A stretch of 64,000 nucleotides of DNA from an uncultured Acidobacteriia bacterium (GTDB taxonomy: Bacteria > Acidobacteriota > Terriglobia > Bryobacterales > Bryobacteraceae): the NCBI GenBank assembly GCA_903925975.1, contig CAIYHG010000181.1, forward strand, positions 1 through 64,000, written 5' to 3'. Both the position numbers and the translations under genes were made by a program. Position 1 is the stretch's first letter. Each line of letters begins with the position of its first letter. This document shows, one piece after another, positions 1 through 64,000 of this stretch. The notes below the pieces were generated by a model, which was given only the letters and a program-made list of their open reading frames with translations, ran no database searches and had not been told where the DNA came from.

Positions 1-68
1 CCGCCCGGGACATTCTCGAAAAGGTCACCCGCGCCCGCAGGAAGCTGGATAACCTTCAAAGCGTGTGA

Positions 69-716
69 AGCACTCCACTAGATCCGTTCTGCGGTTGCGG
101 CACCGCGATTCACGCCGCTGAAAGGCTCAAGCGGGAATGGATAGGGATTGATGTCACTCATCTGGCGATCTCTCTTATCGAAAAACGCCTAAAGGACGCC
201 TTTCCCGGAATCAAGTACGTAGTCCACGGAACGCCCGAAGACCTGGACGGAGCACGCGATCTAGCGGCGCGCGACAAGTACCAGTTTCAGTGGTGGGCTG
301 TTTCCTTGGTCAATGCTGTACCGTTCGCTGGCAAGAAGAAGGGGGCGGACTCCGGTATCGACGGGCTGATCTATTTCAAACCAGAAGGCAAGAGCACGGA
401 GAAAGCTATAGTTTCCGTTAAGGGCGGCGAAAACGTCAACGTCTCCATGGTGCGCGACTTGGCGCACGTCGTTGACCGCGAGAAGGCCAAGATCGGCGTG
501 TTTATTGCGCTGGCCGATTCCACCGGGCCGATGCGCACCGAAGCCGTCAAAGCGGGTTTCTACGAGACGCTATACGGCAAGTACCCCAAGATCCAAATCC
601 TGACAATCCGCGAGTTGTTCGAGGGCAAGCAGCCGAATATCCCGCTGATCGATTCGTCTGCATTCAAAAAAGCCCCGAAGGAAGCAACCGGGAGCCAAGA
701 CACACTGCAATTCTGA
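69..716 (+). pseudogene. 5'-truncated site-specific DNA methyltransferase remnant
   Basis: The frame is open from just after a TGA at 66-68 to the stop at 716. It begins abruptly with DPFCGCGT, the S-adenosylmethionine/catalytic-type motif normally found late in DNA-methylase proteins, followed by an IGIDVTHLAISLI segment and a downstream domain (KYQFQWWAVSLVNA...KKGADSGIDG) that resembles the nuclease-like tail seen in some N4/N6 methyltransferases. The N-terminal half, including target recognition, is missing. The 22 codons before the in-frame TGA (ARDILEKVTRARRK...) do not look like methylase sequence, so 66-80 is probably a junction with unrelated DNA. The first start codon the ORF track could use is a TTG at 306, far inside the domain. 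I read this as a dead fragment; a programmed or sequencing-error stop cannot be excluded. Confidence 0.6.
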
Positions 717-835
717 GAACGCCAGCAGCAACACAACAACCGGAACCGCCTTGCTGCCACCCACGCCGCACGGCGAACGCCTGGACCCACAGCCCCTCAT
801 TTTTTCGCGATCCCAATAGGCTTCTCTAATCTATA

Positions 836-865
836 GAAAACCGGGGGACAGAAAACCGGGGGACA
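836..865. repeat. Tandem 15-bp repeat GAAAACCGGGGGACA (x2)
   Basis: Two perfect head-to-tail copies are followed by GACCG. CCGGGGACAGACC-like motifs are common beside REP-associated (Y1) transposase genes in related genomes, but no transposase ORF is present here, so the mobile-element link is inference. Confidence 0.6.
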
Positions 866-1157
866 GACCGCACGTAACCCTCGCATCAGGGCGCGGCTGG
901 TCACTCACGAAGCCCGCGAGCGTCCGCCATGCGAAGCCGGTGACAGCCTTCTTGTCTAGTCTCATCTGCAACTTAACGGGAGCGCCTTGCACCCCCATGT
1001 TAGAGTAGAGCCGGATGATGGGTCGCACCTCACGGGGGTGCAGCCTGCGAGCGCCCGGCCGATTTGGCTTGGTTCATTCAGGCCTGATAGCTGTCCCTAA
1101 CGCGGGTTCGGCGGAACGCGCAGATCTCTACTCCACTGCTTGGGAATTCACCTGAGA

Positions 1158-1275
1158 TTGGGTTCGTTTTGTCACGGGCCGCAGTATGGCTCCGTGCCCC
1201 TTTTCAGCAGCTTGCAGCCGCTGAATGGGTTTGTTTCGTCAATTGTGTTCGGCTGCGGAATGGGTTTGTTCCGCC
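1158..1275 (+). repeat. Three TGGGTTYGTTT boxes
   Basis: Similar boxes occur at about 1159 (TTGGGTTCGTTTTGTC), 1225 (ATGGGTTTGTTTCGTC) and 1261 (TGGGTTTGTTCCGCC). Their GGG triplets start at 1160, 1227 and 1262. The repetition is visible in the sequence; its role is unknown. Confidence 0.5.
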
Positions 1276-1428
1276 CGATATTACGATATCGGCCCGGCAT
1301 GATGTCTGGGGCAACAAGGGGACGCTCACGTCGTCTTCCCTCGTTCAAGCGGAATGAGCCAGTACGGGCCGCGTTGATCTTGACCTGCTTCTTGAGGTGC
1401 GGGGAGCAGCCGGGCAGGGCCCGGCATC

Positions 1429-1467
1429 GCCGGCTGAGGAGCCGGCGACTGCACGCTGAAGGCGTGC
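1429..1467. repeat. Double-hairpin intergenic palindrome
   Basis: Two adjacent stems occur: GCCGGC-tgagga-GCCGGC and GCACGC-tgaag-GCGTGC. They lie in a noncoding gap 75 bp before the next gene and lack a T-tract. This looks like one of several dispersed palindromic elements in the window rather than a simple terminator. Confidence 0.5.
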
Positions 1468-1541
1468 GCCACAGGGCGGCTGAGTTTGTCACGTAGCCTG
1501 CCGCCGGGCGCCGCGGCGGGTGATTAGAATGAGAGGTGCTT

Positions 1542-2627
1542 ATGTCAGAACACATTTCCAGACGACAACTAATCGCGGCCGGAACTGCCGCGGCCGGAGT
1601 GTGTAGTTCCGGCAATCTTTTGGCCCAGGGCGCTGCGCCCGCGAAGGGGCAGGTCCCGCTTAAGAATGTTTGGGGCGAGGATTTCATGATGCAGTGGACC
1701 CCGCCTGAGAATGTCAAACGCGACCTGACGCCGGGGCCGACGCCCATCCGCATCAGCTGCGAAGCCTTTGGGCTCAGACTGCCCCGGGCCGGCAGGAGCG
1801 GGCCCGACCAGCCACAGAGCATCGGCGATGCGGTCAAGAGGGTACGGGACGGCGGATACTCCGCGGTTGAGGCTCCCACCAACGCGGTGAACGACCTTAC
1901 CGACTCGCAGATTCGGGAATTGCGCGCGGCGCTCCAGGAGTTCGACGTGGAGTTCTACACCATCCACGTATGGACGAATCTCACTCATCCCGACCCCGCA
2001 ATCAAAGAGCGAAACATACGGACGTACATCACCAATATCGAAGCGGCCGAACGGGCCGGGGTCAAGAATATCGTGATGCATACCGGGGGAGCCGACCCGC
2101 AGAATCAGGACAAGCCGCATCCCCTGAACTGGAGCCGGGCGCTGTGGGAAGAAGCAGTCGCCAATACCAAGAAGGTGATCGCGGCCACTTCGGGCAGCAA
2201 GGTGAACCTTGGATTTGAGGCGGTCAATTCCCATAACAACAACACTCCCCAGTCACACGTTCGCCTGAAGCAGGACGTGGGCAGCGACCGCGTGAAAGTG
2301 ACGCTCGATCCGACCAACATGTTCCATCCCGGCGTGTACTTCAGAAGCGCGGAACTGCTGAATACCTGCTTCGAGCTGCTGGGCGAGGATATCGTGGTCG
2401 CCCACGCCAAAGACATCCAATGGACGTCGATGACGCCGGCGCTTTCCGAAGGCTTCGTTCTCGGCGAAGGCGTGATGGATTATGAAGTCTACCTCACGCA
2501 CCTGAGCCGGCTGAAATACCCGCGCTGCCTCCTGATCGAGCATCTGAAGGATGCCGCGATGTACGAGAAGTCGCACGACTTTCTCAAGCAGACCGCCGCG
2601 CGACTTGGGGTGAAGCTATACGCGTAA
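1542..2627 (+). CDS. TAT-exported sugar phosphate isomerase/epimerase-like TIM-barrel protein
   Basis: The 361-residue protein starts at ATG 1542, five bases after an AGAGG ribosome binding site; the track start two codons earlier is a GTG. The N-terminus SRRQLIAAGTAAAG is a twin-arginine signal ending near LLAQG, so the folded protein is probably exported. The body matches the AP-endonuclease-2/xylose-isomerase-like TIM barrel: alternating beta/alpha segments with metal-binding type residues in NLGFEAVNSH, VTLDPTNMFHPG, VVAHAKDI and LLIEHLKD. Such proteins isomerise or epimerise sugars, and exported copies are frequent in Acidobacteriota and Planctomycetota. The substrate cannot be assigned. 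It appears monocistronic. Confidence 0.85.
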   Translation: MSEHISRRQLIAAGTAAAGVCSSGNLLAQGAAPAKGQVPLKNVWGEDFMMQWTPPENVKRDLTPGPTPIRISCEAFGLRLPRAGRSGPDQPQSIGDAVKRVRDGGYSAVEAPTNAVNDLTDSQIRELRAALQEFDVEFYTIHVWTNLTHPDPAIKERNIRTYITNIEAAERAGVKNIVMHTGGADPQNQDKPHPLNWSRALWEEAVANTKKVIAATSGSKVNLGFEAVNSHNNNTPQSHVRLKQDVGSDRVKVTLDPTNMFHPGVYFRSAELLNTCFELLGEDIVVAHAKDIQWTSMTPALSEGFVLGEGVMDYEVYLTHLSRLKYPRCLLIEHLKDAAMYEKSHDFLKQTAARLGVKLYA

Positions 2628-2725
2628 GGCGGGGAAGGCAGGGATAGACGGGAAGTGATCCCGCTATTGGCGCTTTCGTTCAACGGATGGCTTTCGTTGT
2701 GGGGTATAAGAGCTTGTTGAGCCCT

Positions 2726-2745
2726 GGCAGGCGAAACCGCCTGCC
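2726..2745. repeat. Palindrome GGCAGGCG-aaac-CGCCTGCC
   Basis: An 8-bp perfect stem with a 4-base loop lies between two convergent genes. It could end transcription in either direction, but no T-tract follows. The GGCAGGCG stem resembles dispersed intergenic palindromes typical of these genomes. Confidence 0.5.
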
Positions 2746-2790
2746 CCACCTGGCTGCGCAAGCGCTCGAGAATGCGTGGAGCCGCCGTGG

Positions 2791-3402
2791 CTAACTCCGC
2801 TTGCGCCGCCTTCTCTCCGCGAGGCACAGAAGGGCAGCGCCGCCCAGCATCGTGACCAGCGTTCCCGGCTCGGGCGCCAGAAACAACGGGTCGAGGGCCA
2901 GCGCACTTCCGTGGGTATCGGTGCGGAAAGGGGAACCCCGGCGCTCGTAGGCAAATATCACCTGACCGCCCGTGAAGGTGGATTCGACATTCACGAACTC
3001 CATCAGGAAAATGTCGCCGGATGACCAAAACTCCACGCCCCAGCTAGCCAACGCTTGGTCTGAGAACGGGTCGGTGAAGGTTCCGGCAAGGGCGATCCAC
3101 CCGAGGGAACCCAGATCCGGCCTGTATTGCGCGCCCGGAAAAGCCGATGGATTCGCAGCAGACGCCGTCACGGTAACGTCGAACGCAACCAGAGGCACAT
3201 TGATCCCTGTCTGTGTCGGCAATGTGGCTTGATCCACGGCGAACGAGCCCAAATATCTGCCGCCATCCGGCGCATCGAATACGCCGCCTGTGGGACTGAG
3301 ATTCGAGGCGGAAACGATCACGAAGTTCTGGACGGTTCCCGCCGGCGCCGATATCGTTAGCAAACCCAGCGCCGCAGCGAAGAGGAACGGTTTCGCTCGC
3401 AT
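2791..3402 (-). CDS. PEP-CTERM sorting-domain exported protein
   Basis: The 203-residue protein has an N-terminal signal peptide (MRAKPFLFAAALGLLTISAPAG). Its C-terminus has the PEP-CTERM architecture: an APEPGT motif, a short hydrophobic helix (MLGGAALLCLA) and a terminal basic cluster (ERRRRKRS). In known systems such a tail is recognised by exosortase, which processes the protein for the cell surface or exopolysaccharide matrix. The middle portion is beta-rich (GGRYLGSFAVD, VPLVAFDVTVTA) with no recognised catalytic motif. No exosortase gene is in this window. It is convergent with the preceding gene. Confidence 0.85.
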   Translation of the reverse strand: MRAKPFLFAAALGLLTISAPAGTVQNFVIVSASNLSPTGGVFDAPDGGRYLGSFAVDQATLPTQTGINVPLVAFDVTVTASAANPSAFPGAQYRPDLGSLGWIALAGTFTDPFSDQALASWGVEFWSSGDIFLMEFVNVESTFTGGQVIFAYERRGSPFRTDTHGSALALDPLFLAPEPGTLVTMLGGAALLCLAERRRRKRS

Positions 3403-3543
3403 AGAACACCTCCCGGTGTCGCAAGGGCCCGATGATTTACTCTACTCCTCAATACCGGGTTCCGTGCCCGGGATTTAGGGGGATTCAGGAGGGTAATCGC
3501 GACGGTTAGGAGGCGGAAACCGTCTCAGCCCGAAGATGTACCC

Positions 3544-3837
3544 TTGAGCGCCCCCGCGCCCTTCGGCACGGCCATCGCGCTCGCGAACGTTGCTGGCCAG
3601 GCGGGCGCCGTCGTCGTGGTGTTGCGCGATGAGAACGGCGCCAGTATCGCGCAGGGCAAGATTTCGCTCGATGCGCGCGGGCACGGAGCCCTGATGCTGG
3701 ATTCGGAGTTTCCGCAAACCGCCGGCCGGCGAGGCACAATCGAATTGCGGCGCCCTGCCGACGGTTGGGTCAGCGTACTGGGATTGCGGGCCGGACCGGC
3801 TTTCTCGCTGGCCTCCGTGCCGTCGATTGCGAAATAG
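3544..3837 (+). pseudogene. C-terminal fragment of a secreted beta-sandwich-type protein
   Basis: Only a TTG start is available and there is no good ribosome binding site. The translation (TAIALANVAGQAGAVVVVLRDENG...HGALMLDSEFP...RGTIELRRPADGWVSVLGLR) matches the repeated C-terminal module of large secreted proteins common in Solibacter-like genomes, where it ends a much longer polypeptide. The open frame upstream (GFRRVIATVRRRK) does not look like the rest of such a protein. I therefore call a 5'-deleted remnant; a short stand-alone protein is possible but less likely. Confidence 0.4.
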
Positions 3838-3876
3838 GCTGCGGAAGCGGCCGGGCGCCTGCGCCGTCAGTTTCTC

Positions 3877-4320
3877 TTACCCTGGCCTTGCGAGCATTGC
3901 GGGCCAGCCGGGCAGCGCCGTGATTCGCTGCGCGAGATGGCGGCTTACGTCTTTGTCGCGTGTGGCGATGTGTTGGATCAGCCATCCCCTCAGGAATTGC
4001 AGTACCTCGATACTGATGCCCACTTTCCCCGCGCGAAAACCGGCCCGCAAGTTAGCCGCCTCAACGGCAAAGCAATCGTGCAGGGCCTTGTGAGCCGCGA
4101 AATCCGGGTACCCTGCGTTGCGCATCAGCCGTTCCTCGGCGGCAAAATGCGTTTTCGTGTATTCGATCAGGCGATCAAGCACGCCATCGATCACCTGGTT
4201 CGCCGCGCCGCGCACCATCGCGCCGTGCAGTTCGTTCACTAGTTCAATCAGGCGGCTGTGTTGGCTATCGAGATCAGCGACGCCCACGCTGTACGCTTCG
4301 GTCCAGACAATTAGGGGCAT
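3877..4320 (-). CDS. Bacteriohemerythrin
   Basis: The 147-residue four-helix protein binds oxygen through a non-haem di-iron centre. The full ligand set of the family is visible: H21 (DLDSQH), H58 and E62 (THFAAEE), H77 and H81 (HKALH), H117 and D122 (QHIATRDKD). Length and spacing agree with single-domain bacterial hemerythrins, which serve oxygen sensing, storage or delivery in the cytoplasm. It is monocistronic; no chemotaxis domain is fused, although a chemoreceptor gene lies about 1.4 kb away. Confidence 0.92.
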   Translation of the reverse strand: MPLIVWTEAYSVGVADLDSQHSRLIELVNELHGAMVRGAANQVIDGVLDRLIEYTKTHFAAEERLMRNAGYPDFAAHKALHDCFAVEAANLRAGFRAGKVGISIEVLQFLRGWLIQHIATRDKDVSRHLAQRITALPGWPAMLARPG

Positions 4321-4613
4321 ACGCTGTGCTTATCGACCAAAACAGGAGAAAAGTGAGGGGACGGTTCGCCCGAAGGCCCCCAAATCCACCGGGGCTGGAA
4401 AACGGTTGGCGCGAAAAGGCAGGATTTCGAACGGACACTGGGCGCAGCCGCGAGGAATCTTCGCCCGCGGGTTTGCGGGTGGCACTCCAACACCCCGACG
4501 GCGGTGGTACCGTTGTGGCTAGCGGTTCGCAGTTTCGGGCGCCCCGAGATTACGCCGGCCCTCTGCCATGAACTAGCGTAGTCCGGGAGGTTCTTCATGA
4601 GGAGGACTAAGGA

Positions 4614-5600
4614 ATGTCTGCCAAAACTAAAATCGCGCTAAGCCTTTTCACTGTCTTGATGTGCTCTGTCTGGGCGATAGCGCAAGAAGAGCGGCCGCCG
4701 AAGCCGCCGGGCGTACCTGCGGGCCCGCTGGGCGAACCGCGGCCCTACCACCAGCGCAGCGGACGGCCGATCGTTCTCGCATGGGCCGATTACCGCAACA
4801 CGGGCCCCGGCGGATTGCAGCACGATTCCGTCAGCCACGCCATGGCCGTGATCGAACGCCTTGGCTACGAATCGGGCGCTTATGACACCTATATCCGCAC
4901 CGATTCGAACGTCATCTCCAAGCATCCGGTCGATACGAAAGGGAAACCGATTACCGCAAGCAGCCTGAATCTGGATCAGGTGGACGCCATCTTCTTCATA
5001 GGTCTCCGCGAGATCGAATTGACTGATTCGCAGAAGAAAGACCTGATGTCATTCATCAAAGATGACGGCAAGGGCATCGTAGCCGCGCATGCCGCCGACA
5101 CTGCCTTCATCGACGGGCAGGGGGCCTCGGACTACAAAGGCTGGCCGGAGTGGGGCAAGATGATGGGCGGGTGGTTCGTTCAGCATCCCTGGTACATCGT
5201 CGAGGCGCCAGTGATTGTGGAGAATCCGAATTTCCCCGGCGTCAAACACCTCCCCGCCGTGTTTCCTCTCGAAGAAGAGTATTACGAAACCAAGGATTTT
5301 TCGCGCGATGAGAGCGACGTCATCTTGCGCCTCGACACCTCGAAGCTGTCGAAGACCTCGATCTATGACGGAAAACCCCTTCGTCAGACCGACGGCGATT
5401 TCCCTTTGGCCTGGGCGAAGAACTACGGCAAGGGCCGTGTGTTCTACTGCGCCCTGGGACACAACACCGAAGAGTGGGATAACCCCCAGGTGTACCGAAT
5501 CTATTACGAGGCGCTTCGCTGGGCGTTGCGGCAGACGAACTACGAAGTCAAGCCGCACCCGCTCCCCGCCGCGGCGAAACCGGCGGCGCCGGCGCGGTAA
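4614..5600 (+). CDS. Exported ThuA-domain protein
   Basis: The 328-residue protein has a signal peptide (KIALSLFTVLMCSVWAIAQE) and a ThuA-like, class I glutamine amidotransferase-like fold. Recognisable parts are PIVLAWADYRN at the first strand, the FIGLREIELTDSQKK helix, GKGIVAAHAADTAF, WGKMMGGWFVQHPW, and a terminal GRVFYCALGHNTEEWDNPQVYRIYYEALRWAL motif typical of the family. A ribosome binding site (GAGGAGGACTAAGG) precedes the ATG. ThuA was linked to trehalose utilisation in rhizobia, but most bacterial members have no established reaction. The C-terminal tail is Pro/Ala-rich. A 9-bp hairpin follows the gene. Confidence 0.85.
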   Translation: MSAKTKIALSLFTVLMCSVWAIAQEERPPKPPGVPAGPLGEPRPYHQRSGRPIVLAWADYRNTGPGGLQHDSVSHAMAVIERLGYESGAYDTYIRTDSNVISKHPVDTKGKPITASSLNLDQVDAIFFIGLREIELTDSQKKDLMSFIKDDGKGIVAAHAADTAFIDGQGASDYKGWPEWGKMMGGWFVQHPWYIVEAPVIVENPNFPGVKHLPAVFPLEEEYYETKDFSRDESDVILRLDTSKLSKTSIYDGKPLRQTDGDFPLAWAKNYGKGRVFYCALGHNTEEWDNPQVYRIYYEALRWALRQTNYEVKPHPLPAAAKPAAPAR

Positions 5601-5637
5601 CGGCGAGCGCATCCGGCAGCGAGTAATCGGGGATGGC

Positions 5638-5660
5638 CGCGGCGTAAGAAGTACGCCGCG
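5638..5660. terminator. Hairpin between convergent genes
   Basis: A perfect 9-bp stem CGCGGCGTA-agaag-TACGCCGCG lies between the ThuA gene and the convergent chemoreceptor gene. There is no T-tract, so it may be a weak terminator or a dispersed palindrome. Confidence 0.4.
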
Positions 5661-5749
5661 ACCCGGAGTGGCTTGAGAACGGCGTCTTCAATCGGCGGCC
5701 ACCCGTGTTCGCCGGCAGTCGGCAATCCTCTGCCCTCTTCCGCAAGCGT

Positions 5750-7396
5750 CTAGATCTCTGCGTCGAGATCGAACGGTTTCAAGCCGGCGTTTACGGCTGC
5801 GGTGACGGGAACCGGCCGCGGGGCCGGCGCTCGGCCCACGGCAGCGCGTAAGGCCATGAGGCTGCGGCCCGCGCTGCTTCCGCGCGGCGCCGTGGCCACC
5901 GGCCGAGCGCCGGCCGGCAGTTTGCGCGAACCGGCGGCCCTGCCTTGCGAACATTCCGCGCCGCCTACCAACGCCGCCAGGCGCTGCACGATGCCCTGCA
6001 ATGCATCCGATTGCGCGTTCAACTCCGCGGCTGCCGAGGCTCCCTCTTCGGCGCTGGCGGCTGAGTTTTGGGTCACGTGCTCCATCTGCGCAATGGCTTT
6101 GGCAATCTGTTCGATTCCGCGCGCCTGCTCCCCGCTGCCCAGGCTCACTTCCTCTACGAGCGTCTTCACCTGCGCGGAGCCGTTCGTAATGGTCCGAACC
6201 CCTTCCGCCACCAGGTCCAGATTCCTGCTGCCCACCGTCGATTTCTCGATGGATTCCGCGATCAGGTCGGCGGTATCCCTAGCCGCTTGGGCGCTTCGCT
6301 GCGCCAGGTTCCGAACCTCGTCGGCTACTACCGCAAAACCCATGCCCGCTTCGCCGGCGCGGGCGGCTTCCACGGCGGCGTTCAACGCCAGAATGTTCGT
6401 CTGGAATGCGATTTCATCGATGACTTTGATGATCTTCGATATCTTGTTGCTCGAATCGGTGATGCCCTTCATGGACGTCACCATCTCGTCGAGCCGCGCA
6501 TTCGTGGCGGCCACCAATTCCGCCGTCCTGCCCATTTCGGCCGACGCCGCCCGGCTGTTTTCGGTATTCTTGCCGGCTATCGAATTGATCTCTTCGCTCG
6601 ACGCAGCCGTCTCTTCGAGCGACGCGGCTTGCTCGGATGCCGCCTGCGCCAGCGAATGGCTGGAAGCGGAAACCTGAGAGGCCGCGCTGGCGGTCTGCTG
6701 CGTGCCTTCGCCCAACTCGGCCACCGTCTGCCGCAGCACCCGGTTTATGCCGCGCAACGTAAAGCCGGAGGCGATGCCGACCAGCAGCGAGAGCGCGATC
6801 ATTCCCGTCATGGTCCAGCGGGATTGCGCTATTGATGTCGCCGATGCCTCTTTCACCTGCAACATGATCCCCTGCTGCAACTTAACCATTCGGTCCGCCG
6901 AAGCGTCGAGCCGCTCGATCACGGGCAACATTTCCCGGAACCGCAGCACGGCCGCTTCGGCCCCGCCGCTCGCGACCATCCGGTACACTTCCTGGTGATT
7001 GCGCAGGATCGTTTGCAGATCGGTTTGCATGCTCGCGCCCAACTGGCGCCCTTCGGCTGTCTGCAGGAGCGGGATAACCTCCTGCACTCCCTTTCCCATC
7101 TGAGTGGCGCTGTCCTCGAAGCTCTGCTTGTATTGATTGACTCTCGCCACATCTTTCAGTTGGCCGTTGAGGAGAATGCCCCGCTCATTCGCGACCAGTT
7201 GCGCGGCTCCCTTGGCGATCTCGCCCGCCAGAAACAGCTTTATGGATTGCTTGCCCACCAAATCTTCGATCTGCGCCGAGAGGCTGCTGATCCCCAGAAG
7301 CGAGACCAGCGCGACGGCCAGCGTGAGCGCCAGCGCGGCGCCAAAACTCAGAGACAGCTTTTTACCAATCGTCATCTGCGATTTCACCTGCTTCAT
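5750..7396 (-). CDS. Methyl-accepting chemotaxis protein with four-helix-bundle sensor
   Basis: The 548-residue chemoreceptor has TM1 at residues about 14-36 ([20 protein letters not shown]), a helical periplasmic sensor of about 160 residues (4HB_MCP type), and TM2 ([16 protein letters not shown]) near residue 200. The signalling domain contains the conserved hairpin tip [20 protein letters not shown] and [16 protein letters not shown]. After TM2 the chain runs almost directly into the methylation helices ([18 protein letters not shown]); a normal HAMP domain of about 50 residues is hard to place. It should signal to CheA/CheW encoded elsewhere. The C-terminal 80 residues are Arg/Ala/Pro-rich and lack a clear CheR-binding pentapeptide. 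Confidence 0.92.
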
Positions 7397-7762
7397 TCGC
7401 TTTGGTTTCCGTTAGGACCGTGCCGGCGCCGCTGCCGCCGGACTCCGGCGCGTTTGCGGTCAGGCAAGCTCGCCGGCGGAAAACCTATTACACGTATCGG
7501 CGGGTGGATGCCGTTCCTATAGTGGCCGGCAAGAAGCAAGCGGGAAGCCGGGGGAATGTCCGGGGGCTCAGCCCGCGTGATGTGGCGCCGCATTCCGCCA
7601 AATCCCGCGGTCACGGCGCCAGCCCCAATACCGTTCAGTTAACGAGTGCGGCGGCGACGGAGCGGTGACGGGGCGCCGGCCTGACGGCCGGGGAACCCGC
7701 TGGGGAGCGGGTTCGCAGCCAAGAGTGGCCGCCCCACGCGGGTTGAGTGAACAGTATGGGGG
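7397..7762. other. Intergenic region with palindromes, no gene
   Basis: No supported ORF is present. It holds the upstream region of the chemoreceptor gene and, at the far end, the paired palindromes described separately. The short ORFs in the track here are Arg/Gly-rich shadows. Confidence 0.5.
7676..7714. repeat. Paired palindromes with GAACCCGCT/AGCGGGTTC stem
   Basis: CCGGCC-tgac-GGCCGG is followed at once by a 9-bp stem GAACCCGCT-gggg-AGCGGGTTC and then CGCAGCCAAGAGTGG. The second stem and the CGCAGCCA tail recur at 12042-12070, so this is a dispersed repeat family. Confidence 0.6.
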
Positions 7763-8635
7763 CTAGGGGAAAAGGGTGGCTGCCAGCTGCCCGGTGAGGC
7801 GATCCACGGTTGCTTCGTATTCGCTCCGGATCAGCTTCCCGTTTCCGGCCAGCCAGTCCTTCGTGCTGTGAGACGGGGATTCGCCCTGAATGCTCTTCAT
7901 GCCGTCGAGGTTACTCATGAGGCGGCCCATGGCCGCCATAAGCTCTCTCATCTTCGGCAGGTCCATAGGGTTGGGATGCAAGAGGTTCACTTTGGTCTGC
8001 GCCTCGGCAGCCGCCTCGTCCGAAAGTTGCTTCAGGCCCTGGGCCTGGCGCTCGAGCGCGGCAATATCCACGCCCTTGGCGATCAGCGCCGCTCCCATGA
8101 ACGCCCGAAGGTTTGGCTTGCCTCCCAGGAAGAAGAAATTGAAGGTGACTCCCACCACCCGGTCGGATGGGGTCAGCGTAGCGGCGTGCCGCTCGTTTGA
8201 GGTCATGAAGGCGGTGGCGCAGGAGGTGCGCGGCCTGAATTGGCGCTCCAAAGCATCGAGCAGAATCTTCCGCAGGTCGACGTCTTTCAGCGCGGCGATC
8301 ATTCCCGCCTGGAAGCTCTTGCTTTCGTCCACGGTCCTGGGCGTTCCCGCCATTCCGACGCCTCCGCCGATGCCGCCGATGGCGGTCCCCAGGCTAAAGG
8401 CGTCAAGCCATCCGCCCCAATCGGTGTGGTAAACCGCGGACATGGCCGGTCTTTCCACCGATCCCGCCTCAAAGATGAGTCTCCCGCCCTCGGGGCAAGT
8501 GAGCGCCGCGAGCGGCGGAATAGCGGGGGGCTGGCCGGAAGCGGGGTTTGGCGCGCAGAGGAACAGCGCCAATCCAGCAAGCGCCAGGCGGCGGAGTGGG
8601 GAAGGGAGGGCCCGTTGTGAATCGAAGCCAAGCAT
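7763..8635 (-). CDS. Secreted protein of unknown function
   Basis: I place the start at ATG 8635 (290 residues), because it follows a GGAAGG ribosome binding site and begins a typical signal peptide (RRLALAGLALFLCAPNPASG). The track's longer ORF adds 48 unlikely residues. The mature protein has short hydrophobic stretches (IGGIGGGVGMAG; VVGVTFNFFFLGG) and a helical C-terminal half (IAALERQAQGLKQLSDEAAAEAQTKVNLL...). No family is recognised. Two Cys are predicted in the mature chain (LTCPEGG, RTSCATAF), which could form a disulfide. It is divergent from the glycosyltransferase-like gene at 8822. Confidence 0.6.
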   Translation of the reverse strand: MLGFDSQRALPSPLRRLALAGLALFLCAPNPASGQPPAIPPLAALTCPEGGRLIFEAGSVERPAMSAVYHTDWGGWLDAFSLGTAIGGIGGGVGMAGTPRTVDESKSFQAGMIAALKDVDLRKILLDALERQFRPRTSCATAFMTSNERHAATLTPSDRVVGVTFNFFFLGGKPNLRAFMGAALIAKGVDIAALERQAQGLKQLSDEAAAEAQTKVNLLHPNPMDLPKMRELMAAMGRLMSNLDGMKSIQGESPSHSTKDWLAGNGKLIRSEYEATVDRLTGQLAATLFP

Positions 8636-8741
8636 ACTAGTAACGCCTTCCTTTCTCGGATTTAGGTACATTATGCGCCACTCTGCGGGCTTTTCAAGCA
8701 GGATCGAGCGAGCCCGGCTTGCGCCTGATTTCGGGGCCGAA

Positions 8742-8770
8742 TTGACCTCCGCGCGGACGGGTTGTACGAT
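8742..8770 (+). promoter_or_regulatory. Candidate sigma70 promoter for the 8822 gene
   Basis: TTGACC (8742-8747), a 17-base spacer and TACGAT (8765-8770) occur about 50 bp before ATG 8822. Spacing is ideal; the -10 is imperfect. Confidence 0.5.
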
Positions 8771-8821
8771 AGCGACCATGCACGCCCTTGTGGCAACTTC
8801 AGGAACGTCTTTCCCGGTCGC

Positions 8822-10327
8822 ATGAGCGAAACAGCGGCGGAATCGCGGAATCGCGGGACCGCAACCTCACTACCGGCGGAGCAGGGCATCGCCCTTTGGC
8901 GGAAGGCGCTTTTCGGGGCGTTTCTGCTGGCGTACTTCTGCTACTTCAACTGGCCCTTCCTGCGCGCGCCGTTCGCGGCCGACGACATGATGAACATGGC
9001 GCTGCTGTGGGAGCCTCCGCTCTGGCGCACGCTTCTGGATCAATTCACGATCTGGGCCTCGCCGCGTCCGATGGCGGCGGCTTTCTATTTGCCGCTGTAT
9101 TATGCGTTCGGCCTCAACCCGATGCCGTACCACGCGGCGCTGATGGCGCTGCTGGCGGTAGATGTCTACCTGATATACCGCTTCGCGAGGGTGCTTGGAG
9201 CGGGCGAACTCACGGCCGGCCTTGCGGCGCTGGTCTTGTGCTACCACGATGGGATTTCGAATCTCTACTTCAATACTGCCTTTGTTTTCGACGTCCTCTG
9301 CTTTCTGTTCTATCTGGCTGCCTTCGTCTACTATGCCGGCATCCGAAACCGGGAGCGGCCGTTGAACGGACGCGAAACGGCCATCTTCCTGTCGCTTTAC
9401 TTGTGCGCCTTGAATTCCAAAGAGATGGCCGTAACGCTGCCGGTGATGATGCTGGTCTATGAGGCGTTGTACCACGCGCCGGATCTGCGGGACCGAAGCG
9501 GCTGGCCTGCCTGGTTACTTCGCAATGGCCGGACGGTATCGATCGCCGTCGCGCTGGATCTAGTCTACGTTTGGGGAAAGATGCTGGGCCCTACAGCCGA
9601 GAAAACGGAGGAGTACCGGCTGGTCTTCTCGAAGACGCGTATGTTCGACTTTCAGCGGCGGGAACTGGCGAACCTGTTCTTCAGTTGGAACCACTCCTGG
9701 CATACCATCGTGATCGTGTGGGCGGCGCTGATTTATCTGGCGTTTCGCCGGCGTAACCGCGTTCTGAGTTTCTGCCTGGCGCTCATCATGGTGGGCCCGC
9801 TGCCGATCGAATTCCTGGCGGGACGCGATGGCGCCTGTATCGCGATTCCCTTCGCGGGCTGGGCGCTGTTTGCATCGTGCATCGTTGTCGCGATCGCGAG
9901 CGCTATCGCACGGGCCTGGGAGAAGGAACCCGGGATGCGATGGATCGGGGCGCCGCGCCTGTGCCTGTTTCTGGTCGCTATCGTAGTATTTCTGTGGGCG
10001 CGCGAGAACCGCGCCTACAACCGGTTGTACACGGTCCCCGGGCTGAAAGATCTCGGTCCGCTTACGGAGGAAGTGATCCGGCGGTTCTATGCCCAGAATC
10101 CGAAGGTTCCACCGCACTCGAGCGTGCTTTTCCTGAACGATCCCTTCGAGGACTGGGACACGGTGTTCATCGGCAAGCTTTGGTTCGGCGACAGGACCGT
10201 ACGGGTGCGTTCGCAGCGGAAGACGCCGCTCCGGCCCGAGGAGATCGCCAAGACCGATTTCGTATTCGATATGGCGGACGGCAAGCTCGCGCGCGTGATG
10301 CCGAAGCCCCCCGTTCCATCGCAATGA
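8822..10327 (+). CDS. Polytopic GT-C-like membrane protein
   Basis: The 501-residue integral membrane protein has about ten predicted helices. The start is ATG 8822 (MSETAAESRNRG); the track's TTG start upstream overlaps the candidate promoter. An acidic FAADDMMNMA loop after the first helix is like the catalytic Asp pair of GT-C glycosyltransferases (ArnT/PMT/STT3 class), which transfer sugars from polyprenyl-phosphate carriers. A soluble C-terminal segment (VPGLKDLGPLTEEVIRRFYAQNP...FVFDMADGKLARVM) follows. Specific family and donor cannot be assigned. It lies 61 bp before a glycosyltransferase/methyltransferase gene, suggesting a shared glycoconjugate pathway. Confidence 0.7.
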   Translation: MSETAAESRNRGTATSLPAEQGIALWRKALFGAFLLAYFCYFNWPFLRAPFAADDMMNMALLWEPPLWRTLLDQFTIWASPRPMAAAFYLPLYYAFGLNPMPYHAALMALLAVDVYLIYRFARVLGAGELTAGLAALVLCYHDGISNLYFNTAFVFDVLCFLFYLAAFVYYAGIRNRERPLNGRETAIFLSLYLCALNSKEMAVTLPVMMLVYEALYHAPDLRDRSGWPAWLLRNGRTVSIAVALDLVYVWGKMLGPTAEKTEEYRLVFSKTRMFDFQRRELANLFFSWNHSWHTIVIVWAALIYLAFRRRNRVLSFCLALIMVGPLPIEFLAGRDGACIAIPFAGWALFASCIVVAIASAIARAWEKEPGMRWIGAPRLCLFLVAIVVFLWARENRAYNRLYTVPGLKDLGPLTEEVIRRFYAQNPKVPPHSSVLFLNDPFEDWDTVFIGKLWFGDRTVRVRSQRKTPLRPEEIAKTDFVFDMADGKLARVMPKPPVPSQ

Positions 10328-10388
10328 AGGTCTTCGGCGGCAGAGCATGACCGCGTGATGCGTTGCGCGTTGGCGGCAACCCCCGCCG

Positions 10389-12032
10389 GTGGATTGCCTT
10401 ACCTCAACATTGCGAGTCCATAACCTCTCGGCATATTATTGTAAACACGTGCCGGAAGAGCAGTTTACCTCTCCAAAGATCGGCTGGGCGCTCCCTATAT
10501 GCGGCACACGGGCGAAGCCGCACGTATTGATTTTGATCGTTGCGTACAACGCGGAAGCGATGATCCGCGATGTGCTGCGCCGCATTCCCGCCGAACTCTC
10601 GGAGGCCTACGATATCGAAATCCTCGTTATCGATGACGCTTCCCAGGATTCGACCTTTGACCTGAGCCATAGAGCGAGCAAGACCAGCCAATCCCCATTT
10701 CCGATTCACGTGCTCTTCAACCCGGTCAATCAGGGTTACGGCGGGAACCAAAAGATCGGGTATCATTACGCGATCGAAATGGGGTATGACTTTGTGGCGC
10801 TTCTGCATGGAGATGGCCAGTACGCTCCCGAGTGCCTGCCCATGCTCCTCGAACCGCTCCGCAATGGCGAAGCGGCCGCGGTGTTCGGCTCGCGAATGCT
10901 GAGCCCGAAGGCCGCACGTCAGGGCGGAATGCCGCTATACAAATTCGTGGGGAACAAGATCCTGACGTGGATCGAGAATAAGCTGCTGCACGCCCACCTC
11001 AGCGAGTTTCACTCGGGTTACAGGATTTACTCGGTTCGAGCGCTCAGGGCGATTCCTTTTGAACGAAATTCCAATGGTTTCGATTTCGATACCGAGATCA
11101 TTATCCAACTGCTAATCGCCCGCCAGGCCATCAAAGAACTGCCGATTCCGACGTATTACGGCGATGAAATCTGCAACGTCAACGGCATCAAGTACGCCGT
11201 CAACGTGGTCGCCGCGGCGTTGAAGGCCAAGCTGCAGGAGTTGAGCCTTTTCTATGACAGAAGGTTCGACTGCGCGCCGCCCGAAACGTACTCTCCGTAT
11301 ACGCTCAAGCTGGGTTATACAAGCCCTCACACGCTGGCCCTCGAACGCATTCGCGGCGGGAGCAGGGTTTTGGATCTCGGGTGCGCCGGCGGCTACATGG
11401 GGCGGGTTCTGAAGACACGGAAGCAGTGCTTCGTTTCGGGCGTGGACGTCACGGAAGTGCCGGCGGGCTGCCTGGACGAATTCCGGAAACACAACCTGGA
11501 CGCCGGGCTTCCCGATTTTCGGGCCGATGAATACGACGCGATTCTCATGTTGGACGTGATCGAGCATCTGAAAGCGCCCGAAGATTATCTCGAACAACTG
11601 CGGCATGCGCTGGCGGCCAATCCCTCGATAGAGGTGCTCATCAGCACGGGCAACGTTGCTTGCTTCATTACGCGCGCGATGCTTCTGCTCGGCCAGTTCA
11701 ACTACGGCAAGCGGGGCATTCTGGATGTTACGCATACGCGCCTGTTCACGTTTGCGTCTTTCCGGCGCGCCCTTTCGCAGGCAGGTTTCGAGATTCTGGA
11801 AACCAAGGGCGTACCCGTGCCATTCCCACTGGCGATCGGCGAAAACGTTCTGAGCAAGACGTTGCTAGCGGCCAACCGCTTTCTCATCCGGATTTCACGC
11901 GGGCTGTTCGCCTATCAGATTTTCATGCGGGTCAGGCCGCTGCCTTCGTTGCCTTCGCTTCTGAATACCGCCCGCGAAGAATCGGGCATCAGGGCGGCTG
12001 TTCTGGAAAAAACCGGCAGCGGCGCCGTGTGA
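10389..12032 (+). CDS. Fused family 2 glycosyltransferase and SAM-dependent methyltransferase
   Basis: The 547-residue protein has two domains. Residues about 45-280 form a GT2 domain of the polyprenyl/dolichyl-phosphate sugar synthase type: LILIVAYNAE, the nucleotide-binding IDDASQDST, the metal-binding LHGDGQYAPE, and FHSGYRIYS. Residues about 310-470 form a class I methyltransferase: motif I VLDLGCAGGYMG, the acidic end of strand 2 SGVDV, and DAILMLDVIEHL. The protein probably makes a lipid-linked sugar and methylates a sugar or lipid product. The track start is GTG 10389 without a clear ribosome binding site; the first in-frame ATG falls inside the GT2 domain, so a non-ATG start is likely. 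Its neighbours are polytopic GT-C-like proteins. Confidence 0.8.
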   Translation: MDCLTSTLRVHNLSAYYCKHVPEEQFTSPKIGWALPICGTRAKPHVLILIVAYNAEAMIRDVLRRIPAELSEAYDIEILVIDDASQDSTFDLSHRASKTSQSPFPIHVLFNPVNQGYGGNQKIGYHYAIEMGYDFVALLHGDGQYAPECLPMLLEPLRNGEAAAVFGSRMLSPKAARQGGMPLYKFVGNKILTWIENKLLHAHLSEFHSGYRIYSVRALRAIPFERNSNGFDFDTEIIIQLLIARQAIKELPIPTYYGDEICNVNGIKYAVNVVAAALKAKLQELSLFYDRRFDCAPPETYSPYTLKLGYTSPHTLALERIRGGSRVLDLGCAGGYMGRVLKTRKQCFVSGVDVTEVPAGCLDEFRKHNLDAGLPDFRADEYDAILMLDVIEHLKAPEDYLEQLRHALAANPSIEVLISTGNVACFITRAMLLLGQFNYGKRGILDVTHTRLFTFASFRRALSQAGFEILETKGVPVPFPLAIGENVLSKTLLAANRFLIRISRGLFAYQIFMRVRPLPSLPSLLNTAREESGIRAAVLEKTGSGAV

Positions 12033-12041
12033 GGGCATGGA

Positions 12042-12059
12042 ACCCGCTCGAAAGCGGGT
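12042..12059. repeat. Palindrome ACCCGCT-cgaa-AGCGGGT, member of a dispersed family
   Basis: It lies 10 bp after the stop of the GT2/methyltransferase gene and shares the stem and the CGCAGCCA tail with the element at 7693-7720. It may act as a terminator, but it is not followed by a T-tract. Confidence 0.55.
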
Positions 12060-12103
12060 CCGCAGCCAGGAATGAGACTGCTGAAAAACGAGCAAGAAAC
12101 GTT

Positions 12104-12179
12104 GGCCGCTGATTCACGCCGATGGACGCCGATAAGTCGTGCTCCTGCAATCCGCGTTAATCAGCGTTGATCTGTGGCC
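12104..12179. repeat. 30-bp imperfect inverted repeat with GAT/ACGC periodicity
   Basis: The left arm (12104-12133) starts GGCCGCTGATTCACGCCGAT and the right arm (12150-12179) ends ATCAGCGTTGATCTGTGGCC. The reverse complement of the right arm matches the left at most positions, giving GGCC..GAT..ACGC.GAT..ACGC.GAT. It encodes nothing and sits upstream of a membrane-protein gene. It resembles a dispersed intergenic repeat found in diverse environmental bacteria. Confidence 0.6.
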
Positions 12180-12325
12180 AAATTCTTGGGTTCGCTTTTT
12201 TCGGCAGCCTCAAGCATGGCTGCCCCGCCAGGGAGGCCGGGTCGGTGATTGGCGCCGCCCACGCGCGCTCTCCAAGCGTTCGCGGATTTTCTGCGCGCGC
12301 GAGAGCGCTGCTAAAATTTGTCTCA

Positions 12326-14230
12326 GTGCACATCCCCGGACGCCTGACCAACTCACAGAGACTCGCAATTGCACTCGTGAGCCTCGGGGTGGGCGCTTTT
12401 TATCTCTGGACGCTACGGGCAACCGGCTATCACTTTGATTTCAAGAAGTCTCAGGATGGCTACTACAACTACCTCGCCCAAGGATTCGCCAGCGGGCATC
12501 TCTATCTCTCGTGGGCTCCTGACCCGGCGCTGCTGGCCATGCCGAACCCTTGGGACTTTTCCATCCCCGATAATCTGAAGCTCCACGACGCCGTCCTCTA
12601 CAACGGCCACTATTACCTCTACCACGGCGCCGGGCCGGCGGTAATGCTGTTTACGCCCTGGAAACTTATCACCGGGCACGATTTGCCCCAGCGTTTCGCA
12701 ATTCTTCTGATGTGCTTCGGGGCCTATGCGTTCCTGAGCGCAACGCTGCTGCGCTGGCTCCGGCTCGCGGGCGCGAAGATCGGGCCAGGGTTGCTCGCCG
12801 CCGCGCTGCTGGCCTTGGGGGTTTGCCAGGGCGCGCCGTACCTTCTGAACCGGGTGGACGTATACGAGATCGCGATCGCGGGGGCATATTTCAGCCTCTC
12901 CGCCGGCATGTTCTTCCTGGTCCGTTCGGCCCAATCCCGGCGGGCGGCGCTGTGGCTTGGCGCCTCCGGTTTTATGTTTGGCATGGCGGCCGCCTGCCGG
13001 CCGCAGCTCGGCATGGGCGGCGCGTTTGCTTTGCTCGGGCTGGCCCTGTTCTATTTCCGGAGGCGCGGACTCACGGGCATTTTCCGGTCAAGGGAACTCA
13101 TGGCCTTCGCCTTCGCCTTCGCGGCCGTGGGAGTGGGCGTGATGGCTTACAACTACGCGCGTTTCGGAAACGTATTCGATTTCGGTTTGCGCTATCTGCT
13201 CTCCGGGCCCGAGCAGAACCGTGTGAAGCTCTCCGCGGAGTATTTGCTGCCTGGCTTGTATTTCTGGCTGCTTTGCCCGCCTAACGTCAGCGCTGTCTTT
13301 CCTTGGCTTACTTTGATATTCCGCTTCCCGCTCGGCGGCCGCCCTTTCCCCGTGGGCTACTTCATGGAGGCCACGATGGGCGCGCCTTACCTGGCGCCGT
13401 TCGTGATCGGCGCGTTTCTTGTTCCGCTCCGAACGCGCACCGGCGAAGAGGCTCGCGAGACGCCGGTTGGCCCCGCGCTGCTGCTGTGGACGTCGCTCGC
13501 CACTTCGGTTGGCGCTCTGTTGTTCCTGGCCTTTTGCGGCTTTACTACCCAGAGGTACGAGGTGGATTTCCTCCCGCTAGCCGTTTTGGCGGCGCTCGCC
13601 AACGTTTGTATCCACATCTCCCGGCGGGCAGGGCGGAGCCGCTTCCTGATGAGCGGGGCGTTGACGCTTCTGATCGCGTGCGGCGTGGTGGCGAACATGG
13701 CGCTGGCCCTCTCCGGCCCCTACGACGGCATCCTGAAATCCCGCCCCGCCGGCTACGTCCGCCTGGCGCGCTGGTTCAGCCCGATCGAACGTTACCGGCC
13801 CATGCTGAATCCGTACGTGGATATCGACGTTAAGGCCAGCCTCGACGCGGTGCCCGACAAGCAAGGCGCGCCTCTGGTGACCATGGGACGCCAGGTCTAT
13901 CGATACTTCCTCTACGTGAAGCGTGCGGACGGCAAGTTCCGCCTGATCTCACGCAACGACGAGCGGCAGGTGGAATACGTGATGGAAGCGCGCGATGTGG
14001 GCAGCGCCGAGTTGCGGCTGACGTACCGCCCCGAGACCGGGACGATGGTCACGCAACTAAATGGGCGCGTTGTTCTCACGCACGAGATAGGCACGCTCGT
14101 GACCTCCCCCGCCGAAGTGACCGTCGGCGAGAACCGTATCGAAAACAACGTGGTGGAGCCGCGATTCCCCGGCCCTATTGGGACCGTGTTTGCGACGATA
14201 AAGGAATCGCCGGCGACGCCGAGGCCCTGA
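12326..14230 (+). CDS. Large polytopic GT-C-like membrane protein
   Basis: The protein is about 634 residues if it starts at GTG 12326 (VHIPGRLTNSQRLAIALVSL). The track's start at 12167 would translate repeat DNA and is unlikely, but no strong ribosome binding site marks either. It has ten or more membrane helices (LLAAALLALGVCQGAPYLL, AFAFAFAAVGVGVMAYNYA, FLPLAVLAALANVCIHIS). A loop after helix 1 (FDFKKSQDGYYNYLAQGFASGHLYL) resembles the first extracytoplasmic loop of bacterial mannosyl/dolichyl-type GT-C proteins. A soluble beta-rich C-terminal domain of about 130 residues (YFLYVKRADGKFRLISR...NRIENN) follows. It probably acts on the same glycan as the two genes before it; substrate unknown. 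Confidence 0.65.
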   Translation: MHIPGRLTNSQRLAIALVSLGVGAFYLWTLRATGYHFDFKKSQDGYYNYLAQGFASGHLYLSWAPDPALLAMPNPWDFSIPDNLKLHDAVLYNGHYYLYHGAGPAVMLFTPWKLITGHDLPQRFAILLMCFGAYAFLSATLLRWLRLAGAKIGPGLLAAALLALGVCQGAPYLLNRVDVYEIAIAGAYFSLSAGMFFLVRSAQSRRAALWLGASGFMFGMAAACRPQLGMGGAFALLGLALFYFRRRGLTGIFRSRELMAFAFAFAAVGVGVMAYNYARFGNVFDFGLRYLLSGPEQNRVKLSAEYLLPGLYFWLLCPPNVSAVFPWLTLIFRFPLGGRPFPVGYFMEATMGAPYLAPFVIGAFLVPLRTRTGEEARETPVGPALLLWTSLATSVGALLFLAFCGFTTQRYEVDFLPLAVLAALANVCIHISRRAGRSRFLMSGALTLLIACGVVANMALALSGPYDGILKSRPAGYVRLARWFSPIERYRPMLNPYVDIDVKASLDAVPDKQGAPLVTMGRQVYRYFLYVKRADGKFRLISRNDERQVEYVMEARDVGSAELRLTYRPETGTMVTQLNGRVVLTHEIGTLVTSPAEVTVGENRIENNVVEPRFPGPIGTVFATIKESPATPRP

Positions 14231-14444
14231 GCGATTTCGCTGGCTGGGCGGGAAGAACCGGGGCAGTAGGGTGTGAAATAGTTGCAACGATTGCCACGGA
14301 TGGGCGCGATTGCGGTGGGCTCCAGGCGTCGGCCAGGCTTGCTGTGCTCCGAATTGCCGCGGCCTCAGGCAGGTGGGGAGGCTGTTTCTACCGCTCCCTA
14401 GTCGGTCACGGCTCGGAATCGGACTTAGGGCGGGTTTGAAAGTT

Positions 14445-14471
14445 TAGGGCAGGCTGAGGAGACCTGCCCTA
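14445..14471 (-). terminator. Hairpin after the metB/cysK-type pair
   Basis: A perfect 9-bp stem TAGGGCAGG/CCTGCCCTA with a 9-base loop lies 18 bp past the stop of the PLP gene on the minus strand, followed on that strand by AACTTTC. It is a plausible intrinsic terminator with a poor T-tract. Confidence 0.5.
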
Positions 14472-14489
14472 TTGGAGCGGCGCTGATTC

Positions 14490-15632
14490 TTACGCGGCGG
14501 CCAGCGCGGCGTCGAGATCCGCGATAAGGTCCTCGATGTCTTCAAGGCCGGTGGAGACGCGGATCAGATCGGGCGTGATGCCCATGGTTTCGCGCACATC
14601 GGCGGGGACGGAGGCGTGCGTCATCGTGGCGGGGTGCTCGATGAGCGATTCCACTCCGCCCAGAGATTCCGCCAGAGTAAATACGCGCACGGCGGAGAGC
14701 AGGCGGAATACGGCGTCCTGGCCGCCGTGAACGCGGAAAGAGAACGTGCCTCCGTAGCCGCTCATCTGCGATTGCGCCAGAGCGTGCTGCGGGTGCGAAG
14801 GCAGGCCGGGATGGAGCACCTGCGCGATCTTGGGATGGCGGCTCAGCCACTGGGCCAGAGCCAGCGCGTTGCGGTGGTGCTCTTCCATGCGCAGCGCCAG
14901 CGTCTTGATGCCGCGCAGCACGAGGAAGCAATCCTGCGGGCCTGCGCACGTGCCCATCGCGTTCTGCAGGAAGCCGATGCGCTCGGCTAGCGCGGGGTCG
15001 CCCACGATGGCCGCGCCGCCCACCACGTCCGAATGGCCGTTGATGTACTTGGTGGTGGAGTGCGTCACGATATCGATGCCGAATTCGAGCGGGCGCTGGA
15101 AGTAAGGCGAGAGAAACGTGTTGTCGCAGATGGTGAGGGCGCCGTGTTTGCGCGCGGCCTCGGCCACGGCGCGCAGATCCACCAGATTCATGAGGGGGTT
15201 AGTGGGGGTTTCGATCCATACCGCGGCAGCGCCTTCGGCAAGCGCCGCCTCAAGACAGCGCGCGTCGCGCAGGTCCACGTAGCGGGCGCGAATTCCCTTG
15301 GTGGAGAACACCGATTCGAACAGGCGGTAGGTTCCGCCGTAAAGATCGTTATGCACGATGACGGTGGAGCCGGCCGGAAAGAGCATCAGGACGGTGGCCT
15401 CCGCCGCCATGCCGGTAGCGAACGCGAAGCCGGCCGAGCCGCCTTCGAGTGCGGCGAGGCAATCCTCAAGCGCCTTCCGCGTGGGGTTGCCGCTGCGCGA
15501 GTAGTCAAACGGCCCGGGCTGGTTGACGCCGCGGAACGCGAAAGTGGAGGTCTGGTAGATAGGGGGCATAACAGCCCCCATGTGGTCCTGCGGCCGGTGG
15601 CCGGCGTGGACCGAGAGAGTTTTGAATTTCAT
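14490..15632 (-). CDS. Cystathionine gamma-synthase / gamma-lyase family PLP enzyme
   Basis: The 380-residue enzyme belongs to the Cys/Met metabolism fold-type I PLP family. The PLP lysine is K195 in THSTTKYINGHSD. Other hallmarks are YSRSGNPTR near residue 44, FATGMAA for the phosphate-binding loop, YGGTYRLFESVF, ETPTNP and the ICDNTF aspartate, and a C-terminal SLGGVESLIEHPATMTH. It may condense an activated homoserine with cysteine (MetB) or cleave cystathionine (CGL); the motifs do not separate these. It lies 5 bp after a cysteine synthase gene in the same operon, which supports a transsulfuration role. Confidence 0.88.
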   Translation of the reverse strand: MKFKTLSVHAGHRPQDHMGAVMPPIYQTSTFAFRGVNQPGPFDYSRSGNPTRKALEDCLAALEGGSAGFAFATGMAAEATVLMLFPAGSTVIVHNDLYGGTYRLFESVFSTKGIRARYVDLRDARCLEAALAEGAAAVWIETPTNPLMNLVDLRAVAEAARKHGALTICDNTFLSPYFQRPLEFGIDIVTHSTTKYINGHSDVVGGAAIVGDPALAERIGFLQNAMGTCAGPQDCFLVLRGIKTLALRMEEHHRNALALAQWLSRHPKIAQVLHPGLPSHPQHALAQSQMSGYGGTFSFRVHGGQDAVFRLLSAVRVFTLAESLGGVESLIEHPATMTHASVPADVRETMGITPDLIRVSTGLEDIEDLIADLDAALAAA

Positions 15633-15637
15633 CGGCG

Positions 15638-16594
15638 CTACGCGATACCTTCAAATAGTATCGAACTCAGATAGCGTTCGCCCGAATCGGGCAGCACGGT
15701 GACGATTTTCTTGCCCGCGAATTCGGGCAACTGCGCGAGGCGCGCCGCAACGGCCACGGCCGCGCCGCTCGAAATACCCGACAGGATGCCCTCTTCCCGC
15801 GCCAGGCGGCGGGCCATCTCGACGGCTTCTTCGTTGGTGACGGATTCCACGCGGTCGATCAGTTTGAGATCGAGCGTGCCGGGGATCATTCCGGCGCCGA
15901 TGCCCTGGATCTTGTGCGGCCCCGGCTTGAGGGGTTCGCCGCGGAGCGCCTGCGAGATGACGGGGCTGCCGGTGGGTTCCACGGCCACCGAAAGGATCTG
16001 CTTGCCTTTCACGGTCTTGATGTAACGCGATACGCCGGTGATGGTTCCGCCGGTGCCCACGCCGGCGACGAACACGTCGATTTCGCCCTGCGTGTCTTCC
16101 CAGATCTCGGGGCCGGTGGTGCGGAAATGAATTTCCGGGTTGGCCGGATTCTGAAACTGCTGGAGCAGGACGTAGCGGTTGGGGTCGCTGGCGTGGATTT
16201 CTTCCGCCTTGGCGATGGCGCCCTTCATGCCCAGCGCGCCTTCGGTCAGCACCAGGTTGGCGCCGAATGCGGCGAGCACCTTACGGCGCTCTAGCGACAT
16301 CGTCTCGGGCATGGTGAGCGTGATGCGGTAGCCGCGCGCGGCGGCCACGAAGGCCAGCGCAATACCGGTATTGCCGCTGGTGGGCTCCACCAATTCCTTG
16401 CCGGGGGCGAGAACGCCTCGCTTTTCGGCGTCGGCGACCATGGCGGCGCCGATGCGGCATTTCACGGAGTAGGCCGGGTTGCGGCCTTCAATCTTGGCCA
16501 AAACCGTGGCGCCGTTCCCCACGATGCGGTTCAGGCGAACCAGCGGGGTGTGGCCGATGCTCAGAGCGTTGTCGTCGAAATACATATGTACCAT
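15638..16594 (-). CDS. cysK: Cysteine synthase / cystathionine beta-synthase family enzyme
   Basis: The 318-residue fold-type II PLP enzyme matches O-acetylserine sulfhydrylase in length. The PLP lysine is K45 in [11 protein letters not shown]. Substrate loop [16 protein letters not shown], the [14 protein letters not shown] phosphate loop and the C-terminal [13 protein letters not shown] all fit. It normally makes cysteine from O-acetylserine and sulfide; a cystathionine beta-synthase role in reverse transsulfuration is possible given the neighbour. Two starts are equally good (ATG 16594 and ATG 16585). It is first in a two-gene operon with the PLP gene 5 bp downstream. Confidence 0.9.
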
Positions 16595-16791
16595 TCTATA
16601 TCGAGATGAAGGTGATTATCAAGAGGGTATTGAAAGAATCTAGCCGGCGATGCGGCCGTGGCCGCTCGTTCGCAAACTCCTCAAGTTGGGAAGCGGAATG
16701 CGCTCAGAGGCTGGTAGGCACGGCGCGCCCGCGGGCGCTGCGAGAAGGCATCCTGGGCGGCCAGCTTTAGAGCTTTCCCCGGATCGCCCTT

Positions 16792-18012
16792 CTAGGCGGT
16801 CCGCTGCGAATCTCCGCAAGCCAGGGCACCGGCGCAGGCGGCATCCCGGCCGGTCACCCAGGCGTAGTCGATAGCAAAACTCCGCCGGGCCAGCGCGGTC
16901 TCCACGGTTTCGCGGCTAAGCTCGTTCACGCCGAACTGGCCGCTGCGCAGAACCGACTTCGAGCCGTCGATTTGGTGGTAGCCGCCCGGGGTTACGTCGC
17001 CACAACGGTAGGTGAACACATCGTCATCGAGCATGTTGCGGACGTTCATCTCGAATGCCTCGCGCGTTTGCAGCCAACGGCCCGCTTCGGGCGCGGCAAG
17101 CTTGTAGGCGAACAGCGCGGTCTCGAAGGCCCGGTCGCTGGCGCAGGTCTTCAAGTGCAGTTCGTGGCCACCGATGGGCTTGAGACGCGGGGCGCCGAAG
17201 ACGAATGGGCCGCGGCCATACTCGGCCAGAAAATGGCGTGCCTTGGCGATCTGCATCAGCGCGTCGTAGCGCAAATCGGCCAGGCCGAACAACGCGCCGG
17301 TGGCCACTTCAAGGCCCGCCGCGAGCGCGCGGTCGTGGTTATCCATGCGAATATCGAAAGCGCGTTTGTGCGGGCTCGAATCGTGCCAGTGCGCGTACGC
17401 GGCGCGGTCGAGCGTTTCATCCCACTGGATGATTCCGTTGAGCCCTGCTTCCTTCAGGGAGTTATAGGCTTCGCGCGTCAGGTATTCGGTGCATAGCAGA
17501 ACGCCGGAGCCTTCCTCGCCGCCCAGCGCTTCGGCCGTTGCGGCAACGTACTCCGCCAGAAGTTCGGTGGTGAACTCGGGGTCGGTGGCGTAGACCAGTT
17601 CGATCACCCGCGCGCCGGAGGACATAACCGCGTCAATTTCAAAGCGCAATTCCTCGACATTGAGGCGCTTGCGCGCCGTGGCCTCGCGCAACGCGGAGAA
17701 ATTGCAGTACGAGCAGGTGTCCACGCAGTAGCTCGACACGTAGATGGGCGCAACGTAGCGCAGCCGGTTGCCGGAGGGTTTGCGCCAGTTCGCCAGAGCA
17801 AAGGCGCGGAGCGTTTCAAACTGCTCCGAGGCTGCCTGATCGAAGCCCAGTTGCAGCACCTCGGCGAGTTCGGGAAGCCCCAGCGAGGTTTCGAGGCTCA
17901 TGGCGAGCAACTCTTGCACTCGCTCCACGGAGGGTGTTTGGACGCCGCCGAGGATGTGACGGACCTCTTCGTCCCGCTCTTTATAGACTGTACTGAATGC
18001 GCGGATAGGCAT
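16792..18012 (-). CDS. thiH: ThiH-like radical SAM enzyme (2-iminoacetate synthase family)
   Basis: The 406-residue protein resembles the ThiH/HydG tyrosine-lyase group. The radical SAM cluster motif is CVDTCSYC (C96, C100, C103), preceded by the typical RYVAPIYVSSY strand. ThiH makes dehydroglycine from tyrosine for the thiazole of thiamine. A BATS-type C-terminal region is indicated by FGAPRLKPIGGH and a late LSRETVETALARR segment. HydG's C-terminal second-cluster motif is not evident (only DAACAGALACGD at the end). No other thiamine genes are nearby, and the neighbours are two other radical SAM genes, so a role outside thiamine synthesis is possible. Confidence 0.75.
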   Translation of the reverse strand: MPIRAFSTVYKERDEEVRHILGGVQTPSVERVQELLAMSLETSLGLPELAEVLQLGFDQAASEQFETLRAFALANWRKPSGNRLRYVAPIYVSSYCVDTCSYCNFSALREATARKRLNVEELRFEIDAVMSSGARVIELVYATDPEFTTELLAEYVAATAEALGGEEGSGVLLCTEYLTREAYNSLKEAGLNGIIQWDETLDRAAYAHWHDSSPHKRAFDIRMDNHDRALAAGLEVATGALFGLADLRYDALMQIAKARHFLAEYGRGPFVFGAPRLKPIGGHELHLKTCASDRAFETALFAYKLAAPEAGRWLQTREAFEMNVRNMLDDDVFTYRCGDVTPGGYHQIDGSKSVLRSGQFGVNELSRETVETALARRSFAIDYAWVTGRDAACAGALACGDSQRTA

Positions 18013-18052
18013 TGACTAGAACATCTGTCTGCGGTTGATATGCTTTTTCTCG

Positions 18053-18058
18053 ATTATA
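18053..18058 (-). promoter_or_regulatory. Perfect -10 (TATAAT) before the ThiH-like gene
   Basis: TATAAT lies about 40 bp before ATG 18012 on the minus strand. No good -35 is seen 16-18 bases upstream. It suggests the gene may be expressed independently of the radical SAM gene 117 bp upstream. Confidence 0.35.
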
Positions 18059-18128
18059 ACCCGCGGCGTTCGGGCGCACGCGGCCGGGCGGGTGATGTCC
18101 GCGACCAATTGCGCGTGTGGGGCGCGGC

Positions 18129-19163
18129 TCAGGTGCGGATTTGAACCAATCGCGCGGGTTCCGGCTCGAAGTCGGCCGCGGCGGGCGGCAGGGCCTGCGG
18201 GTCGCGCCAGAAATCGATATAAGAGACCTGGTGGGCGCAGGCTACGGTGCAGCGAGGCGCGCAGCTCTTGGCCATGCGGTACTCGCGGCGAATGTCGTCA
18301 CGCGTGTATTCGCCAAGCGGTTTGGCCGGATAGCCGCGCTGCTGGGAACAGTAGTGCACCAGCCCGTCTTCGCAGATATAGAGGTAGCGGGCTCCTGCGC
18401 GGCAGCGCCACTGGTTCTCGCGGCCGTGCGCGATGTTGTCCTGGAAATGGTTGAACTGGGCGTAGCTGCTCTTTTCCATGGAGCGCATGGCCATGTAGAC
18501 GCCGCGCTCGTCCTCGGCCAGCGGCTGCAACTGGCCGTCGCCGTCGTGGATGATGCCGACGGTGGAAGTGAAGCCCAGTTCGATGGCTCGGCGGCCCACC
18601 ACGAGGGCGTCGTGGGGGTTGCGAATGCCGCCGCCCACCACGGAGTTGATGTTCACGTGGAACTCGGCGTGTTCGGCGAGGAGTTCGAGCTTGCGGTCGA
18701 GCACTTTGAGGCTCTTCTTCGATACCTCGTCGGGCATTACGTTGTCGATTGAGATCTGCAGGTGATCCAGTCCGGCGCGGTTGAGGCGCTGGATGCGGTC
18801 GGCCGTGAGCAGGTAGCCGTTGGTGATCATGCCGGCGATGATGCCGCGGCGGCGGCTGCCCGCGATAATGGCGTCCAGATCGGGGTGCAGCAGCGGCTCG
18901 CCGCCGCTGATGGTGATGATGGACGTGCCCAGTTTGGCCAAATCGTCGAGACGCCGCAGCATGGTTTCGAGCGGCACAGGTTTCGAATGGCTATCGTACT
19001 CGTTGCAGTAGGCGCAGGCCAGGTTGCAGCGGCGGATGGCTATCACATGGGCCATCACCGGATGATCCCTGGAGAGCAGCGCCTTGCCGATCATTTGCAG
19101 CTCGCGCCGGCGCCTGTTGGCACGCTTCCAGAGCCTGCGTATTTGCGTGGACGGATCCCTCAT
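18129..19163 (-). CDS. Radical SAM protein with Cys-rich C-terminal region
   Basis: The 344-residue radical SAM enzyme has the cluster motif CNLACAYC (C46, C50, C53), then [13 protein letters not shown], the GGEP motif that binds SAM, and [11 protein letters not shown]. The C-terminal part carries several more cysteines ([31 protein letters not shown]) spaced like SPASM/twitch auxiliary iron-sulfur sites. That type modifies peptides or polycyclic metabolites. An Arg-rich N-terminal segment ([12 protein letters not shown]) precedes the barrel. Function is not known; it lies between two other radical SAM genes on the same strand. Confidence 0.75.
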
Positions 19164-19327
19164 AGAAAGCAGTTGTTCTATTACATCACGAGCCCCGCCG
19201 GGGAGCGACCCGCGCAGGCTGATCGGCGGATGGCGGGGGTTGAACGGTAGCGTAGGGAAGTCCAGCGCTCCGCGCGGTTTAGGGGCCTGGCGGCCGGTCA
19301 GCCGTGGATTAGCTTGCCTCCACCGGC

Positions 19328-20908
19328 TCAGTCGCCCTGGGATGCCGCGTCAGGGGCTTCCGCGAGCGCTCCGGTATTGAAATCCAGGGGCGCGACGCGC
19401 TTGTCCCCGTGCCAACGCTTGAAACAGTCGCGCACCACGCTCTTAATCGGGCCGCGATTCCGGAAGAGGAGCTTCAGCCAGCCCCAAACTCCCTTTTGCT
19501 GGAAGTAGATCCCGCGGAAGAAGAAGCGCGAGATCAGGATGCTGATCTTGTAGGCCGCCGGTTCGTGCGCTATCGAATCGAGAGCCTGCTGCGTGGCCTC
19601 GGGGCTGTAGGCTTCCGTCCAGGCCAGGCGGACCTCTTTGTGCGCATCCTCAACGCTGATATTCAGGGGCGTGTGCGCCATCTGGAAAGGCGCGAATTCC
19701 AGCCAGTGCTTGGGCCGCGTCAGGCGGCCTTCTTTTTCGAGGCGCGTATACAGAGGAGTGCCGGGGTAAGGGGTGATCTGCCCGAACACGGGCAGCGTCG
19801 GCGGCCACTGGCGAACTTGGGAGACGGTGCGCCCGGCAACGCCGGGAGTATCGTGGTCGAGTCCGAAAATGAAGGAGGTAATGGCGTAGACGCGCCGGCG
19901 GGCGAGCGCCTCAAGCGCCTCGGCGTAGTTCGCGGGCTTATTGAAGCTCTTATTGACGCTGGCGAGGTTGGCCGGGTCGAGGGACTCCATCCCGATGAAG
20001 ATCCACTTGCCGCCGGAAGCGGCGATCAGATCGAGCAACTCTTCGTCCTTCAGGAGATTGGCGCTGACTTGGCCCACCCACGATAGTTGCGCCCCGGCGG
20101 CGATAATGTCGCGCAGCAGGGATTTTGTCCGCTTTACGTTGATGGCGAAGTTATCGTCCACAAAGAACACCGCCGCCTGGCCCTTGCTGCCTTTGGCGCG
20201 CTCTTTGATCCGGAGCATTTCCTCGACGATGCTGGCGTTGGTGCGGAACCGGATGGAGTCGCCGAAGAAACCTGTGACCGTGCAGAACTCGCACCCGTAA
20301 GGGCAGCCGCGTCCGGATTCTATCGGGATGATATGAAATGTCTCCCAACTAGCCCCGTAATGGCGCATCACGGGACGCAGGAAGCCCGGGACGCGATTGA
20401 ACTGCCCCAAGTCCTCCGTATCCCAGTGGATCGTGGGATACTTCCCCAGGTCCGGCTTGCGTTCTTTCCCAAAGGCGTCAACCGGAGAATAGACTTCCTT
20501 CAGTTCCCCGCGCGCGGCATCCTCTACGATGAGCGGCCAGGTTTCGTCGGCCTCGCCGATGGCCAGCGCGTCGGCGTGCTTCGGGCCGCCTTCGGTTCCC
20601 AGCGCCTCTCCGGGGCATTCGGTGACGTGCGGTCCGCCCATGACTACGGGAATGCCGGCCGCGCGGAGGGCGTCGGCCACCCGGTAGGCCTTTGCGATCA
20701 TGCGCGTCATGGCGCCGATGCCGACCAGATCGATGCGCTGGTCGCGGACGTACTGGACGATGTCGGCGTCGCTCATCGGCCGCGTGTTGCCGTCGATCAG
20801 CAGGACTTCGTGGCCGGGAGGGGTTAACGACTTCAGCAGAAACATCCACAGGTGAGGCATGAAGTTCTGCGTGACGCCGTTATCGGGGTTGTAGAGGAGA
20901 ATGCGCAT
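19328..20908 (-). CDS. B12-binding-domain radical SAM protein
   Basis: The 526-residue protein is called from ATG 20908 ([10 protein letters not shown]), the canonical start of such proteins; the track's 15 extra residues are unlikely. Residues 1-150 resemble a cobalamin-binding Rossmann domain ([23 protein letters not shown]). The radical SAM motif follows in [19 protein letters not shown] (C202, C206, C209), then [13 protein letters not shown] and [10 protein letters not shown]. The C-terminus ([15 protein letters not shown]...[17 protein letters not shown]) resembles the C-terminal domain of anaerobic methylases of this class. Relatives methylate hopanoids, bacteriochlorins or other unactivated carbons. 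The substrate is unknown. The DxHxxG cobalamin motif is absent, as usual for this class. Confidence 0.75.
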
Positions 20909-21308
20909 GCGATAACCACTCCAGCAGCCGCCAGGGCCGCCAATTGCCGGCAATTGCCCGATCAGGAAGACGTGAGTGGGGTCGCTCCGCCGGATTCAGT
21001 GTCGGTTGATCCATATTAACACCCATTCATTTCTGATGGATGGCGGGGGGGGGCGGCAGCATCGAAGCCCCGGGGGCCGGTTTGCGAAGGCCGCGGCGGG
21101 CAGGGCAGAGCCGGGCCGGGGGTTCAAGACAATCCGATGCGAAAGTGTTACGCTAAAACTGGACTAGATTAGGCCAATTAGGATTTTCAGACTCTAAACT
21201 CTTTTATCGCTCATGCGTTCTTAGGCGCTTACCTTTCCTCAATGTGTTGAGCAATTTGACAGTCAGCGGATTCAGGTGGTAAGTGTAGATTTTCCACGAG
21301 GATATTCA
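20909..21308. other. 400-bp divergent intergenic region
   Basis: It separates a leftward radical SAM gene from the rightward nuo operon and must hold promoters for both. A TTGACA at 21256-21261 is a candidate -35 for nuo but has no good -10 at 17 bases. A run of nine G occurs at 21045-21053. No gene is supported here. Confidence 0.5.
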
Positions 21309-21965
21309 ATGCCCGACGAGCAGAAGCCTGAGGGCTCGCCTGCGCCTTCCGAAGGCGGTGGGTCCGAAGCCCAGCAGGCCAAACCACCCGCGCCAGCGAC
21401 TCCGAAGCCCGTCCCGCCGAAACCGGCGGCCCCGCCCGCTCCCAAGCCTCCAGCCGTAATGATGGCAACGCCTTGGACGGCTCCTTTGGCGGAGGATTTG
21501 AAAGCCCGGTTCGGGGATGCAATCAAGGATACTTCCACTTACGTGGGCCAGAACTTCGTGGTGACTACGCCCGAAGCCGCCATCCCGGTGATGGAATACC
21601 TCAAGGTGGAAGCGGATTTCGACTACCTGGTGGACGTGACGGCGGTGGACTGGCCGAAGCGGCCCGAGCGGTTCGATCTGGTATACATTCTTTACAGTTT
21701 CGCGCGGAACGAGCGCGTCCGCATTAAGACGTATATTAAGGATGGCGATAAGCCGAAGACAGCCGTGGGCGTCCACCTGACGGCCAACTGGCTGGAGCGC
21801 GAAGTCTTCGACATGTTCGGGATCGAGTTCGACGGCCATCCGGACCTGCGCCGGATCCTCATGCCCGACGAATGGGAAGGCCATCCGCTGCGGAAAGACT
21901 ACTCCATCCTGAAACAGGATCAGCGCTGGGTTCGGGAGAACCTGGCGATTGAAAGCGGCCAGTAA
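21309..21965 (+). CDS. nuoC: NADH-quinone oxidoreductase subunit C with Pro/Ala-rich N-terminal extension
   Basis: The 218-residue protein starts at ATG 21309, after GAGGA with 6-base spacing. Residues about 50-218 match the 30-kDa subunit of complex [54 protein letters not shown] and the terminal GHPLRKDY. It lies in the hydrophilic arm next to NuoD. The first 45 residues are a low-complexity Pro/Ala/Lys segment ([17 protein letters not shown]), not found in standard NuoC. It heads a nine-gene operon; nuoD follows 5 bp later. nuoA and nuoB, normally upstream, are not here. Confidence 0.93.
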
Positions 21966-21970
21966 CGGGT

Positions 21971-23083
21971 ATGCCGGACTCGACATTCTTAGACTCCACC
22001 GAACTCGTCCTCAACATGGGACCGCAGCACCCCTCCACGCACGGGGTGTTGCGCGTGATTCTGAAACTGGACGGCGAGAAAGTCCTGGGGACCGATTGCG
22101 TCCTCGGCTACCTGCACCGCGGCGTGGAGAAGATCGCGGAGAACCGCACGTACGCCCAGTTCAACCCCTATGTGGACCGGATGGATTACGTGGCGGCGAT
22201 CTCGAACGGGCTGGGTTATTGCCTGGCGGTGGAAAAGCTGCTGAACGCGGAAGTGCCGGCTCGCGCCCAGGCCGTCCGCGTGATCCTCACCGAACTGAAC
22301 CGCGTTGCGAGCCACCTGCTGTGGCTGGGAACGCACGCACTGGATATCGGCGCCATCACGCCTCTGTTCTACTGCATGCGCGAACGCGAAGCGGCGTTGA
22401 CGATTTTCGAAAAATACTGCGGCGCCCGGCTCACCACCCACGCCTTCCGCATCGGCGGGCTGCAATACGAGACCTACGAAGGATTCGAGCAGGAGTGCAA
22501 GGACTTCTGCGACATGTTCCTGCCCAAGGTGGACGAGTATGAAGAGCTGCTGACCGCCAACCGCATCTGGATGGCGCGGCTTCAGGGCGTGGGCGTGCTG
22601 AGCGCGGAAGAGTGCAAGGAATACGGCGTGACGGGGCCGGTTCTTCGCGCCGCCGGCGAGAAATGGGACTTGCGGAAGGCGCAGCCCTATTCCGGATACG
22701 AGAAATACGATTTCGACATTCCCACCTGCCAGAACGGCGACACCTACGACCGATACATGATCCGCATGCAGGAAATGCGGCAGGCAGTGCGCATCATCCG
22801 CCAGGCGGTGGATGCGCTTCCCGCGGGGCCGATCATGGGCAAGGTCGGCAAGGTGATCAAGCCGCCGGTCGGCGAGGCCTACGTCTCTATTGAAGCGCCC
22901 AAGGGCGAACTGGGGTATTACATTGTGAGCGATGGCTCCACGCAGCCCTACCGCGTGCGCGTGCGGCCGCCGTCGTTCGTGAATTTGCAGGCGCTGGACC
23001 GGATGATTCGGGGCGGGTTGGTGGCGGACGTGGTAGCCATCATCGGCACGCTGGACATCGTCCTGGGAGAGGTGGACCGGTAG
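21971..23083 (+). CDS. nuoD: NADH-quinone oxidoreductase subunit D
   Basis: The 370-residue 49-kDa subunit homologue contains [26 protein letters not shown] and the [10 protein letters not shown] region that lines the quinone cavity. [25 protein letters not shown]-like [11 protein letters not shown] and the C-terminal [15 protein letters not shown]...DIVLGEVDR are conserved. The protein binds next to cluster N2 (carried by NuoB) and helps form the quinone site. It is slightly shorter than the roughly 400 residues of many homologues, and its start at ATG 21971 is short of the usual N-terminal segment. Confidence 0.95.
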
Positions 23084-23117
23084 AGCGGCCGCCGGGCGGC
23101 GCTGCGAAGGGGACTAT

Positions 23118-23573
23118 ATGGGCAGCCTTCTGAGAAAGATTTTTCTGGTGGACCTGTTTCAAGGGTTGGGCGTCACGTTCCGGAACCAGAATCCCAAGTA
23201 CATCTGCACGGAGCAGTATCCGGCGGAGCGGCCCAGGATTGCGGAGCGGTATCGTGGCGCGCCCCGGCTGAACCGTAACCCGGAAAACGGCGAGACGTTG
23301 TGCATTGCGTGCAACCTGTGCGCGCTGGCGTGCCCGGAAACCCTGATCGTGGTCACGAGTGAGCGCAACGAGCAGACCAAGCGCAAGGACCTTACGAACT
23401 TCACCTACGACACGTCCCGCTGCATGTTCTGCGGGCTTTGCGAAGACGCCTGCCCGGTGGACGCTTTGGAATTGACCCAGGATTTTGAAATGGCCTCGTA
23501 TACGAGAGAAGGGCAGGTCTGGGACCGGCAAGCGCTGGAAGAAGGGCCCCGGCCGAAGCAATACAAATGCTGA
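23118..23573 (+). CDS. nuoI: NADH-quinone oxidoreductase subunit I (two 4Fe-4S ferredoxin)
   Basis: The 151-residue ferredoxin-like subunit has two 4Fe-4S motifs: CIACNLCALACPE and CMFCGLCEDACPVDA, corresponding to N6a and N6b, which relay electrons toward N2. The N-terminus (LRKIFLVDLFQGLGVTFRNQ) is the amphipathic helix that packs on the membrane arm. It follows nuoD by 34 bp; nuoH, which usually precedes it, is at the end of the operon. The 3' end overlaps nuoJ by 7 bases. Confidence 0.95.
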   Translation: MGSLLRKIFLVDLFQGLGVTFRNQNPKYICTEQYPAERPRIAERYRGAPRLNRNPENGETLCIACNLCALACPETLIVVTSERNEQTKRKDLTNFTYDTSRCMFCGLCEDACPVDALELTQDFEMASYTREGQVWDRQALEEGPRPKQYKC

Positions 23574-24082
23574 TCGATACGATTCTGTTCTACATTTTCG
23601 CCGTCCTTGTCCTGGGCGGCGGAATTCTGACCATCACCCGCCGCAGCGCAATTCACAGCGCCATTTCGCTGATCGTATCGTTGCTGGGCGTGGCCGGGCT
23701 GTACCTGCTGCAGCAGGCGGAGTTCCTGTTCGCGGTGCAGATCGTGCTTTACGTGGGCGGCATCATGGTGCTGTTCCTGTTCGTCATCATGCTGGTCAAC
23801 CTGGACCAGGCGGCGCACGAGCGCCAGTTCAGCCGGGGCTGGACGGTGGCCCTGGCGGCGACGGCGGCCGTGGGCGCCGAGATCGGCTATTTCCTGTACC
23901 GCGGCAAGGACGCGTTCCAGATCGCTTCAAACGGCGGCCAGCAGGCGGTGCAAGCGCTGGGCAATACGGAAATGATCGCCGATAGCCTGTTCTCCGAATA
24001 CCTGCTGCCGTTTGAAATCGCCTCGGTGCTGCTGTTGGTGGCCGTGGTGGGTTCGGTGATGATGGCGAAGAAGAGGGTCTGA
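23567..24082 (+). CDS. nuoJ: NADH-quinone oxidoreductase subunit J
   Basis: The 171-residue membrane subunit has five predicted helices, including the conserved [32 protein letters not shown] segment with the helix-3 features of NuoJ and the HSAISLI motif near the start. It belongs to the proton-coupling part of the membrane arm next to NuoK and NuoA. It overlaps nuoI and is followed by nuoK after 2 bp, indicating translational coupling. Confidence 0.94.
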
Positions 24083-24084
24083 CA

Positions 24085-24393
24085 ATGCATCCGATAACGA
24101 CCATTCATTATCTGGTCCTGAGCGCCGCTCTGCTGCTGGTGGGGACCGTGGGCATTCTGACGAGGCGGAACATCGTCATTATTCTGATGTCGATCGAGCT
24201 GATCCTCAACGCCGTGAACATCAACCTGGTGGCGTTCTCCCATACGCTGCACAATATCAACGGGCAGGTGTTCGCGATCTTCGTGATCTGCGACGCGGTG
24301 GCCGAAGCGGCCGTGGGACTGGGCATTCTGATCGCGCTGTTCCGTAACCGGGAAACGGTGCAAGCGGACGAAATCGACTTGTTGAAGTGGTAG
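24085..24393 (+). CDS. nuoK: NADH-quinone oxidoreductase subunit K
   Basis: The 102-residue three-helix subunit has the typical length and [40 protein letters not shown] segment, with the conserved Glu in helix 2 ([11 protein letters not shown]) needed for proton pumping, and a second acidic residue in the [16 protein letters not shown] helix. It sits between nuoJ and nuoL with gaps of 2 and 7 bp. Confidence 0.95.
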
Positions 24394-24400
24394 GAATACT

Positions 24401-26617
24401 GTGAACTTCCTCGACCAAATCTGGCTGATACCATTGTTTCCGCTCTTCGGGGCGGCGCTGATGCTGCTCTTGGGTAAGAAGTTGGACCCGCAGCCGGCGT
24501 CCGAAGTGGCGATTGCGCCGGGCGTAGAGCCGGTGGCGGACGAACATCACGGCGGAGCGCACGCCAGCCACGCGCAAGCCGGGCACGCGGACCACGGGCA
24601 CGGAGGGCACGATGCCCACGGGCACGCGCACTCCCCGTTGAAGAAGCTGATCAATTTCATCTGCCCGGGGTTCGTGTTGCTCTCGTTCCTCTTTTCGGCG
24701 GGCGCGGTGTGGCAGCTCTCGCGGCTTCCGGTTGAGAGCCGCGTACACCAGGTAGTTCAGTTCACCTGGGTGGCCGGGCTGCCGTTCCACATGGCCAACG
24801 GAGCCATGGCGACCTTCTCGGCGGATTGGGGCTTCCTGCTTGACCCGCTCAGCTCGGTGATGATCCTGGTGGTGACCGGAATCGGCTTCCTGATTCACGT
24901 GTATTCCACCGGGTACATGGCCCACGATAACGGCTATTACCGCTTTTTCGGGTATCTGAACCTGTTCGTATTCTTCATGCTGATGCTGGTGCTGGCGAAC
25001 AACTACATGCTTCTGTTCGTCGGTTGGGAAGGCGTCGGCTTGTGCAGCTACCTGCTGATCGGGTTCTACTTTCATAAGAAATCCGCCGGCGATGCCGGCA
25101 AGAAGGCGTTCATCGTCAACCGCGTGGGCGACGCCGGGTTCATTCTGGGCATGCTGCTCATGATGTCCGTGCTGGGGACGCTGCGGTTCACGGACGTGAA
25201 TGCGATTCTGCACAGCGGCCAATTCCCGGTGGAAGTCGCTGGTTTCGGCGTGTTAAGCGCTATCTCGCTTTTGATGTTCTTTGGGGCCACGGGTAAGTCG
25301 GCCCAGGTCCCTCTGTATATCTGGCTGCCGGACGCGATGGAAGGCCCCACCCCGGTATCGGCCCTGATCCACGCGGCGACCATGGTGACCGCCGGAGTTT
25401 ACATGGTGGCGCGCTCGGCGGCGCTGTTCCAGTTGACGCCGCACACTTCCGCCGTTGTGGCCACGGTGGGCGCGTTCACGGCCATCCTGGCGGCGACGAT
25501 CGCGCTGGTGCAGAACGATATCAAGCGCGTGCTGGCGTATTCCACGGTCAGCCAGTTGGGCTACATGTTTCTGGCGGCGGGAGTGGGCGCGTACTGGGTG
25601 GCCGTGTTCCACCTGTTTACGCACGCGTTCTTCAAGGCCCTTCTCTTCCTTTGTTCCGGCTCTGTGATTCACGCCATGGGCGGGGAACAGGATATGCGGC
25701 GCATGGGGGCGCTGAAGAAGAAGATTCCGATTACGCACTGGACGATGTTCGTGGGGTCGGTGGCTATCGCCGGCATCCCCGGGCTTGCTGGGTTCTTCTC
25801 CAAGGATGAAATTCTGTGGCAGGCGTATAGCTCGCCCCTCGGTTCGAAGCTGTTGTGGTTTGTCGGCCTGGCAACGGCTGCGATGACCGCCTTCTACATG
25901 TGGCGGCTCATGAATATGACTTTCTACGGGAAGTCGCGCGTTGCGGCCGAGACTGAGAAGCACGTTCACGAATCGCCCGCGGCCATGACCGTGCCGCTGA
26001 CGCTGCTGGCAATCGGCAGCGCGCTGGCTGGCTGGCTGGGCACTCCGAAACTGTGGAACCTGGGCGAGAGCTTCCGGGCGTTCGAGATCTGGCTGGAACC
26101 GGTGTTCGCTTCGGCGGCCGTCGGGGCCGCCCACGAAGGCGCCGAACACTCCACTGGCGTCGAATGGGGTTTGATGTGCCTTTCGGTGGCCATCGCGATC
26201 GCAGGCATCGCTCTGGCGCGGTATCTTTACTGCATCCGCGCCGAGATTCCAGACCGCATCGAAGCGCGCTTCAAGCCGCTGCACACCCTGCTTTACAACA
26301 AGTGGTACGTGGATGAGTTGTACGATTTTCTGTTCGTAAACGGCCTGTGCAAGGGCGGCGGCCTTCTTTTGGGTTCGTTCGACCGCAATGTGGTGGATGG
26401 CGGCGTGAACGGCGCCGGATGGCTCACGCGCTTCGCCTCTAAGGTTTCGATCTGGTGGGATACGTGGGTGGTGGACGGAACGGTGCGGTTCACCGCGTTT
26501 TCCGTGAAGCTGCTCTCTTACCCCGTGTGCATCCTGCAGACCGGCCGGGTGCAGGCGTACGCCTTCTTCGTGGTGGTCGGGGTATTGGCCTTTCTGGGCT
26601 ATTACGTAGCGCGGTAA
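24401..26617 (+). CDS. nuoL: NADH-quinone oxidoreductase subunit L with His-rich insertion
   Basis: The 738-residue antiporter-like subunit of complex I starts with GTG 24401. It has the NuoL core: LFVGWEGVGLCSYLLIGFY (conserved Glu), KSAQVPLYIWLPDAMEGPTPVSALIHAATMV, LAYSTVSQLGYMF, KALLFLCSGSVIHAM and GFFSKDEI. The usual long lateral helix region is at the C-terminus. Between TM1 and TM2 (residues about 46-80) there is an unusual loop with eleven His in about 30 residues (HHGGAHASHAQAGHADHGHG...). Such a segment could bind divalent metal. Homologues of about 610-660 residues are common, so the extra length fits this loop plus C-terminal residues. Confidence 0.94.
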   Translation: MNFLDQIWLIPLFPLFGAALMLLLGKKLDPQPASEVAIAPGVEPVADEHHGGAHASHAQAGHADHGHGGHDAHGHAHSPLKKLINFICPGFVLLSFLFSAGAVWQLSRLPVESRVHQVVQFTWVAGLPFHMANGAMATFSADWGFLLDPLSSVMILVVTGIGFLIHVYSTGYMAHDNGYYRFFGYLNLFVFFMLMLVLANNYMLLFVGWEGVGLCSYLLIGFYFHKKSAGDAGKKAFIVNRVGDAGFILGMLLMMSVLGTLRFTDVNAILHSGQFPVEVAGFGVLSAISLLMFFGATGKSAQVPLYIWLPDAMEGPTPVSALIHAATMVTAGVYMVARSAALFQLTPHTSAVVATVGAFTAILAATIALVQNDIKRVLAYSTVSQLGYMFLAAGVGAYWVAVFHLFTHAFFKALLFLCSGSVIHAMGGEQDMRRMGALKKKIPITHWTMFVGSVAIAGIPGLAGFFSKDEILWQAYSSPLGSKLLWFVGLATAAMTAFYMWRLMNMTFYGKSRVAAETEKHVHESPAAMTVPLTLLAIGSALAGWLGTPKLWNLGESFRAFEIWLEPVFASAAVGAAHEGAEHSTGVEWGLMCLSVAIAIAGIALARYLYCIRAEIPDRIEARFKPLHTLLYNKWYVDELYDFLFVNGLCKGGGLLLGSFDRNVVDGGVNGAGWLTRFASKVSIWWDTWVVDGTVRFTAFSVKLLSYPVCILQTGRVQAYAFFVVVGVLAFLGYYVAR

Positions 26618-26621
26618 CGAT

Positions 26622-28190
26622 ATGGACCAGCATTTACTCAGTATTGTTCTGTTTACGCCGCTGGCCGGACTTCTGGTCCTGCTGTTCTTGCCCTCCAAGA
26701 GCACGGGCCTCATTCGGATCTGGGCCAATGTAGCGGGCCTCACGGGGTTCCTGATTTCCCTGCCGCTGGTGATGCGCTTCCGCGCGGAACTGCCGGGCTA
26801 TCAGTTCGAGGAGAAGGTGAGTTGGATTCCTTCCCTGGGCGTGAATTACCACGTCGGGATGGACGGCATCAGCCTGTTGCTGGTGATGCTGAGCACGCTG
26901 ATGGGCTTCCTGGCGATCCTGTGCTCGTGGAGCGCCATTCAGGACCGCGTGAAGGAATACTACGCGATGTTCCTGTTGTTGCAGGTGGGAATGATCGGCG
27001 TCTTCATCTCGCTCGATTTCTTCCTGTTCTACGTCTTCTGGGAACTCGTGCTGGTGCCGATGTACTTCATCATCGGCGTGTGGGGCGGGCCGCGAAAGCT
27101 CTACGCCGCCATCAAGTTCTTCCTCTATACGCTGGCCGGGTCGGTACTGATGCTGTTGGGCATCCTGACCTTGTACTTCGCACACTTCCAGCAGTTCGGC
27201 TTCTACACCTTCGAGATTTCCGAGTTGATGCGGCTGAACCTGCCGCTGGCGACGCAGCAGTGGGTCTTCTGGGCGTTCTTCATCGGCTTCGCCATCAAGG
27301 TGCCGATGTTCCCCTTCCATACCTGGCTGCCGGACGCGCACGTGGAAGCTCCCACCGCGGGTTCGGTGATCCTGGCCGCGGTTCTCCTCAAGATGGGGAC
27401 TTACGGCTTCCTGCGCTTCTCGCTGCCGCTGCTGCCCACGGCTTCGATGGACCGCACCATCGTCCAGATTCTGGCGGCGCTTTCGATTATCGGCATTTTG
27501 TACGGCGCGCTGGTCAGCCTGATGCAGCAGGACTGGAAGAAGCTGATCGCGTATTCCTCGGTGAGCCATTTGGGGTTCTGCACGCTGGGCATCTTCGCGA
27601 TGAATCCGAACGGAATCGCCGGGAGCGTGCTCCAGCAGGTCAATCACGGCATTTCGACCGGCATGCTCTTCCTTGTGATCGGCGTGATCTATGAACGCCG
27701 CCACACGCGCGAGATCGCCGAATACGGGGGCCTCGCGCACGTGATGCCGAAATTCGCCATCATCTTCGCGTTCGCCATGTTGAGCTCGGCGGGGCTGCCG
27801 CTGCTCAACGGGTTTGTGGGCGAGTTTACGATCATGCAGGGCGCCTTCGAGGCTAACTGGATATGGGCCGCTTGCGCGGTTCCCGGCGTGATTCTGGGCG
27901 CGGCCTATTTGCTGTGGCTATACCAACGGACCATGCTGGGGCAGGTGACTAACGGAAAGAATCTGGTCATTCCCGACATGAACCTCCGCGAGATCGCCGT
28001 CTTCGTTCCGCTGATTGCGGCTTCGATTTGGATCGGCGTGTACCCGAAGCCCTTCTTCGATATTTTGAGACAACCCGTGAACCAGATTGTGCAGCGCGTC
28101 AGGCCCGAGTACTTCGCGGCGCGGGCGCAGGCTCCGCCGCCCGAGGCCGCGGTGGAACACGCGCCGGCTCACACGGGAGGGGCGGAATGA
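26622..28190 (+). CDS. nuoM: NADH-quinone oxidoreductase subunit M
   Basis: The 522-residue antiporter-like subunit has 14 predicted helices. Conserved parts include VFWELVLVPMYFIIGVWGG (the proton-channel Glu), the KVPMFPFHTWLPDAHVEAPTAGSVILAAVLLKMG stretch with its key Lys, and IAYSSVSHLGFCTLGIF. The C-terminus has a 30-residue Pro/Ala tail (APPPEAAVEHAPAHTGG). It overlaps nuoN by an ATGA junction, so the two are translationally coupled. Confidence 0.95.
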   Translation: MDQHLLSIVLFTPLAGLLVLLFLPSKSTGLIRIWANVAGLTGFLISLPLVMRFRAELPGYQFEEKVSWIPSLGVNYHVGMDGISLLLVMLSTLMGFLAILCSWSAIQDRVKEYYAMFLLLQVGMIGVFISLDFFLFYVFWELVLVPMYFIIGVWGGPRKLYAAIKFFLYTLAGSVLMLLGILTLYFAHFQQFGFYTFEISELMRLNLPLATQQWVFWAFFIGFAIKVPMFPFHTWLPDAHVEAPTAGSVILAAVLLKMGTYGFLRFSLPLLPTASMDRTIVQILAALSIIGILYGALVSLMQQDWKKLIAYSSVSHLGFCTLGIFAMNPNGIAGSVLQQVNHGISTGMLFLVIGVIYERRHTREIAEYGGLAHVMPKFAIIFAFAMLSSAGLPLLNGFVGEFTIMQGAFEANWIWAACAVPGVILGAAYLLWLYQRTMLGQVTNGKNLVIPDMNLREIAVFVPLIAASIWIGVYPKPFFDILRQPVNQIVQRVRPEYFAARAQAPPPEAAVEHAPAHTGGAE

Positions 28191-29662
28191 GTTTCAGTCA
28201 GTTCTATACGTCGATGGATCACTTCTCCATCGTTCCGGCGGTGATGCTGGCGCTGTTCGGGTGCGCCGTTCTGCTATTCGACTTCATCATTTTCCCGGAC
28301 CCGCGCCAGCGGAAGTGGCTGCTGATTTTCGTGGGGCTGGCCGAGGGGTTCACCGGCTTCGGGCTCTACCGGCAGCAGGCGTGGCTGGCTGTGAACCGCG
28401 CGCCGCAAATCATCGGATTCGGCGGATCGGTCCTGGTGGATGGGTTTGCCATCTACTTCAACTGGATCTTCCTGATCGCGGCCATGCTGGTGGCCATCGT
28501 TTCCTATAAGTACCTGGAGATTTCCGGCGAGCATCATGGCGAGTATTACAGCCTGATTCTGTTCGCGCAGACGGGCATGTATTTTCTGGCGACGGGCTCC
28601 GACCTGGTGACGCTCTTTATCGGCCTCGAACTGATGGCGCTGAGCTTCTACGTGATGGTGGGCTTCCTGCGCGGGGACAAACGCTCGAACGAAGCCGCGC
28701 TCAAGTATTTGCTGCTGGGGGCGTTTTCCTCGGGGTTCCTGGCTTACGGCTTCTCGGTGCTGTACGGCATTGCCGGGTCTACCAAACTGGCCGACATCCG
28801 CGTGGCGATTGAGGCCCGGCCGGCGTGGGACCCACTGGTCTTCCTGGCTATGGCGACGACGTCGGTGGGGCTGCTGTTCAAGATTTCGGCCGTGCCGTTC
28901 CATATGTGGGCTCCGGATGCGTATGAAGGAGCGCCGACCACGGTTACGGCTTATCTCTCGGTAGCTTCGAAAGCGGCGTCGATCATCTTCCTGGTGCGCA
29001 TGTTCATGGGGCCGCTGGCGCCGGTCCGGGTCACCTGGGAGCCGATTCTCGCCGTGGTTGCGGTGCTGTCGCTTACGGTCGGCAACTTGGCCGCGGTGAA
29101 CCAGACCAACATCAAGAGGCTGCTGGCTTACAGCTCGATTTCCCACGCGGGCTACATGCTGCTGGGCCTGGTGGCGGGCAATCAAACCGGCATCAACGGA
29201 ATTGCGGTTTACATGGCCGTGTATGCCTTCATGACGCTGGGCGCCTTCATGGTGGTGGTGGCGCTGCGCAGGCAGAACATCATCGGCGACGAGCTGGACG
29301 ACATCAACGGCCTGATGCACAAGAGCCCCTGCTACGCGGTGCTGATGCTGATCTTCATGCTCTCGCTGGCCGGCATCCCGCCCACGGCGGGCTTCCTGGG
29401 GAAGTATTACATCTTCCTTGCCTTGATCCAGACCGGGCATTACACGCTGGCGGTGATCGGCACGCTATACGCGGCCGTGGCGTTGTACTACTACTTCAAG
29501 ATCGTGCGCAACATGTTCATCCGCGAGGAAACGGAGATGGCGCCGTTGGCCTCGTCGATGGGGCTGCGCGTGGCCGTGAGCATAGCGGGCGCGGCGACTT
29601 TGATCATAGGCATCTTCCCCGAGCCGCTGCTCCGGCTGGCTCAGAATTCGATTTTGCGTTAG
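28187..29662 (+). CDS. nuoN: NADH-quinone oxidoreductase subunit N
   Basis: The 491-residue antiporter-like subunit starts at ATG 28187, within the nuoM stop codon; the track's longer form includes out-of-frame nuoM sequence. It has LFIGLELMALSFYVMVGFLRG, FKISAVPFHMWAPDAYEGAPT and LLAYSSISHAGYMLLG, which are NuoN hallmarks. NuoN contacts NuoM and NuoK in the proton-pumping arm. In most genomes nuoN closes the operon; here nuoH follows 7 bp later. Confidence 0.95.
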   Translation: MSFSQFYTSMDHFSIVPAVMLALFGCAVLLFDFIIFPDPRQRKWLLIFVGLAEGFTGFGLYRQQAWLAVNRAPQIIGFGGSVLVDGFAIYFNWIFLIAAMLVAIVSYKYLEISGEHHGEYYSLILFAQTGMYFLATGSDLVTLFIGLELMALSFYVMVGFLRGDKRSNEAALKYLLLGAFSSGFLAYGFSVLYGIAGSTKLADIRVAIEARPAWDPLVFLAMATTSVGLLFKISAVPFHMWAPDAYEGAPTTVTAYLSVASKAASIIFLVRMFMGPLAPVRVTWEPILAVVAVLSLTVGNLAAVNQTNIKRLLAYSSISHAGYMLLGLVAGNQTGINGIAVYMAVYAFMTLGAFMVVVALRRQNIIGDELDDINGLMHKSPCYAVLMLIFMLSLAGIPPTAGFLGKYYIFLALIQTGHYTLAVIGTLYAAVALYYYFKIVRNMFIREETEMAPLASSMGLRVAVSIAGAATLIIGIFPEPLLRLAQNSILR

Positions 29663-29669
29663 GGACAAT

Positions 29670-30848
29670 ATGGACGCGATCATTTCACATCCTCTCTTCG
29701 CTCCCCTCGTGCTAACGCTGGTGATCATAGGCGGCGTTCCTCTGGTGGCCGGCTACTTGACCCTGGTGGAGCGGAAGGTTCTGGCCGATTTTCAGACCCG
29801 GCTGGGGCCGATGCGCGTGGGGCCGCACGGCTTGCTTCAGCCGATCGCCGACGCGCTCAAGCTGCTGCTCAAGGAAGACATTATCCCCAGCGGAGCCGAT
29901 AAGGCCATCTTCTGGTTCGCCCCCTGCGTTTCCACAATCACGGCGCTGACGGCGTTTACGGTTCTCCCCTTCGCCGCCAAGATTTATGTGGCGGACGTGA
30001 ACGTGGGCCTGCTGGTGGTTTCGTCCGTGTCGGCGGTGGGCATCCTCGGAATTATTCTGGGCGGCTGGGCCTCGAACAGCCACTACGCGTTGCTCGGCGC
30101 GCTGCGCAGCGCGGCGCAGTTGGTGAGCTACGAAGTGGCTCTTTCGTTCGCGCTGCTTTCGGGCGTTATGGCGGCGGGCACGCTGAGCATGCAGGGCATC
30201 GTGAAATCGCAGCTCGACCAGGGAGTCTGGGGCGTTTTCGCCAACTACGGATTCATGATCGTGCCCTTCGCCGTGTACATCATTGCGGCCACGGCGGAAA
30301 CCAACCGCGCCCCGTTCGATCTGCCTGAGGCGGAATCGGAGCTGGTGGCCGGGTTCCACACCGAGTACAGCGGATTCCGCTTCGCGCTCTTCTTTCTGGC
30401 GGAGTATTGCAATGTGCTGGTGGTCTGTTCCGTGGCCGCCACTCTGTTCCTGGGCGGCTGGCTGAGGCCGTTTGCCAGCGTGCGCTGGCTCGAAATACCG
30501 CTCAATTACGGATTTCCGTTCCTGCTGTTCGCCGGCTCGGGCGCTATGACGTTGCCGTTGATCAAGAAACTGAAGGAGCCGCTGCAGCAGAAAGTGCTGG
30601 CGCTGGTGGCCGTGGGGCTCATTTTCATAGGAGCGTCGTTCCTGGTTCCAGTGGTGAACGGCGCCGTGATCGGCTTGTTCTGGTTCTTCCTGAAAGTGGG
30701 AGCGCTGATCTACATGATGGTCTGGTTCCGCGGCACGTTCCCTCGCTTCCGCTACGACCAGCTCATGAATATCGGCTGGAAGATCGCCATACCCGTGGGC
30801 ATGGGCGCAATCCTGGTCAACGCATTGATCGGGGTGGCGAAGGGCTGA
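29670..30848 (+). CDS. nuoH: NADH-quinone oxidoreductase subunit H (displaced to operon end)
   Basis: The 392-residue subunit forms the membrane side of the quinone channel. Conserved parts are VERKVLADFQTRLGPMRVGPHGLLQPIADALKLLLKEDI, the ERKV/RxGPxxVG and quinone-loop region, ETNRAPFDLPEAESELVAGFHTEYSG and RGTFPRFRYDQLMNIGWK. The normal location is between nuoG and nuoI; here it is after nuoN. It ends the nuo run, and a GGGGC-type hairpin is weakly visible at 30855-30875. Confidence 0.95.
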   Translation: MDAIISHPLFAPLVLTLVIIGGVPLVAGYLTLVERKVLADFQTRLGPMRVGPHGLLQPIADALKLLLKEDIIPSGADKAIFWFAPCVSTITALTAFTVLPFAAKIYVADVNVGLLVVSSVSAVGILGIILGGWASNSHYALLGALRSAAQLVSYEVALSFALLSGVMAAGTLSMQGIVKSQLDQGVWGVFANYGFMIVPFAVYIIAATAETNRAPFDLPEAESELVAGFHTEYSGFRFALFFLAEYCNVLVVCSVAATLFLGGWLRPFASVRWLEIPLNYGFPFLLFAGSGAMTLPLIKKLKEPLQQKVLALVAVGLIFIGASFLVPVVNGAVIGLFWFFLKVGALIYMMVWFRGTFPRFRYDQLMNIGWKIAIPVGMGAILVNALIGVAKG

Positions 30849-30931
30849 TCGAGACGGGGCGGGATGCCTGCCCCGGCGGCTGACCCGCGGCGCCCCGGCC
30901 GTCACCTCGCGGGCAGAGCCCCGAGCCGTCT

Positions 30932-30960
30932 GTAAACCGAAGTGACCAATTTCGGTTTAC
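30932..30960. promoter_or_regulatory. 10-bp perfect inverted repeat GTAAACCGAA-N9-TTCGGTTTAC
   Basis: Perfect arms with a 9-base spacer lie between nuoH and the TadG-like gene. The track's GTG start for the next gene falls in the spacer. Symmetry, arm length and location fit an operator, or a hairpin ending the nuo transcript; it has no T-tract. Confidence 0.5.
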
Positions 30961-31007
30961 CAACGAAAACATTCATTCCCTGGAGCTTTCCGGTAGCATG
31001 GGCAGGA

Positions 31008-32297
31008 ATGCGCCAATGTGACGGCGAACGCGGCCAAGCAGCGGTCTTCATTACGCTTTCTCTGACGGTAGTGCTTGGTTTGGCCGGGCTGGCTGCCGAG
31101 CTAGGCTGGGCGTACTACCGAAAAGAAGTGTGCAAAGCCGCCGCGCAATCCGCGGCCATGGCCGGAGTTAAGATTGCCAAGGACGCGGCGAATTATGTCT
31201 GTAACTTAGGCGTGCCATGCCAGGAATCCACGGCGTGTCCGGCCACTCTCAGCAACCCTGCCCAACCGGTTCAGGCGGCGTGCCTTTATGCCCGGCAAAA
31301 CGGGTTCACCAACGATCCGGTGAACCATACGCAGAGCGTTCGGGTAGCGGCGAATAACAGCACGCCCCCCGTGCCTGGATTCACCGCAACGTACTGGATG
31401 AGCGTGACGGTATCCGAACAACTGGGGCGCACCTTCTCGTCTCTTTTCGGTGGCCGTTTCTTCAACGTGAGCGCCCGTTCCACCGCGGCGTACGTCATGC
31501 CCAGCGCCGGAGGCTGCATCTACACGTTGAGCCCCACCGATACCGCCGTCACCAATACCGGAAACCCTTTGATCCAAACGGGCTGCGGCATGTACGTAAA
31601 CTCCAACAGCCCTTCGGCGATCAGCTTGAACGGCGGGGCGAGGATTGTGGGGACGCACAATGCGGACGTAAAGATAGTGGGGGGCTGGACCCAGACCGGA
31701 GGTTCGACCATTACCCCGGCTCCCACGCTCGGTGTTCCAACCGTCGTCGACCCGTTCGCGGCCATGGCGCCTCCCGCGGTTGGGGCGTGCACTTCGAATG
31801 CGGTCACGCTGGGCAACCACCAGACGGCGACCATTGATCCTGGAGTCATCTGCGGGGGAATCTCAGTGAGCAGTCAGGCCGCTTTGACCCTCCGGCCCGG
31901 GGTGTATGTTGTCAAAGGCGGATTCAGCGCGAGCAGTCAGGCCACCATCACGGGCAGCGGAGTAACAATATACATGCTTGATGGAGCACTGAGTCTGGCC
32001 GGGAGCGGGACGCTGACCCTTACGGCGCCGACCTCGGGGGATTGGCAGGGAATCCTGCTTTTCCAAGCCCGGTCGAACACCAATGCCGCCACTCTCTCGG
32101 GCAACACCTCCGCGAATCTGGAGGGGGTAGTCTACATGCCGAACGCCACATTGAGCCTCACGGGCGGGGGAGCCTCGGCCGGGATTGCCGCCACGATCGT
32201 GACCAGCAAACTCGTTCTGACGGGCAACACGTACATAGCGCATTCGGTTACGACGAAGTACACCTCGGGCACGGCTGGGGCGTACATCGTAGAGTGA
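31008..32297 (+). CDS. TadG-like pilus-assembly N-terminus fused to secreted beta-rich protein
   Basis: The protein is 429 residues from ATG 31008; the track starts at GTG 30942 in a palindrome. The N-terminus GQAAVFITLSLTVVLGLAGLAAELGWAYYRKEVCKAAAQSAAMAG is the TadE/TadG-type membrane anchor with hydrophobic helix and following DxA-like region. Residues about 170-430 are Gly/Ser/Thr-rich with short repeating strands (GVYVVKGGFSASSQATITGSGVTIYMLDGALSLAGSGTLTL), suggestive of a right-handed beta-helix. TadG homologues act in Flp/Tad pilus assembly, but no other tad gene is here, so another surface role is possible. It precedes an ECF sigma operon by 109 bp. Confidence 0.6.
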   Translation: MRQCDGERGQAAVFITLSLTVVLGLAGLAAELGWAYYRKEVCKAAAQSAAMAGVKIAKDAANYVCNLGVPCQESTACPATLSNPAQPVQAACLYARQNGFTNDPVNHTQSVRVAANNSTPPVPGFTATYWMSVTVSEQLGRTFSSLFGGRFFNVSARSTAAYVMPSAGGCIYTLSPTDTAVTNTGNPLIQTGCGMYVNSNSPSAISLNGGARIVGTHNADVKIVGGWTQTGGSTITPAPTLGVPTVVDPFAAMAPPAVGACTSNAVTLGNHQTATIDPGVICGGISVSSQAALTLRPGVYVVKGGFSASSQATITGSGVTIYMLDGALSLAGSGTLTLTAPTSGDWQGILLFQARSNTNAATLSGNTSANLEGVVYMPNATLSLTGGGASAGIAATIVTSKLVLTGNTYIAHSVTTKYTSGTAGAYIVE

Positions 32298-32406
32298 ACG
32301 GCCCCTGCCTTTGCGTTTCCTCATAAACCCTTGTAACCTGAACATTTGCTGGCACGCCTCTGATTTCGATGGAGAGATTTCAGGATGCCGGCGCCTCTAA
32401 CGCCAC

Positions 32407-32994
32407 ATGCTGGTAGAATTCGATCTCATTAGACGCGCGCAAGCTGGTGATAATGCGGCGTTTAATGACATAGTTCTGGCCTACCGCAAACGCGTCATGG
32501 GTACCGTCGCCCGGATGATCTCCCGGCCGGAGGACGTCGAGGATGTAGCGCAGGAAGTTTTTCTGCGATTATATTTTTCCCTCGATCAGCTCCGGACGGC
32601 GGAGGTTTTTGAGCCTTGGTTGCATCGCCTGACCGTCAACGCGGCGTACGATTACTTGCGGAAGCAGCGGCGGCGGCAGGAATTTCGAATGTCGGACCTT
32701 TCCGAGCAGCAGGTGGTCCTCGCCGATGCTTTGGCGAGCGGAAAGGTGGATTTGGACGAGCGGCGGCAGGAAAAGGTTCGAGAAACCGTGGATGCCTTGC
32801 TGGGAGCGGTTTCGGAGGCCGATAGAATCCTCCTTGTTCTCAAGGAGGTTCAGGGCCTCTCGCTCAAGGAGCTTGAAAAAGTTTATCGGGTCAACGAAAA
32901 TGCTCTTAAGGTCCGATTATTCCGAGCCCGGCAACGGGTGATCAAGGCCTTTGGAGAACGAGACGGCAGCGCGCCGGCCAATACCGGCGATTAG
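32407..32994 (+). CDS. ECF-type RNA polymerase sigma factor
   Basis: The 195-residue protein has sigma region 2 (NDIVLAYRKRVMGTVARMISRPEDVEDVAQEVFLRLYFSLDQL) and region 4 (LVLKEVQGLSLKELEKVYRVNENALKVRLFRARQRVIKAF). Region 1.1 is absent, so it is an extracytoplasmic-function factor. Such factors switch on regulons in response to envelope or surface stress and are usually held by an anti-sigma factor. The next two genes (a small membrane protein and a periplasmic helical protein) overlap or abut it, so they are candidate regulators. The region between regions 2 and 4 is short and basic. Confidence 0.92.
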   Translation: MLVEFDLIRRAQAGDNAAFNDIVLAYRKRVMGTVARMISRPEDVEDVAQEVFLRLYFSLDQLRTAEVFEPWLHRLTVNAAYDYLRKQRRRQEFRMSDLSEQQVVLADALASGKVDLDERRQEKVRETVDALLGAVSEADRILLVLKEVQGLSLKELEKVYRVNENALKVRLFRARQRVIKAFGERDGSAPANTGD

Positions 32995-33001
32995 AGGCTA
33001 T

Positions 33002-33340
33002 ATGGAAGCAAAGCACGGACGCGAGGAGAGGACGCTCGATGCACTGTTTGCGGCGTACCGGGATTGTCCCACGCCGGAACCCAGTGTGAACTTCATGCCG
33101 GAGTTGTGGCAGAAGATCGAGTCGCGCCAACGGTTCACCTTCTCATTCCGACGCATGGCGGGGGCTTTTGTCACGGCTGCCCTGGCGCTTTCCGTGGCCT
33201 TGGGCGTCTACATGTCGATTCCCCACGCCAACCCGTACTACTCGGAAACCTATGTGGATGCCCTGGCTGAAGCGAACAGTCTGGACCTCCCGGATATCGT
33301 CGCCCCGGTGTTCACGGATCAGGCCGATCCGTCCCGGTGA
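33002..33340 (+). CDS. Small single-pass membrane protein, putative anti-sigma factor
   Basis: The 112-residue protein starts at ATG 33002, four bases after an AGAGG ribosome binding site; the track start lies inside the sigma gene. A cytoplasmic segment (HGREERTLDALFAAYRDCP) precedes one hydrophobic helix (MAGAFVTAALALSVALGVYM). A short Asp/Glu-rich tail follows. Topology and operon position just after an ECF sigma gene fit an anti-sigma factor, but no zinc-binding HxxxCxxC motif is present. This is inference from context. Confidence 0.55.
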   Translation: MEAKHGREERTLDALFAAYRDCPTPEPSVNFMPELWQKIESRQRFTFSFRRMAGAFVTAALALSVALGVYMSIPHANPYYSETYVDALAEANSLDLPDIVAPVFTDQADPSR

Positions 33341-33786
33341 CCTTGATGCTGAAATCAAAAACTTCGGCTGCGCTATCGTTGGTGTTGGTGTTTGTGAGCG
33401 GAGGCTTGCTCGGGGTGCTCTCGCACCGCGCCTACACCCTCCGCACCGCGGAAGCCAATCTGGCAGCCGCCCCCAAGCGGCCCGACCCCTCCGAGTGGCG
33501 TAAGCGGAACCTGGCCGACATGCAGCAGAAGCTCAAGCTCGATGCGCAGCAAACCGGGGAAATGACCAAGATTTTCGATCAGGCGGAGCAGGAATTCGGC
33601 CAGATCCGGTCCAAATGGAATACGGAAAATCAGGCCATCCAGCAGGAGTTGGTCCAGAAGATGGAGCGCGTGCTCCGTCCCGACCAGCAGCAGCTATACC
33701 AGCAGTACCGGCAGGCCAGGGATGCCGAGCGGAAGCGCCGCAAGATCGACGGACCGCCGCCTCCTCCCCCGCCGGATAAGCAGTAA
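33337..33786 (+). CDS. Periplasmic helical protein (Spy/CpxP-like) in ECF operon
   Basis: The 149-residue protein overlaps the preceding gene by 4 bases (GTGA). A signal-anchor (AALSLVLVFVSGGLLGVLSHRAYTL) is followed by a helical domain (ADMQQKLKLDAQQTGEMTKIFDQAEQEFGQIRSK...QQLYQQYRQARDAERKRR). This is the length and style of Spy/CpxP/ZraP-like heavy-metal or misfolding sensors, without a clear LTxxQ motif. A proline tail (PPPPPPPDK) ends it. It may modulate the membrane protein or sense the ECF signal; no experiment-type evidence is available from sequence. Confidence 0.55.
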   Translation: MTLMLKSKTSAALSLVLVFVSGGLLGVLSHRAYTLRTAEANLAAAPKRPDPSEWRKRNLADMQQKLKLDAQQTGEMTKIFDQAEQEFGQIRSKWNTENQAIQQELVQKMERVLRPDQQQLYQQYRQARDAERKRRKIDGPPPPPPPDKQ

Positions 33787-33805
33787 CCGGGCACGCAAAA
33801 AAGAA

Positions 33806-33823
33806 GGCGGGCTTACGCCCGCC
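33806..33823 (-). terminator. Intrinsic terminator of rpmE
   Basis: A 7-bp stem GGCGGGC/GCCCGCC with a 4-base loop is followed on the minus strand by TTCTTTTTTGC. It lies about 50 bp after the rpmE stop. It could also serve the convergent ECF operon. Confidence 0.85.
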
Positions 33824-33872
33824 ATCTCCGCATATTTTCCCACCTGCCGAAAGCCAGCCAAACCTTGAAGAA

Positions 33873-34112
33873 CTACTGACTAGGCTGCGCTTGAGCTTTC
33901 TTGGCGGCGCGCGATACGGCGTACTTTCTCTCGAACTTATCCACGCGTCCGGCTGTGTCAATCAGCTTCTGCCGGCCCGTGAAGAACGGGTGGCACGAGG
34001 AGCAGATTTCAACGCGGATGTCGCCCTTATGTGTGGAGCGCGTCTTGAACGTGTGACCGCAGGCGCAGACCACATTGAGCTCATTGTAAACGGGGTGAAT
34101 ACCAGCTTTCAT
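33873..34112 (-). CDS. rpmE: 50S ribosomal protein L31, zinc-binding form
   Basis: The 79-residue protein starts at ATG 34112 ([12 protein letters not shown]); the track's 45 extra residues are leader sequence. The four zinc ligands of the C+ form are present: CAC (16, 18) and CSSC (37, 40), followed by [25 protein letters not shown]31 sits at the central protuberance of the 50S subunit and bridges to the small subunit. The Lys/Ala/Gln tail is longer than in most homologues. It has its own terminator and a candidate -10 (TATACT, 34148-34143). Confidence 0.95.
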
Positions 34113-34160
34113 TTTGGTGCAGGGAATCCTTTCGAAACTAGCAGTATAGCAAAACACGAA

Positions 34161-34190
34161 CCCCCGTGGCCCGTTTCCGGTCCACGGGGG
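34161..34190 (-). terminator. Strong hairpin upstream of rpmE, terminator of the short ORF transcript
   Basis: The minus strand reads CCCCCGTGG-a-CCG-gaaa-CGG-g-CCACGGGGG: a 9-bp perfect stem plus three more pairs and a GAAA tetraloop, then TTCGTGTTTT. A transcript entering from 34279-34377 should stop here, separating that unit from rpmE. Confidence 0.75.
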
Positions 34191-34278
34191 CTTGTAGCCT
34201 AGAAGTAAACCTGAGGCTGTAGCTGACGCAAGAGGCAGCCGGTCCACAGGAACCTGATTCCGATACTGGACGGAATCG

Positions 34279-34377
34279 CTACGTTAGAGGCACGACTTCA
34301 ACAGTCGGCCACCTCTCGCGGTCTTTTATTACTATCCATTTTGCTGGACCACCTCCTTTTCCAGTTGTAGCCTTCAT
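34279..34377 (-). CDS. Candidate 32-residue small protein upstream of rpmE
   Basis: This ORF is absent from the track because of its size. It runs ATG to TAG on the minus strand and encodes 32 residues, including [20 protein letters not shown]. The composition is protein-like: a Gly-rich turn, a KWIVIKDRE strand-like segment and a hydrophobic VEVVPL end. A GAGAG lies close before the ATG and a TTGACA about 25 bases upstream. About 90 bases later there is a strong intrinsic terminator, so the unit looks like a self-standing transcript of about 220 nt rather than an rpmE leader. I do not recognise a family. An alternative is a structured small RNA in which the ORF is incidental. Confidence 0.45.
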
Positions 34378-34458
34378 GCTCTCACGGCCTCGCGGAAGTT
34401 GTCAAACTACAATGGGAGGAATTGGGAGGGGGTCCAATAGGTGGGTTCGCAGGCGGCT

Positions 34459-35496
34459 CTACAGCGTCTTCGCGGCGAAGCGGCTCATCGCCAGACCGTC
34501 CATCAGGTTGAAGGGGAACTCGCCGGTGGTGTAATGGGCGCACGGCAGCCGGAAGACTTCGTGGGGCAGGTTCAGAGCCCGGTAGCCTTCGATCAATTGC
34601 TTCGAGTAAACCGGCAGAAAGCTGGTATCGTGCCGCGCCCAAACCAGCAGTGAGCGCAGATTTCTTCCCTGGAGCCGATTGAGAAACGATGCCGGGCTGA
34701 TCACGGACCAATACCGGCGCAGGTCGTCCTGATTCACGCCTTGCTCAAGCCCCTGCCGAACGTGCTGGGTGGAAAGCCCGGTCCAAACGACGTCGGAAAA
34801 ATACATCGAGACGTGGTTGAATATGGCGGAACGCACGCGCGCGTCGTGAGCGGTGGCGATGAATGCCACGCACGATCCGAGGCTGGTGCCCAGGATTCCC
34901 AAGCGGCGGTAGCCGCGCGACTCAAGCCAATCGAGGCAGGCGCGGGTATCGACCACCGACTGGCGGCAGGCGTGAATAGTGCGGCCGATGTTACTGGAGA
35001 CGTGGTAATCAGCGCGGCCGAGCTGGGGGGGCATGCGCTCGGCATGATAGGCGAGCGTCAGGCGTAACACGCTGATTCCGAACCGGTTGAGCAGCTTGGC
35101 GAGACCGACGTGGCCATCCGCGTCGGAATTCCATTGAGGCAGAACGACCAGCGCGCGTCCCTGGTCGCGCGGGGCGGGGAACCAGAGCGCGTGCACCTCA
35201 TCGTTGAGAGCGATTCCGGAGGGGGCGGGGCTGGGGAAGGTGAGCCGGCCGTTCCGGAACGCGTAATCGGTGACGGGCGGGTAGGCGTAGAATGCCTCGG
35301 AATCAGCCAACGCGGACTTGAGGAAACCGCCTACGGGGCCGGATGGGTCGACGGGGAGGGGCTGCGGAAGCGGAGGCATACCCAGGAGTTCGAGCCACTC
35401 GGAACCCCATTCAAAGGGCCGGGTCAGACGGCCGGTGTCCCGCGATGCTAGATTTCGCTCCCAGCGGTCGATCCACCGGGCGTAGAGTCCCCTCAT
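34459..35496 (-). CDS. Alpha/beta hydrolase-like protein
   Basis: The 345-residue protein has an alpha/beta-hydrolase core: LVVLPQWNSDADGH at the oxyanion-type strand, the nucleophile elbow LGTSLGSCVAF, an aspartate in LVWARHDTSF, and a histidine in PCAHYTTGEFPF. The N-terminus (LYARWIDRWERNL) is helical and basic. The family is close to the ABHD18-like uncharacterised group; substrate unknown and not secreted. A -10-like TATACT (35515-35510) lies just before the gene and just after a strong terminator, so transcription likely begins within 15 bases of ATG 35496. Confidence 0.7.
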   Translation of the reverse strand: MRGLYARWIDRWERNLASRDTGRLTRPFEWGSEWLELLGMPPLPQPLPVDPSGPVGGFLKSALADSEAFYAYPPVTDYAFRNGRLTFPSPAPSGIALNDEVHALWFPAPRDQGRALVVLPQWNSDADGHVGLAKLLNRFGISVLRLTLAYHAERMPPQLGRADYHVSSNIGRTIHACRQSVVDTRACLDWLESRGYRRLGILGTSLGSCVAFIATAHDARVRSAIFNHVSMYFSDVVWTGLSTQHVRQGLEQGVNQDDLRRYWSVISPASFLNRLQGRNLRSLLVWARHDTSFLPVYSKQLIEGYRALNLPHEVFRLPCAHYTTGEFPFNLMDGLAMSRFAAKTL

Positions 35497-35525
35497 TCAG
35501 GAAACTCTGAGTATAACGAAAAAGA

Positions 35526-35558
35526 GCCCTGCGCCGGCAGATGGAGCCGGCGCAGGGC
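35526..35558 (-). terminator. 13-bp perfect intrinsic terminator
   Basis: The perfect stem GCCCTGCGCCGGC-N7-GCCGGCGCAGGGC is followed on the minus strand by TCTTTTTCG. It should end a leftward transcript from about 35.6-35.8 kb, where no conventional gene is annotated. Confidence 0.85.
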
Positions 35559-35601
35559 CGCGTATCGCCCAGGAGAGGCAACGCACCAAAGTAAGATCCC
35601 T

Positions 35602-35755
35602 CTAGCTAGACCGATTCTGGCTGTGCAAGCGGATGGCCGTACGCAAGTTGTTGAATATCAGTCGCAAACCGGGCGACTCTTCAAGAAACCGTAGGCTAAG
35701 CTCCGTTTCCCCATAGCTACTCAGGCAGGCGGTGCGGGCTACAATGGATCTGTGC
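35602..35755 (-). CDS. Candidate ~50-residue protein before a strong terminator
   Basis: The frame ends at TAG 35602 and encodes a protein-like C-terminus (ETELSLRFLEESPGLRLIF, then NNLRTAIRLHSQNRSS). The only plausible start is TTG 35755, giving about 51 residues; the track's longer ORF runs antisense through the MFS gene and is a shadow beyond that point. Support comes from the amphipathic composition and from the 13-bp terminator 44 bp after the stop, in the right orientation. Start and promoter are unproven. Confidence 0.3.
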
Positions 35756-36978
35756 AATTTCGGCCATCCAGTCAGGCGCCGGCCACGGGGGCAGACCTGG
35801 GCGGGAGCCACGCCCTGGCCGGTATTTGCCTCTCCGGTTTTTGCCTGTCCGGCTTTCTGCTGGCACTGACGGGGGCCATACTGCCCGCTTGGGGCTACCA
35901 TCGCGACCCGCCCGAATTCGGCTTGGTCGGCGCCTTTTTCCTTTGCCTGGCGGTGGGCCTGGCCGGTTCGGTGGCGCCCGGAAGGCGGATTCTGGAGCGC
36001 CGGGGCCTGCGTTCCCTGTTGGTGTTTGCCTGCGGCCTGGCCTGCGCCAGCTTGGTATTCCTCGCTTTCGTATCGCCGCCGGTTTCGGCCTGGTGGCGCG
36101 CCTTCGGGCTCATGGCCCTGGGCTTTGCGGCGGGGTTGCTGAACATGGCGCTCTTCCATGCTTTCAAGGGCGGCTTTGAAGAGGATGCCGCCGGCCTCAT
36201 AACCAGGGGCGGAGCCTGGTTCGGTGGGGGGTGCCTTGCGGCCACCCTGATCGCGGGCGGCGCGGCTGACGCATCGGGCCCATATCACGCTTCGAGCGCA
36301 CTTGCAGTGATGGCGCTGGCGCCCGCCGGCTTCCTTTGGCGGTACGTTAGCCGGCCCATCCCGGAGACCCGCCTGTCTCACGGCGAGCCAAAGCTGCGGC
36401 AGGTAGTGGAGGATTTCCGCAGTCCGGCGGCGATTCTTTTCGCGCTCCTGTTGTTCTTTCAATTCGGAAACGAGTGGTCCATCGCCGGATGGCTGCCGGT
36501 GTTTCTGATCCGCCGCCTGGGCCTCAGCCCCAGAACCGCCGTCCTGACGCTGGCGCTGTACTGGTTCTTTCTGCTGGCAGGGCGGTTGCTCGCGGTAGCG
36601 ATTCTGCCGCGCGTGCGCCATGGGCGGCTGTTACTGGGCAGTGCGGGTTCAGCCCTGTTCGGCTGTCTGATCCTGTTTTCCACCGAGAACGCGTTTGGCG
36701 CCGCTTCGGCGGTGTTCTTCGTCGGCGCCGGCTACGCCAGCGTTTATCCCCTGGTGGCGGAGGCAATCGGCCGGCGTTTTCCGTATTACCACCCCGGCTT
36801 CTTTAACGGCATCTTTTCGCTGGCCTTGCTCGGAGGCCTGCTGGCGCCGGCCTCGCTGGGTTGGGCTGCCGCCTACCTGGGCGCGGGGGTGGTGGTGGGG
36901 ATTCCGCTCATCGGAACCTTCATCGTCGTACTTCTGATAGCGGCCATCCGCCTGGAGGCCAAGGTCACCGGGAAATGA
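35752..36978 (+). CDS. MFS transporter
   Basis: The 408-residue protein has 12 predicted membrane helices in two halves, starting at GTG 35752. Helix 1 (GICLSGFCLSGFLLALTGAILPAWGYHRDPPEFG) carries the acidic/Pro features of the family, and a later segment (VFFVGAGYASVYPLVAEAIGRRFPYYHPGFFNGIFSLALLGGLLAP) resembles sugar/oligosaccharide or fucose-type MFS proteins. It presumably moves a small solute across the inner membrane; substrate unassigned. The stop overlaps the dacB start (ATGA), so the two are translationally coupled, hinting at a cell-wall-derived substrate such as a muropeptide or sugar. Confidence 0.8.
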   Translation: MQFRPSSQAPATGADLGGSHALAGICLSGFCLSGFLLALTGAILPAWGYHRDPPEFGLVGAFFLCLAVGLAGSVAPGRRILERRGLRSLLVFACGLACASLVFLAFVSPPVSAWWRAFGLMALGFAAGLLNMALFHAFKGGFEEDAAGLITRGGAWFGGGCLAATLIAGGAADASGPYHASSALAVMALAPAGFLWRYVSRPIPETRLSHGEPKLRQVVEDFRSPAAILFALLLFFQFGNEWSIAGWLPVFLIRRLGLSPRTAVLTLALYWFFLLAGRLLAVAILPRVRHGRLLLGSAGSALFGCLILFSTENAFGAASAVFFVGAGYASVYPLVAEAIGRRFPYYHPGFFNGIFSLALLGGLLAPASLGWAAAYLGAGVVVGIPLIGTFIVVLLIAAIRLEAKVTGK

Positions 36979-38468
36979 AGCGGCGACTCGCGCTACCGGT
37001 CGTATTGTGGTTGCTGCCGGCAGTGGCCGCCGCAGCCGCCGATCTTTCCGTGCCCCAAGAGATCGAGCGCCTGCTGGGGACAACTACCGCGAGCCGGAAC
37101 GCCTTCTGGGGCATACAAATCGTGGAGTTGAGCACCGGCCGCGCGATTTACAGCCTGAACGCGCAGAAGCTGTTTGTGCCCGCTTCTAACGCCAAGTTGT
37201 TCACCTTGGCGCTGGCGCTTTCGCGGTTGGGGCCGGACTTCCGTTTCGAGACGCGAGTGACTGCGGAGCAGCCTCCGGACGCAAACGGGCGGATCGCCGG
37301 CGCCGTGCGGCTGGTGGGAGGCGGCGACCCGAACCTCTCGGGCAGGGAACTGCCGTACCGCATGGGCGCGGCCAAGGGCGTGGCGCTCGCGGCAATCCAG
37401 GATCTGGCGAATCAGATTGCAGCCGCGGGAGTGAAGCGAATCGAAGGCGGCATCATCGGCGACGATTCCTGGTACGTCTGGCAGCCCTATCCCGAAGGGT
37501 GGGCGGTTGACGATCCCTTGAACGACTACGGCGCGCCGGTGTCGGCTCTCTCGGTAAATGACAATACCCTCGCGCTCGCGATCCGGCCCGGCGCCAAAGC
37601 GGGCGATCTGGCGGCTGTAAGCTTCGACCCTCCGGTGGAGTTCTATCGCGTGGACAACCGGCTGCGCACGAGGCCAGCCGGCGCGGAGCGTGACATCCAT
37701 ATCGAACGCGACCCCGGCGAGCGGCAGATCCGCGTAAGGGGGACGATCCCCTTGCGGGACCGTGGGGAAACGGAACTGCTGGCCGTGGAGGACCCCGCGC
37801 TCTTCGCCGCCTGGGCGCTGCGCGAGGCACTGGAGGAAAAGGGCGTCGCCGTCAGCGGAGGCCTTTCGGCGCGGCATCTGTACGCAGGCGAGGCCGTTCG
37901 CGGCAGCGGGCCGTTGACCGCCGAGGGAGTGCAGCTTGCGCGCAGGGAATCGGCGCCCCTGGCGCAAGATCTTCAGGTGACCGCCAAGATCAGCCAGAAT
38001 CTGCACGCGGAAATGGCGCTACGGGCCGTGGGACGCGCCCGCACGGGCGTAGGCAGCTTGGAAGCGGGCTTGGCCGAAATGAAGACCTTCCTCGGCGAGT
38101 TGGGGATTGACTCCGGCTCCTACGATCTTCGCGATGGCTCGGGGCTAAGCCGGTTGAACCTGGTTTCGCCCGTGGCGCTGATTCAGGTGCTCCAAGCGAT
38201 GTATGGCTCCCCGCTGCGCGAGCAGTGGGTTTCGCTGCTGCCGGTGGGCGGCACGGACGGCACGCTTGGCGAGCGGTTTGCCGGCGCCGCGGGGCCGAAG
38301 ATCGTGGCGAAGACGGGACCGATGTCCCACGTGAGCGCGCTATCCGGGTACGCCCAACGGAGCGATGGGGAATGGCTGGCGTTTTCGATCCTGGTCAACA
38401 ACTACGCCGGGCCCGCGTCTGATGTGCGCGGCATCATGGACCGCATTTGCGTCTTGCTGGTGGAGTAG
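36975..38468 (+). CDS. dacB: D-alanyl-D-alanine carboxypeptidase/endopeptidase (PBP4 type)
   Basis: The 497-residue protein starts at ATG 36975 with a signal peptide (RRLALPVVLWLLPAVAAAAADL). The three penicillin-binding motifs are SNAK (S71-K74 in VPASNAKLF), SQN in ISQNLHAEMAL, and KTG in KTGPMSHVSALSGYA. A large insert of about 230 residues lies between the first two, as in PBP4/DacB. The enzyme trims or cleaves peptidoglycan cross-links in the periplasm. It is coupled to the MFS transporter upstream, and a convergent-side hairpin follows. Confidence 0.92.
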   Translation: MKRRLALPVVLWLLPAVAAAAADLSVPQEIERLLGTTTASRNAFWGIQIVELSTGRAIYSLNAQKLFVPASNAKLFTLALALSRLGPDFRFETRVTAEQPPDANGRIAGAVRLVGGGDPNLSGRELPYRMGAAKGVALAAIQDLANQIAAAGVKRIEGGIIGDDSWYVWQPYPEGWAVDDPLNDYGAPVSALSVNDNTLALAIRPGAKAGDLAAVSFDPPVEFYRVDNRLRTRPAGAERDIHIERDPGERQIRVRGTIPLRDRGETELLAVEDPALFAAWALREALEEKGVAVSGGLSARHLYAGEAVRGSGPLTAEGVQLARRESAPLAQDLQVTAKISQNLHAEMALRAVGRARTGVGSLEAGLAEMKTFLGELGIDSGSYDLRDGSGLSRLNLVSPVALIQVLQAMYGSPLREQWVSLLPVGGTDGTLGERFAGAAGPKIVAKTGPMSHVSALSGYAQRSDGEWLAFSILVNNYAGPASDVRGIMDRICVLLVE

Positions 38469-38502
38469 CGCCGACTTTGCTCCACGGCAGAGCCACTAAT
38501 GC

Positions 38503-38530
38503 GGCCGCGCCCTTCGAACACGGCGCGGCC
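38503..38530. terminator. 9-bp hairpin between convergent dacB and dinB-like genes
   Basis: GGCCGCGCC-N10-GGCGCGGCC forms a perfect stem flanked by AAT and ATT. It lies between the ends of two convergent genes and could terminate both; no long T-tract. Confidence 0.55.
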
Positions 38531-38596
38531 ATTGGAGCGTTGGTGAAGATCTCGACCGCTTGCCGCCCGTTCCTCAGTTGAACAGGCTCCGCCCCG

Positions 38597-39127
38597 CTAC
38601 TTCGACCACGGGGGAACCACTCCGTTGGTCCGCGCATAGGCGATGGACTGGCCGAGGTGCTCGTGCTGGTCCGAAAAGAGGAACGTGACGGCCCCCTGTT
38701 TGGTCATATCCATGCCGAACATCTTCACTGGTATTTTCAGGTCGCTATCGGAGAGCCCCGAGATCGCCTTCTGCAGGCTCGCGTAGGATGTGCGCAGGGC
38801 TTCCTGCATCTGCGCGGGTTCCGTGATCGTCGCAGCCTTGGAGGCGGCCTGACCCGAAAGCAATCCAGCCAGCATGCCGTTTTCGCTGACGATCAGGTTA
38901 AATACCTCGGCGACGGAACGCACGCCTTGGCCGGGACGCCAGTCGTACTTTCCGGCCATGACGCGCGCAAGCCCGACGAACTTATCGGAGAGCGTCCCGG
39001 CATCCTTGGCGAGAGCCGCTTGCGTTCCTGCCTGCGGCGCCGCCGGCTGGGCTTGCAGTTGCGAAGTAATGAGAGCGGCGGCGATGGTGAGCGCGCACGC
39101 TGCGTATCGAATCGTGATTTTATTCAT
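38597..39127 (-). CDS. Exported DinB-superfamily protein
   Basis: The 176-residue protein has a signal peptide (IRYAACALTIAAALITSQLQAQ) and a DinB-like four-helix bundle. The metal-site-style His set appears as SDQHEHLGQSIAYAR near the C-terminus. DinB-fold proteins act as metal-dependent hydrolases or thiol-S-transferases, or have unknown roles; exported versions are frequent in Acidobacteriota. It lies 196 bp after a TAT-exported beta-helix-like gene on the same strand. Confidence 0.75.
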   Translation of the reverse strand: MNKITIRYAACALTIAAALITSQLQAQPAAPQAGTQAALAKDAGTLSDKFVGLARVMAGKYDWRPGQGVRSVAEVFNLIVSENGMLAGLLSGQAASKAATITEPAQMQEALRTSYASLQKAISGLSDSDLKIPVKMFGMDMTKQGAVTFLFSDQHEHLGQSIAYARTNGVVPPWSK

Positions 39128-39323
39128 AATGAATTCCTGTTCTATTTAGCCTGTTGCAGGCGTAATGTTGTGCTCAAGCCTTTTGGCGCCAGAACTACGC
39201 GAATGCCGACGGCCTCGTGCCCATCGGCCCCCACTTTGCCAAGACGCTTCCGTGCACCTTCTTTAGACGACGGCTCCGGATGGACTGTGAACACGCAGCT
39301 GAGGAATCCGCAGGCTGTGTGCT

Positions 39324-40517
39324 TCACGCGATCGGCCCCATGAACAGCCCCGCGCCGATTTTGGCTGCTTCCGATCCGGCGACTGGATGCAAGTAGCTCC
39401 GCTTCGTCTGGTCCCGCTCGATCACTACCGGTTGGTCGGTGACCTTCGTTCCTGCCAATTCGAGGAACGACGAGTCGATGTCCGCGTATTCGAGTCTGGC
39501 TCCCGTGCCGGAACCCGTGAGCCTCCGGTTATTGGCGAAATAGCTGTTCACCACCTTGTAATGCGTGAGTTCCTGGGGCGCAGCGGGCGAAGCGCCGCCC
39601 TGTTGCCCCCCGCGGCCGCCGGCGTCGGCCAGCGCCGAAGCGCCGCCCTGGTAGGTCCAGACGTAGTTGCAGTTCGCGATGACGTTGTTTCGATAGTCGA
39701 AATCGGGCTTGATGCCCGCCGTCCAAACGCCGCTCCCGTATACGCCATCACAGAAGCAGTTTCTCATTGCATGGCCGCCGCTGCCGCCGGTCCAGTACAC
39801 CACTGAGATCTTCTGGCCGCGGAAGATGCAGTGATGCACGTTCACGCCATTTCCGTTGGCGATGATCGACACGTGGTTGGGGTTGGTTAAATCGTCGCCG
39901 AGGAATACGCACTGCGCGATCTCCAAGTCCTCCAGATCCCGGCGAAGCCGGCTGATGCCATACAGGCGTTGGATCACCCCGGGCTTCGGCGTCTCTACGA
40001 CGGGATATCCCAGAAACTTCAGACCCTGTATGGTTACGTGGCTCGTCTCGATCATCATGCCGTCCGCGGCGCCGCCTAAAGGATCGGGCCGGCCGTTCCA
40101 TGTCTTGGGAAGGGGCATGGTGTGGATCAGCGTCGGCATGCGGCCGGTATGCCACTCGGAGTCGTCCGGAAGCACCTCGGCCCGGATGGTCAATCGTTCC
40201 GTCCTGGAGAAGGCGCGGCGTTCCGGCTTGAGCAACGTCGTCTCACCTACTGCATAGATTCCTTCAGAGAGGATGATTGTCATCGGCCCGGAAGCGGCGC
40301 TCTGATTCACACGCCGCGCCGCCTCGGCAAGCGTGCGCAACGGGCTGGCCTTGGCGCCGGAATTCGTGTCCGAGCCCGTTGCCGGATTCAGGCAGAGCGT
40401 GTTTCCTTCGGCCGCACTGGTCCTGGCGCCAGTCTCCTGCGCCGGGAGCTGTCCGTGGGCCAGCACGGAGGCCGCTGCTGCCTTGAAAGTCGCTCTCATC
40501 AACTGGCGTCTATTCAT
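39324..40517 (-). CDS. TAT-exported right-handed beta-helix-like protein
   Basis: The 397-residue protein has a twin-arginine leader (MNRRQLMRATFKAAAASVLA). After it comes a DUF1565-like start (LCLNPATGSDTNSGAKASPLRTLAEAARRVN) and repeated short strands with Asn/His turns (SHVTIQGLKFLGYPV, ISVVYWTGGSGGHAM, NNVIANCNYVWTYQGG) as in parallel beta-helices. Such proteins are often polysaccharide lyases or glycan-binding; no catalytic residues can be assigned here. The Gly/Gln linker GGRGGQQGGASP is typical of the genome's secreted proteins. Confidence 0.65.
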   Translation of the reverse strand: MNRRQLMRATFKAAAASVLAHGQLPAQETGARTSAAEGNTLCLNPATGSDTNSGAKASPLRTLAEAARRVNQSAASGPMTIILSEGIYAVGETTLLKPERRAFSRTERLTIRAEVLPDDSEWHTGRMPTLIHTMPLPKTWNGRPDPLGGAADGMMIETSHVTIQGLKFLGYPVVETPKPGVIQRLYGISRLRRDLEDLEIAQCVFLGDDLTNPNHVSIIANGNGVNVHHCIFRGQKISVVYWTGGSGGHAMRNCFCDGVYGSGVWTAGIKPDFDYRNNVIANCNYVWTYQGGASALADAGGRGGQQGGASPAAPQELTHYKVVNSYFANNRRLTGSGTGARLEYADIDSSFLELAGTKVTDQPVVIERDQTKRSYLHPVAGSEAAKIGAGLFMGPIA

Positions 40518-40684
40518 CGGCTCAATCTCTTTCCTGGCGCTGGTTCCATCTCTTTGGACGAGCGGGGAGTGCGTACTGTGAACCCCAATCGGTGAAAGTG
40601 CGCCTGCGCAGAAACAGCCTGGAGATATTCTTCAGCCTGCCCCCCACCGGACAGCCGAAAACGCCCGCGGAACGTGAGCCGCTC

Positions 40685-41533
40685 TTATCCCACAAGCGGA
40701 TCGCGGCCGGCATCCAGCGTATCAATCAGGCGCCGGGCGAAATCGACTGAAGAAGCGCGTGGATGACTGGAACGATGAACTTCAAGCGCCCATCGCGCTT
40801 GCTCGACCTGCCTGACTACTGCCCGTGTTTCGCGAAAAGATGACCCCGTAGCAGCGAAATCGTAGCAGTCAACGCGGACTTTGCCGGCCCGCAACGCCGC
40901 AGGCAGTAGCCGGTTGCACGAGCATGGCGCCGTATCCGAGGCAAGGCCGCAGTAGCTTCGGGTGAACGTCAAGATAGCCGTGCGCGCCTGCTGGAGACGT
41001 TTTCGGAATAGACTTGGCGAGATGTCCAGAGCCTCGGCGGCCTCCGGGCCCGGCAATTCCAGGATCTCGCCGAGCACGTACGCCAGCCGGTGCGGCCGGT
41101 CCAGGCATTGGAGCATGGCAAGCGTGCACCCTACCTTCACCTCTTCAATCAGGAGGGAATGCTCTGTCTCAGCCGGCGCCTCAGGACCCAGCCCTTGGGT
41201 CAGGTCTTCGGCGAAGCGCTCAAAGCTCAAGTGCAGGCGCTCCACCGCGCTCTTCTTCACATCGAGGACATAGTTCACGGCGACGCGGTACGCCCATGTT
41301 TTCAGTTTGCTGCGAAAATCGAACTGCGAGAGATGCGTTACGATGCGGACCAGAATCTCCTGTGTTGCATCCTCCGCATCCTCCCGATTGCATAACATGC
41401 GTAAGGCAAGGCCATAGATATCGCCCTGGATCGCCCGGACGAGATTCTCAAGAGCTGCGCGATCTCCATCGATCGCGAGTCTGACCTCATCTTCGAGCAC
41501 TATCGCATTTGACTCAGCCTGCTCGCCGCTCAT
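40685..41533 (-). CDS. Sigma-70-family factor with C-terminal Cys motif
   Basis: The 282-residue factor has region 2 (IYGLALRMLCNREDAEDATQEILVRIVTHLSQFDFRSKLKTWAYRVAVNYVLD) and a region 4-like segment (YVLGEILELPGPEAAEALDISPSLFRKRLQQARTAIL). It carries an extra C-terminal domain of about 90 residues with CGLASDTAPCSC, a possible metal or redox site. An ECF subgroup with such C-terminal extensions exists, in which the extension itself regulates activity. No anti-sigma gene is adjacent. It is followed on the same strand by a TAT-exported protein 167 bp away. Confidence 0.8.
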   Translation of the reverse strand: MSGEQAESNAIVLEDEVRLAIDGDRAALENLVRAIQGDIYGLALRMLCNREDAEDATQEILVRIVTHLSQFDFRSKLKTWAYRVAVNYVLDVKKSAVERLHLSFERFAEDLTQGLGPEAPAETEHSLLIEEVKVGCTLAMLQCLDRPHRLAYVLGEILELPGPEAAEALDISPSLFRKRLQQARTAILTFTRSYCGLASDTAPCSCNRLLPAALRAGKVRVDCYDFAATGSSFRETRAVVRQVEQARWALEVHRSSHPRASSVDFARRLIDTLDAGRDPLVG

Positions 41534-41757
41534 ATGGCTCCGCCCCTGCGTTCGGCCTCAGAACCAGCATAGCGCGGAGGCGCCGCAGGACCTGGACACC
41601 CTGCACGGACCTCTCACCAGCGGATCTCAATGGCTTAGCCCACTGGACGTTTGGTGGCTGGCGGCGAGACGCAATGAGAAAGCCGCGACCGGCCAGCGGG
41701 ATCTCAAAAACACACGGGTGCTGCGGGAGCTACCGCGTTCCCGTGGCGTCCCGCGCT
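41534..41757. other. Intergenic region between sigma and PEGA genes
   Basis: It holds the upstream region of the sigma gene and the 3' end of the PEGA gene. No supported gene or clear terminator is seen. Confidence 0.4.
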
Positions 41758-43875
41758 TTACTGCGGCTGAAACTTGAAATCCGAAATCCCGATCTCGTCG
41801 TTGCCCTGAATCAGAAAGCCGAACTTGCCTTGAGTGAAATTGCGCCCCGGCTCCGCGAAGGAATCGAGCACCCTCCACTCGTTGCCCACGCGCACCTTCT
41901 GCACCAGGCGCTCCGGCGTCACGTCGATCTCAATCGGGAATTCTTTTTGATTCCCGAAATTCTGCGCCGCCTTCACCCGCTCGTACCGCTCGCCCTTCGC
42001 GATCACTCCGGCCCAGAAGCTCTTTGAATCCATCTCTGAGAGCAGGTAGTTCTTGGCGTCGAGATATTGCACGAACCAGCGGATCTTGCCCGAGCGGAAC
42101 AGTCCGCCGCCGCTGAGCAGTTTCACCGTGAACGTAAACACGCCCTTGGGCGGCAGCTTGTAGGTGACGGACCCGCCGCCTTTGCGCGTCCATGTGTCGC
42201 CGACCTGCTTCCAGGCGGCCGCGTCGTCGAACTCCGAGATGCTGTGCGCCGCGGGCGGCGGCGCCGGCGCGCGCGGTTGCTCGCGAAGCGTGATGCTCAG
42301 GTCGCGGTCTTCGCCGGCGGCCACTTGCACAGTCGCCGTGGAATCGATGAAACCCGGGGCGCTCGCCGAAAACGTATAGCTCCCGGCCAACAGTTCGATC
42401 TGCCCTCCGCGAACTTCGTGCCCTTCCGTCTCATTGCCGCGCCGGTAAGTGACCGTCGCCGAGGCCGGGTTGCGCGCGAGCCGGACCACGCCCAGGGCCG
42501 GCGCAAGCTGAACTTCGGCTCCTTCCAGAATCACCGGCTGGTTCGCATGGAACCAACGGTCCCATTGCTTGGGCAAGAAGTTCTCCCGCCGCAGTTCCAC
42601 GGCGTGGTCGCCCGGTTGAATGCCGGCCAGGCCGAACGAGCCATCCGGCCCTGTCTCGCCAACCGCTTTCTCGTTAATGAAAACCTGCGCCCCTGGCGTT
42701 GCGCCGCGGATGTCGAGCGAACTGAATTGCGGCTGCGGCGTCAGTTCGAACTTCACGCGCACCTCGGCGCCCTTCTTCACTTCCACGGTCTGCGGGGCCG
42801 TCTCTTCAAAGCCGCTCTTGGCTACCTGCACCGTCACTGGCCCGAGGGTCTGTATGCGCAATTGGCCGCGCTTCGTGCGAGTCTTGTACTCCTGGCCGTT
42901 CAGGTATACGCGCACATCGTCCTGGCCGGTGGCCACGATCAGCGTGCCCGCATTGACGTCCGTCTTCAGGAATGCCGTCAGCGTGGGGGATGGCCCGAAG
43001 CTTTCGCTCATGTTCCGCTGATCCTTGCCTTCGCCGACAACGATTTCGTTGACGCCCTGCTGAAAACTAGTGATGTCCGTTCCCTCCGGACCGGCGTCCG
43101 CTTGCGCCTGGCCGTTCACCGCGAGCTTCCAGGGGCCGGCGTTGGTGACGATGCGCGCCTGTTTTCCGAAACTGGCCACCAGCACCGCGATCATGTTCCG
43201 CGCGCTAATGGGCCCGGTCACGGCCGGCGTCCCCGTCTCCGCGATTTCGAACGCGAAGGAGGCGTCCACGTTCGGCCCCGTGACCTTCACCGTGTGGGGT
43301 CCAGGAATCGCTTTGTCAATTACCAACTGCCCGTCCTGCAGATCCGCAGGCGGCTGGCCGTCGATCGCGACCTTGCCTTGGGCCAGATCCGTCAGCAGGC
43401 GAATGGATGGCGGCGGCGCCTGAACCACGGGCGCCGGCGGGCGCTTGTTGGCCTCCTCGCGCGCCCTTTGCTGGGTGACGTAATAGTTCCCTAAGACCCC
43501 GGCCGCGATGATCAAGGCGCCGGCCAACGCAATCAGCGCCGCGCGCTTCCAGGCGCGCCGTGCCGGCTTCGGAGCCGAGACCTCAGGCAGTGCGGCTTGT
43601 TTGGGCTTTTCGGCGGGCGCGGCCTGCGCCGGTTTCGGCGCAACGGGAGGCGGTGGAGCGTACCCTGTCTGGTGCTTGAGTAGCGTGCCGCGCGCGATCA
43701 GGCGCAGCCGCACTTCCTCCGCCTCAAGCTGCACGTCGAGATCGCCCGGAAAGCCGTGGACGATCTCGTTCAGCCGGGCGAGAATCGGCCGCAAGGCGGC
43801 AACATCGGCCGCCGACTCGATCTGCTCGTCGAGTCTCTTCAGTTCTTCGTAAGGATTCACTTTTCCGGCGCCCAC
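41758..43875 (-). CDS. Large PEGA-domain membrane protein
   Basis: The 705-residue protein has a cytoplasmic helical N-terminus, a Pro/Ala linker (GYAPPPPVAPKPAQAAPAEK), a single membrane helix (residues about 112-130), and a long extracytoplasmic part. That part has several beta modules (about residues 155-560) with PEGA-like turns (GTLIVATGQDDVRVYLNGQ; SLDIRGATPGAQVFINEKAVGETGPDGSF; GVVRLARNPASATVTYRRG). The C-terminal 150 residues (AAWKQVGDTWTRKGGGSVTYKLPPKGVFTFTVKLLSGGGLF) resemble a concanavalin/laminin-like sugar-binding domain. It may anchor or bind cell-surface carbohydrate. Start GTG 43875 is uncertain; GTG 43860 is equally possible. Confidence 0.75.
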   Translation of the reverse strand: MGAGKVNPYEELKRLDEQIESAADVAALRPILARLNEIVHGFPGDLDVQLEAEEVRLRLIARGTLLKHQTGYAPPPPVAPKPAQAAPAEKPKQAALPEVSAPKPARRAWKRAALIALAGALIIAAGVLGNYYVTQQRAREEANKRPPAPVVQAPPPSIRLLTDLAQGKVAIDGQPPADLQDGQLVIDKAIPGPHTVKVTGPNVDASFAFEIAETGTPAVTGPISARNMIAVLVASFGKQARIVTNAGPWKLAVNGQAQADAGPEGTDITSFQQGVNEIVVGEGKDQRNMSESFGPSPTLTAFLKTDVNAGTLIVATGQDDVRVYLNGQEYKTRTKRGQLRIQTLGPVTVQVAKSGFEETAPQTVEVKKGAEVRVKFELTPQPQFSSLDIRGATPGAQVFINEKAVGETGPDGSFGLAGIQPGDHAVELRRENFLPKQWDRWFHANQPVILEGAEVQLAPALGVVRLARNPASATVTYRRGNETEGHEVRGGQIELLAGSYTFSASAPGFIDSTATVQVAAGEDRDLSITLREQPRAPAPPPAAHSISEFDDAAAWKQVGDTWTRKGGGSVTYKLPPKGVFTFTVKLLSGGGLFRSGKIRWFVQYLDAKNYLLSEMDSKSFWAGVIAKGERYERVKAAQNFGNQKEFPIEIDVTPERLVQKVRVGNEWRVLDSFAEPGRNFTQGKFGFLIQGNDEIGISDFKFQPQ

Positions 43876-43959
43876 GCTGCCTATCCTACACCTTTAGACA
43901 ACGTAACAAGCAACCAGGGCGGGAAACCGGGAAGCGGCCAGGCGAGGGCGCGCTGGCGA

Positions 43960-44928
43960 TTACGCCGATCCGGCCGTTTGCGCCAGCGGAATGAGCTGCT
44001 TATTCCGCGCCAGCCACTGATCGAACGTCAGCAGCGCCGGGTTCAGGGCGCGGGACACCACGAGGCTGCGCGCGCCGCAGAAGTAATCGTTGAAGTCGCG
44101 CTTGAACTGGAACATGTTGCCCAGGTCGTCGGCGCCGGGGAAGCCGAAGCCGCGATAGACATCCGGCGGAACGTCGTTGTAGCGGACTTCCTGCCCCAGG
44201 GCGCGGCTGAAGCTCTCCGCCATTTGCGCGCCGGTCGGGTGCTCGCCCGCGACGCCCACCGTGCGGCCCGCGTATTCGCCTCCGCGCTGGAATACGCCGT
44301 ACGCGCATGCGCCGATGTCGTCCGCGGCGATGCCGGGGAGTTTCTTGTCGCCCATGGGCAAGGTGATGGCTAAGCGCCCGTCGGCGCCCTTCTGCGGACC
44401 CATCCCGAAGGAGATGAAGTTATCCCAGTAGAACGAGGTCAGCAGCAGCGTGGCAGGCACGCCAGACTCCACGAAGAAATGGTCCGCTTCGCCTTTCGCA
44501 TCGAGGTGCGGCGTCTTGTATTTCCCCTGAAGCGTGGGCATGCGGTTGTCGCTGAGCGGGACCCATTTACGGGTGTCCTCCAGCGTGGACCAGATCACGT
44601 GCTTCAGCTTGGCCCCTTTCGCCGCGCGCGCCATGGCGGCAGCTTCGGCCAGTTCCTTTTCGGGCGAGAAGTGCGCCCAGAAGAAGGTTACGCAATACGC
44701 CCCGTACGCGCCTTCGAACGCGCGCCGCAGGCTGTCCTCGTCGTCCACGTCCGCCGCCACCACCTCAGCCCCGAGCTGCGCGAGTTCGCGCGCCTTGTCG
44801 GATTGCGGATCGCGGGTAATGGCGCGCGCCCGGAACTCTCCGCCGGAATCGCGCAGGATGGCGCGCACCAATCCGCCGCCCTGGGCTCCGGTAGCGCCGA
44901 TTACGGCAATCGTCTTCTGTTCCTTCAT
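43960..44928 (-). CDS. NmrA-family NAD(P)-binding protein
   Basis: The 322-residue protein starts at ATG 44928, preceded by a strong AGGAGGG ribosome binding site. The Rossmann motif is IAVIGATGAQGGGLVRAIL, followed by a YGAYCVTFFW segment. NmrA-like proteins are atypical short-chain dehydrogenases that bind NADP; some are redox-sensing regulators, others enzymes. The YxxxK catalytic pair is not evident, which suggests a sensor or a substrate-binding protein. It is divergent from the aminotransferase gene at 45029. Confidence 0.8.
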   Translation of the reverse strand: MKEQKTIAVIGATGAQGGGLVRAILRDSGGEFRARAITRDPQSDKARELAQLGAEVVAADVDDEDSLRRAFEGAYGAYCVTFFWAHFSPEKELAEAAAMARAAKGAKLKHVIWSTLEDTRKWVPLSDNRMPTLQGKYKTPHLDAKGEADHFFVESGVPATLLLTSFYWDNFISFGMGPQKGADGRLAITLPMGDKKLPGIAADDIGACAYGVFQRGGEYAGRTVGVAGEHPTGAQMAESFSRALGQEVRYNDVPPDVYRGFGFPGADDLGNMFQFKRDFNDYFCGARSLVVSRALNPALLTFDQWLARNKQLIPLAQTAGSA

Positions 44929-45028
44929 GGTGTCCCTCCTGTTTGAGTGCCGGTAAATCTCTTGTGCCGAGCATATCACTAGTGGCGCCACCCGGGCTGT
45001 GCCGCGGGAAACTAGAATGGAGTTTCCC

Positions 45029-46354
45029 ATGGACGTCCATCTCTCCTCGTATGGCCGGGCTTCGTCGCGGCCGGCGCCTGTCAACCGGATGATGCAGGCC
45101 TTCGCCAGCGATTTCCGCGACGGCGTCGATATCAATCTTGGCGTAGGCTACGTCAACGAAAAGACCATCCCGGTTCCGGCGCTCATCGAGGCCATGCAGG
45201 CCGTTGCGGGCGACCCGGTGGCATACAGGCAGGCGTTCAATTCCGGCGGTCCGGCCGGCTCGGCGAATCTGGTGGCGTCGTTGCGCCGCTTGCTGAGCGG
45301 GCCGGGGAGCGCGCTCGACCCGGCCACGGTCGAGCGCCGGCAGTTGATCATCGGCCCGTGTGGCGCCACCAGCATTCTCGATGGGTTGGCCGAAGTGATC
45401 GAGCCGGGAATCGTGGTCACGTCCGACCCGATGTATTACATCTACTGCGAGGCGCTCGAACGCAAAGGCTTCGAGGTTCTGGCTGTCCCTGAGGACGACG
45501 AAGGCATCGGTCTCGAAGCGCTAGAGCGAAAACTGGCGTCGCTCGGCGACGGCATCAACCGGCTCGCCTTCTTCTACGCTGTCACGGTCAATAACCCCTC
45601 GTGTACGCTGCTCTCAAACCGGCGCCGGCGCGCGCTGCTCGATGTCGCGGCGCGGCTCTCGCGCGAGCAAGGCCGGCGCATTCCTATTTTCTACGACCTC
45701 GCCTACGAATTGCTGCTGCACGATCCCGAGGCTGCGCCCTTTGTTTCCGTGCTGCCCGAAGACGAACTCGGGATCGCCTATGAGATCGGAACGCTTTCGA
45801 AGCTGCTGGCCCCAAGCCTGCGGATCGGCTATCTGCTCGGTCCCGATGGCCCGCTGATGAATGCGATGGTGCAGAAGACCAGCGACACGGGGTTCAGCGC
45901 GCCCCTCTTCGTTCAGGAGATGGCATCTTACCTTCTGGACCGGCACGTCACGGCGCAACTCCGCGCCGTGAATGCAGGCTACCGCCAGAAGGCGCTGGCC
46001 GTTCGTGAGGGGATCGAGCGCAGCCTCGGCCCATTCCTCGAAGAGTGCCGCGGCGGCAGCGCGGGCTTCTATTACTACTTGACCTTCCGCGACGTGGAAA
46101 CGCACCCCGCCTCGCCGCTGTTCCAGTTTCTGACGCGCACCACGGGCGACCCCTTGCTCGACGGCCCTGAGGGCAACCGCCTGCCGCGGGTGATGTACAT
46201 TCCCGGGGAATACTGTGTCCACCCGAGGGGCGAGATAGTCGAAAAGGGCAAGCGCCAGATGCGCCTATCCTACGGCTACGAGGACGCGCCTACGATACTG
46301 TGCGCGCTGGCTGTGATGAAGGAAGCGGTGGAATACGCGCGCGCCCGTGCCTGA
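45029..46354 (+). CDS. PLP-dependent aminotransferase class I/II
   Basis: The 441-residue protein is called from ATG 45029 because GGAG lies 6 bases before; an upstream ATG at 45017 is also possible. The PLP lysine is K258 in GTLSKLLAPSLRIGYLLG. NNPSCTLLS and DLAYELLL match the Asn/Asp-Tyr of fold-type I aminotransferases. It most resembles the aminotransferase domain of MocR-type regulators, but without the GntR DNA-binding part. The substrate is unknown. Its C-terminal helix (ILCALAVMKEAVEYARARA) is echoed by a relic downstream of the Fic gene. Confidence 0.85.
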   Translation: MDVHLSSYGRASSRPAPVNRMMQAFASDFRDGVDINLGVGYVNEKTIPVPALIEAMQAVAGDPVAYRQAFNSGGPAGSANLVASLRRLLSGPGSALDPATVERRQLIIGPCGATSILDGLAEVIEPGIVVTSDPMYYIYCEALERKGFEVLAVPEDDEGIGLEALERKLASLGDGINRLAFFYAVTVNNPSCTLLSNRRRRALLDVAARLSREQGRRIPIFYDLAYELLLHDPEAAPFVSVLPEDELGIAYEIGTLSKLLAPSLRIGYLLGPDGPLMNAMVQKTSDTGFSAPLFVQEMASYLLDRHVTAQLRAVNAGYRQKALAVREGIERSLGPFLEECRGGSAGFYYYLTFRDVETHPASPLFQFLTRTTGDPLLDGPEGNRLPRVMYIPGEYCVHPRGEIVEKGKRQMRLSYGYEDAPTILCALAVMKEAVEYARARA

Positions 46355-46424
46355 AATCTTGACCAAGGGATGATTTACCGGACTTTATAGCGGACATTGC
46401 GCAGGTCTATACCGACCTTGAAGT

Positions 46425-46451
46425 CTACTTAATTAAATGATATATAAGTAG
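46425..46451. promoter_or_regulatory. AT-rich inverted repeat before fic
   Basis: CTACTTA-N13-TAAGTAG lies in an unusually AT-rich stretch (46421-46470) 23 bp before the Fic start. The position and symmetry fit an operator, and the AT-rich run fits a promoter, but neither is proven. Confidence 0.45.
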
Positions 46452-46473
46452 TTGTTGTGTTTATATAACGGTC

Positions 46474-47685
46474 ATGGATGCGGACATATTAGCGGAAGAT
46501 CGAGGCGAGGCTGTTTCCCTGATGGAGCCGCTTCTGATCGCGGACGGCTCTCGCCATCGAGGGGAGCTTCTGGACCTTGCGCTAGATCTCGCCCAGAGGT
46601 CCGCCGGCTTCCGCCGCAGTCTGCCGGCCGCCCTGCTCGCGTCGCTGGCCGATTTGGTCCGGGCGATGAACTGCTACTACTCGAACCTGATCGAAGGCCA
46701 CGACACACACCCCGTGGATATCGAGCGGGCGTTGAAGAACGATTACAGCCACGATCGCCGCAAGCGCGATTTGCAGGTGGAAGCCAAAGCCCACATAGCC
46801 GTGCAGCAATGGATCGATACTGGCGGACTCAAAGGCGGCGCCGTCAGCGCCGGGGCGATTGCGGAGGTTCACCGGCGCTTCTGCGAACTTCTGCCCGAGG
46901 ATCTTCTCTGGGTCGAAGACCCCACAACCCACGAACGCATCCGGCTCGCGCCCGGCGAATTCCGCAGGCGGGATGTTCAGGTGGGCACTCACGTCGCGAT
47001 CAGTCCGGGCGCTTTGCCCCGCTTCCTGGCGCGTTTCGAGCAGGCGTACGGAAATCCAGGCAAGGCCGACGGCGTAATTTCCATGGCAGCCGCACACCAT
47101 CGCCTGCTATGGATGCATCCGTTTGTGGACGGCAACGGGCGAGTGGCGCGCCTGATGTCGCATGCGATGCTGCTCAATATCCTCGATACCGGCGCGGTCT
47201 GGTCGGTGGCGCGCGGACTTGCGCGGAATGTACAGGAGTATAAGACCCTGCTGGCGAATTGCGACTTGCCGCGGCGCAACAATCTGGATGGCCGGGGAGC
47301 GCTCAGCGAGGAAGCTCTCGCGGAATTTACGCGGTTCTTCCTCACGGTCTGCGCCGATCAGGTCGCGTTCATGGAAGGTCTGATGCAGCCCGACCGCCTG
47401 CGCACCCGCATCCTGCTATGGGCCGAGGAAGAGACCCGGATGGGCCAACTGCCGGCAAGATCGGGCAGCATTCTTGAAGCCGTGCTCTATCGCGGCGAGC
47501 TGCCCCGCGGCGAGGCCGCCGCCCTAGTGGGAACCGGCGAGCGCCAGGCCCGCCGCATCGTATCGGCGTTGCTTGAGAAGGAAGTGCTGGTGTCGGACAG
47601 TCCGCGTTCCCCGCTGCGCCTGGCATTTCCCGCTGCGCTCGCCTCGCGTTGGATGCCGGGGCTATTTCCGGAGAAGCCGTACTAA
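46474..47685 (+). CDS. Fic-domain AMP-transferase with inhibitory helix
   Basis: The 403-residue protein has the Fic active-site loop HPFVDGNGR (H215-R223), required for AMP or related nucleotide transfer. An N-terminal inhibitory helix is present: SNLIEG (S70-E74-G75), matching the S/TxxxEG motif of class II Fic proteins that self-inhibit through the Glu. The C-terminus (residues about 330-390) resembles a winged helix (LEAVLYRGELPRGEAAALVGTGERQARRIVSALLEKEVL). It would modify a protein target or regulate itself; no antitoxin gene is adjacent because the inhibitor is in cis. AT-rich DNA with a palindrome precedes it. Confidence 0.9.
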   Translation: MDADILAEDRGEAVSLMEPLLIADGSRHRGELLDLALDLAQRSAGFRRSLPAALLASLADLVRAMNCYYSNLIEGHDTHPVDIERALKNDYSHDRRKRDLQVEAKAHIAVQQWIDTGGLKGGAVSAGAIAEVHRRFCELLPEDLLWVEDPTTHERIRLAPGEFRRRDVQVGTHVAISPGALPRFLARFEQAYGNPGKADGVISMAAAHHRLLWMHPFVDGNGRVARLMSHAMLLNILDTGAVWSVARGLARNVQEYKTLLANCDLPRRNNLDGRGALSEEALAEFTRFFLTVCADQVAFMEGLMQPDRLRTRILLWAEEETRMGQLPARSGSILEAVLYRGELPRGEAAALVGTGERQARRIVSALLEKEVLVSDSPRSPLRLAFPAALASRWMPGLFPEKPY

Positions 47686-47734
47686 CATCCAAACCCCGCC
47701 GTGCGCCAGTCCGTGAGAGCCCTGAACCGCGCAT

Positions 47735-47810
47735 GGCTTCGACGACGTTCCCGAAATGCTGCGTGCGCTGGCGTTGATGCGGGAAGGCGTGGAATACGCG
47801 CGGTCCGTGA
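47735..47810 (+). pseudogene. C-terminal remnant of a second aminotransferase
   Basis: The stretch reads GFDDVPEMLRALALMREGVEYAR, close to the last helix of the intact aminotransferase at 45029-46354 (ILCALAVMKEAVEYARA), but not identical. An in-frame TGA at 47723 and no start codon mark it as a relic of a related gene. It lies on the far side of the Fic gene from the intact copy. The frame continues a few codons into the 3' end of the convergent M48 gene. Confidence 0.6.
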
Positions 47811-47813
47811 CTC

Positions 47814-48593
47814 TTACCGGCCAGCCTTGGCCTCCAACGCACTGACCCGTTCGGGGAGCGGCGGATGCGTTGAAAAGTATTCCGCCAGACCGGAATCGCC
47901 CGGCGATGCTTTCGCCAGGCGAAGCAGCGCGCGGGCCGCGGCGCGCGCATCGAAACCGGCCGCCGCGGAGAGCCGGGCTCCTTCGCGATCGGCCTCGAGT
48001 TCCAAATCCCGCGAGTAGCCCTTACCGAGCAATTCGCGAAGCAGCATCCCCGCGCCGGACAGCCTGGCGGTGACCGCGCCGAGGATTGTCTGGGTGGTTA
48101 GCTGGCTCCTCGCATGGCCGAGCGTGACGTGGGCCATTTCGTGCCCGAGGAAGAACGCGATTTCGTCGCGGTCCTGCGCGCACAGGCGGATCAGGGCTTC
48201 GGTGATGAACACGAAGCCGCCGGGGAGCGCGAAGGCATTCGCCACGCCGGCGCGGAGGACACGAAATTGAAACTTCCGGCGCGGATCGGCGACCGCCGCA
48301 AGGCTTGAGCCGACCGTTGCTACAAGCTCCTGGGCTGCGCTTGAGGCGCGGCCTGGAAACTGCGCCGCGAACTGGCGGGCGCATTCGGTCCCGTACTCCT
48401 GTTCCGCCTGGAGCGCATCGGTCTCGCTTCCGGCCATCCAACTCCACATCCAGTTGGCTTGGCGAAAACGCTTTCGAGAATGGCCGCCGAGCCATGAGCC
48501 CAGGCGAGGCAGACTCTTCGCGCAGAAGAACAGGAGGATGGCGACGATGAGAAGTAGTTTCAGCAATGCCCAACTCCGCGCTGTATGGATCAA
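47814..48593 (-). CDS. M48-family zinc metallopeptidase
   Basis: The 259-residue protein has an N-terminal membrane anchor (LLKLLLIVAILLFFCAKSL). The zinc motif is HEMAH (H151, H155) with a third ligand in LELEADREG, and THPPLPERVSALEA follows, as in M48 peptidases. These act in envelope protein quality control or as exported proteases. The track start is TTG 48593; an internal start is possible but would shorten the anchor. Confidence 0.85.
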   Translation of the reverse strand: MIHTARSWALLKLLLIVAILLFFCAKSLPRLGSWLGGHSRKRFRQANWMWSWMAGSETDALQAEQEYGTECARQFAAQFPGRASSAAQELVATVGSSLAAVADPRRKFQFRVLRAGVANAFALPGGFVFITEALIRLCAQDRDEIAFFLGHEMAHVTLGHARSQLTTQTILGAVTARLSGAGMLLRELLGKGYSRDLELEADREGARLSAAAGFDARAAARALLRLAKASPGDSGLAEYFSTHPPLPERVSALEAKAGR

Positions 48594-48631
48594 TGGTACG
48601 TCCGGTGAGGAATGCGTGGCGTAATTGCGCG

Positions 48632-49261
48632 TCAGCCTGCGATGGCCCGAAACCGCGCCAGGATTTCTTCCACTCGCCCCGCGGCCCGCTTGAGATCGTG
48701 CCCTGTGCCTTCGACCGGCATGACCTCCGTCCGCGCCGGAATCAAAGCCGTTGCTTCTTGCAGCTCTTCAATCGAACCGAACGGGTCTGACGTTCCATGC
48801 ACGAACAACGCGGGCGCTCGCCATTGCGGAAAGAACTTGGTGCGTTTCGCCTCCGGCTTGCCCGGCGGATGCAGGGGGTAGGAAAGCAGCAGCAAGCCTG
48901 CGAACAACTCCGGCCGTTCGGCTGCGAGCATCGCCGTCTGCCTGCCTCCGTAGGAGTGACCCGCCGCGAAGATGCGGCCCGGGGCCATGCCCCGCATCGC
49001 CTCGGCAGCCTGGGCGATGCCCTCGCGGTCGCGCGCGGCGTGGGCGGGGAAGGGCGGTCCCTTGGGGCGCAACTGCCGGAACGGCAGGTCGTAACGCAAC
49101 GCGGTGTAGCCTGCGGCCGCCAAGGCGTGCGCCAGATGAACCAGCAGCGGGGCGTCGCGATTGGACCCCGCGCCGTGCGTCAGGAGGAAGCCGTCACCAC
49201 CGGGGCGCTCGGGCCGGTGCAGGGCTCCTCTCACGCCCGCGGCTTCGAATGCTTCTTCCAT
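48632..49261 (-). CDS. Alpha/beta hydrolase (Tex30/KANL3-like dienelactone-hydrolase-type)
   Basis: The 209-residue protein is called from ATG 49261. It has GDGFLLTHGAGSNRDAP at the oxyanion strand, the nucleophile elbow AAGHSYGGRQTAML, an aspartate in FVHGTSDPFGS and a histidine in GTGHDLK. Cytoplasmic; small acyl or ester substrates are likely but unassigned. It lies 39 bp upstream of the M48 gene on the same strand. Confidence 0.8.
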   Translation of the reverse strand: MEEAFEAAGVRGALHRPERPGGDGFLLTHGAGSNRDAPLLVHLAHALAAAGYTALRYDLPFRQLRPKGPPFPAHAARDREGIAQAAEAMRGMAPGRIFAAGHSYGGRQTAMLAAERPELFAGLLLLSYPLHPPGKPEAKRTKFFPQWRAPALFVHGTSDPFGSIEELQEATALIPARTEVMPVEGTGHDLKRAAGRVEEILARFRAIAG

Positions 49262-49402
49262 TGGCCCGGGAAACACTCCGGCTACGTGTTCAGATCCTTC
49301 ACCGTCTTGGCGACCATGGAGCGCGGCGCGAAGCGCAGGCCACGCACAGCCCGCGATGCTTCGCCGATGCGCCGGTTACGATGGCCGCACCGCGGGCCAC
49401 CG

Positions 49403-49645
49403 CTACTCCTTCTTCTTCAGGCTGCCTTCGTTATCCGCGATGAAACGCCGGATCTCGTCCGTCATCCCCAGCAGTTTCTCCCATTGCTCTTTGTAGAGGG
49501 TGACGGGAAACCGCCCCAGGCCGTACACCGAGAGTCCGCCTTTCTCGCTCACGCGCAGCGAAAGCTGCCCGCGCGGCCGTTTCAGCGCCTCGTTTTCGGC
49601 GCGCAATCGCTCAAGTTCCGCTTGTAGTTCTTCTTCAGTGGGCAT
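49403..49645 (-). CDS. Small conserved coiled-coil protein
   Basis: The 80-residue protein begins with a coiled coil (TEEELQAELERLRAENEALKR). The middle has the motif LSLRVSEKGGLSVYGLGRFPVTLYKEQWEKLL. That motif recurs in small uncharacterised proteins of other phyla. The C-terminus is helical (DEIRRFIADNEGSLKKKE). It has no membrane segment. It is divergent from the HAD gene with only 33 bp between starts, so they likely share a regulatory region. Confidence 0.75.
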   Translation of the reverse strand: MPTEEELQAELERLRAENEALKRPRGQLSLRVSEKGGLSVYGLGRFPVTLYKEQWEKLLGMTDEIRRFIADNEGSLKKKE

Positions 49646-49678
49646 GTCTTAATCACATGATAGGCTGGAATTCTGCCT

Positions 49679-50320
49679 ATGTCTGCGCGTTTCGATGCAG
49701 TGTTGTTCGATTTTGACGGTGTAATTGTGGATAGCGAGCCTTTGCATTTCGCCGCCTGGGTGGAGGCGGTTGCGCCGCTCGGTATCCAGGTCGAATGGGC
49801 TTATTACCGCGAACACTGCGTCGGGACCCATGAGCGCTTCACCCTCCAACTGCTCGGAGCGCTGGCTCCATCGCCGTGTGACGCCGAGACGCTGGAGGCC
49901 GCTTACAGCCGCAAGAAAGAAATCTTCAGCCGGACTCTGTTTGCCGCGCCGCCCTTTGCGGAAGGCCTGCGCGAGCTCCTGGGCGCTCTCCGGAAGGAGT
50001 ATCGCCTGGGTTTAGTGAGTTCCACGAATCGCTATGTCATCGAGCCGGCGTTAGCCGCCGGCGGTTTCGATGGCGTATTCGAACTCCTTGTTTGCGGCCG
50101 GGAAGCCGAACAGGTGAAGCCCGCGCCGCACCCCTATCTGCGCGCCGCGGCGCTGCTGGCGGCCAAGAACCCGCTGGCCGTGGAGGATTCCGCGTCGGGA
50201 ATCGCCAGCGCCCGCGCGGCCGGTTTCGAAGTGCTCGTGATCCCCCGGCCGGAAGACGTAACCCGGCTGCTTTGCGAGCGCCTGAATTTCGATCCGCGGA
50301 AGAACGGCGCGCTTCGGTAG
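49679..50320 (+). CDS. HAD-superfamily phosphatase (beta-phosphoglucomutase-like)
   Basis: The 213-residue protein has the four HAD motifs: DFDGVIVDSE (nucleophile and general acid Asp), the Ser/Thr of LGLVSSTNRY, the Lys of EQVKPAPHPY, and AVEDSASGIASARAAG with a motif-IV Asp. Its helical cap (residues about 15-90) is C1 type, as in beta-phosphoglucomutase and phosphoglycolate phosphatase. It likely acts on a phosphorylated sugar or related ester. Confidence 0.88.
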   Translation: MSARFDAVLFDFDGVIVDSEPLHFAAWVEAVAPLGIQVEWAYYREHCVGTHERFTLQLLGALAPSPCDAETLEAAYSRKKEIFSRTLFAAPPFAEGLRELLGALRKEYRLGLVSSTNRYVIEPALAAGGFDGVFELLVCGREAEQVKPAPHPYLRAAALLAAKNPLAVEDSASGIASARAAGFEVLVIPRPEDVTRLLCERLNFDPRKNGALR

Positions 50321-50414
50321 ATCCGCCGGGACGCCCGCGGCGGAGTGATGCGCCCGCGCGACTGCCGCATCTCCGCGCGGGAAAGCGCTCTTCGGGCGGT
50401 GTACCCTGGAGCTA

Positions 50415-52304
50415 GTGCCCGTCGATAACAAGGCGAAGGCCGCGGATCATCTGCGCGGCGCGCTGCCCCTCATACTGGAACTGGTTCGCCCGCGAAGGAA
50501 ACTCCTGGCGCTCGGCTTCCTGTTGATGCTGATCAACCGCTCGTCGGGCCTGGTGCTGCCCGCTTCCACCAAATGGCTGGTGGACAACGTAATCGGCAAG
50601 CGCCAGATCGAGCTGCTGATACCCCTGATACTGGCGGTTCTGGCCGCCACCTGTTTGCAGGGGATTACGTCTTATGCGTTGACCCAACTGCTTTCGAAGG
50701 AAGCGCAGCGCCTCATCTCCGAATTGCGCCGCAAGGTGCAGGAACACGTGGGGCGGCTGCCGGTTGCTTATTACGACTCCAACAAGACGGGGAAGCTGGT
50801 CTCCCGGATCATGAGCGACGTGGAAGGCGTGCGCAATCTGCTCGGTACCGGCTTGGTGGATTTTGCCGGCGGCGTCCTGATGGCGCTGCTCTCTCTCGGC
50901 GTGTTGCTCTGGACCAGTCCCTTGCTTACCGTCCTGGCCGTTACCTTCATAGGGGGTTTCGCCTTTGGGCTGAAGAAATCGCTCGGCCGGATACGGCCGA
51001 ATTTCAGAGAGCGCGGCAAGATCAACGCCGAAGTTGTCGGCCGCCTGAACGAATCCCTGTCGGGCGTTCGCGTGGTGAAGGGGTACCACGCGGAAGCGTC
51101 CGAAGCGCGCGTGTTTTCGGCCGGCGTAGCCAGGCTGCTCGAAAACGTCATCAGCACGCTTTCGATGATTTCCTTTATGACCCTCTCGGCAACGGTGCTG
51201 ATGGGCGTTGTGGGCGCCGCGGTAATGTATGTGGGCGCGCGGGAGATATTTGCCGGCGCGCTGACGTTGGGCGGCTTTATGATGTTCACGGCGTTTCTGG
51301 CGTTTCTTGTAGCCCCGGTGTTCCAGATGGTGGGAATCGGCACGCAACTCGCCGAGGCGCTGGCCGGCCTGGACCGTACGCAGGAGGTCCTGGGGGAGAG
51401 AGCGGAAGACGATAACCCGCGCCGCACGGTATCGATGGGCCCTATCCACGGCTCCGTGGCCTTCGACCGGGTCGGGTTTGAGTACGAGGCCGATATGCCG
51501 GTGCTGCGGGATGTCAACTTTGAATCGCAGCCGGGGACGGTGACGGCCCTGGTTGGACCTTCCGGGTCGGGCAAGTCCACGATCATCAGCCTGATTGCGG
51601 CCTTCCACGAACCTCTTTCCGGGGTGGTTTCGGTGGATGGCATCGATCTTTCGACGGTGCGGCTGGACTCCTACCGGACGCAGATCGGCGTAGTGTTGCA
51701 GGAAACTTTTCTCTTCGATGGAAACATTCGCGACAACGTCGCCTTCGCGCGGCAGGGAGCGTCTGAAGAAGACATCCTGGAGGCCTGCCGCATCGCGCGG
51801 GTGGACGAATTCGCGGAGCGCCTCGAAAAGAAATACGAAACGGTGATCGGCGAGCGCGGAGTGAAGCTTTCCGGCGGCCAACGCCAGCGCGTCTCGATTG
51901 CCCGCGCGATTGTCGCCAATCCACGCATCCTCATTCTGGACGAAGCTACCTCCAGCCTCGACTCCGAATCCGAAGCGGCCATCCAGGAGGGCCTGGCGTA
52001 TCTGATGAAAGGCCGGACCACCTTCGTCATCGCCCACCGCCTTTCCACTATCCGGCGCGCCGACCAGATTCTGGTTGTGGAAGACGGCCGCATCGTGGAG
52101 CGCGGCTCCCACGAGTCGCTCTATGCCCTGCAAGGCCGCTACTACGACCTCTACACGCGCCAGCACGGAATGGACGCTAACCTTTTTCTGGCTCCCGGGG
52201 AAGGTGAGCCTGAAATTGCGGCGTCCGATGAGCCCGCGGTGGGTTCCGCGGCTCAGCCGGGCGCCTCGGCAGCCGCGCTGTTCCGGAGAGGCATCGACGG
52301 ATAG
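50415..52304 (+). CDS. ABC exporter (fused membrane and ATPase domains)
   Basis: The 629-residue half-transporter has six membrane helices in residues about 25-310 and a nucleotide-binding domain at about 345-600. Walker A is GPSGSGKST, signature LSGGQRQR, Walker B ILILDEATSSLD, and the H-loop is in VIAHRLST. It exports lipids, peptides or drugs as a homodimer (MsbA/BmrA type). The start is GTG 50415. The C-terminal 30-residue tail is Ala/Pro/Glu-rich. A 7-bp hairpin (TAGGGCG/CGCCCTA) overlaps its stop. Confidence 0.9.
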   Translation: MPVDNKAKAADHLRGALPLILELVRPRRKLLALGFLLMLINRSSGLVLPASTKWLVDNVIGKRQIELLIPLILAVLAATCLQGITSYALTQLLSKEAQRLISELRRKVQEHVGRLPVAYYDSNKTGKLVSRIMSDVEGVRNLLGTGLVDFAGGVLMALLSLGVLLWTSPLLTVLAVTFIGGFAFGLKKSLGRIRPNFRERGKINAEVVGRLNESLSGVRVVKGYHAEASEARVFSAGVARLLENVISTLSMISFMTLSATVLMGVVGAAVMYVGAREIFAGALTLGGFMMFTAFLAFLVAPVFQMVGIGTQLAEALAGLDRTQEVLGERAEDDNPRRTVSMGPIHGSVAFDRVGFEYEADMPVLRDVNFESQPGTVTALVGPSGSGKSTIISLIAAFHEPLSGVVSVDGIDLSTVRLDSYRTQIGVVLQETFLFDGNIRDNVAFARQGASEEDILEACRIARVDEFAERLEKKYETVIGERGVKLSGGQRQRVSIARAIVANPRILILDEATSSLDSESEAAIQEGLAYLMKGRTTFVIAHRLSTIRRADQILVVEDGRIVERGSHESLYALQGRYYDLYTRQHGMDANLFLAPGEGEPEIAASDEPAVGSAAQPGASAAALFRRGIDG

Positions 52305-52347
52305 GGCGCGCGATACGCCCTACCGTACGGTGTTAGGATCAAGCTGA

Positions 52348-52728
52348 ATGCCGCTCGGCGAACTTACCAAGCAACTCGCGCAGCAGGCGCTGCTTTCGGC
52401 TACCAGCGCTCCCGCCAAGGAACCTGCTCCGGCGCCTCAGCCGGATAATGCGGGCGCCGCAATCCTGGGGCAGGTCGCGGGCATGCAAAAGGCGCTCAAG
52501 GAAGACGAGGAACTGGTGATCTTCTTCCAGCACGGAGCTACCCGGCTGCGGGTTTTGGAAATCTATTTCCCTACCTGGCGCGTGGCGGTACTGGGCGGGG
52601 CGGACCAGGAACGCGCGATGGCGCGCGTGATCTCGCCGGTAGATTCGCTGCAACTGCTGGTTCGCGTAGTGAAGGCGCAGCCGGGGGCCAAGCCCGTCAG
52701 AATTAAGCTGGTCGCGCCCAAGACGTGA
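52348..52728 (+). CDS. Conserved hypothetical cytoplasmic protein
   Basis: The 126-residue protein has no recognised family. A Pro/Ala-rich start (SAPAKEPAPAPQPDN) precedes an alpha/beta domain: MQKALKEDEELVIFFQHGATRLRVLEIYFPTWRVAVLGGADQERAMARVISPVDSLQLLV. No signal peptide or membrane helix. It lies 43 bp after the ABC exporter gene and 99 bp before a Crp/Fnr gene with its own candidate promoter. Confidence 0.65.
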   Translation: MPLGELTKQLAQQALLSATSAPAKEPAPAPQPDNAGAAILGQVAGMQKALKEDEELVIFFQHGATRLRVLEIYFPTWRVAVLGGADQERAMARVISPVDSLQLLVRVVKAQPGAKPVRIKLVAPKT

Positions 52729-52773
52729 AACGTCCGATAAGTCTTAAGTAGCGCGCCCGCGCACGCGCCGCGC

Positions 52774-52803
52774 TTGGAATTGAAACACGTGAAATGTTAT
52801 GGT
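52774..52803 (+). promoter_or_regulatory. Candidate promoter of the Crp/Fnr gene
   Basis: TTGGAA (52774-52779), 18 bases, TATGGT (52798-52803). The ATG at 52828 is preceded by GGAGGG at 52813-52818. Confidence 0.4.
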
Positions 52804-52827
52804 CTTGAATACGGAGGGCGCTAGGGA

Positions 52828-53493
52828 ATGACGAACGGTCCCATACGGGAAGACGCGCTCGCCTATCTGCCATGTTCTACCATTGCGAGTTTTCGCAAAG
52901 GGCAGGTTATCTACGACCACAATCAGCCTTCCGGACTGATCTATCTCATCATTGACGGCAAAGTAAAGATCACGCGTATTGGCGACACGGGGCATCGCGT
53001 CGTGGTGGACATTTATCAACCCGACGAGTTTTTTGGGGAAGCCGCCTTTCTGAATATCGGCCAGCGCAATGAGCAGGCCAGCGCCCTCGAAGACACAAAG
53101 GTGATGACCTGGGCGGCCTCTGAGATCGAGCAACTGGTGATGAAGCAGCCCCGCCTGGGAGTGGCCCTGCTGCAAATGGCGGTGCAGCGGACCGTGGATT
53201 CGCTTCACCGGATTGAGAGCTTCTCGGTGGACAACATCGCCCGCCGGCTGGCGCGGTCGCTCTTGCGGTTTTCCGAGCGGTTCGGCGTTCTCGAAGAAGA
53301 CGGCTTCGTGCGGATGCTGCCGTTCACCCACGAGACTCTGGCGCAATACGTGGGCACATCTCGCGAGATCGTGACGCACTGGATGGCCCGCTTCCAGCGC
53401 GAAGGCCACCTGAAATACTCCCGCAGCGGAATCCTTCTGCAGGCCTCCAGCCTCCGGAAGTGGCTGGACAACGCCAAAGCCGACGTTGTGTGA
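52828..53493 (+). CDS. Crp/Fnr-family transcriptional regulator
   Basis: The 221-residue regulator has a cyclic-nucleotide-like beta-barrel (IASFRKGQVIYDHNQPSGLIYLIIDGKVKI...PDEFFGEAAFL), a long dimer helix, and a winged helix-turn-helix (MLPFTHETLAQYVGTSREIVTHWMARFQREGHL). The recognition helix (TSREIVTHWMARF) resembles the Crp/Fnr recognition helix. No Fnr-type N-terminal Cys cluster is present, so the signal is unlikely to be an iron-sulfur cluster. It is monocistronic. Confidence 0.9.
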   Translation: MTNGPIREDALAYLPCSTIASFRKGQVIYDHNQPSGLIYLIIDGKVKITRIGDTGHRVVVDIYQPDEFFGEAAFLNIGQRNEQASALEDTKVMTWAASEIEQLVMKQPRLGVALLQMAVQRTVDSLHRIESFSVDNIARRLARSLLRFSERFGVLEEDGFVRMLPFTHETLAQYVGTSREIVTHWMARFQREGHLKYSRSGILLQASSLRKWLDNAKADVV

Positions 53494-53608
53494 GCGTTTT
53501 CCGCGGGGCGGCAGCTTTTTCGGCAACGCGCTTCCCCCCTTCCGATGGACTGGGCGAGACTCCTCCCGGCGGAGCGGTTAGCGCCAAATGCTAAAATCGA
53601 GTCAGCGA

Positions 53609-54430
53609 ATGCACACAACCCCACAGCAGTTGAGCGCCATAGCCAGAAGAGTGCGAAGGCAGATCGTCGAGATGATCGGCGCGGCCAAGTCCGGGCATCC
53701 GGGCGGCTCGCTTTCCGCGGTGGAAATCATCGTCGAATTGTTTTACGACGCGATGCGCATCGATCCGAAGAACCCCGCTTGGGCGGATCGCGACCGCTTC
53801 ATTCTCTCCAAGGGCCACGCAGCGCCGGCGCTCTATGCCGTGATGGCCGACCTGGGCTACCCAGACGCCCCGCCCGACCAGTTGAATACGCTCCGGAAGT
53901 TCGGTTCCGTGTATCAGGGTCACCCGGACGTTCGGTTCATGCCCAGCATCGACGCCTCCACGGGGTCGCTTGGCGAAGGGCTTTCGATAGGCCTCGGGAT
54001 GGCGTTAGTGGCCCGGCTCGACGCGCGCCCCTGGCGCACGTATGTGATGCTCGGCGATGGCGAAATCCAGGAAGGCCAGATATGGGAGGCCGCCATGGCC
54101 GCCTCGTTCCACAAGGTGGACAACCTGGTGGCTATCGTGGATTACAACGGCATCCAATTGGACGGATTCGTTAAGGACATCATGGAAATCGCGCCCGTGG
54201 CCGAAAAGTGGCGCGCGTTCGGATGGCATACCATCGAGATCGACGGCCACGACTGGGCCGCGATCCACGATGCGCTCCACGAAGCCGAAAACACAAAGGG
54301 CCGCCCGACGTGCATTGTGGCCCATACGATCAAGGGGAAAGGCGTCTCCTTTATGGAGAACAATCCCAAGTTTCACGGCATGGCGCCGACGCCCGCCGAA
54401 ATGGAATTGGCCCTGAAGGAGCTGCAATAA
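53609..54430 (+). CDS. tktA: Transketolase N-terminal (TPP-binding) subunit
   Basis: The 273-residue protein (ATG 53609; the track starts at ATG 53588, which overlaps a TGCTAAAAT -10-like sequence) carries the TPP-binding part of transketolase: GSGHPGG-like AKSGHPGGSLSAVEII, DRDRFILSKGHAAPALYAVMA, the MLGDGEIQEGQIWEAAMAASFHKVDNLVAIVDYNGIQLDG motif binding TPP and metal, and KGKGVSFMENNPKFHG. The pairing with a separate C-terminal subunit is seen in archaea and many bacteria. It works in the pentose phosphate pathway; the genes overlap by one base (TAATG). Confidence 0.92.
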   Translation: MHTTPQQLSAIARRVRRQIVEMIGAAKSGHPGGSLSAVEIIVELFYDAMRIDPKNPAWADRDRFILSKGHAAPALYAVMADLGYPDAPPDQLNTLRKFGSVYQGHPDVRFMPSIDASTGSLGEGLSIGLGMALVARLDARPWRTYVMLGDGEIQEGQIWEAAMAASFHKVDNLVAIVDYNGIQLDGFVKDIMEIAPVAEKWRAFGWHTIEIDGHDWAAIHDALHEAENTKGRPTCIVAHTIKGKGVSFMENNPKFHGMAPTPAEMELALKELQ

Positions 54431-55392
54431 TGCCCGCCCGCCCTAAGTTTGAACTCAAACCCGGCCCGGCCACCCGTGAAGCCTTCGGCCATGCGCTTGT
54501 GGAACTCGGGCGCGAAAACAAAGATATCGTGGTGTGCGACGCGGACCTTTCCAAGTCCACCATGACCGCGTTTTTCGCTAACGAGTTTCCCGACCGCTTC
54601 TTCTCATTCGGCATCGCCGAATCCAACATGGCAGCCGCCGCCGGGGGCATGGCCTACGCGGGAAAAATCCCGTTCATTGCGAGCTTTTCGGCGTTCCTTG
54701 TCAATAAGAGCTTCGAGCAACTCCGCGTCTGCGTCGCCTATCCGAAGCTGAACGTCAAGGTAGTGGGGACGCACAGCGGCATCTCCATCGGCGAAGACGG
54801 TCCCTCGCAGATGAGCGTCGAGGAGACCAGCCTGGCCTGCTCGCTGCCGGGATTCGTGGTTCTCTGCCCGGCAGACGACGTTTCGGCGCGGGCGCTCGTA
54901 CGCGCCGCAACAATTCACGTGGGCCCCGTGTTCATCCGGACCGGCCGCCCGAAAGCCCCGGGGATCTATCCGGAAGGAACCCAGTTCGAGATTGGCAAGG
55001 CGGTGGAAGTGGTGGCGGGCTCCGATCTGACGATCATTACCAACGGGCTCCTCGTGGCCGAGGCAATCCGCGCCGCCGAGGCGCTGGAGGCCGAAGGCGT
55101 TTCGGCCCGCGTGGTGGATATGCACACGGTGAGGCCGCTCGACAGGGAAGCGATCCGGCGCGCGACACGGACCGGCGCGATCGTTGTGGCGGAAGAGCAC
55201 CTGGTGGATTCCGGCATGGGCGTGCGCATTGCGCAGGCGGTGGCGGAAATCGAGCCCTGCATTATGGAGTTTGTGGGCATCCACGACCGGTATGCCGAAT
55301 CCGGCCAGCCGTTCGAGTTGCTGGACAAATATGGCCTGGTGGCGCGCGACATCGCCGCCACCGCCCGCAAAGCCCTCGCGCGGAAGCGGTGA
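54430..55392 (+). CDS. tktB: Transketolase C-terminal subunit
   Basis: The 320-residue subunit starts at ATG 54430 in the stop codon of the N-terminal subunit. It has the pyrimidine-binding domain (REAFGHALVELGRENKDIVVCDADLSKSTMTAFFANEFPDRFFSFGIAESNMAAAAGGMAYAGKIPFIASFSAFL), the conserved Glu in AESNM, and the C-terminal transketolase domain (IIVVAEEHLVDSGMGVRIAQAV-like GAIVVAEEHLVDSG). Together the two form a functional transketolase. Downstream a sensor kinase begins 3 bp later. Confidence 0.92.
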   Translation: MPARPKFELKPGPATREAFGHALVELGRENKDIVVCDADLSKSTMTAFFANEFPDRFFSFGIAESNMAAAAGGMAYAGKIPFIASFSAFLVNKSFEQLRVCVAYPKLNVKVVGTHSGISIGEDGPSQMSVEETSLACSLPGFVVLCPADDVSARALVRAATIHVGPVFIRTGRPKAPGIYPEGTQFEIGKAVEVVAGSDLTIITNGLLVAEAIRAAEALEAEGVSARVVDMHTVRPLDREAIRRATRTGAIVVAEEHLVDSGMGVRIAQAVAEIEPCIMEFVGIHDRYAESGQPFELLDKYGLVARDIAATARKALARKR

Positions 55393-55395
55393 ACC

Positions 55396-56379
55396 GTGCC
55401 AGGTTCAGGCTGCCTCTCCGAAGCGTTCCTGGAGCAGAGTGCGTGCTGTAGCTGGGTCTTCAACTCAGAGGGGCGGTTCCAGCGAATCTACGGCGAGTCT
55501 TGCTCGCTTTTCGGCAAGACGCCCCCGGAGTTGACTGGCCAGAGCATCGAGGAGGCCCTGGAGGGGGAACAGGCAATTCTTTGGAGCGACCGCTTCCGTC
55601 GCGCTCTCTCGGGCGAAGCCCTGCTGCTTCGCGAACGCCGCGAAGAGCGCAGCATGATACTCAACCTCTTTCCGTTCACATTCGGCGGCGAGCGGTATGT
55701 GGGCGGGTCGGCCCGTGAAATCACGCTGTGGAACGCCGCCGAACAGGAATTCGCTAATACGGTTCTGAGTTCGCTGAAGGCGCAGGAGTTCGAACGCCGC
55801 ATGGTGGCGCGCTTCCTGCACGATAAGGTCGGCCAGAATCTGACCGCGCTGGGGCTGCAACTGGACATTGTACGCATGGACCTTCAGCCGGATGCCTCCG
55901 CGCGCCTGGCCGATATTCAAGCCGTCCTCGAAGAGATGATGCAGGACGTGCGCGAGTATAGCTACGAGCTGAATCCTTCGATGGTGGAGCGCGCCGGGTT
56001 GCGGCCGGCTTTGGACCGGCTTGCGACCCGCATCCGCGGACGTTTTGCCGGTTCTTTGCGGGTGAATGCCGATCCGTCACTCAAGGTGGACCCGCAGTTC
56101 GCGTCGGCGCTCTACAATATCGCGCAGGAGGCCGTGGAGAACGCGGTGAAACATTCCGGTTGCTCCACCATCGAAATCGCGGTAAAGTCCACAAGAACAG
56201 GGCCGGTGCTGGAAGTTAGGGACAACGGACGGGGGTTCGATCCAGCGGAGGTAGGGGCGCACCGGGGGTTGGGATTGCTGAGCATGGACCACTACGCGGC
56301 TCAGGCCGGCCTCGATCTATCCATCCGCAGCAGCCGCGGGGCGGGCGCCACCGTACGGGCCGCCCCGCCCGAAGAGTGA
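55396..56379 (+). CDS. NarL-type sensor histidine kinase with PAS-like domain
   Basis: The 327-residue cytoplasmic kinase has a PAS-like N-terminus (FNSEGRFQRIYGESCSLFGKTPPELTGQSIEE). The phosphorylation site is H142 in ARFLHDKVGQNLTALGLQLD, as in the HisKA_3 family. The ATP-binding part has AVENAVKHSGCSTIEI (N box), VRDNGRGFDP and LGLLSMDHYAAQAG (G boxes). No membrane helix is seen, so it senses a cytosolic cue. It begins with GTG 55396, 3 bp after the transketolase gene, and overlaps the response regulator's leader by 4 bases. Confidence 0.85.
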   Translation: MPGSGCLSEAFLEQSACCSWVFNSEGRFQRIYGESCSLFGKTPPELTGQSIEEALEGEQAILWSDRFRRALSGEALLLRERREERSMILNLFPFTFGGERYVGGSAREITLWNAAEQEFANTVLSSLKAQEFERRMVARFLHDKVGQNLTALGLQLDIVRMDLQPDASARLADIQAVLEEMMQDVREYSYELNPSMVERAGLRPALDRLATRIRGRFAGSLRVNADPSLKVDPQFASALYNIAQEAVENAVKHSGCSTIEIAVKSTRTGPVLEVRDNGRGFDPAEVGAHRGLGLLSMDHYAAQAGLDLSIRSSRGAGATVRAAPPEE

Positions 56380-56384
56380 CCGTT

Positions 56385-57062
56385 ATGGCATTCAAAATCA
56401 TCCTCGTAGACGACCACAAGCTGGTGCGCGATGGAATCCGGAATATCTTGGAGCGGGGGGCGGAGTTTCACGTAGTAGGTGAAGCGGAGAACGGAGCCGA
56501 TGCCGTCACGCTCTGCCGGAGAGCCGAGCCGGACCTCGTCCTGATGGATATCGGCCTGCCCGGAATGAACGGCATCGAAGCCACAACGGAACTGCTGCGG
56601 CACTGTCCCAACACCAGCGTAGTGATCCTTTCCATGTACGACGACGAGAACTCGGTGGTGAGCGCGATCCGTTCCGGCGCGCGGGCGTTCGTTTTGAAGA
56701 AGGCCTCGTCAACCGAGTTGCTGGACGCCCTGCGGACCGTGGCCCGCGGCGGGTCTTACCTGAGTTCGCAAGTCTCCGACCGGCTGCTTGCGCGAATCCA
56801 GCGCGGCGACCTCGAAACCCGCGTGCAAAGCCCGCTTGAGGCCCTGTCGCCCCGCGAGTTGCAGGTGCTGCGGCTGGTGGCCGAAGGGAAGACAAGTAAA
56901 GACATCGCGGCGCTGCTCGATCTCGGCCTGCAAACCGTGCGCAGCTACCGCAAGACCATGATGAAGAAACTCGGCGTCAACAACGTGGCCGGCCTGACCC
57001 AACTCGCGCTGGCCGCCGGCTTGACGCACTGGAACAAGCCCGATGCAGACTCCCTGGGGTGA
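56385..57062 (+). CDS. NarL/FixJ-family response regulator
   Basis: The 225-residue regulator starts at ATG 56385 (the track's GTG 56376 adds three residues). The receiver has DDH (9-11), phospho-acceptor D55 in LVLMDIGLPGMNG, and the SMYDDENSV and FVLKKASS motifs. The C-terminus is a LuxR-type HTH: LSPRELQVLRLVAEGKTSKDIAALLDLGLQTVRSYRKTMMKKLG. It partners the kinase immediately upstream. Its last 20 bases overlap the amidohydrolase gene. Confidence 0.93.
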   Translation: MAFKIILVDDHKLVRDGIRNILERGAEFHVVGEAENGADAVTLCRRAEPDLVLMDIGLPGMNGIEATTELLRHCPNTSVVILSMYDDENSVVSAIRSGARAFVLKKASSTELLDALRTVARGGSYLSSQVSDRLLARIQRGDLETRVQSPLEALSPRELQVLRLVAEGKTSKDIAALLDLGLQTVRSYRKTMMKKLGVNNVAGLTQLALAAGLTHWNKPDADSLG

Positions 57063-57945
57063 ACTCGCCGTCTCGGACGCGCACGTACACCTGTTCTCGA
57101 GACGATTTCTGGAATCGCTGGCGGTTTTGAGCGGGAAGACGGCCGCCGAAGCCGCGGCTGTATTGGGCTGGGACGAGCCGCCCGAGGATGCCGCGGAACT
57201 GGCGCGGGCGTGGGTCCGCGAACTGGATGCGCACGGCGTCGCGCGTTCCGCGCTGATCTCGAGCGCTCCGGGCGATGAGGGTTCGGCCAACGCCGCGGTG
57301 GCCGCGGCGCCTGGCCGCTTCGTGGGGTTGTTCCTGTTCGACCCCACCCGCGCCAACGCCCGCGAGCGCGTGCGCGCCGCGTTCGAAAGCGGGCTGCGCG
57401 CGGCGTGCCTGTTTCCGGCGATGCATCATTACTCCGTCGACGATGCGCGCGTGAAGCCGGTTTTCGAGGAAGCCGCCAAACGGCCGGGCCGGGCGGTGTT
57501 CGTGCATTGCGGCGTCCTGACGGTGGGGGCGCGCAAGAAACTGGGCCTGCACTCCCTGTTCGACATGCGGTATTCCAACCCGATCGACCTGCATGCCGTG
57601 GCGCTGCGTCACCCCGGGTTGCCGTTGATCATCCCGCATTTCGGCGCGGGCTACTTCAGGGAGGCCCTGATGGTGGCCGACCTGTGCCCGAATGTCTACC
57701 TGGATACATCCAGCAGCAACAGTTGGATGCGCTACGAGGGCCTCGACCTGACGACCGTATTTCGCCGCGCTCTGGACGTGGCGGGGGCCGGGCGGCTGCT
57801 GTTCGGCTCGGATTCCTCGTTCTTTCCGCGTGGCTGGAATCGCGCCGTTTTCGAAGCGCAATCGAAAGCGCTGCTCGATCTCGGCGTCAGCCAGGCCGAC
57901 GCCCGAATGATCTTCGGCGAAAACTTTCAGCGGATCTTCGGCTAA
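57043..57945 (+). CDS. Amidohydrolase 2-type metal-dependent hydrolase
   Basis: The 300-residue protein has a metal-dependent hydrolase TIM barrel: SDAHVHLF (first metal His pair), AVFVHCGVLT, LIIPHFGAGYFREAL (third His) and LLFGSDSSFFP (catalytic Asp). This is the amidohydrolase-2/ACMSD-like group, acting on C-N or C-C bonds of small organic acids. It overlaps the response-regulator gene by 20 bases, so it shares the operon with the two-component system. Its stop is 3 bp from the stop of the convergent TPR gene. Confidence 0.85.
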   Translation: MQTPWGELAVSDAHVHLFSRRFLESLAVLSGKTAAEAAAVLGWDEPPEDAAELARAWVRELDAHGVARSALISSAPGDEGSANAAVAAAPGRFVGLFLFDPTRANARERVRAAFESGLRAACLFPAMHHYSVDDARVKPVFEEAAKRPGRAVFVHCGVLTVGARKKLGLHSLFDMRYSNPIDLHAVALRHPGLPLIIPHFGAGYFREALMVADLCPNVYLDTSSSNSWMRYEGLDLTTVFRRALDVAGAGRLLFGSDSSFFPRGWNRAVFEAQSKALLDLGVSQADARMIFGENFQRIFG

Positions 57946-57948
57946 CGC

Positions 57949-58866
57949 CTATTGGCGCAGCTTCTGGCGCGCCAGCGGGCGCGCGTAGGCTACTGGCGGG
58001 TTGTGCTCGGTGAACGCGTACGCCCGGCGGTAAGAATCCATCGCCTGCGGGCTCCGGCCCAGCTTTTCGTATGTCTGTGCAGTTAGCGCGGCTATGAACG
58101 CGTCGTTCTGATCGGCCTTCAGTAACTGCTCCAGCGCCGTCTCATAATCACCCGCATAGAAGGCGATGTAGCCGAGGAGGTAGGGCAGAAACTGCTCCTG
58201 CCGCGGATTGGTTCCCTTCGCCAGGATGGCCTCCGCGGATTTTGCATGGGCCTGCGCCTCTGCCTTGTCGCCGCGGCGCGCGGCAATGCGCGCCTGGGCG
58301 TGCTGCCAGCGGAATTCCCACAGATCCTTGCGGTCGGGCTTGATGTCCGGCTCGCGAAGGCCGGCTTCGTAACCCGTCTTGTACCAGCGGAGCGCGGCGT
58401 CGGAATCGCCCGATTCCAGGCACAGGCCGGCTAGTTCGGCAGCGGCTTCGCCGGCATTGTAGAAGTCTTTGGCCGCCAGCCCCGCTTCATACGCCTGCTT
58501 GCCGTAGGGTTCGGCGCCCCTGCAATCGCGCTCAAAGCCGTAAGAGATGGCCATGTTGCGCAGGGCGTGAACTCTATCGGCGCCGGACGATGTTGCGATG
58601 GCGTGCGCGAAATATTTGCGGGCGGTTGTGTAGTCGCCCGCCAGGTCGAACTCCACGCCCGCGCCCAGGTTGGCCTGAAACGAATCCGGCGTAATCTGGA
58701 GGGCGTTGCGATACATCTTGAGCGCGGCCTCGCGATTGCCCTGGCGTGCGAGTTCCTGGGCCTGAACGATGAAGTCCCCGGGGTCATCGCTGCCGATGCC
58801 CTGCGCACTGCCCGGCGAGGAGGCGGCCAGCGCCCAAAGAGCCACGGTCCATAGTCCTGAGCGCAT
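57949..58866 (-). CDS. Secreted TPR-repeat protein
   Basis: The 305-residue protein starts at ATG 58866 with a signal peptide (SGLWTVALWALAASSPGSAQG); the track adds 26 residues upstream. Several tetratricopeptide units follow (AQELARQGNREAALKMYRNALQITPDSFQANLGAGVEFDLAGDYTTARKYFAHAI; GEAAAELAGLCLESGDSDAALRWYKTGYEAG; YLLGYIAFYAGDYETALEQLLKADQND). It should act as a periplasmic scaffold; no enzyme domain. It is convergent with the amidohydrolase gene. Confidence 0.8.
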   Translation of the reverse strand: MRSGLWTVALWALAASSPGSAQGIGSDDPGDFIVQAQELARQGNREAALKMYRNALQITPDSFQANLGAGVEFDLAGDYTTARKYFAHAIATSSGADRVHALRNMAISYGFERDCRGAEPYGKQAYEAGLAAKDFYNAGEAAAELAGLCLESGDSDAALRWYKTGYEAGLREPDIKPDRKDLWEFRWQHAQARIAARRGDKAEAQAHAKSAEAILAKGTNPRQEQFLPYLLGYIAFYAGDYETALEQLLKADQNDAFIAALTAQTYEKLGRSPQAMDSYRRAYAFTEHNPPVAYARPLARQKLRQ

Positions 58867-58962
58867 GCCCAGAATTATCCCACGGAGGGCGCAACGGCAG
58901 CCGCCGCGCACCGCGGAAGCGTATTCGGTTGTTCCCTTAGGCACGCCAGAGCAATGCCCCGG

Positions 58963-60390
58963 CTAGACGGGGCATGCGATTTCGCGGCCGCGCTCGATGG
59001 CGGCGAAGTCGATATTGAGCCAGCGCTGGCTCTTGACTTTGCCGCGCAGCGCGCTCGCGACGTACTTCTCTTCGATGAGGTCTTCCGCTTCGAGGAGCGC
59101 GCCCAACATCACGATGTTGGTTGCCTTCGAACTGCCCAGGCTATCGGCCAGCGCCGTGAAGTGGGCCGTGATGAAGCGCACGTCGGGGCGGCGGCAATCT
59201 TCCGGGGGCTCGGTTTCGCCGTTGTAAATCACCATCCCGCCGGGTTCTACCGAGGGTAGAAACTTCCGGAGCGACGGCTCGTTCATGGCGATCAGCACGC
59301 TGGGGTTCGAAACCAGCGGCGAATCCACCGGGTCGCTGCAAATGCGGACGTGGCAGTTGGAAGTGCCCGAGCGCATTTCCGGCCCGTAGGAGGGGAGCCA
59401 CGAAACGTTATAACCCGCTTCAAGGCCAGCCTCCGCCAGCACCTCTCCCAGCATCAGGACGCCTTGGCCGCCGAAGCCGGCAATCCGCAGCCGCAGGTCG
59501 AGCGGCTTGGAGGGAGTGGCCACGGGCTCTTCCGGCGTATCGTCGGTCAATTCGAGAATGCGCGGCAGTTCCGCGATGGGCGGCGCGGGCTTGGGGGCCG
59601 GCCGCGACAGCGCGTCCTTCGTGCGGTCGCGCAGATTGCCGATAGGGAACGTCTTCGCCATGTCCTCGCGGATGAAGCGCTGCGCATCCACGGGGTCGAG
59701 TTTCCAGATCGTGGGGCAGGGCGAGAGCACTTCGAGGAACGAGAAGCCCTGGCGCTTTACCTGGATGTCCAAGGCGCGGCGAAAGGCCTTGCCGGCCTGC
59801 ATGATCTGCTTGTTATCGCCCAGGCCGACGCGTTCGATGAATACCGGCGCATCGAGCGCGTTCAGAATCTCGGACATGCGCACCGGAGGGCCGTCGGTCC
59901 ATTCGTTGCGTCCGAACGGCGTGGTCGTGCTCTTCTTCCCGAGCGGGGTGGTGGGGGCCATCTGGCCGCCGGTCATCCCGTAGATCCCGTTGTTCACGAA
60001 GACCACCATCATCGATTCGCCGCGGTTGGCGGCGTGAAGTATCTCCGCTGTGCCAATGGCCGCCAAGTCGCCATCGCCCTGGTAGGAAATTACGATGCTT
60101 TCGGGAAGGCTGCGCGACAAACCGGTTCCCACCGCAGGCGCGCGTCCGTGCGAAACCTGCACGTTGCCGACGTCGAAATAGTAATACAGGAAAACCGAGC
60201 AGCCCACCGGGCTGACCATGATCGTGCGGTCGCGAATGCCCGCTTCATCGATCGCCCGCGCCAGCAGCTTCAACGCGATTCCGTGGCCGCATCCCGGGCA
60301 GTAGTGGGTCTGGTGCTTCAGCTCCGGCTTGCGCTCGTAAATTTCGTAGAGGCACTCGGCTTTCTCGTGGGTGACTGTGTAGCTAGCCAT
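58963..60390 (-). CDS. vorA: 2-oxoacid:ferredoxin oxidoreductase, fused beta and gamma subunits
   Basis: The 475-residue protein starts at ATG 60390, inside the 3' end of the alpha gene. Residues 1-280 are the TPP-binding beta subunit: [15 protein letters not shown] (iron-sulfur/TPP strand), [12 protein letters not shown], and [24 protein letters not shown] with the [14 protein letters not shown] Mg/TPP motif. After a Pro-rich linker, residues about 305-475 are the gamma subunit: [37 protein letters not shown]. The complex decarboxylates a 2-oxoacid and passes electrons to ferredoxin. The alpha subunit's style favours branched-chain (VOR) over 2-oxoglutarate (KOR), but specificity is not decidable here. 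The symbol is tentative. Confidence 0.85.
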
Positions 60391-61459
60391 GGATGAGGGC
60401 CTCCTCGCGCGACTGCATGAATGTCCTTTGGATGAACCCAAGCACCTCTTCCGCCGAGGGCACGTTGCCGCCTACGCGGCTGTAAAGCTCGATGGGAACG
60501 CTCCCGTTGAGCGCCAGGCGGACGTCGTCCACCAGTTGCCCTGTGCTGAGTTCCACCACCACGACGGCTTTCACGCGCTTGCCTACTTCGCGCACCTGCA
60601 CGGTCGGGAACGGGTAAAGCGTGATCGGCCGGAGCAGGCCCAGCGCCATTCCTCGCGACCGCCCCAGTTCCACCGCGGCCTTCAAAATGCGGCCGACGAT
60701 GCCGTAGCCGACAAGAACGATTTCGGCGTCATCCGTGCGCCAGCATTCCGCGCGGGTGTACTTGCGTTCCGCTTCCTTGTACTTGGATTCAAGGTGGCGC
60801 ACGTGGCGCTCGGCCTCGTCGGCCAGCAGGAAGAGGGAAGTGATCAGATTCTTGCGGCTCTCGGCCGTGCCTGTGACGGCCCAGTCCGGCGGGGGAGCCA
60901 CGGGGATGGGGTCGGCGAACCGCACCGGCTCCATCATCTGCCCGACGTACCCATCCGCCAGCACGGCGACCGGATTCCGGAACTCATCGGCCAGATCGAA
61001 GGCCCACGCCGTCAGATCGGCCATTTCCTGCGCGGAACTGGGGGCCAGCACCAACGTCTTGTAGTTCCCGTGGCCGCCGCCCTTCACCAGTTGGTTATAG
61101 TCGCCCTGTTCCGGGTTGATGTTGCCCAGGCCGGGGCCGCCGCGCATGATATCCGCGACGACGCAGGGCAGTTCGGCGCCCGCGAGATAACTCAGACCCT
61201 CCTGCATCAGGCTGATGCCGGGGCCGCTCGAAGCCGACATGCACCGGACGCCGGCCGACGCCGCTCCGTACAGCATGTTGACCGCGCCCACTTCGCTTTC
61301 CGCCTGAAGGAAGACCCCGCCCGCTTGCGGGAAGTACAGCGCCGCGGCTTCGGCAATCTCGCTCGCCGGCGTAATGGGGTATCCGTAATACGCGCGAGCC
61401 CCCGCGAGGACCGCGGCTTTCACTATGGCTTCGTTGCCCTTGGTCAGTTGCGCCTTCAT
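60383..61459 (-). CDS. vorB: 2-oxoacid:ferredoxin oxidoreductase alpha subunit (VorB-like)
   Basis: The 358-residue subunit starts at ATG 61459 after a GGAGG ribosome binding site. It begins [20 protein letters not shown] and has [51 protein letters not shown]-like [47 protein letters not shown] and [25 protein letters not shown]. These match the alpha/VorB subunit. It overlaps the downstream fused beta-gamma gene by 8 bases and follows the ferredoxin gene by 16 bp. Confidence 0.88.
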
Positions 61460-61475
61460 GGTTGTCCTCCGAGTT

Positions 61476-61709
61476 TTACGCCGCAACCAGCCGGAGCACT
61501 ACGATGGCGCCCGGCTCCGGACAAACAAAGAAGCAGATCCCGCACGAGGTACACCCGGCGCCGTCGTAGGCGGCGGGGTGGTATCCGTAGTGGTTCAAAT
61601 GAGAAGAAAGGTGGAGTACTTTAGGGGGACACGCCTCAACGCATAAGCCGCAGCCTTTGCATTCCTGACTATCCAGTTCCACTCTGCCCCTGTCCGGTTT
61701 GGCAGTCAT
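61476..61709 (-). CDS. korD: 2 x 4Fe-4S ferredoxin subunit of the oxidoreductase
   Basis: The 77-residue protein starts at ATG 61709 after GGGAGA; the track's longer ORF starts inside a -10 element. It has two iron-sulfur motifs: [13 protein letters not shown] and [13 protein letters not shown], both ending in P as in 4Fe-4S clusters. It acts as the delta subunit of a KOR/VOR-type complex. It is first in the three-gene operon with the alpha and the fused beta-gamma subunit. Confidence 0.88.
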
Positions 61710-62058
61710 GATGATCTCCCTCTGAAGAAGCGTGCGCGCACTAACCCTAGAATCCCGGCTGACGGCATCCGCTCGGTCTGTAAGTAGAAATGTAGCATCT
61801 GTCGCTCCTGGTTGCGAGAGCGCCTCCTCATTTGCGGTCCACCAACAAGACCCACATGAAAGTGGGGCTACAATTTGGGCCAGTTTCATTATATTCCGGT
61901 CAAGGCGATCCGCAACCCTTTTTAATTCGGAAAGATACGGCTCGGAAACCGGGCCCCGGAAGCGGGTATCGGGAGGCGGTTTCCGGATTCGCCCCTTTTC
62001 ACCGGGCGTGCCACAGCGTATAATCCGATTTACTGCACTTTCTGGAGGATTTTAAGAA
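61710..62058. other. Divergent intergenic region with two promoters
   Basis: It separates the leftward oxidoreductase operon from a rightward gene. The minus strand has TTGCGG (61915-61910), 16 bases and TATAAT (61893-61888), implying a leader of about 170 nt before the ferredoxin gene. The rightward promoter is described separately. No gene is supported inside it. Confidence 0.5.
61996..62024 (+). promoter_or_regulatory. Sigma70-type promoter for the 62059 gene
   Basis: TTTTCA (61996-62001), a 17-base spacer and a perfect TATAAT (62019-62024). GGAGG at 62044-62048 precedes ATG 62059. Confidence 0.7.
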
Positions 62059-62970
62059 ATGACGCGGCGAGTCCTAGGAATAGCCATTCTTCTGTTTGTG
62101 GGTTGCGGTGCAATCGCTGCACAGGATCTTGAGGTCACGTTGACGGCTCTCAAGACGGCGGAACAGCAGAAGGACATAGACGGAATCAAGAAGATGGCAC
62201 TGGAAGCCATTATCAACGGCAAGAAGGCGGCGGAAGCTGCCGCACCGACTGCCGAGGCGGAAAAGGCCACGTGGAAAGAAGAGGTTGAGTTCGCCACCAG
62301 CGTTCAATCGTATGGCGAATACGCGTTGCTGAATGCCGCGATGGCCGCTCCCGTGGCGCAGAAGCTCGAGCTGTTCCAGGCTCTGGTAGAGGCGAGCCCC
62401 AAGAGCAAGTATCTGGACCAAGGCGGGTACGTTTCGTATTTCGCAGCCCTCAGGGAGTCCGGCGCCAGCGCGAAGATCGGCGATATCGCCGAGGCGCAAC
62501 TGGCCAACCAGCCCGATAGCCTGGACTTGCTGGCTACGGCAACGGATGCCGCATTCGGCAAGGGCCAGATGGATAAGGCCAACGGTTATGCCGTCCGGCT
62601 GGTCTCCGCCGTGGGCAAGGCCGAGAAGGCGGAAGGCGTCAGCGCGGCCGACTGGGAAAAGAAGAAGGACAACATGCTCGGCAGCGGTTACTACATGCAG
62701 GGCATGATCGCCTTCCAGCGCAACCAATGGGCCCCGGCGGACAAGAGTCTGCGGTCGGCGATTCAGTACGTCGGCGGGGACATGAGGGCTCGCGCTCTGT
62801 TCGGCTTGGGCGTCGCCAACTACAACATCGGCAAGGCGACCAACAACAAGCAGCGCATTCTCGATGGAGCGAAGTTCAGCGAAGATTGCGCCAAGATTCA
62901 AAGCGCCGTCACGGATCAGGCTTATCGGAACGCGCTGGCCATGCGCGACGAAGCCATGAAGATGCGCTAG
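62059..62970 (+). CDS. Secreted TPR-like helical protein
   Basis: The 303-residue protein has a signal peptide (RVLGIAILLFVGCGAIAAQD) with a possible lipobox-like VGCG, then a helical solenoid: LEVTLTALKTAEQQKDIDGIKKMALEAI, EYALLNAAMAAPVAQKLELFQALVEASPKSKYLDQ, GYYMQGMIAFQRNQWAPADKSLRSAIQYVGGDMRARALFGLGVANYNIG. No catalytic motif. It probably acts as a periplasmic protein-interaction module. It has its own promoter and terminator and so appears monocistronic and well expressed. Confidence 0.7.
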   Translation: MTRRVLGIAILLFVGCGAIAAQDLEVTLTALKTAEQQKDIDGIKKMALEAIINGKKAAEAAAPTAEAEKATWKEEVEFATSVQSYGEYALLNAAMAAPVAQKLELFQALVEASPKSKYLDQGGYVSYFAALRESGASAKIGDIAEAQLANQPDSLDLLATATDAAFGKGQMDKANGYAVRLVSAVGKAEKAEGVSAADWEKKKDNMLGSGYYMQGMIAFQRNQWAPADKSLRSAIQYVGGDMRARALFGLGVANYNIGKATNNKQRILDGAKFSEDCAKIQSAVTDQAYRNALAMRDEAMKMR

Positions 62971-63280
62971 GCGCAACCGGAAATAGTCAGAAGCATCACC
63001 AGGGAAGGCCGCGTTTCCGCAGTCCGGGATACGTGGCCTTCCCTTTTTCCGTCTAATGGTTGTATCCACCGCGGCGCGCCGGGAGTCTCGCGGCGGCCAT
63101 CGGGAGGCTCGCAAACCCGGCAACGCGTTCCCACGGACAGGAAAAGAGCGGCGAGTCGCGAACCCGTACGCGGGCGGCGCTGCGGCGCGGGTTTGCTCGA
63201 TCCCGCGAAACTGGCTCGCTTCCGCAGTAACCGGGGTCTCCCGGTGAGCGCCTAGAGAATGTACCATTAAGAATACTTCT
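62971..63280. other. Intergenic region, no gene seen
   Basis: It holds the terminator of the TPR-like gene and 230 bp of GC-rich DNA with Arg-rich shadow ORFs. No tRNA-like or promoter feature was recognised with confidence. Confidence 0.4.
63001..63044 (+). terminator. Intrinsic terminator with TTTTT
   Basis: AGGGAAGGCC and GGCCTTCCCT form a 10-bp stem around a 24-base loop, directly followed by a T-tract. It lies 30 bp past the stop of the TPR-like gene. Confidence 0.85.
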
Positions 63281-64000
63281 ATGGCAGAGAAGCCCTTACC
63301 GCCGCCGTTCGACCGGTTTCCCGACCGGCCTTTTTCTTTCCATCCCGCGATCGTGGGCATCGAGCACAACGAGTGGCAGGTTCGGGAAGCGTCGTGGTCC
63401 GAGGTCCTGATTCAGAACAAGGCGACCGGGGACGAACTCTGGATTCCGCGCCAATACGTGGGAGAGCCTTCGCGCATTGAAGACCCCGTCATCATCGTGG
63501 GGCTAAACCGCGAACTGGAGTACAAGGGCGGAATGCTGGTCCCGTTCAAGAGCCGCGTGCTGAACATGCCGCGGGGCGGGATGGAGTCTGGCGGTTCGGA
63601 CGGACCCGGAGCGGCCCCTCCCAGATTGGGCGGACGGCTGGCTACGGCCGATAAGCGCGTGCTGGGGCTGGTCGGGGTCGCCATAGCGTTGTTCGTCGGG
63701 GTGTACGTGATTGTGGTGGCGGGCAACCGCATTGGGGACATTCGCGGCCAGCGCATCATCCTGACTACGGCCGATCAGAGCTATCAGAACCTGACGGGCC
63801 GCGACGACCGGTTCGGCGTGGTCAGCAAACTCGGAAACCCGGGCTACGACCGCTTCAAGGAAGTCGGCGGCATTCAGTACGAGGCGCTATCGTATCCGTC
63901 CCGCAAGTACACCGTCCTCATGATGGGCGAGAACGCGAAATCCGCGATGTACATCGGAACCGTCGATGACGCATGGAAGCCGCTGCACTCGATTGCGATG
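63281..64000 (+). CDS. Membrane protein of unknown function, cut by the window end
   Basis: The frame opens at ATG 63281 and stays open to base 64000 (240 codons), so the ORF track omits it. The N-terminal cytoplasmic part (VGIEHNEWQVREASWSEVLIQNKATGDELWIPRQYVGE) is followed by a Gly/Ser/Pro linker and one membrane helix (VLGLVGVAIALFVGVYVIVVAG). After the helix an extracytoplasmic segment begins (IRGQRIILTTADQSYQNLTGRDDRFG). No family is recognised. No strong ribosome binding site is seen. Confidence 0.6.
   Translation, partial: MAEKPLPPPFDRFPDRPFSFHPAIVGIEHNEWQVREASWSEVLIQNKATGDELWIPRQYVGEPSRIEDPVIIVGLNRELEYKGGMLVPFKSRVLNMPRGGMESGGSDGPGAAPPRLGGRLATADKRVLGLVGVAIALFVGVYVIVVAGNRIGDIRGQRIILTTADQSYQNLTGRDDRFGVVSKLGNPGYDRFKEVGGIQYEALSYPSRKYTVLMMGENAKSAMYIGTVDDAWKPLHSIAM

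Follow-up and report, generated by a model that had tools for sequence, protein, structure and literature searches.

A Predicted Small RNA Gene with a Conserved Short Reading Frame in Bryobacterales, Probably Related to Ms_IGR-5

The intergenic DNA upstream of rpmE in an uncultured Acidobacteriia bacterium carries what is, on balance, best explained as a translated, ribosome-gated small RNA gene. The window analysed is a 64,000-nucleotide stretch of contig CAIYHG010000181.1, and comparisons between it and related genomes support three features of the predicted gene: its independence, a translated small open reading frame (ORF), and a fold, conserved at the level of the clade, in which the end of the ORF forms part of the main helix. 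The RNA represents a previously unrecognised coding form of an RNA family that is already known though uncharacterised, and members with the same short ORF occur in Actinomycetota and probably in several other phyla.

Promoter, Terminator and Genomic Setting

By sequence, the gene would form a stand-alone unit in the window: it is intergenic and has both its own promoter and its own terminator. The −35 box of the promoter, TTGACA (34400–34405, minus strand, as are all parts of the element described below), takes the form TTGAC[A/T/G] in 40 of 40 aligned relatives of the order, lying at the same base in 27 of them and within 2 nt in the remainder. After a spacer of 16–18 nt in these relatives comes the −10 box, which reads GAGCAT in the window (34376–34381) and TANNAT in most relatives, and transcription is predicted to start at about 34369 ± 2. 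At the other end lies an intrinsic terminator (34151–34190), consisting of the GAAA-looped hairpin CCCCCGTGGaCCGGAAACGGgCCACGGGGG (34190–34161) and the T-rich tail TTCGTGTTTT, just as the initial annotation had placed them before rpmE. A G+C hairpin with a T-rich tail also follows the RNA in most of the relatives seen, and the fold z-score of the region (−4.35) puts the terminator and the overall fold beyond chance. The RNA gene, which is single-copy, is almost certainly real, and its transcript is predicted to be about 215 nt long. Elsewhere in the window, another strong terminator-like hairpin of 14 pairs with a CTTTTTC tail (35525–35559, minus strand) occurs just upstream of an alpha/beta-hydrolase-like gene (34459–35496).

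The initial annotation had proposed a discrete short transcript, either encoding a micropeptide or acting as a dual-function RNA, and had taken a 32-codon ORF as its coding unit. By sequence the discrete transcript is upheld, and it most likely encodes a micropeptide within a structured RNA, but the peptide is not the 32-residue one. The ORF does run from ATG to TAG on the minus strand (34377–34279). Given the positions of the two promoter boxes (34405–34400 and 34381–34376), its ATG overlaps the −10 box and would precede the predicted start of transcription by some 8 nt. A homologous ATG is present in only 4 of the 40 relatives, and in-frame stops break the frame in all three same-genus homologs (L003, L004 and L005), so that the 32-residue peptide lacks the reading-frame conservation by which it was to be judged. 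When intergenic DNA matched in length and composition is shuffled, an ORF of at least 32 codons beginning with ATG arises in 83% of trials, and the window holds one such ORF per 193 bp. The 32-codon ORF is no more than a chance frame.

The neighbouring gene, rpmE, encodes ribosomal protein L31 (33873–34112, minus strand; Pfam PF01197 Ribosomal_L31, E 2e-32) and lies outside the element. It has a separate promoter, whose extended −10 (TGCTATACT, 34143–34148) stands directly after the terminator, and TGNTATACT recurs in relatives having rpmE next. Packing here is tight, since in the stretch 34143–34160 the extended −10 begins at the T tail of the RNA terminator, and the same arrangement is repeated in relatives keeping rpmE adjacent. 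Homologs had been expected always upstream of rpmE, an expectation that holds for 27 of 40 relatives in the order and for none of 22 in other Acidobacteriota. No neighbour common to the element across phyla was found. Genes recurring near the Actinomycetota loci (L047–L166) encode class IV aminotransferase (Aminotran_4), THAP4/nitrobindin-like, GCV_T-domain and rhodanese proteins. A phage or plasmid origin was rejected: there was no phage match, one match sits in a 2.66-Mb Nocardia replicon, and the matches to the pattern in viral sequences were due to chance.

A Conserved 13-Codon Reading Frame

In a different frame from the 32-codon ORF lies a small ORF of 13 codons and a stop (34298–34339; ATG at 34339, TGA at 34298), whose peptide ends in the window with Arg-Glu-Val-Ala-Asp-Cys-stop. 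All 40 relatives of the order have this frame open with an in-frame ATG, and the stop comes directly after Glu-Val and three further codons, while the length ranges from 12 to 22 codons; a start codon is found in the alternative frames in 0 and 2 of the 40. Among other Acidobacteriota located with a covariance model, the frame is kept in 22 of 22 members with ATG or GTG as the start and three codons between GAGGTG and the stop (peptides such as MIDSHIQNRSEVSEA, MSYHSRSEVFDRTREVAAT and VSLPSNYSETREVPVT, each ending at the stop), and a second, cross-phylum model (R2) adds members with the small ORF, including VEYCRCGLMEVAAP and MKIDSTCSSTQREVTEA, again up to the stop. In one BLAST-found relative of the order (L040, ~935–1060, plus strand), a GC-rich insertion between the Shine-Dalgarno (SD) sequence and GAGGTGACCGACTGCTGA breaks the SD-proximal frame; this would be a decaying or re-wired copy.

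Further evidence came from a stop-blind scan of GTDB species genomes with the pattern AAGGAGGTGGTCC-N20-50-GAGGTGG, in which starts, stops and frame were left unspecified and which returned at least 120 stretches. In 114 of the 117 distinct scan matches listed, exactly three codons separate GAGGTG from a stop, where about 5% would be expected, and the ORF frame is open in 114 of 114, compared with 29 and 33 for the other two frames; kinship inflates these counts, and the breadth across phyla is independent of it. The same pattern gave seven matches in viral contigs, none of them with a stop three codons after GAGGTG. Start codons exchange between ATG, TTG, GTG and CTG at a fixed place among the scan matches listed, and TGA, TAA and TAG exchange at the fixed stop position. 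Where codons differ, the changes are synonymous and conservative more often in the ORF frame than in the others. The N-terminal part of the peptide varies in length and sequence; the C-terminal motif, [T]xEV[A/V]xx followed by the stop, also occurs in Actinomycetota, and its Thr codon varies between ACT, ACA, ACC and ACG among the scan matches listed. Such patterns indicate that the small ORF is very probably translated, and it is under selection as a reading frame, as in a dual-function RNA. No mention of the peptide or its reading frame was found in the literature or databases searched.

Complementarity to 16S rRNA

Immediately before the small ORF is an extended SD sequence, AAAAGGAGGUGGUCCAGC (34343–34360), which makes 17 contiguous pairs with the 16S 3′ end GCUGGAUCACCUCCUUU. 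With the 16S 3′ end taken from a relative, G011 (GCGGCTGGATCACCTCCTTTCT), the RNA segment AAAGGAGGUGGUCCAGC pairs with the 16S tail over 17 nt with one G-U. Among BLAST-found relatives, only G/A variation occurs at the G-U position, and the A carried by three of them also pairs. The assembly contains just one other copy of GGAGGTGRTCCAG, which appears to lie within coding sequence. The long SD of Terriglobia-type members (L218, L224, L225 and L229–L231) has an extra base (GGAGGATGGTCCAG or GGAGGTTGATCCAG) that breaks contiguous 16S pairing; since GRTCCAG is kept despite that base, it may serve for more than plain pairing with 16S.

A second SD-like sequence, GAGGTG (34310–34315), lies inside the ORF as its Glu-Val codons, nine nt before the stop, and matches the same 16S core as the long SD. 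It has no wobble variation in 175 sequences, an invariance that is partly by construction, as the scan set was selected for GAGGTG and the extraction of the 62 Acidobacteriota sequences, located with BLASTN or a covariance model, also sought it; the distance to the stop was not preset. The wobble-invariant GAG GTG suggests a nucleotide-level role beyond coding.

A Fold Conserved in Bryobacterales

The main helix of the predicted fold, P1, is formed over the last codons of the ORF by the 5′ strand CGCGAGAGGUGGCCG (34306–34320), which pairs with the 3′ strand CGGCUGCCUCUUGCG (34227–34241), 64 nt downstream, to give 15 bp. In nearly all relatives the 3′ strand starts 73–78 nt after GAGGTG. Pairing is kept in the P1 core (94% of cells paired), with variation on the 3′ side only, and lower P1 covaries on both sides, with 180 of 240 pairs compared with 136 after shuffling (maximum 154 in 1000 shuffles). 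A hairpin, P3, of the form GAUUCCG-UCCAGUAU-CGGAAUC (34256–34277) shows both-sided changes in six of its seven pairs (41 sequences), and its loop holds UCCAGU (34270–34265), which forms a pseudoknot with ACUGGA (34360–34365) in the RNA's 5′ end. Most relatives have CACUGA at the 5′ end pairing with UCAGUG in the P3 loop. Six or more contiguous own-sequence pairs of the pseudoknot are present in 93% of the 40 relatives, against 11% when shuffled and 62% when cross-paired, and an A-U to G-C change retains it in nine sequences. Over the whole structure, 90.9% of pairs are formed compared with 29–50% for slid and 86.7% for shuffled alignments, and the covariation score exceeds all 500 shuffles.

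Bryobacterales thus have a conserved RNA structure separate from the coding signal, the second property of a dual-function RNA. The pseudoknot was not seen in Actinomycetota and a contiguous P1 was not detected in other classes of Acidobacteriota, which makes the detailed fold clade-specific, and any switch built on it may be as well. Sequestration of the SD by the P1 3′ strand (GGUCCA/UGGACC) was considered and found unsupported, as changes on the 3′ side are uncompensated in L005, L025, L026 and L028, and a local hairpin around the stop codon was weakly above shuffles. At L045 (~1038–1130), the P1 3′ strand, GCUGGAUCACC / GCTGGATCACCC, repeats the 16S 3′ tail, and GCTGGATCACCC could pair with either SD-like strand.

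Distribution Across Phyla

Of 101 related genomes, 43 gave a BLASTN match to the region. Among 199 Acidobacteriota genomes, only some one in five had strong full-length R2 matches (E below 0.001), and the element is therefore either patchy or diverged beyond detection. The scan matches listed come mostly from Actinomycetota and Bryobacterales, and they include credible single members whose peptides run to a stop and whose MAG labels are Zixibacteria (LINTELSEVAAT), Rokubacteria (MCPPTVSCEVVPS), Nitrospirae (VGSTNPTASEVAAS), Deltaproteobacteria (MIDKCCDCEVAET) and Sumerlaeota (LSKMETSEVAVT), labels that may err, as illustrated by L097, which is labelled Acidobacteriota and resembles an actinobacterial member. 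Three loci (L023, L188 and L190) were false matches. The same RNA and peptide probably occur, then, in several phyla beyond Acidobacteriota and Actinomycetota. A single-copy RNA gene extending across these two phyla, and likely more, is rare.

Proposed Mechanism and Alternatives

One means by which the RNA might function is through the ribosome that translates it. The long SD would capture a 30S subunit, which would then translate the 13-codon ORF. With the ribosome at the stop codon, some 6 nt would separate the internal GAGGUG from the P-site codon downstream of it, which by established ribosome geometry is a normal SD distance, and renewed pairing of GAGGUG with 16S could therefore detain the ribosome as it terminates. 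While detained there, the ribosome would keep P1 open, and scarce ribosomes or failed initiation would let P1 and the pseudoknot close; as a terminating ribosome and P1 would be mutually exclusive, ribosome traffic would set the fold. In this manner the RNA would act as its own switch, changing in fold, and probably in stability or in accessibility to partners, as the supply of ribosomes or the efficiency of termination changes; the peptide may be secondary. Ribosome-gated folding as the very purpose of the RNA is a tentative suggestion. A little less probable still is an ancient, multi-phylum class of RNAs, listed until now in one phylum as a non-coding sRNA, in which two fixed anti-16S sites, one ahead of the start codon and the other three codons short of the stop, would make the terminating ribosome the fold switch, sensing ribosome supply or termination. 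An SD-like sequence fixed three codons before a stop does offer a sharp prediction on ribosome pausing at termination.

It is also conceivable, although unlikely, that the peptide is the product, the transcript being a very short mRNA whose 12–22-residue peptide acts on a protein or on the ribosome while the fold tunes translation. A strictly kept frame and a C-terminal Thr-x-Glu-Val-Ala retained across phyla with synonymous changes are what such a gene would show; the variable N-terminal part is not, and Glu-Val codons that never change point to a nucleotide rather than an amino-acid constraint. Pairing with GGUCC could likewise constrain the AGG-ACN codons of Actinomycetota. A ribosome or 16S sponge, in which the long SD and GAGGUG titrate the 16S 3′ end while translation is a by-product, would account for a 17-nt complement to the 16S tail in a single-copy gene with a strong promoter, and for the repeat of the tail in the P1 3′ strand of L045. 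It is nevertheless improbable, as a sponge could work with no reading frame or start codon kept and no stop at a set place, and a single transcript species falls far below ribosome numbers.

The remaining two readings, in which the RNA is purely non-coding or is a leader of rpmE, are at odds with the evidence. Covariation in P1, P3 and the pseudoknot, together with the Rfam type "sRNA", is what would be seen of a structured sRNA without coding function, as Rfam lists Ms_IGR-5, yet structure leaves the preservation of a frame over 12–22 codons unexplained, as it does the exchange of NUG start codons and of all three stops at a fixed codon, and this reading has very little probability. Least probable of all is a cis-regulatory leader, or attenuator, of rpmE. 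The element does lie just upstream of that gene in the window and in the majority of the order, but it is intact without a downstream rpmE in 13 of 40 relatives and in all 22 other Acidobacteriota, and both a terminator and the separate extended −10 stand between the two; it is neither always upstream of rpmE nor arranged for co-transcription with it. A translated, ribosome-gated small RNA gene accordingly stays the favoured reading, with the qualification that its gating is proposed from sequence.

Comparison with Known Systems

SgrS/SgrT, Spot 42/SpfP and RNAIII/hld are dual-function sRNAs and, like the RNA described here, are independently transcribed structured RNAs bearing a small ORF. 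The present ORF is far shorter, its end is part of the main helix, its internal SD-like sequence has a fixed spacing to the stop, and the RNA ranges over several phyla. Leader-peptide attenuators and upstream ORFs (uORFs) with an extended SD, of which those of S. aureus are an example (PMC13009471), also combine a short ORF with an over-long SD and a ribosome position presumed to set folding. The window RNA differs in being ended by its own terminator, in having no regulated downstream gene, and in its non-conserved neighbour. Like tmRNA, it would be stable and carry within it a very short ORF that ends in a helix, but it has an ordinary start codon and SD and no tRNA-like part; ARAGORN found no tRNA or tmRNA in the window, and this identity was rejected.

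No known Rfam family reached its curated cut-off within the window. A very weak match of 11–12 bits to CC2171 (RF01867), a Caulobacter sRNA, was seen at 34287–34367 (minus strand), and CC2171 is a possible proteobacterial relative. The closer relative is Ms_IGR-5 (RF02471; cut-off 45 bits), an sRNA of Actinobacteria that Rfam assigns the type "sRNA" and lists as non-coding. RF02471 aligns with the window RNA over its full length at 14.7 bits, below the cut-off, and rises to 25–26 bits for L014 and L016 (25.7 for L016) and to 43.8 bits for L022 (G118), the best Acidobacteriota member found. Above the cut-off are the actinobacterial members L049, L052, L056, L057 and L075, with Actinomycetota loci at 50–172 bits, and the Zixibacteria locus L085 at 55.9 bits. 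In the other direction, the Bryobacterales model R1 scores 18–48 bits, with E down to 1.8e-10, on Actinomycetota loci that had been preselected by two blocks.

The window RNA and Ms_IGR-5 share the 5′ block AAGGAGGUGGUCC and the GAGGUGGC block at similar spacing, and their parts follow the same order of ACAC..GGAAGGAGGUGGUCC, spacer, GAGGUGGC, structured middle and strong terminator. The alignment extends from 1 to 184, its full length, for the window, L014, L016 and L022, and Actinomycetota members carry the same type of small ORF (LIDLWTCEVAAR and MYSHRTREVAAR, each followed by a stop). In contrast, the window RNA has another middle structure with a pseudoknot, and it lies outside Actinomycetota. 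It is highly likely that the window RNA is homologous to Ms_IGR-5, although outside the curated family. Homologs of Ms_IGR-5 are transcribed in M. smegmatis (PMC10454040) and in S. lividans and S. avermitilis (PMC8079986, PMC8780764). In M. abscessus and M. smegmatis, homologs of MS_IGR-5 have also been reported to yield ribosome-protected reads, though the authors caution that the same is true of many classical non-coding RNAs (PMC4974804). Considered alongside the short ORF described here, Ms_IGR-5, an RNA present in Mycobacterium and Streptomyces, becomes directly testable as a translated element.
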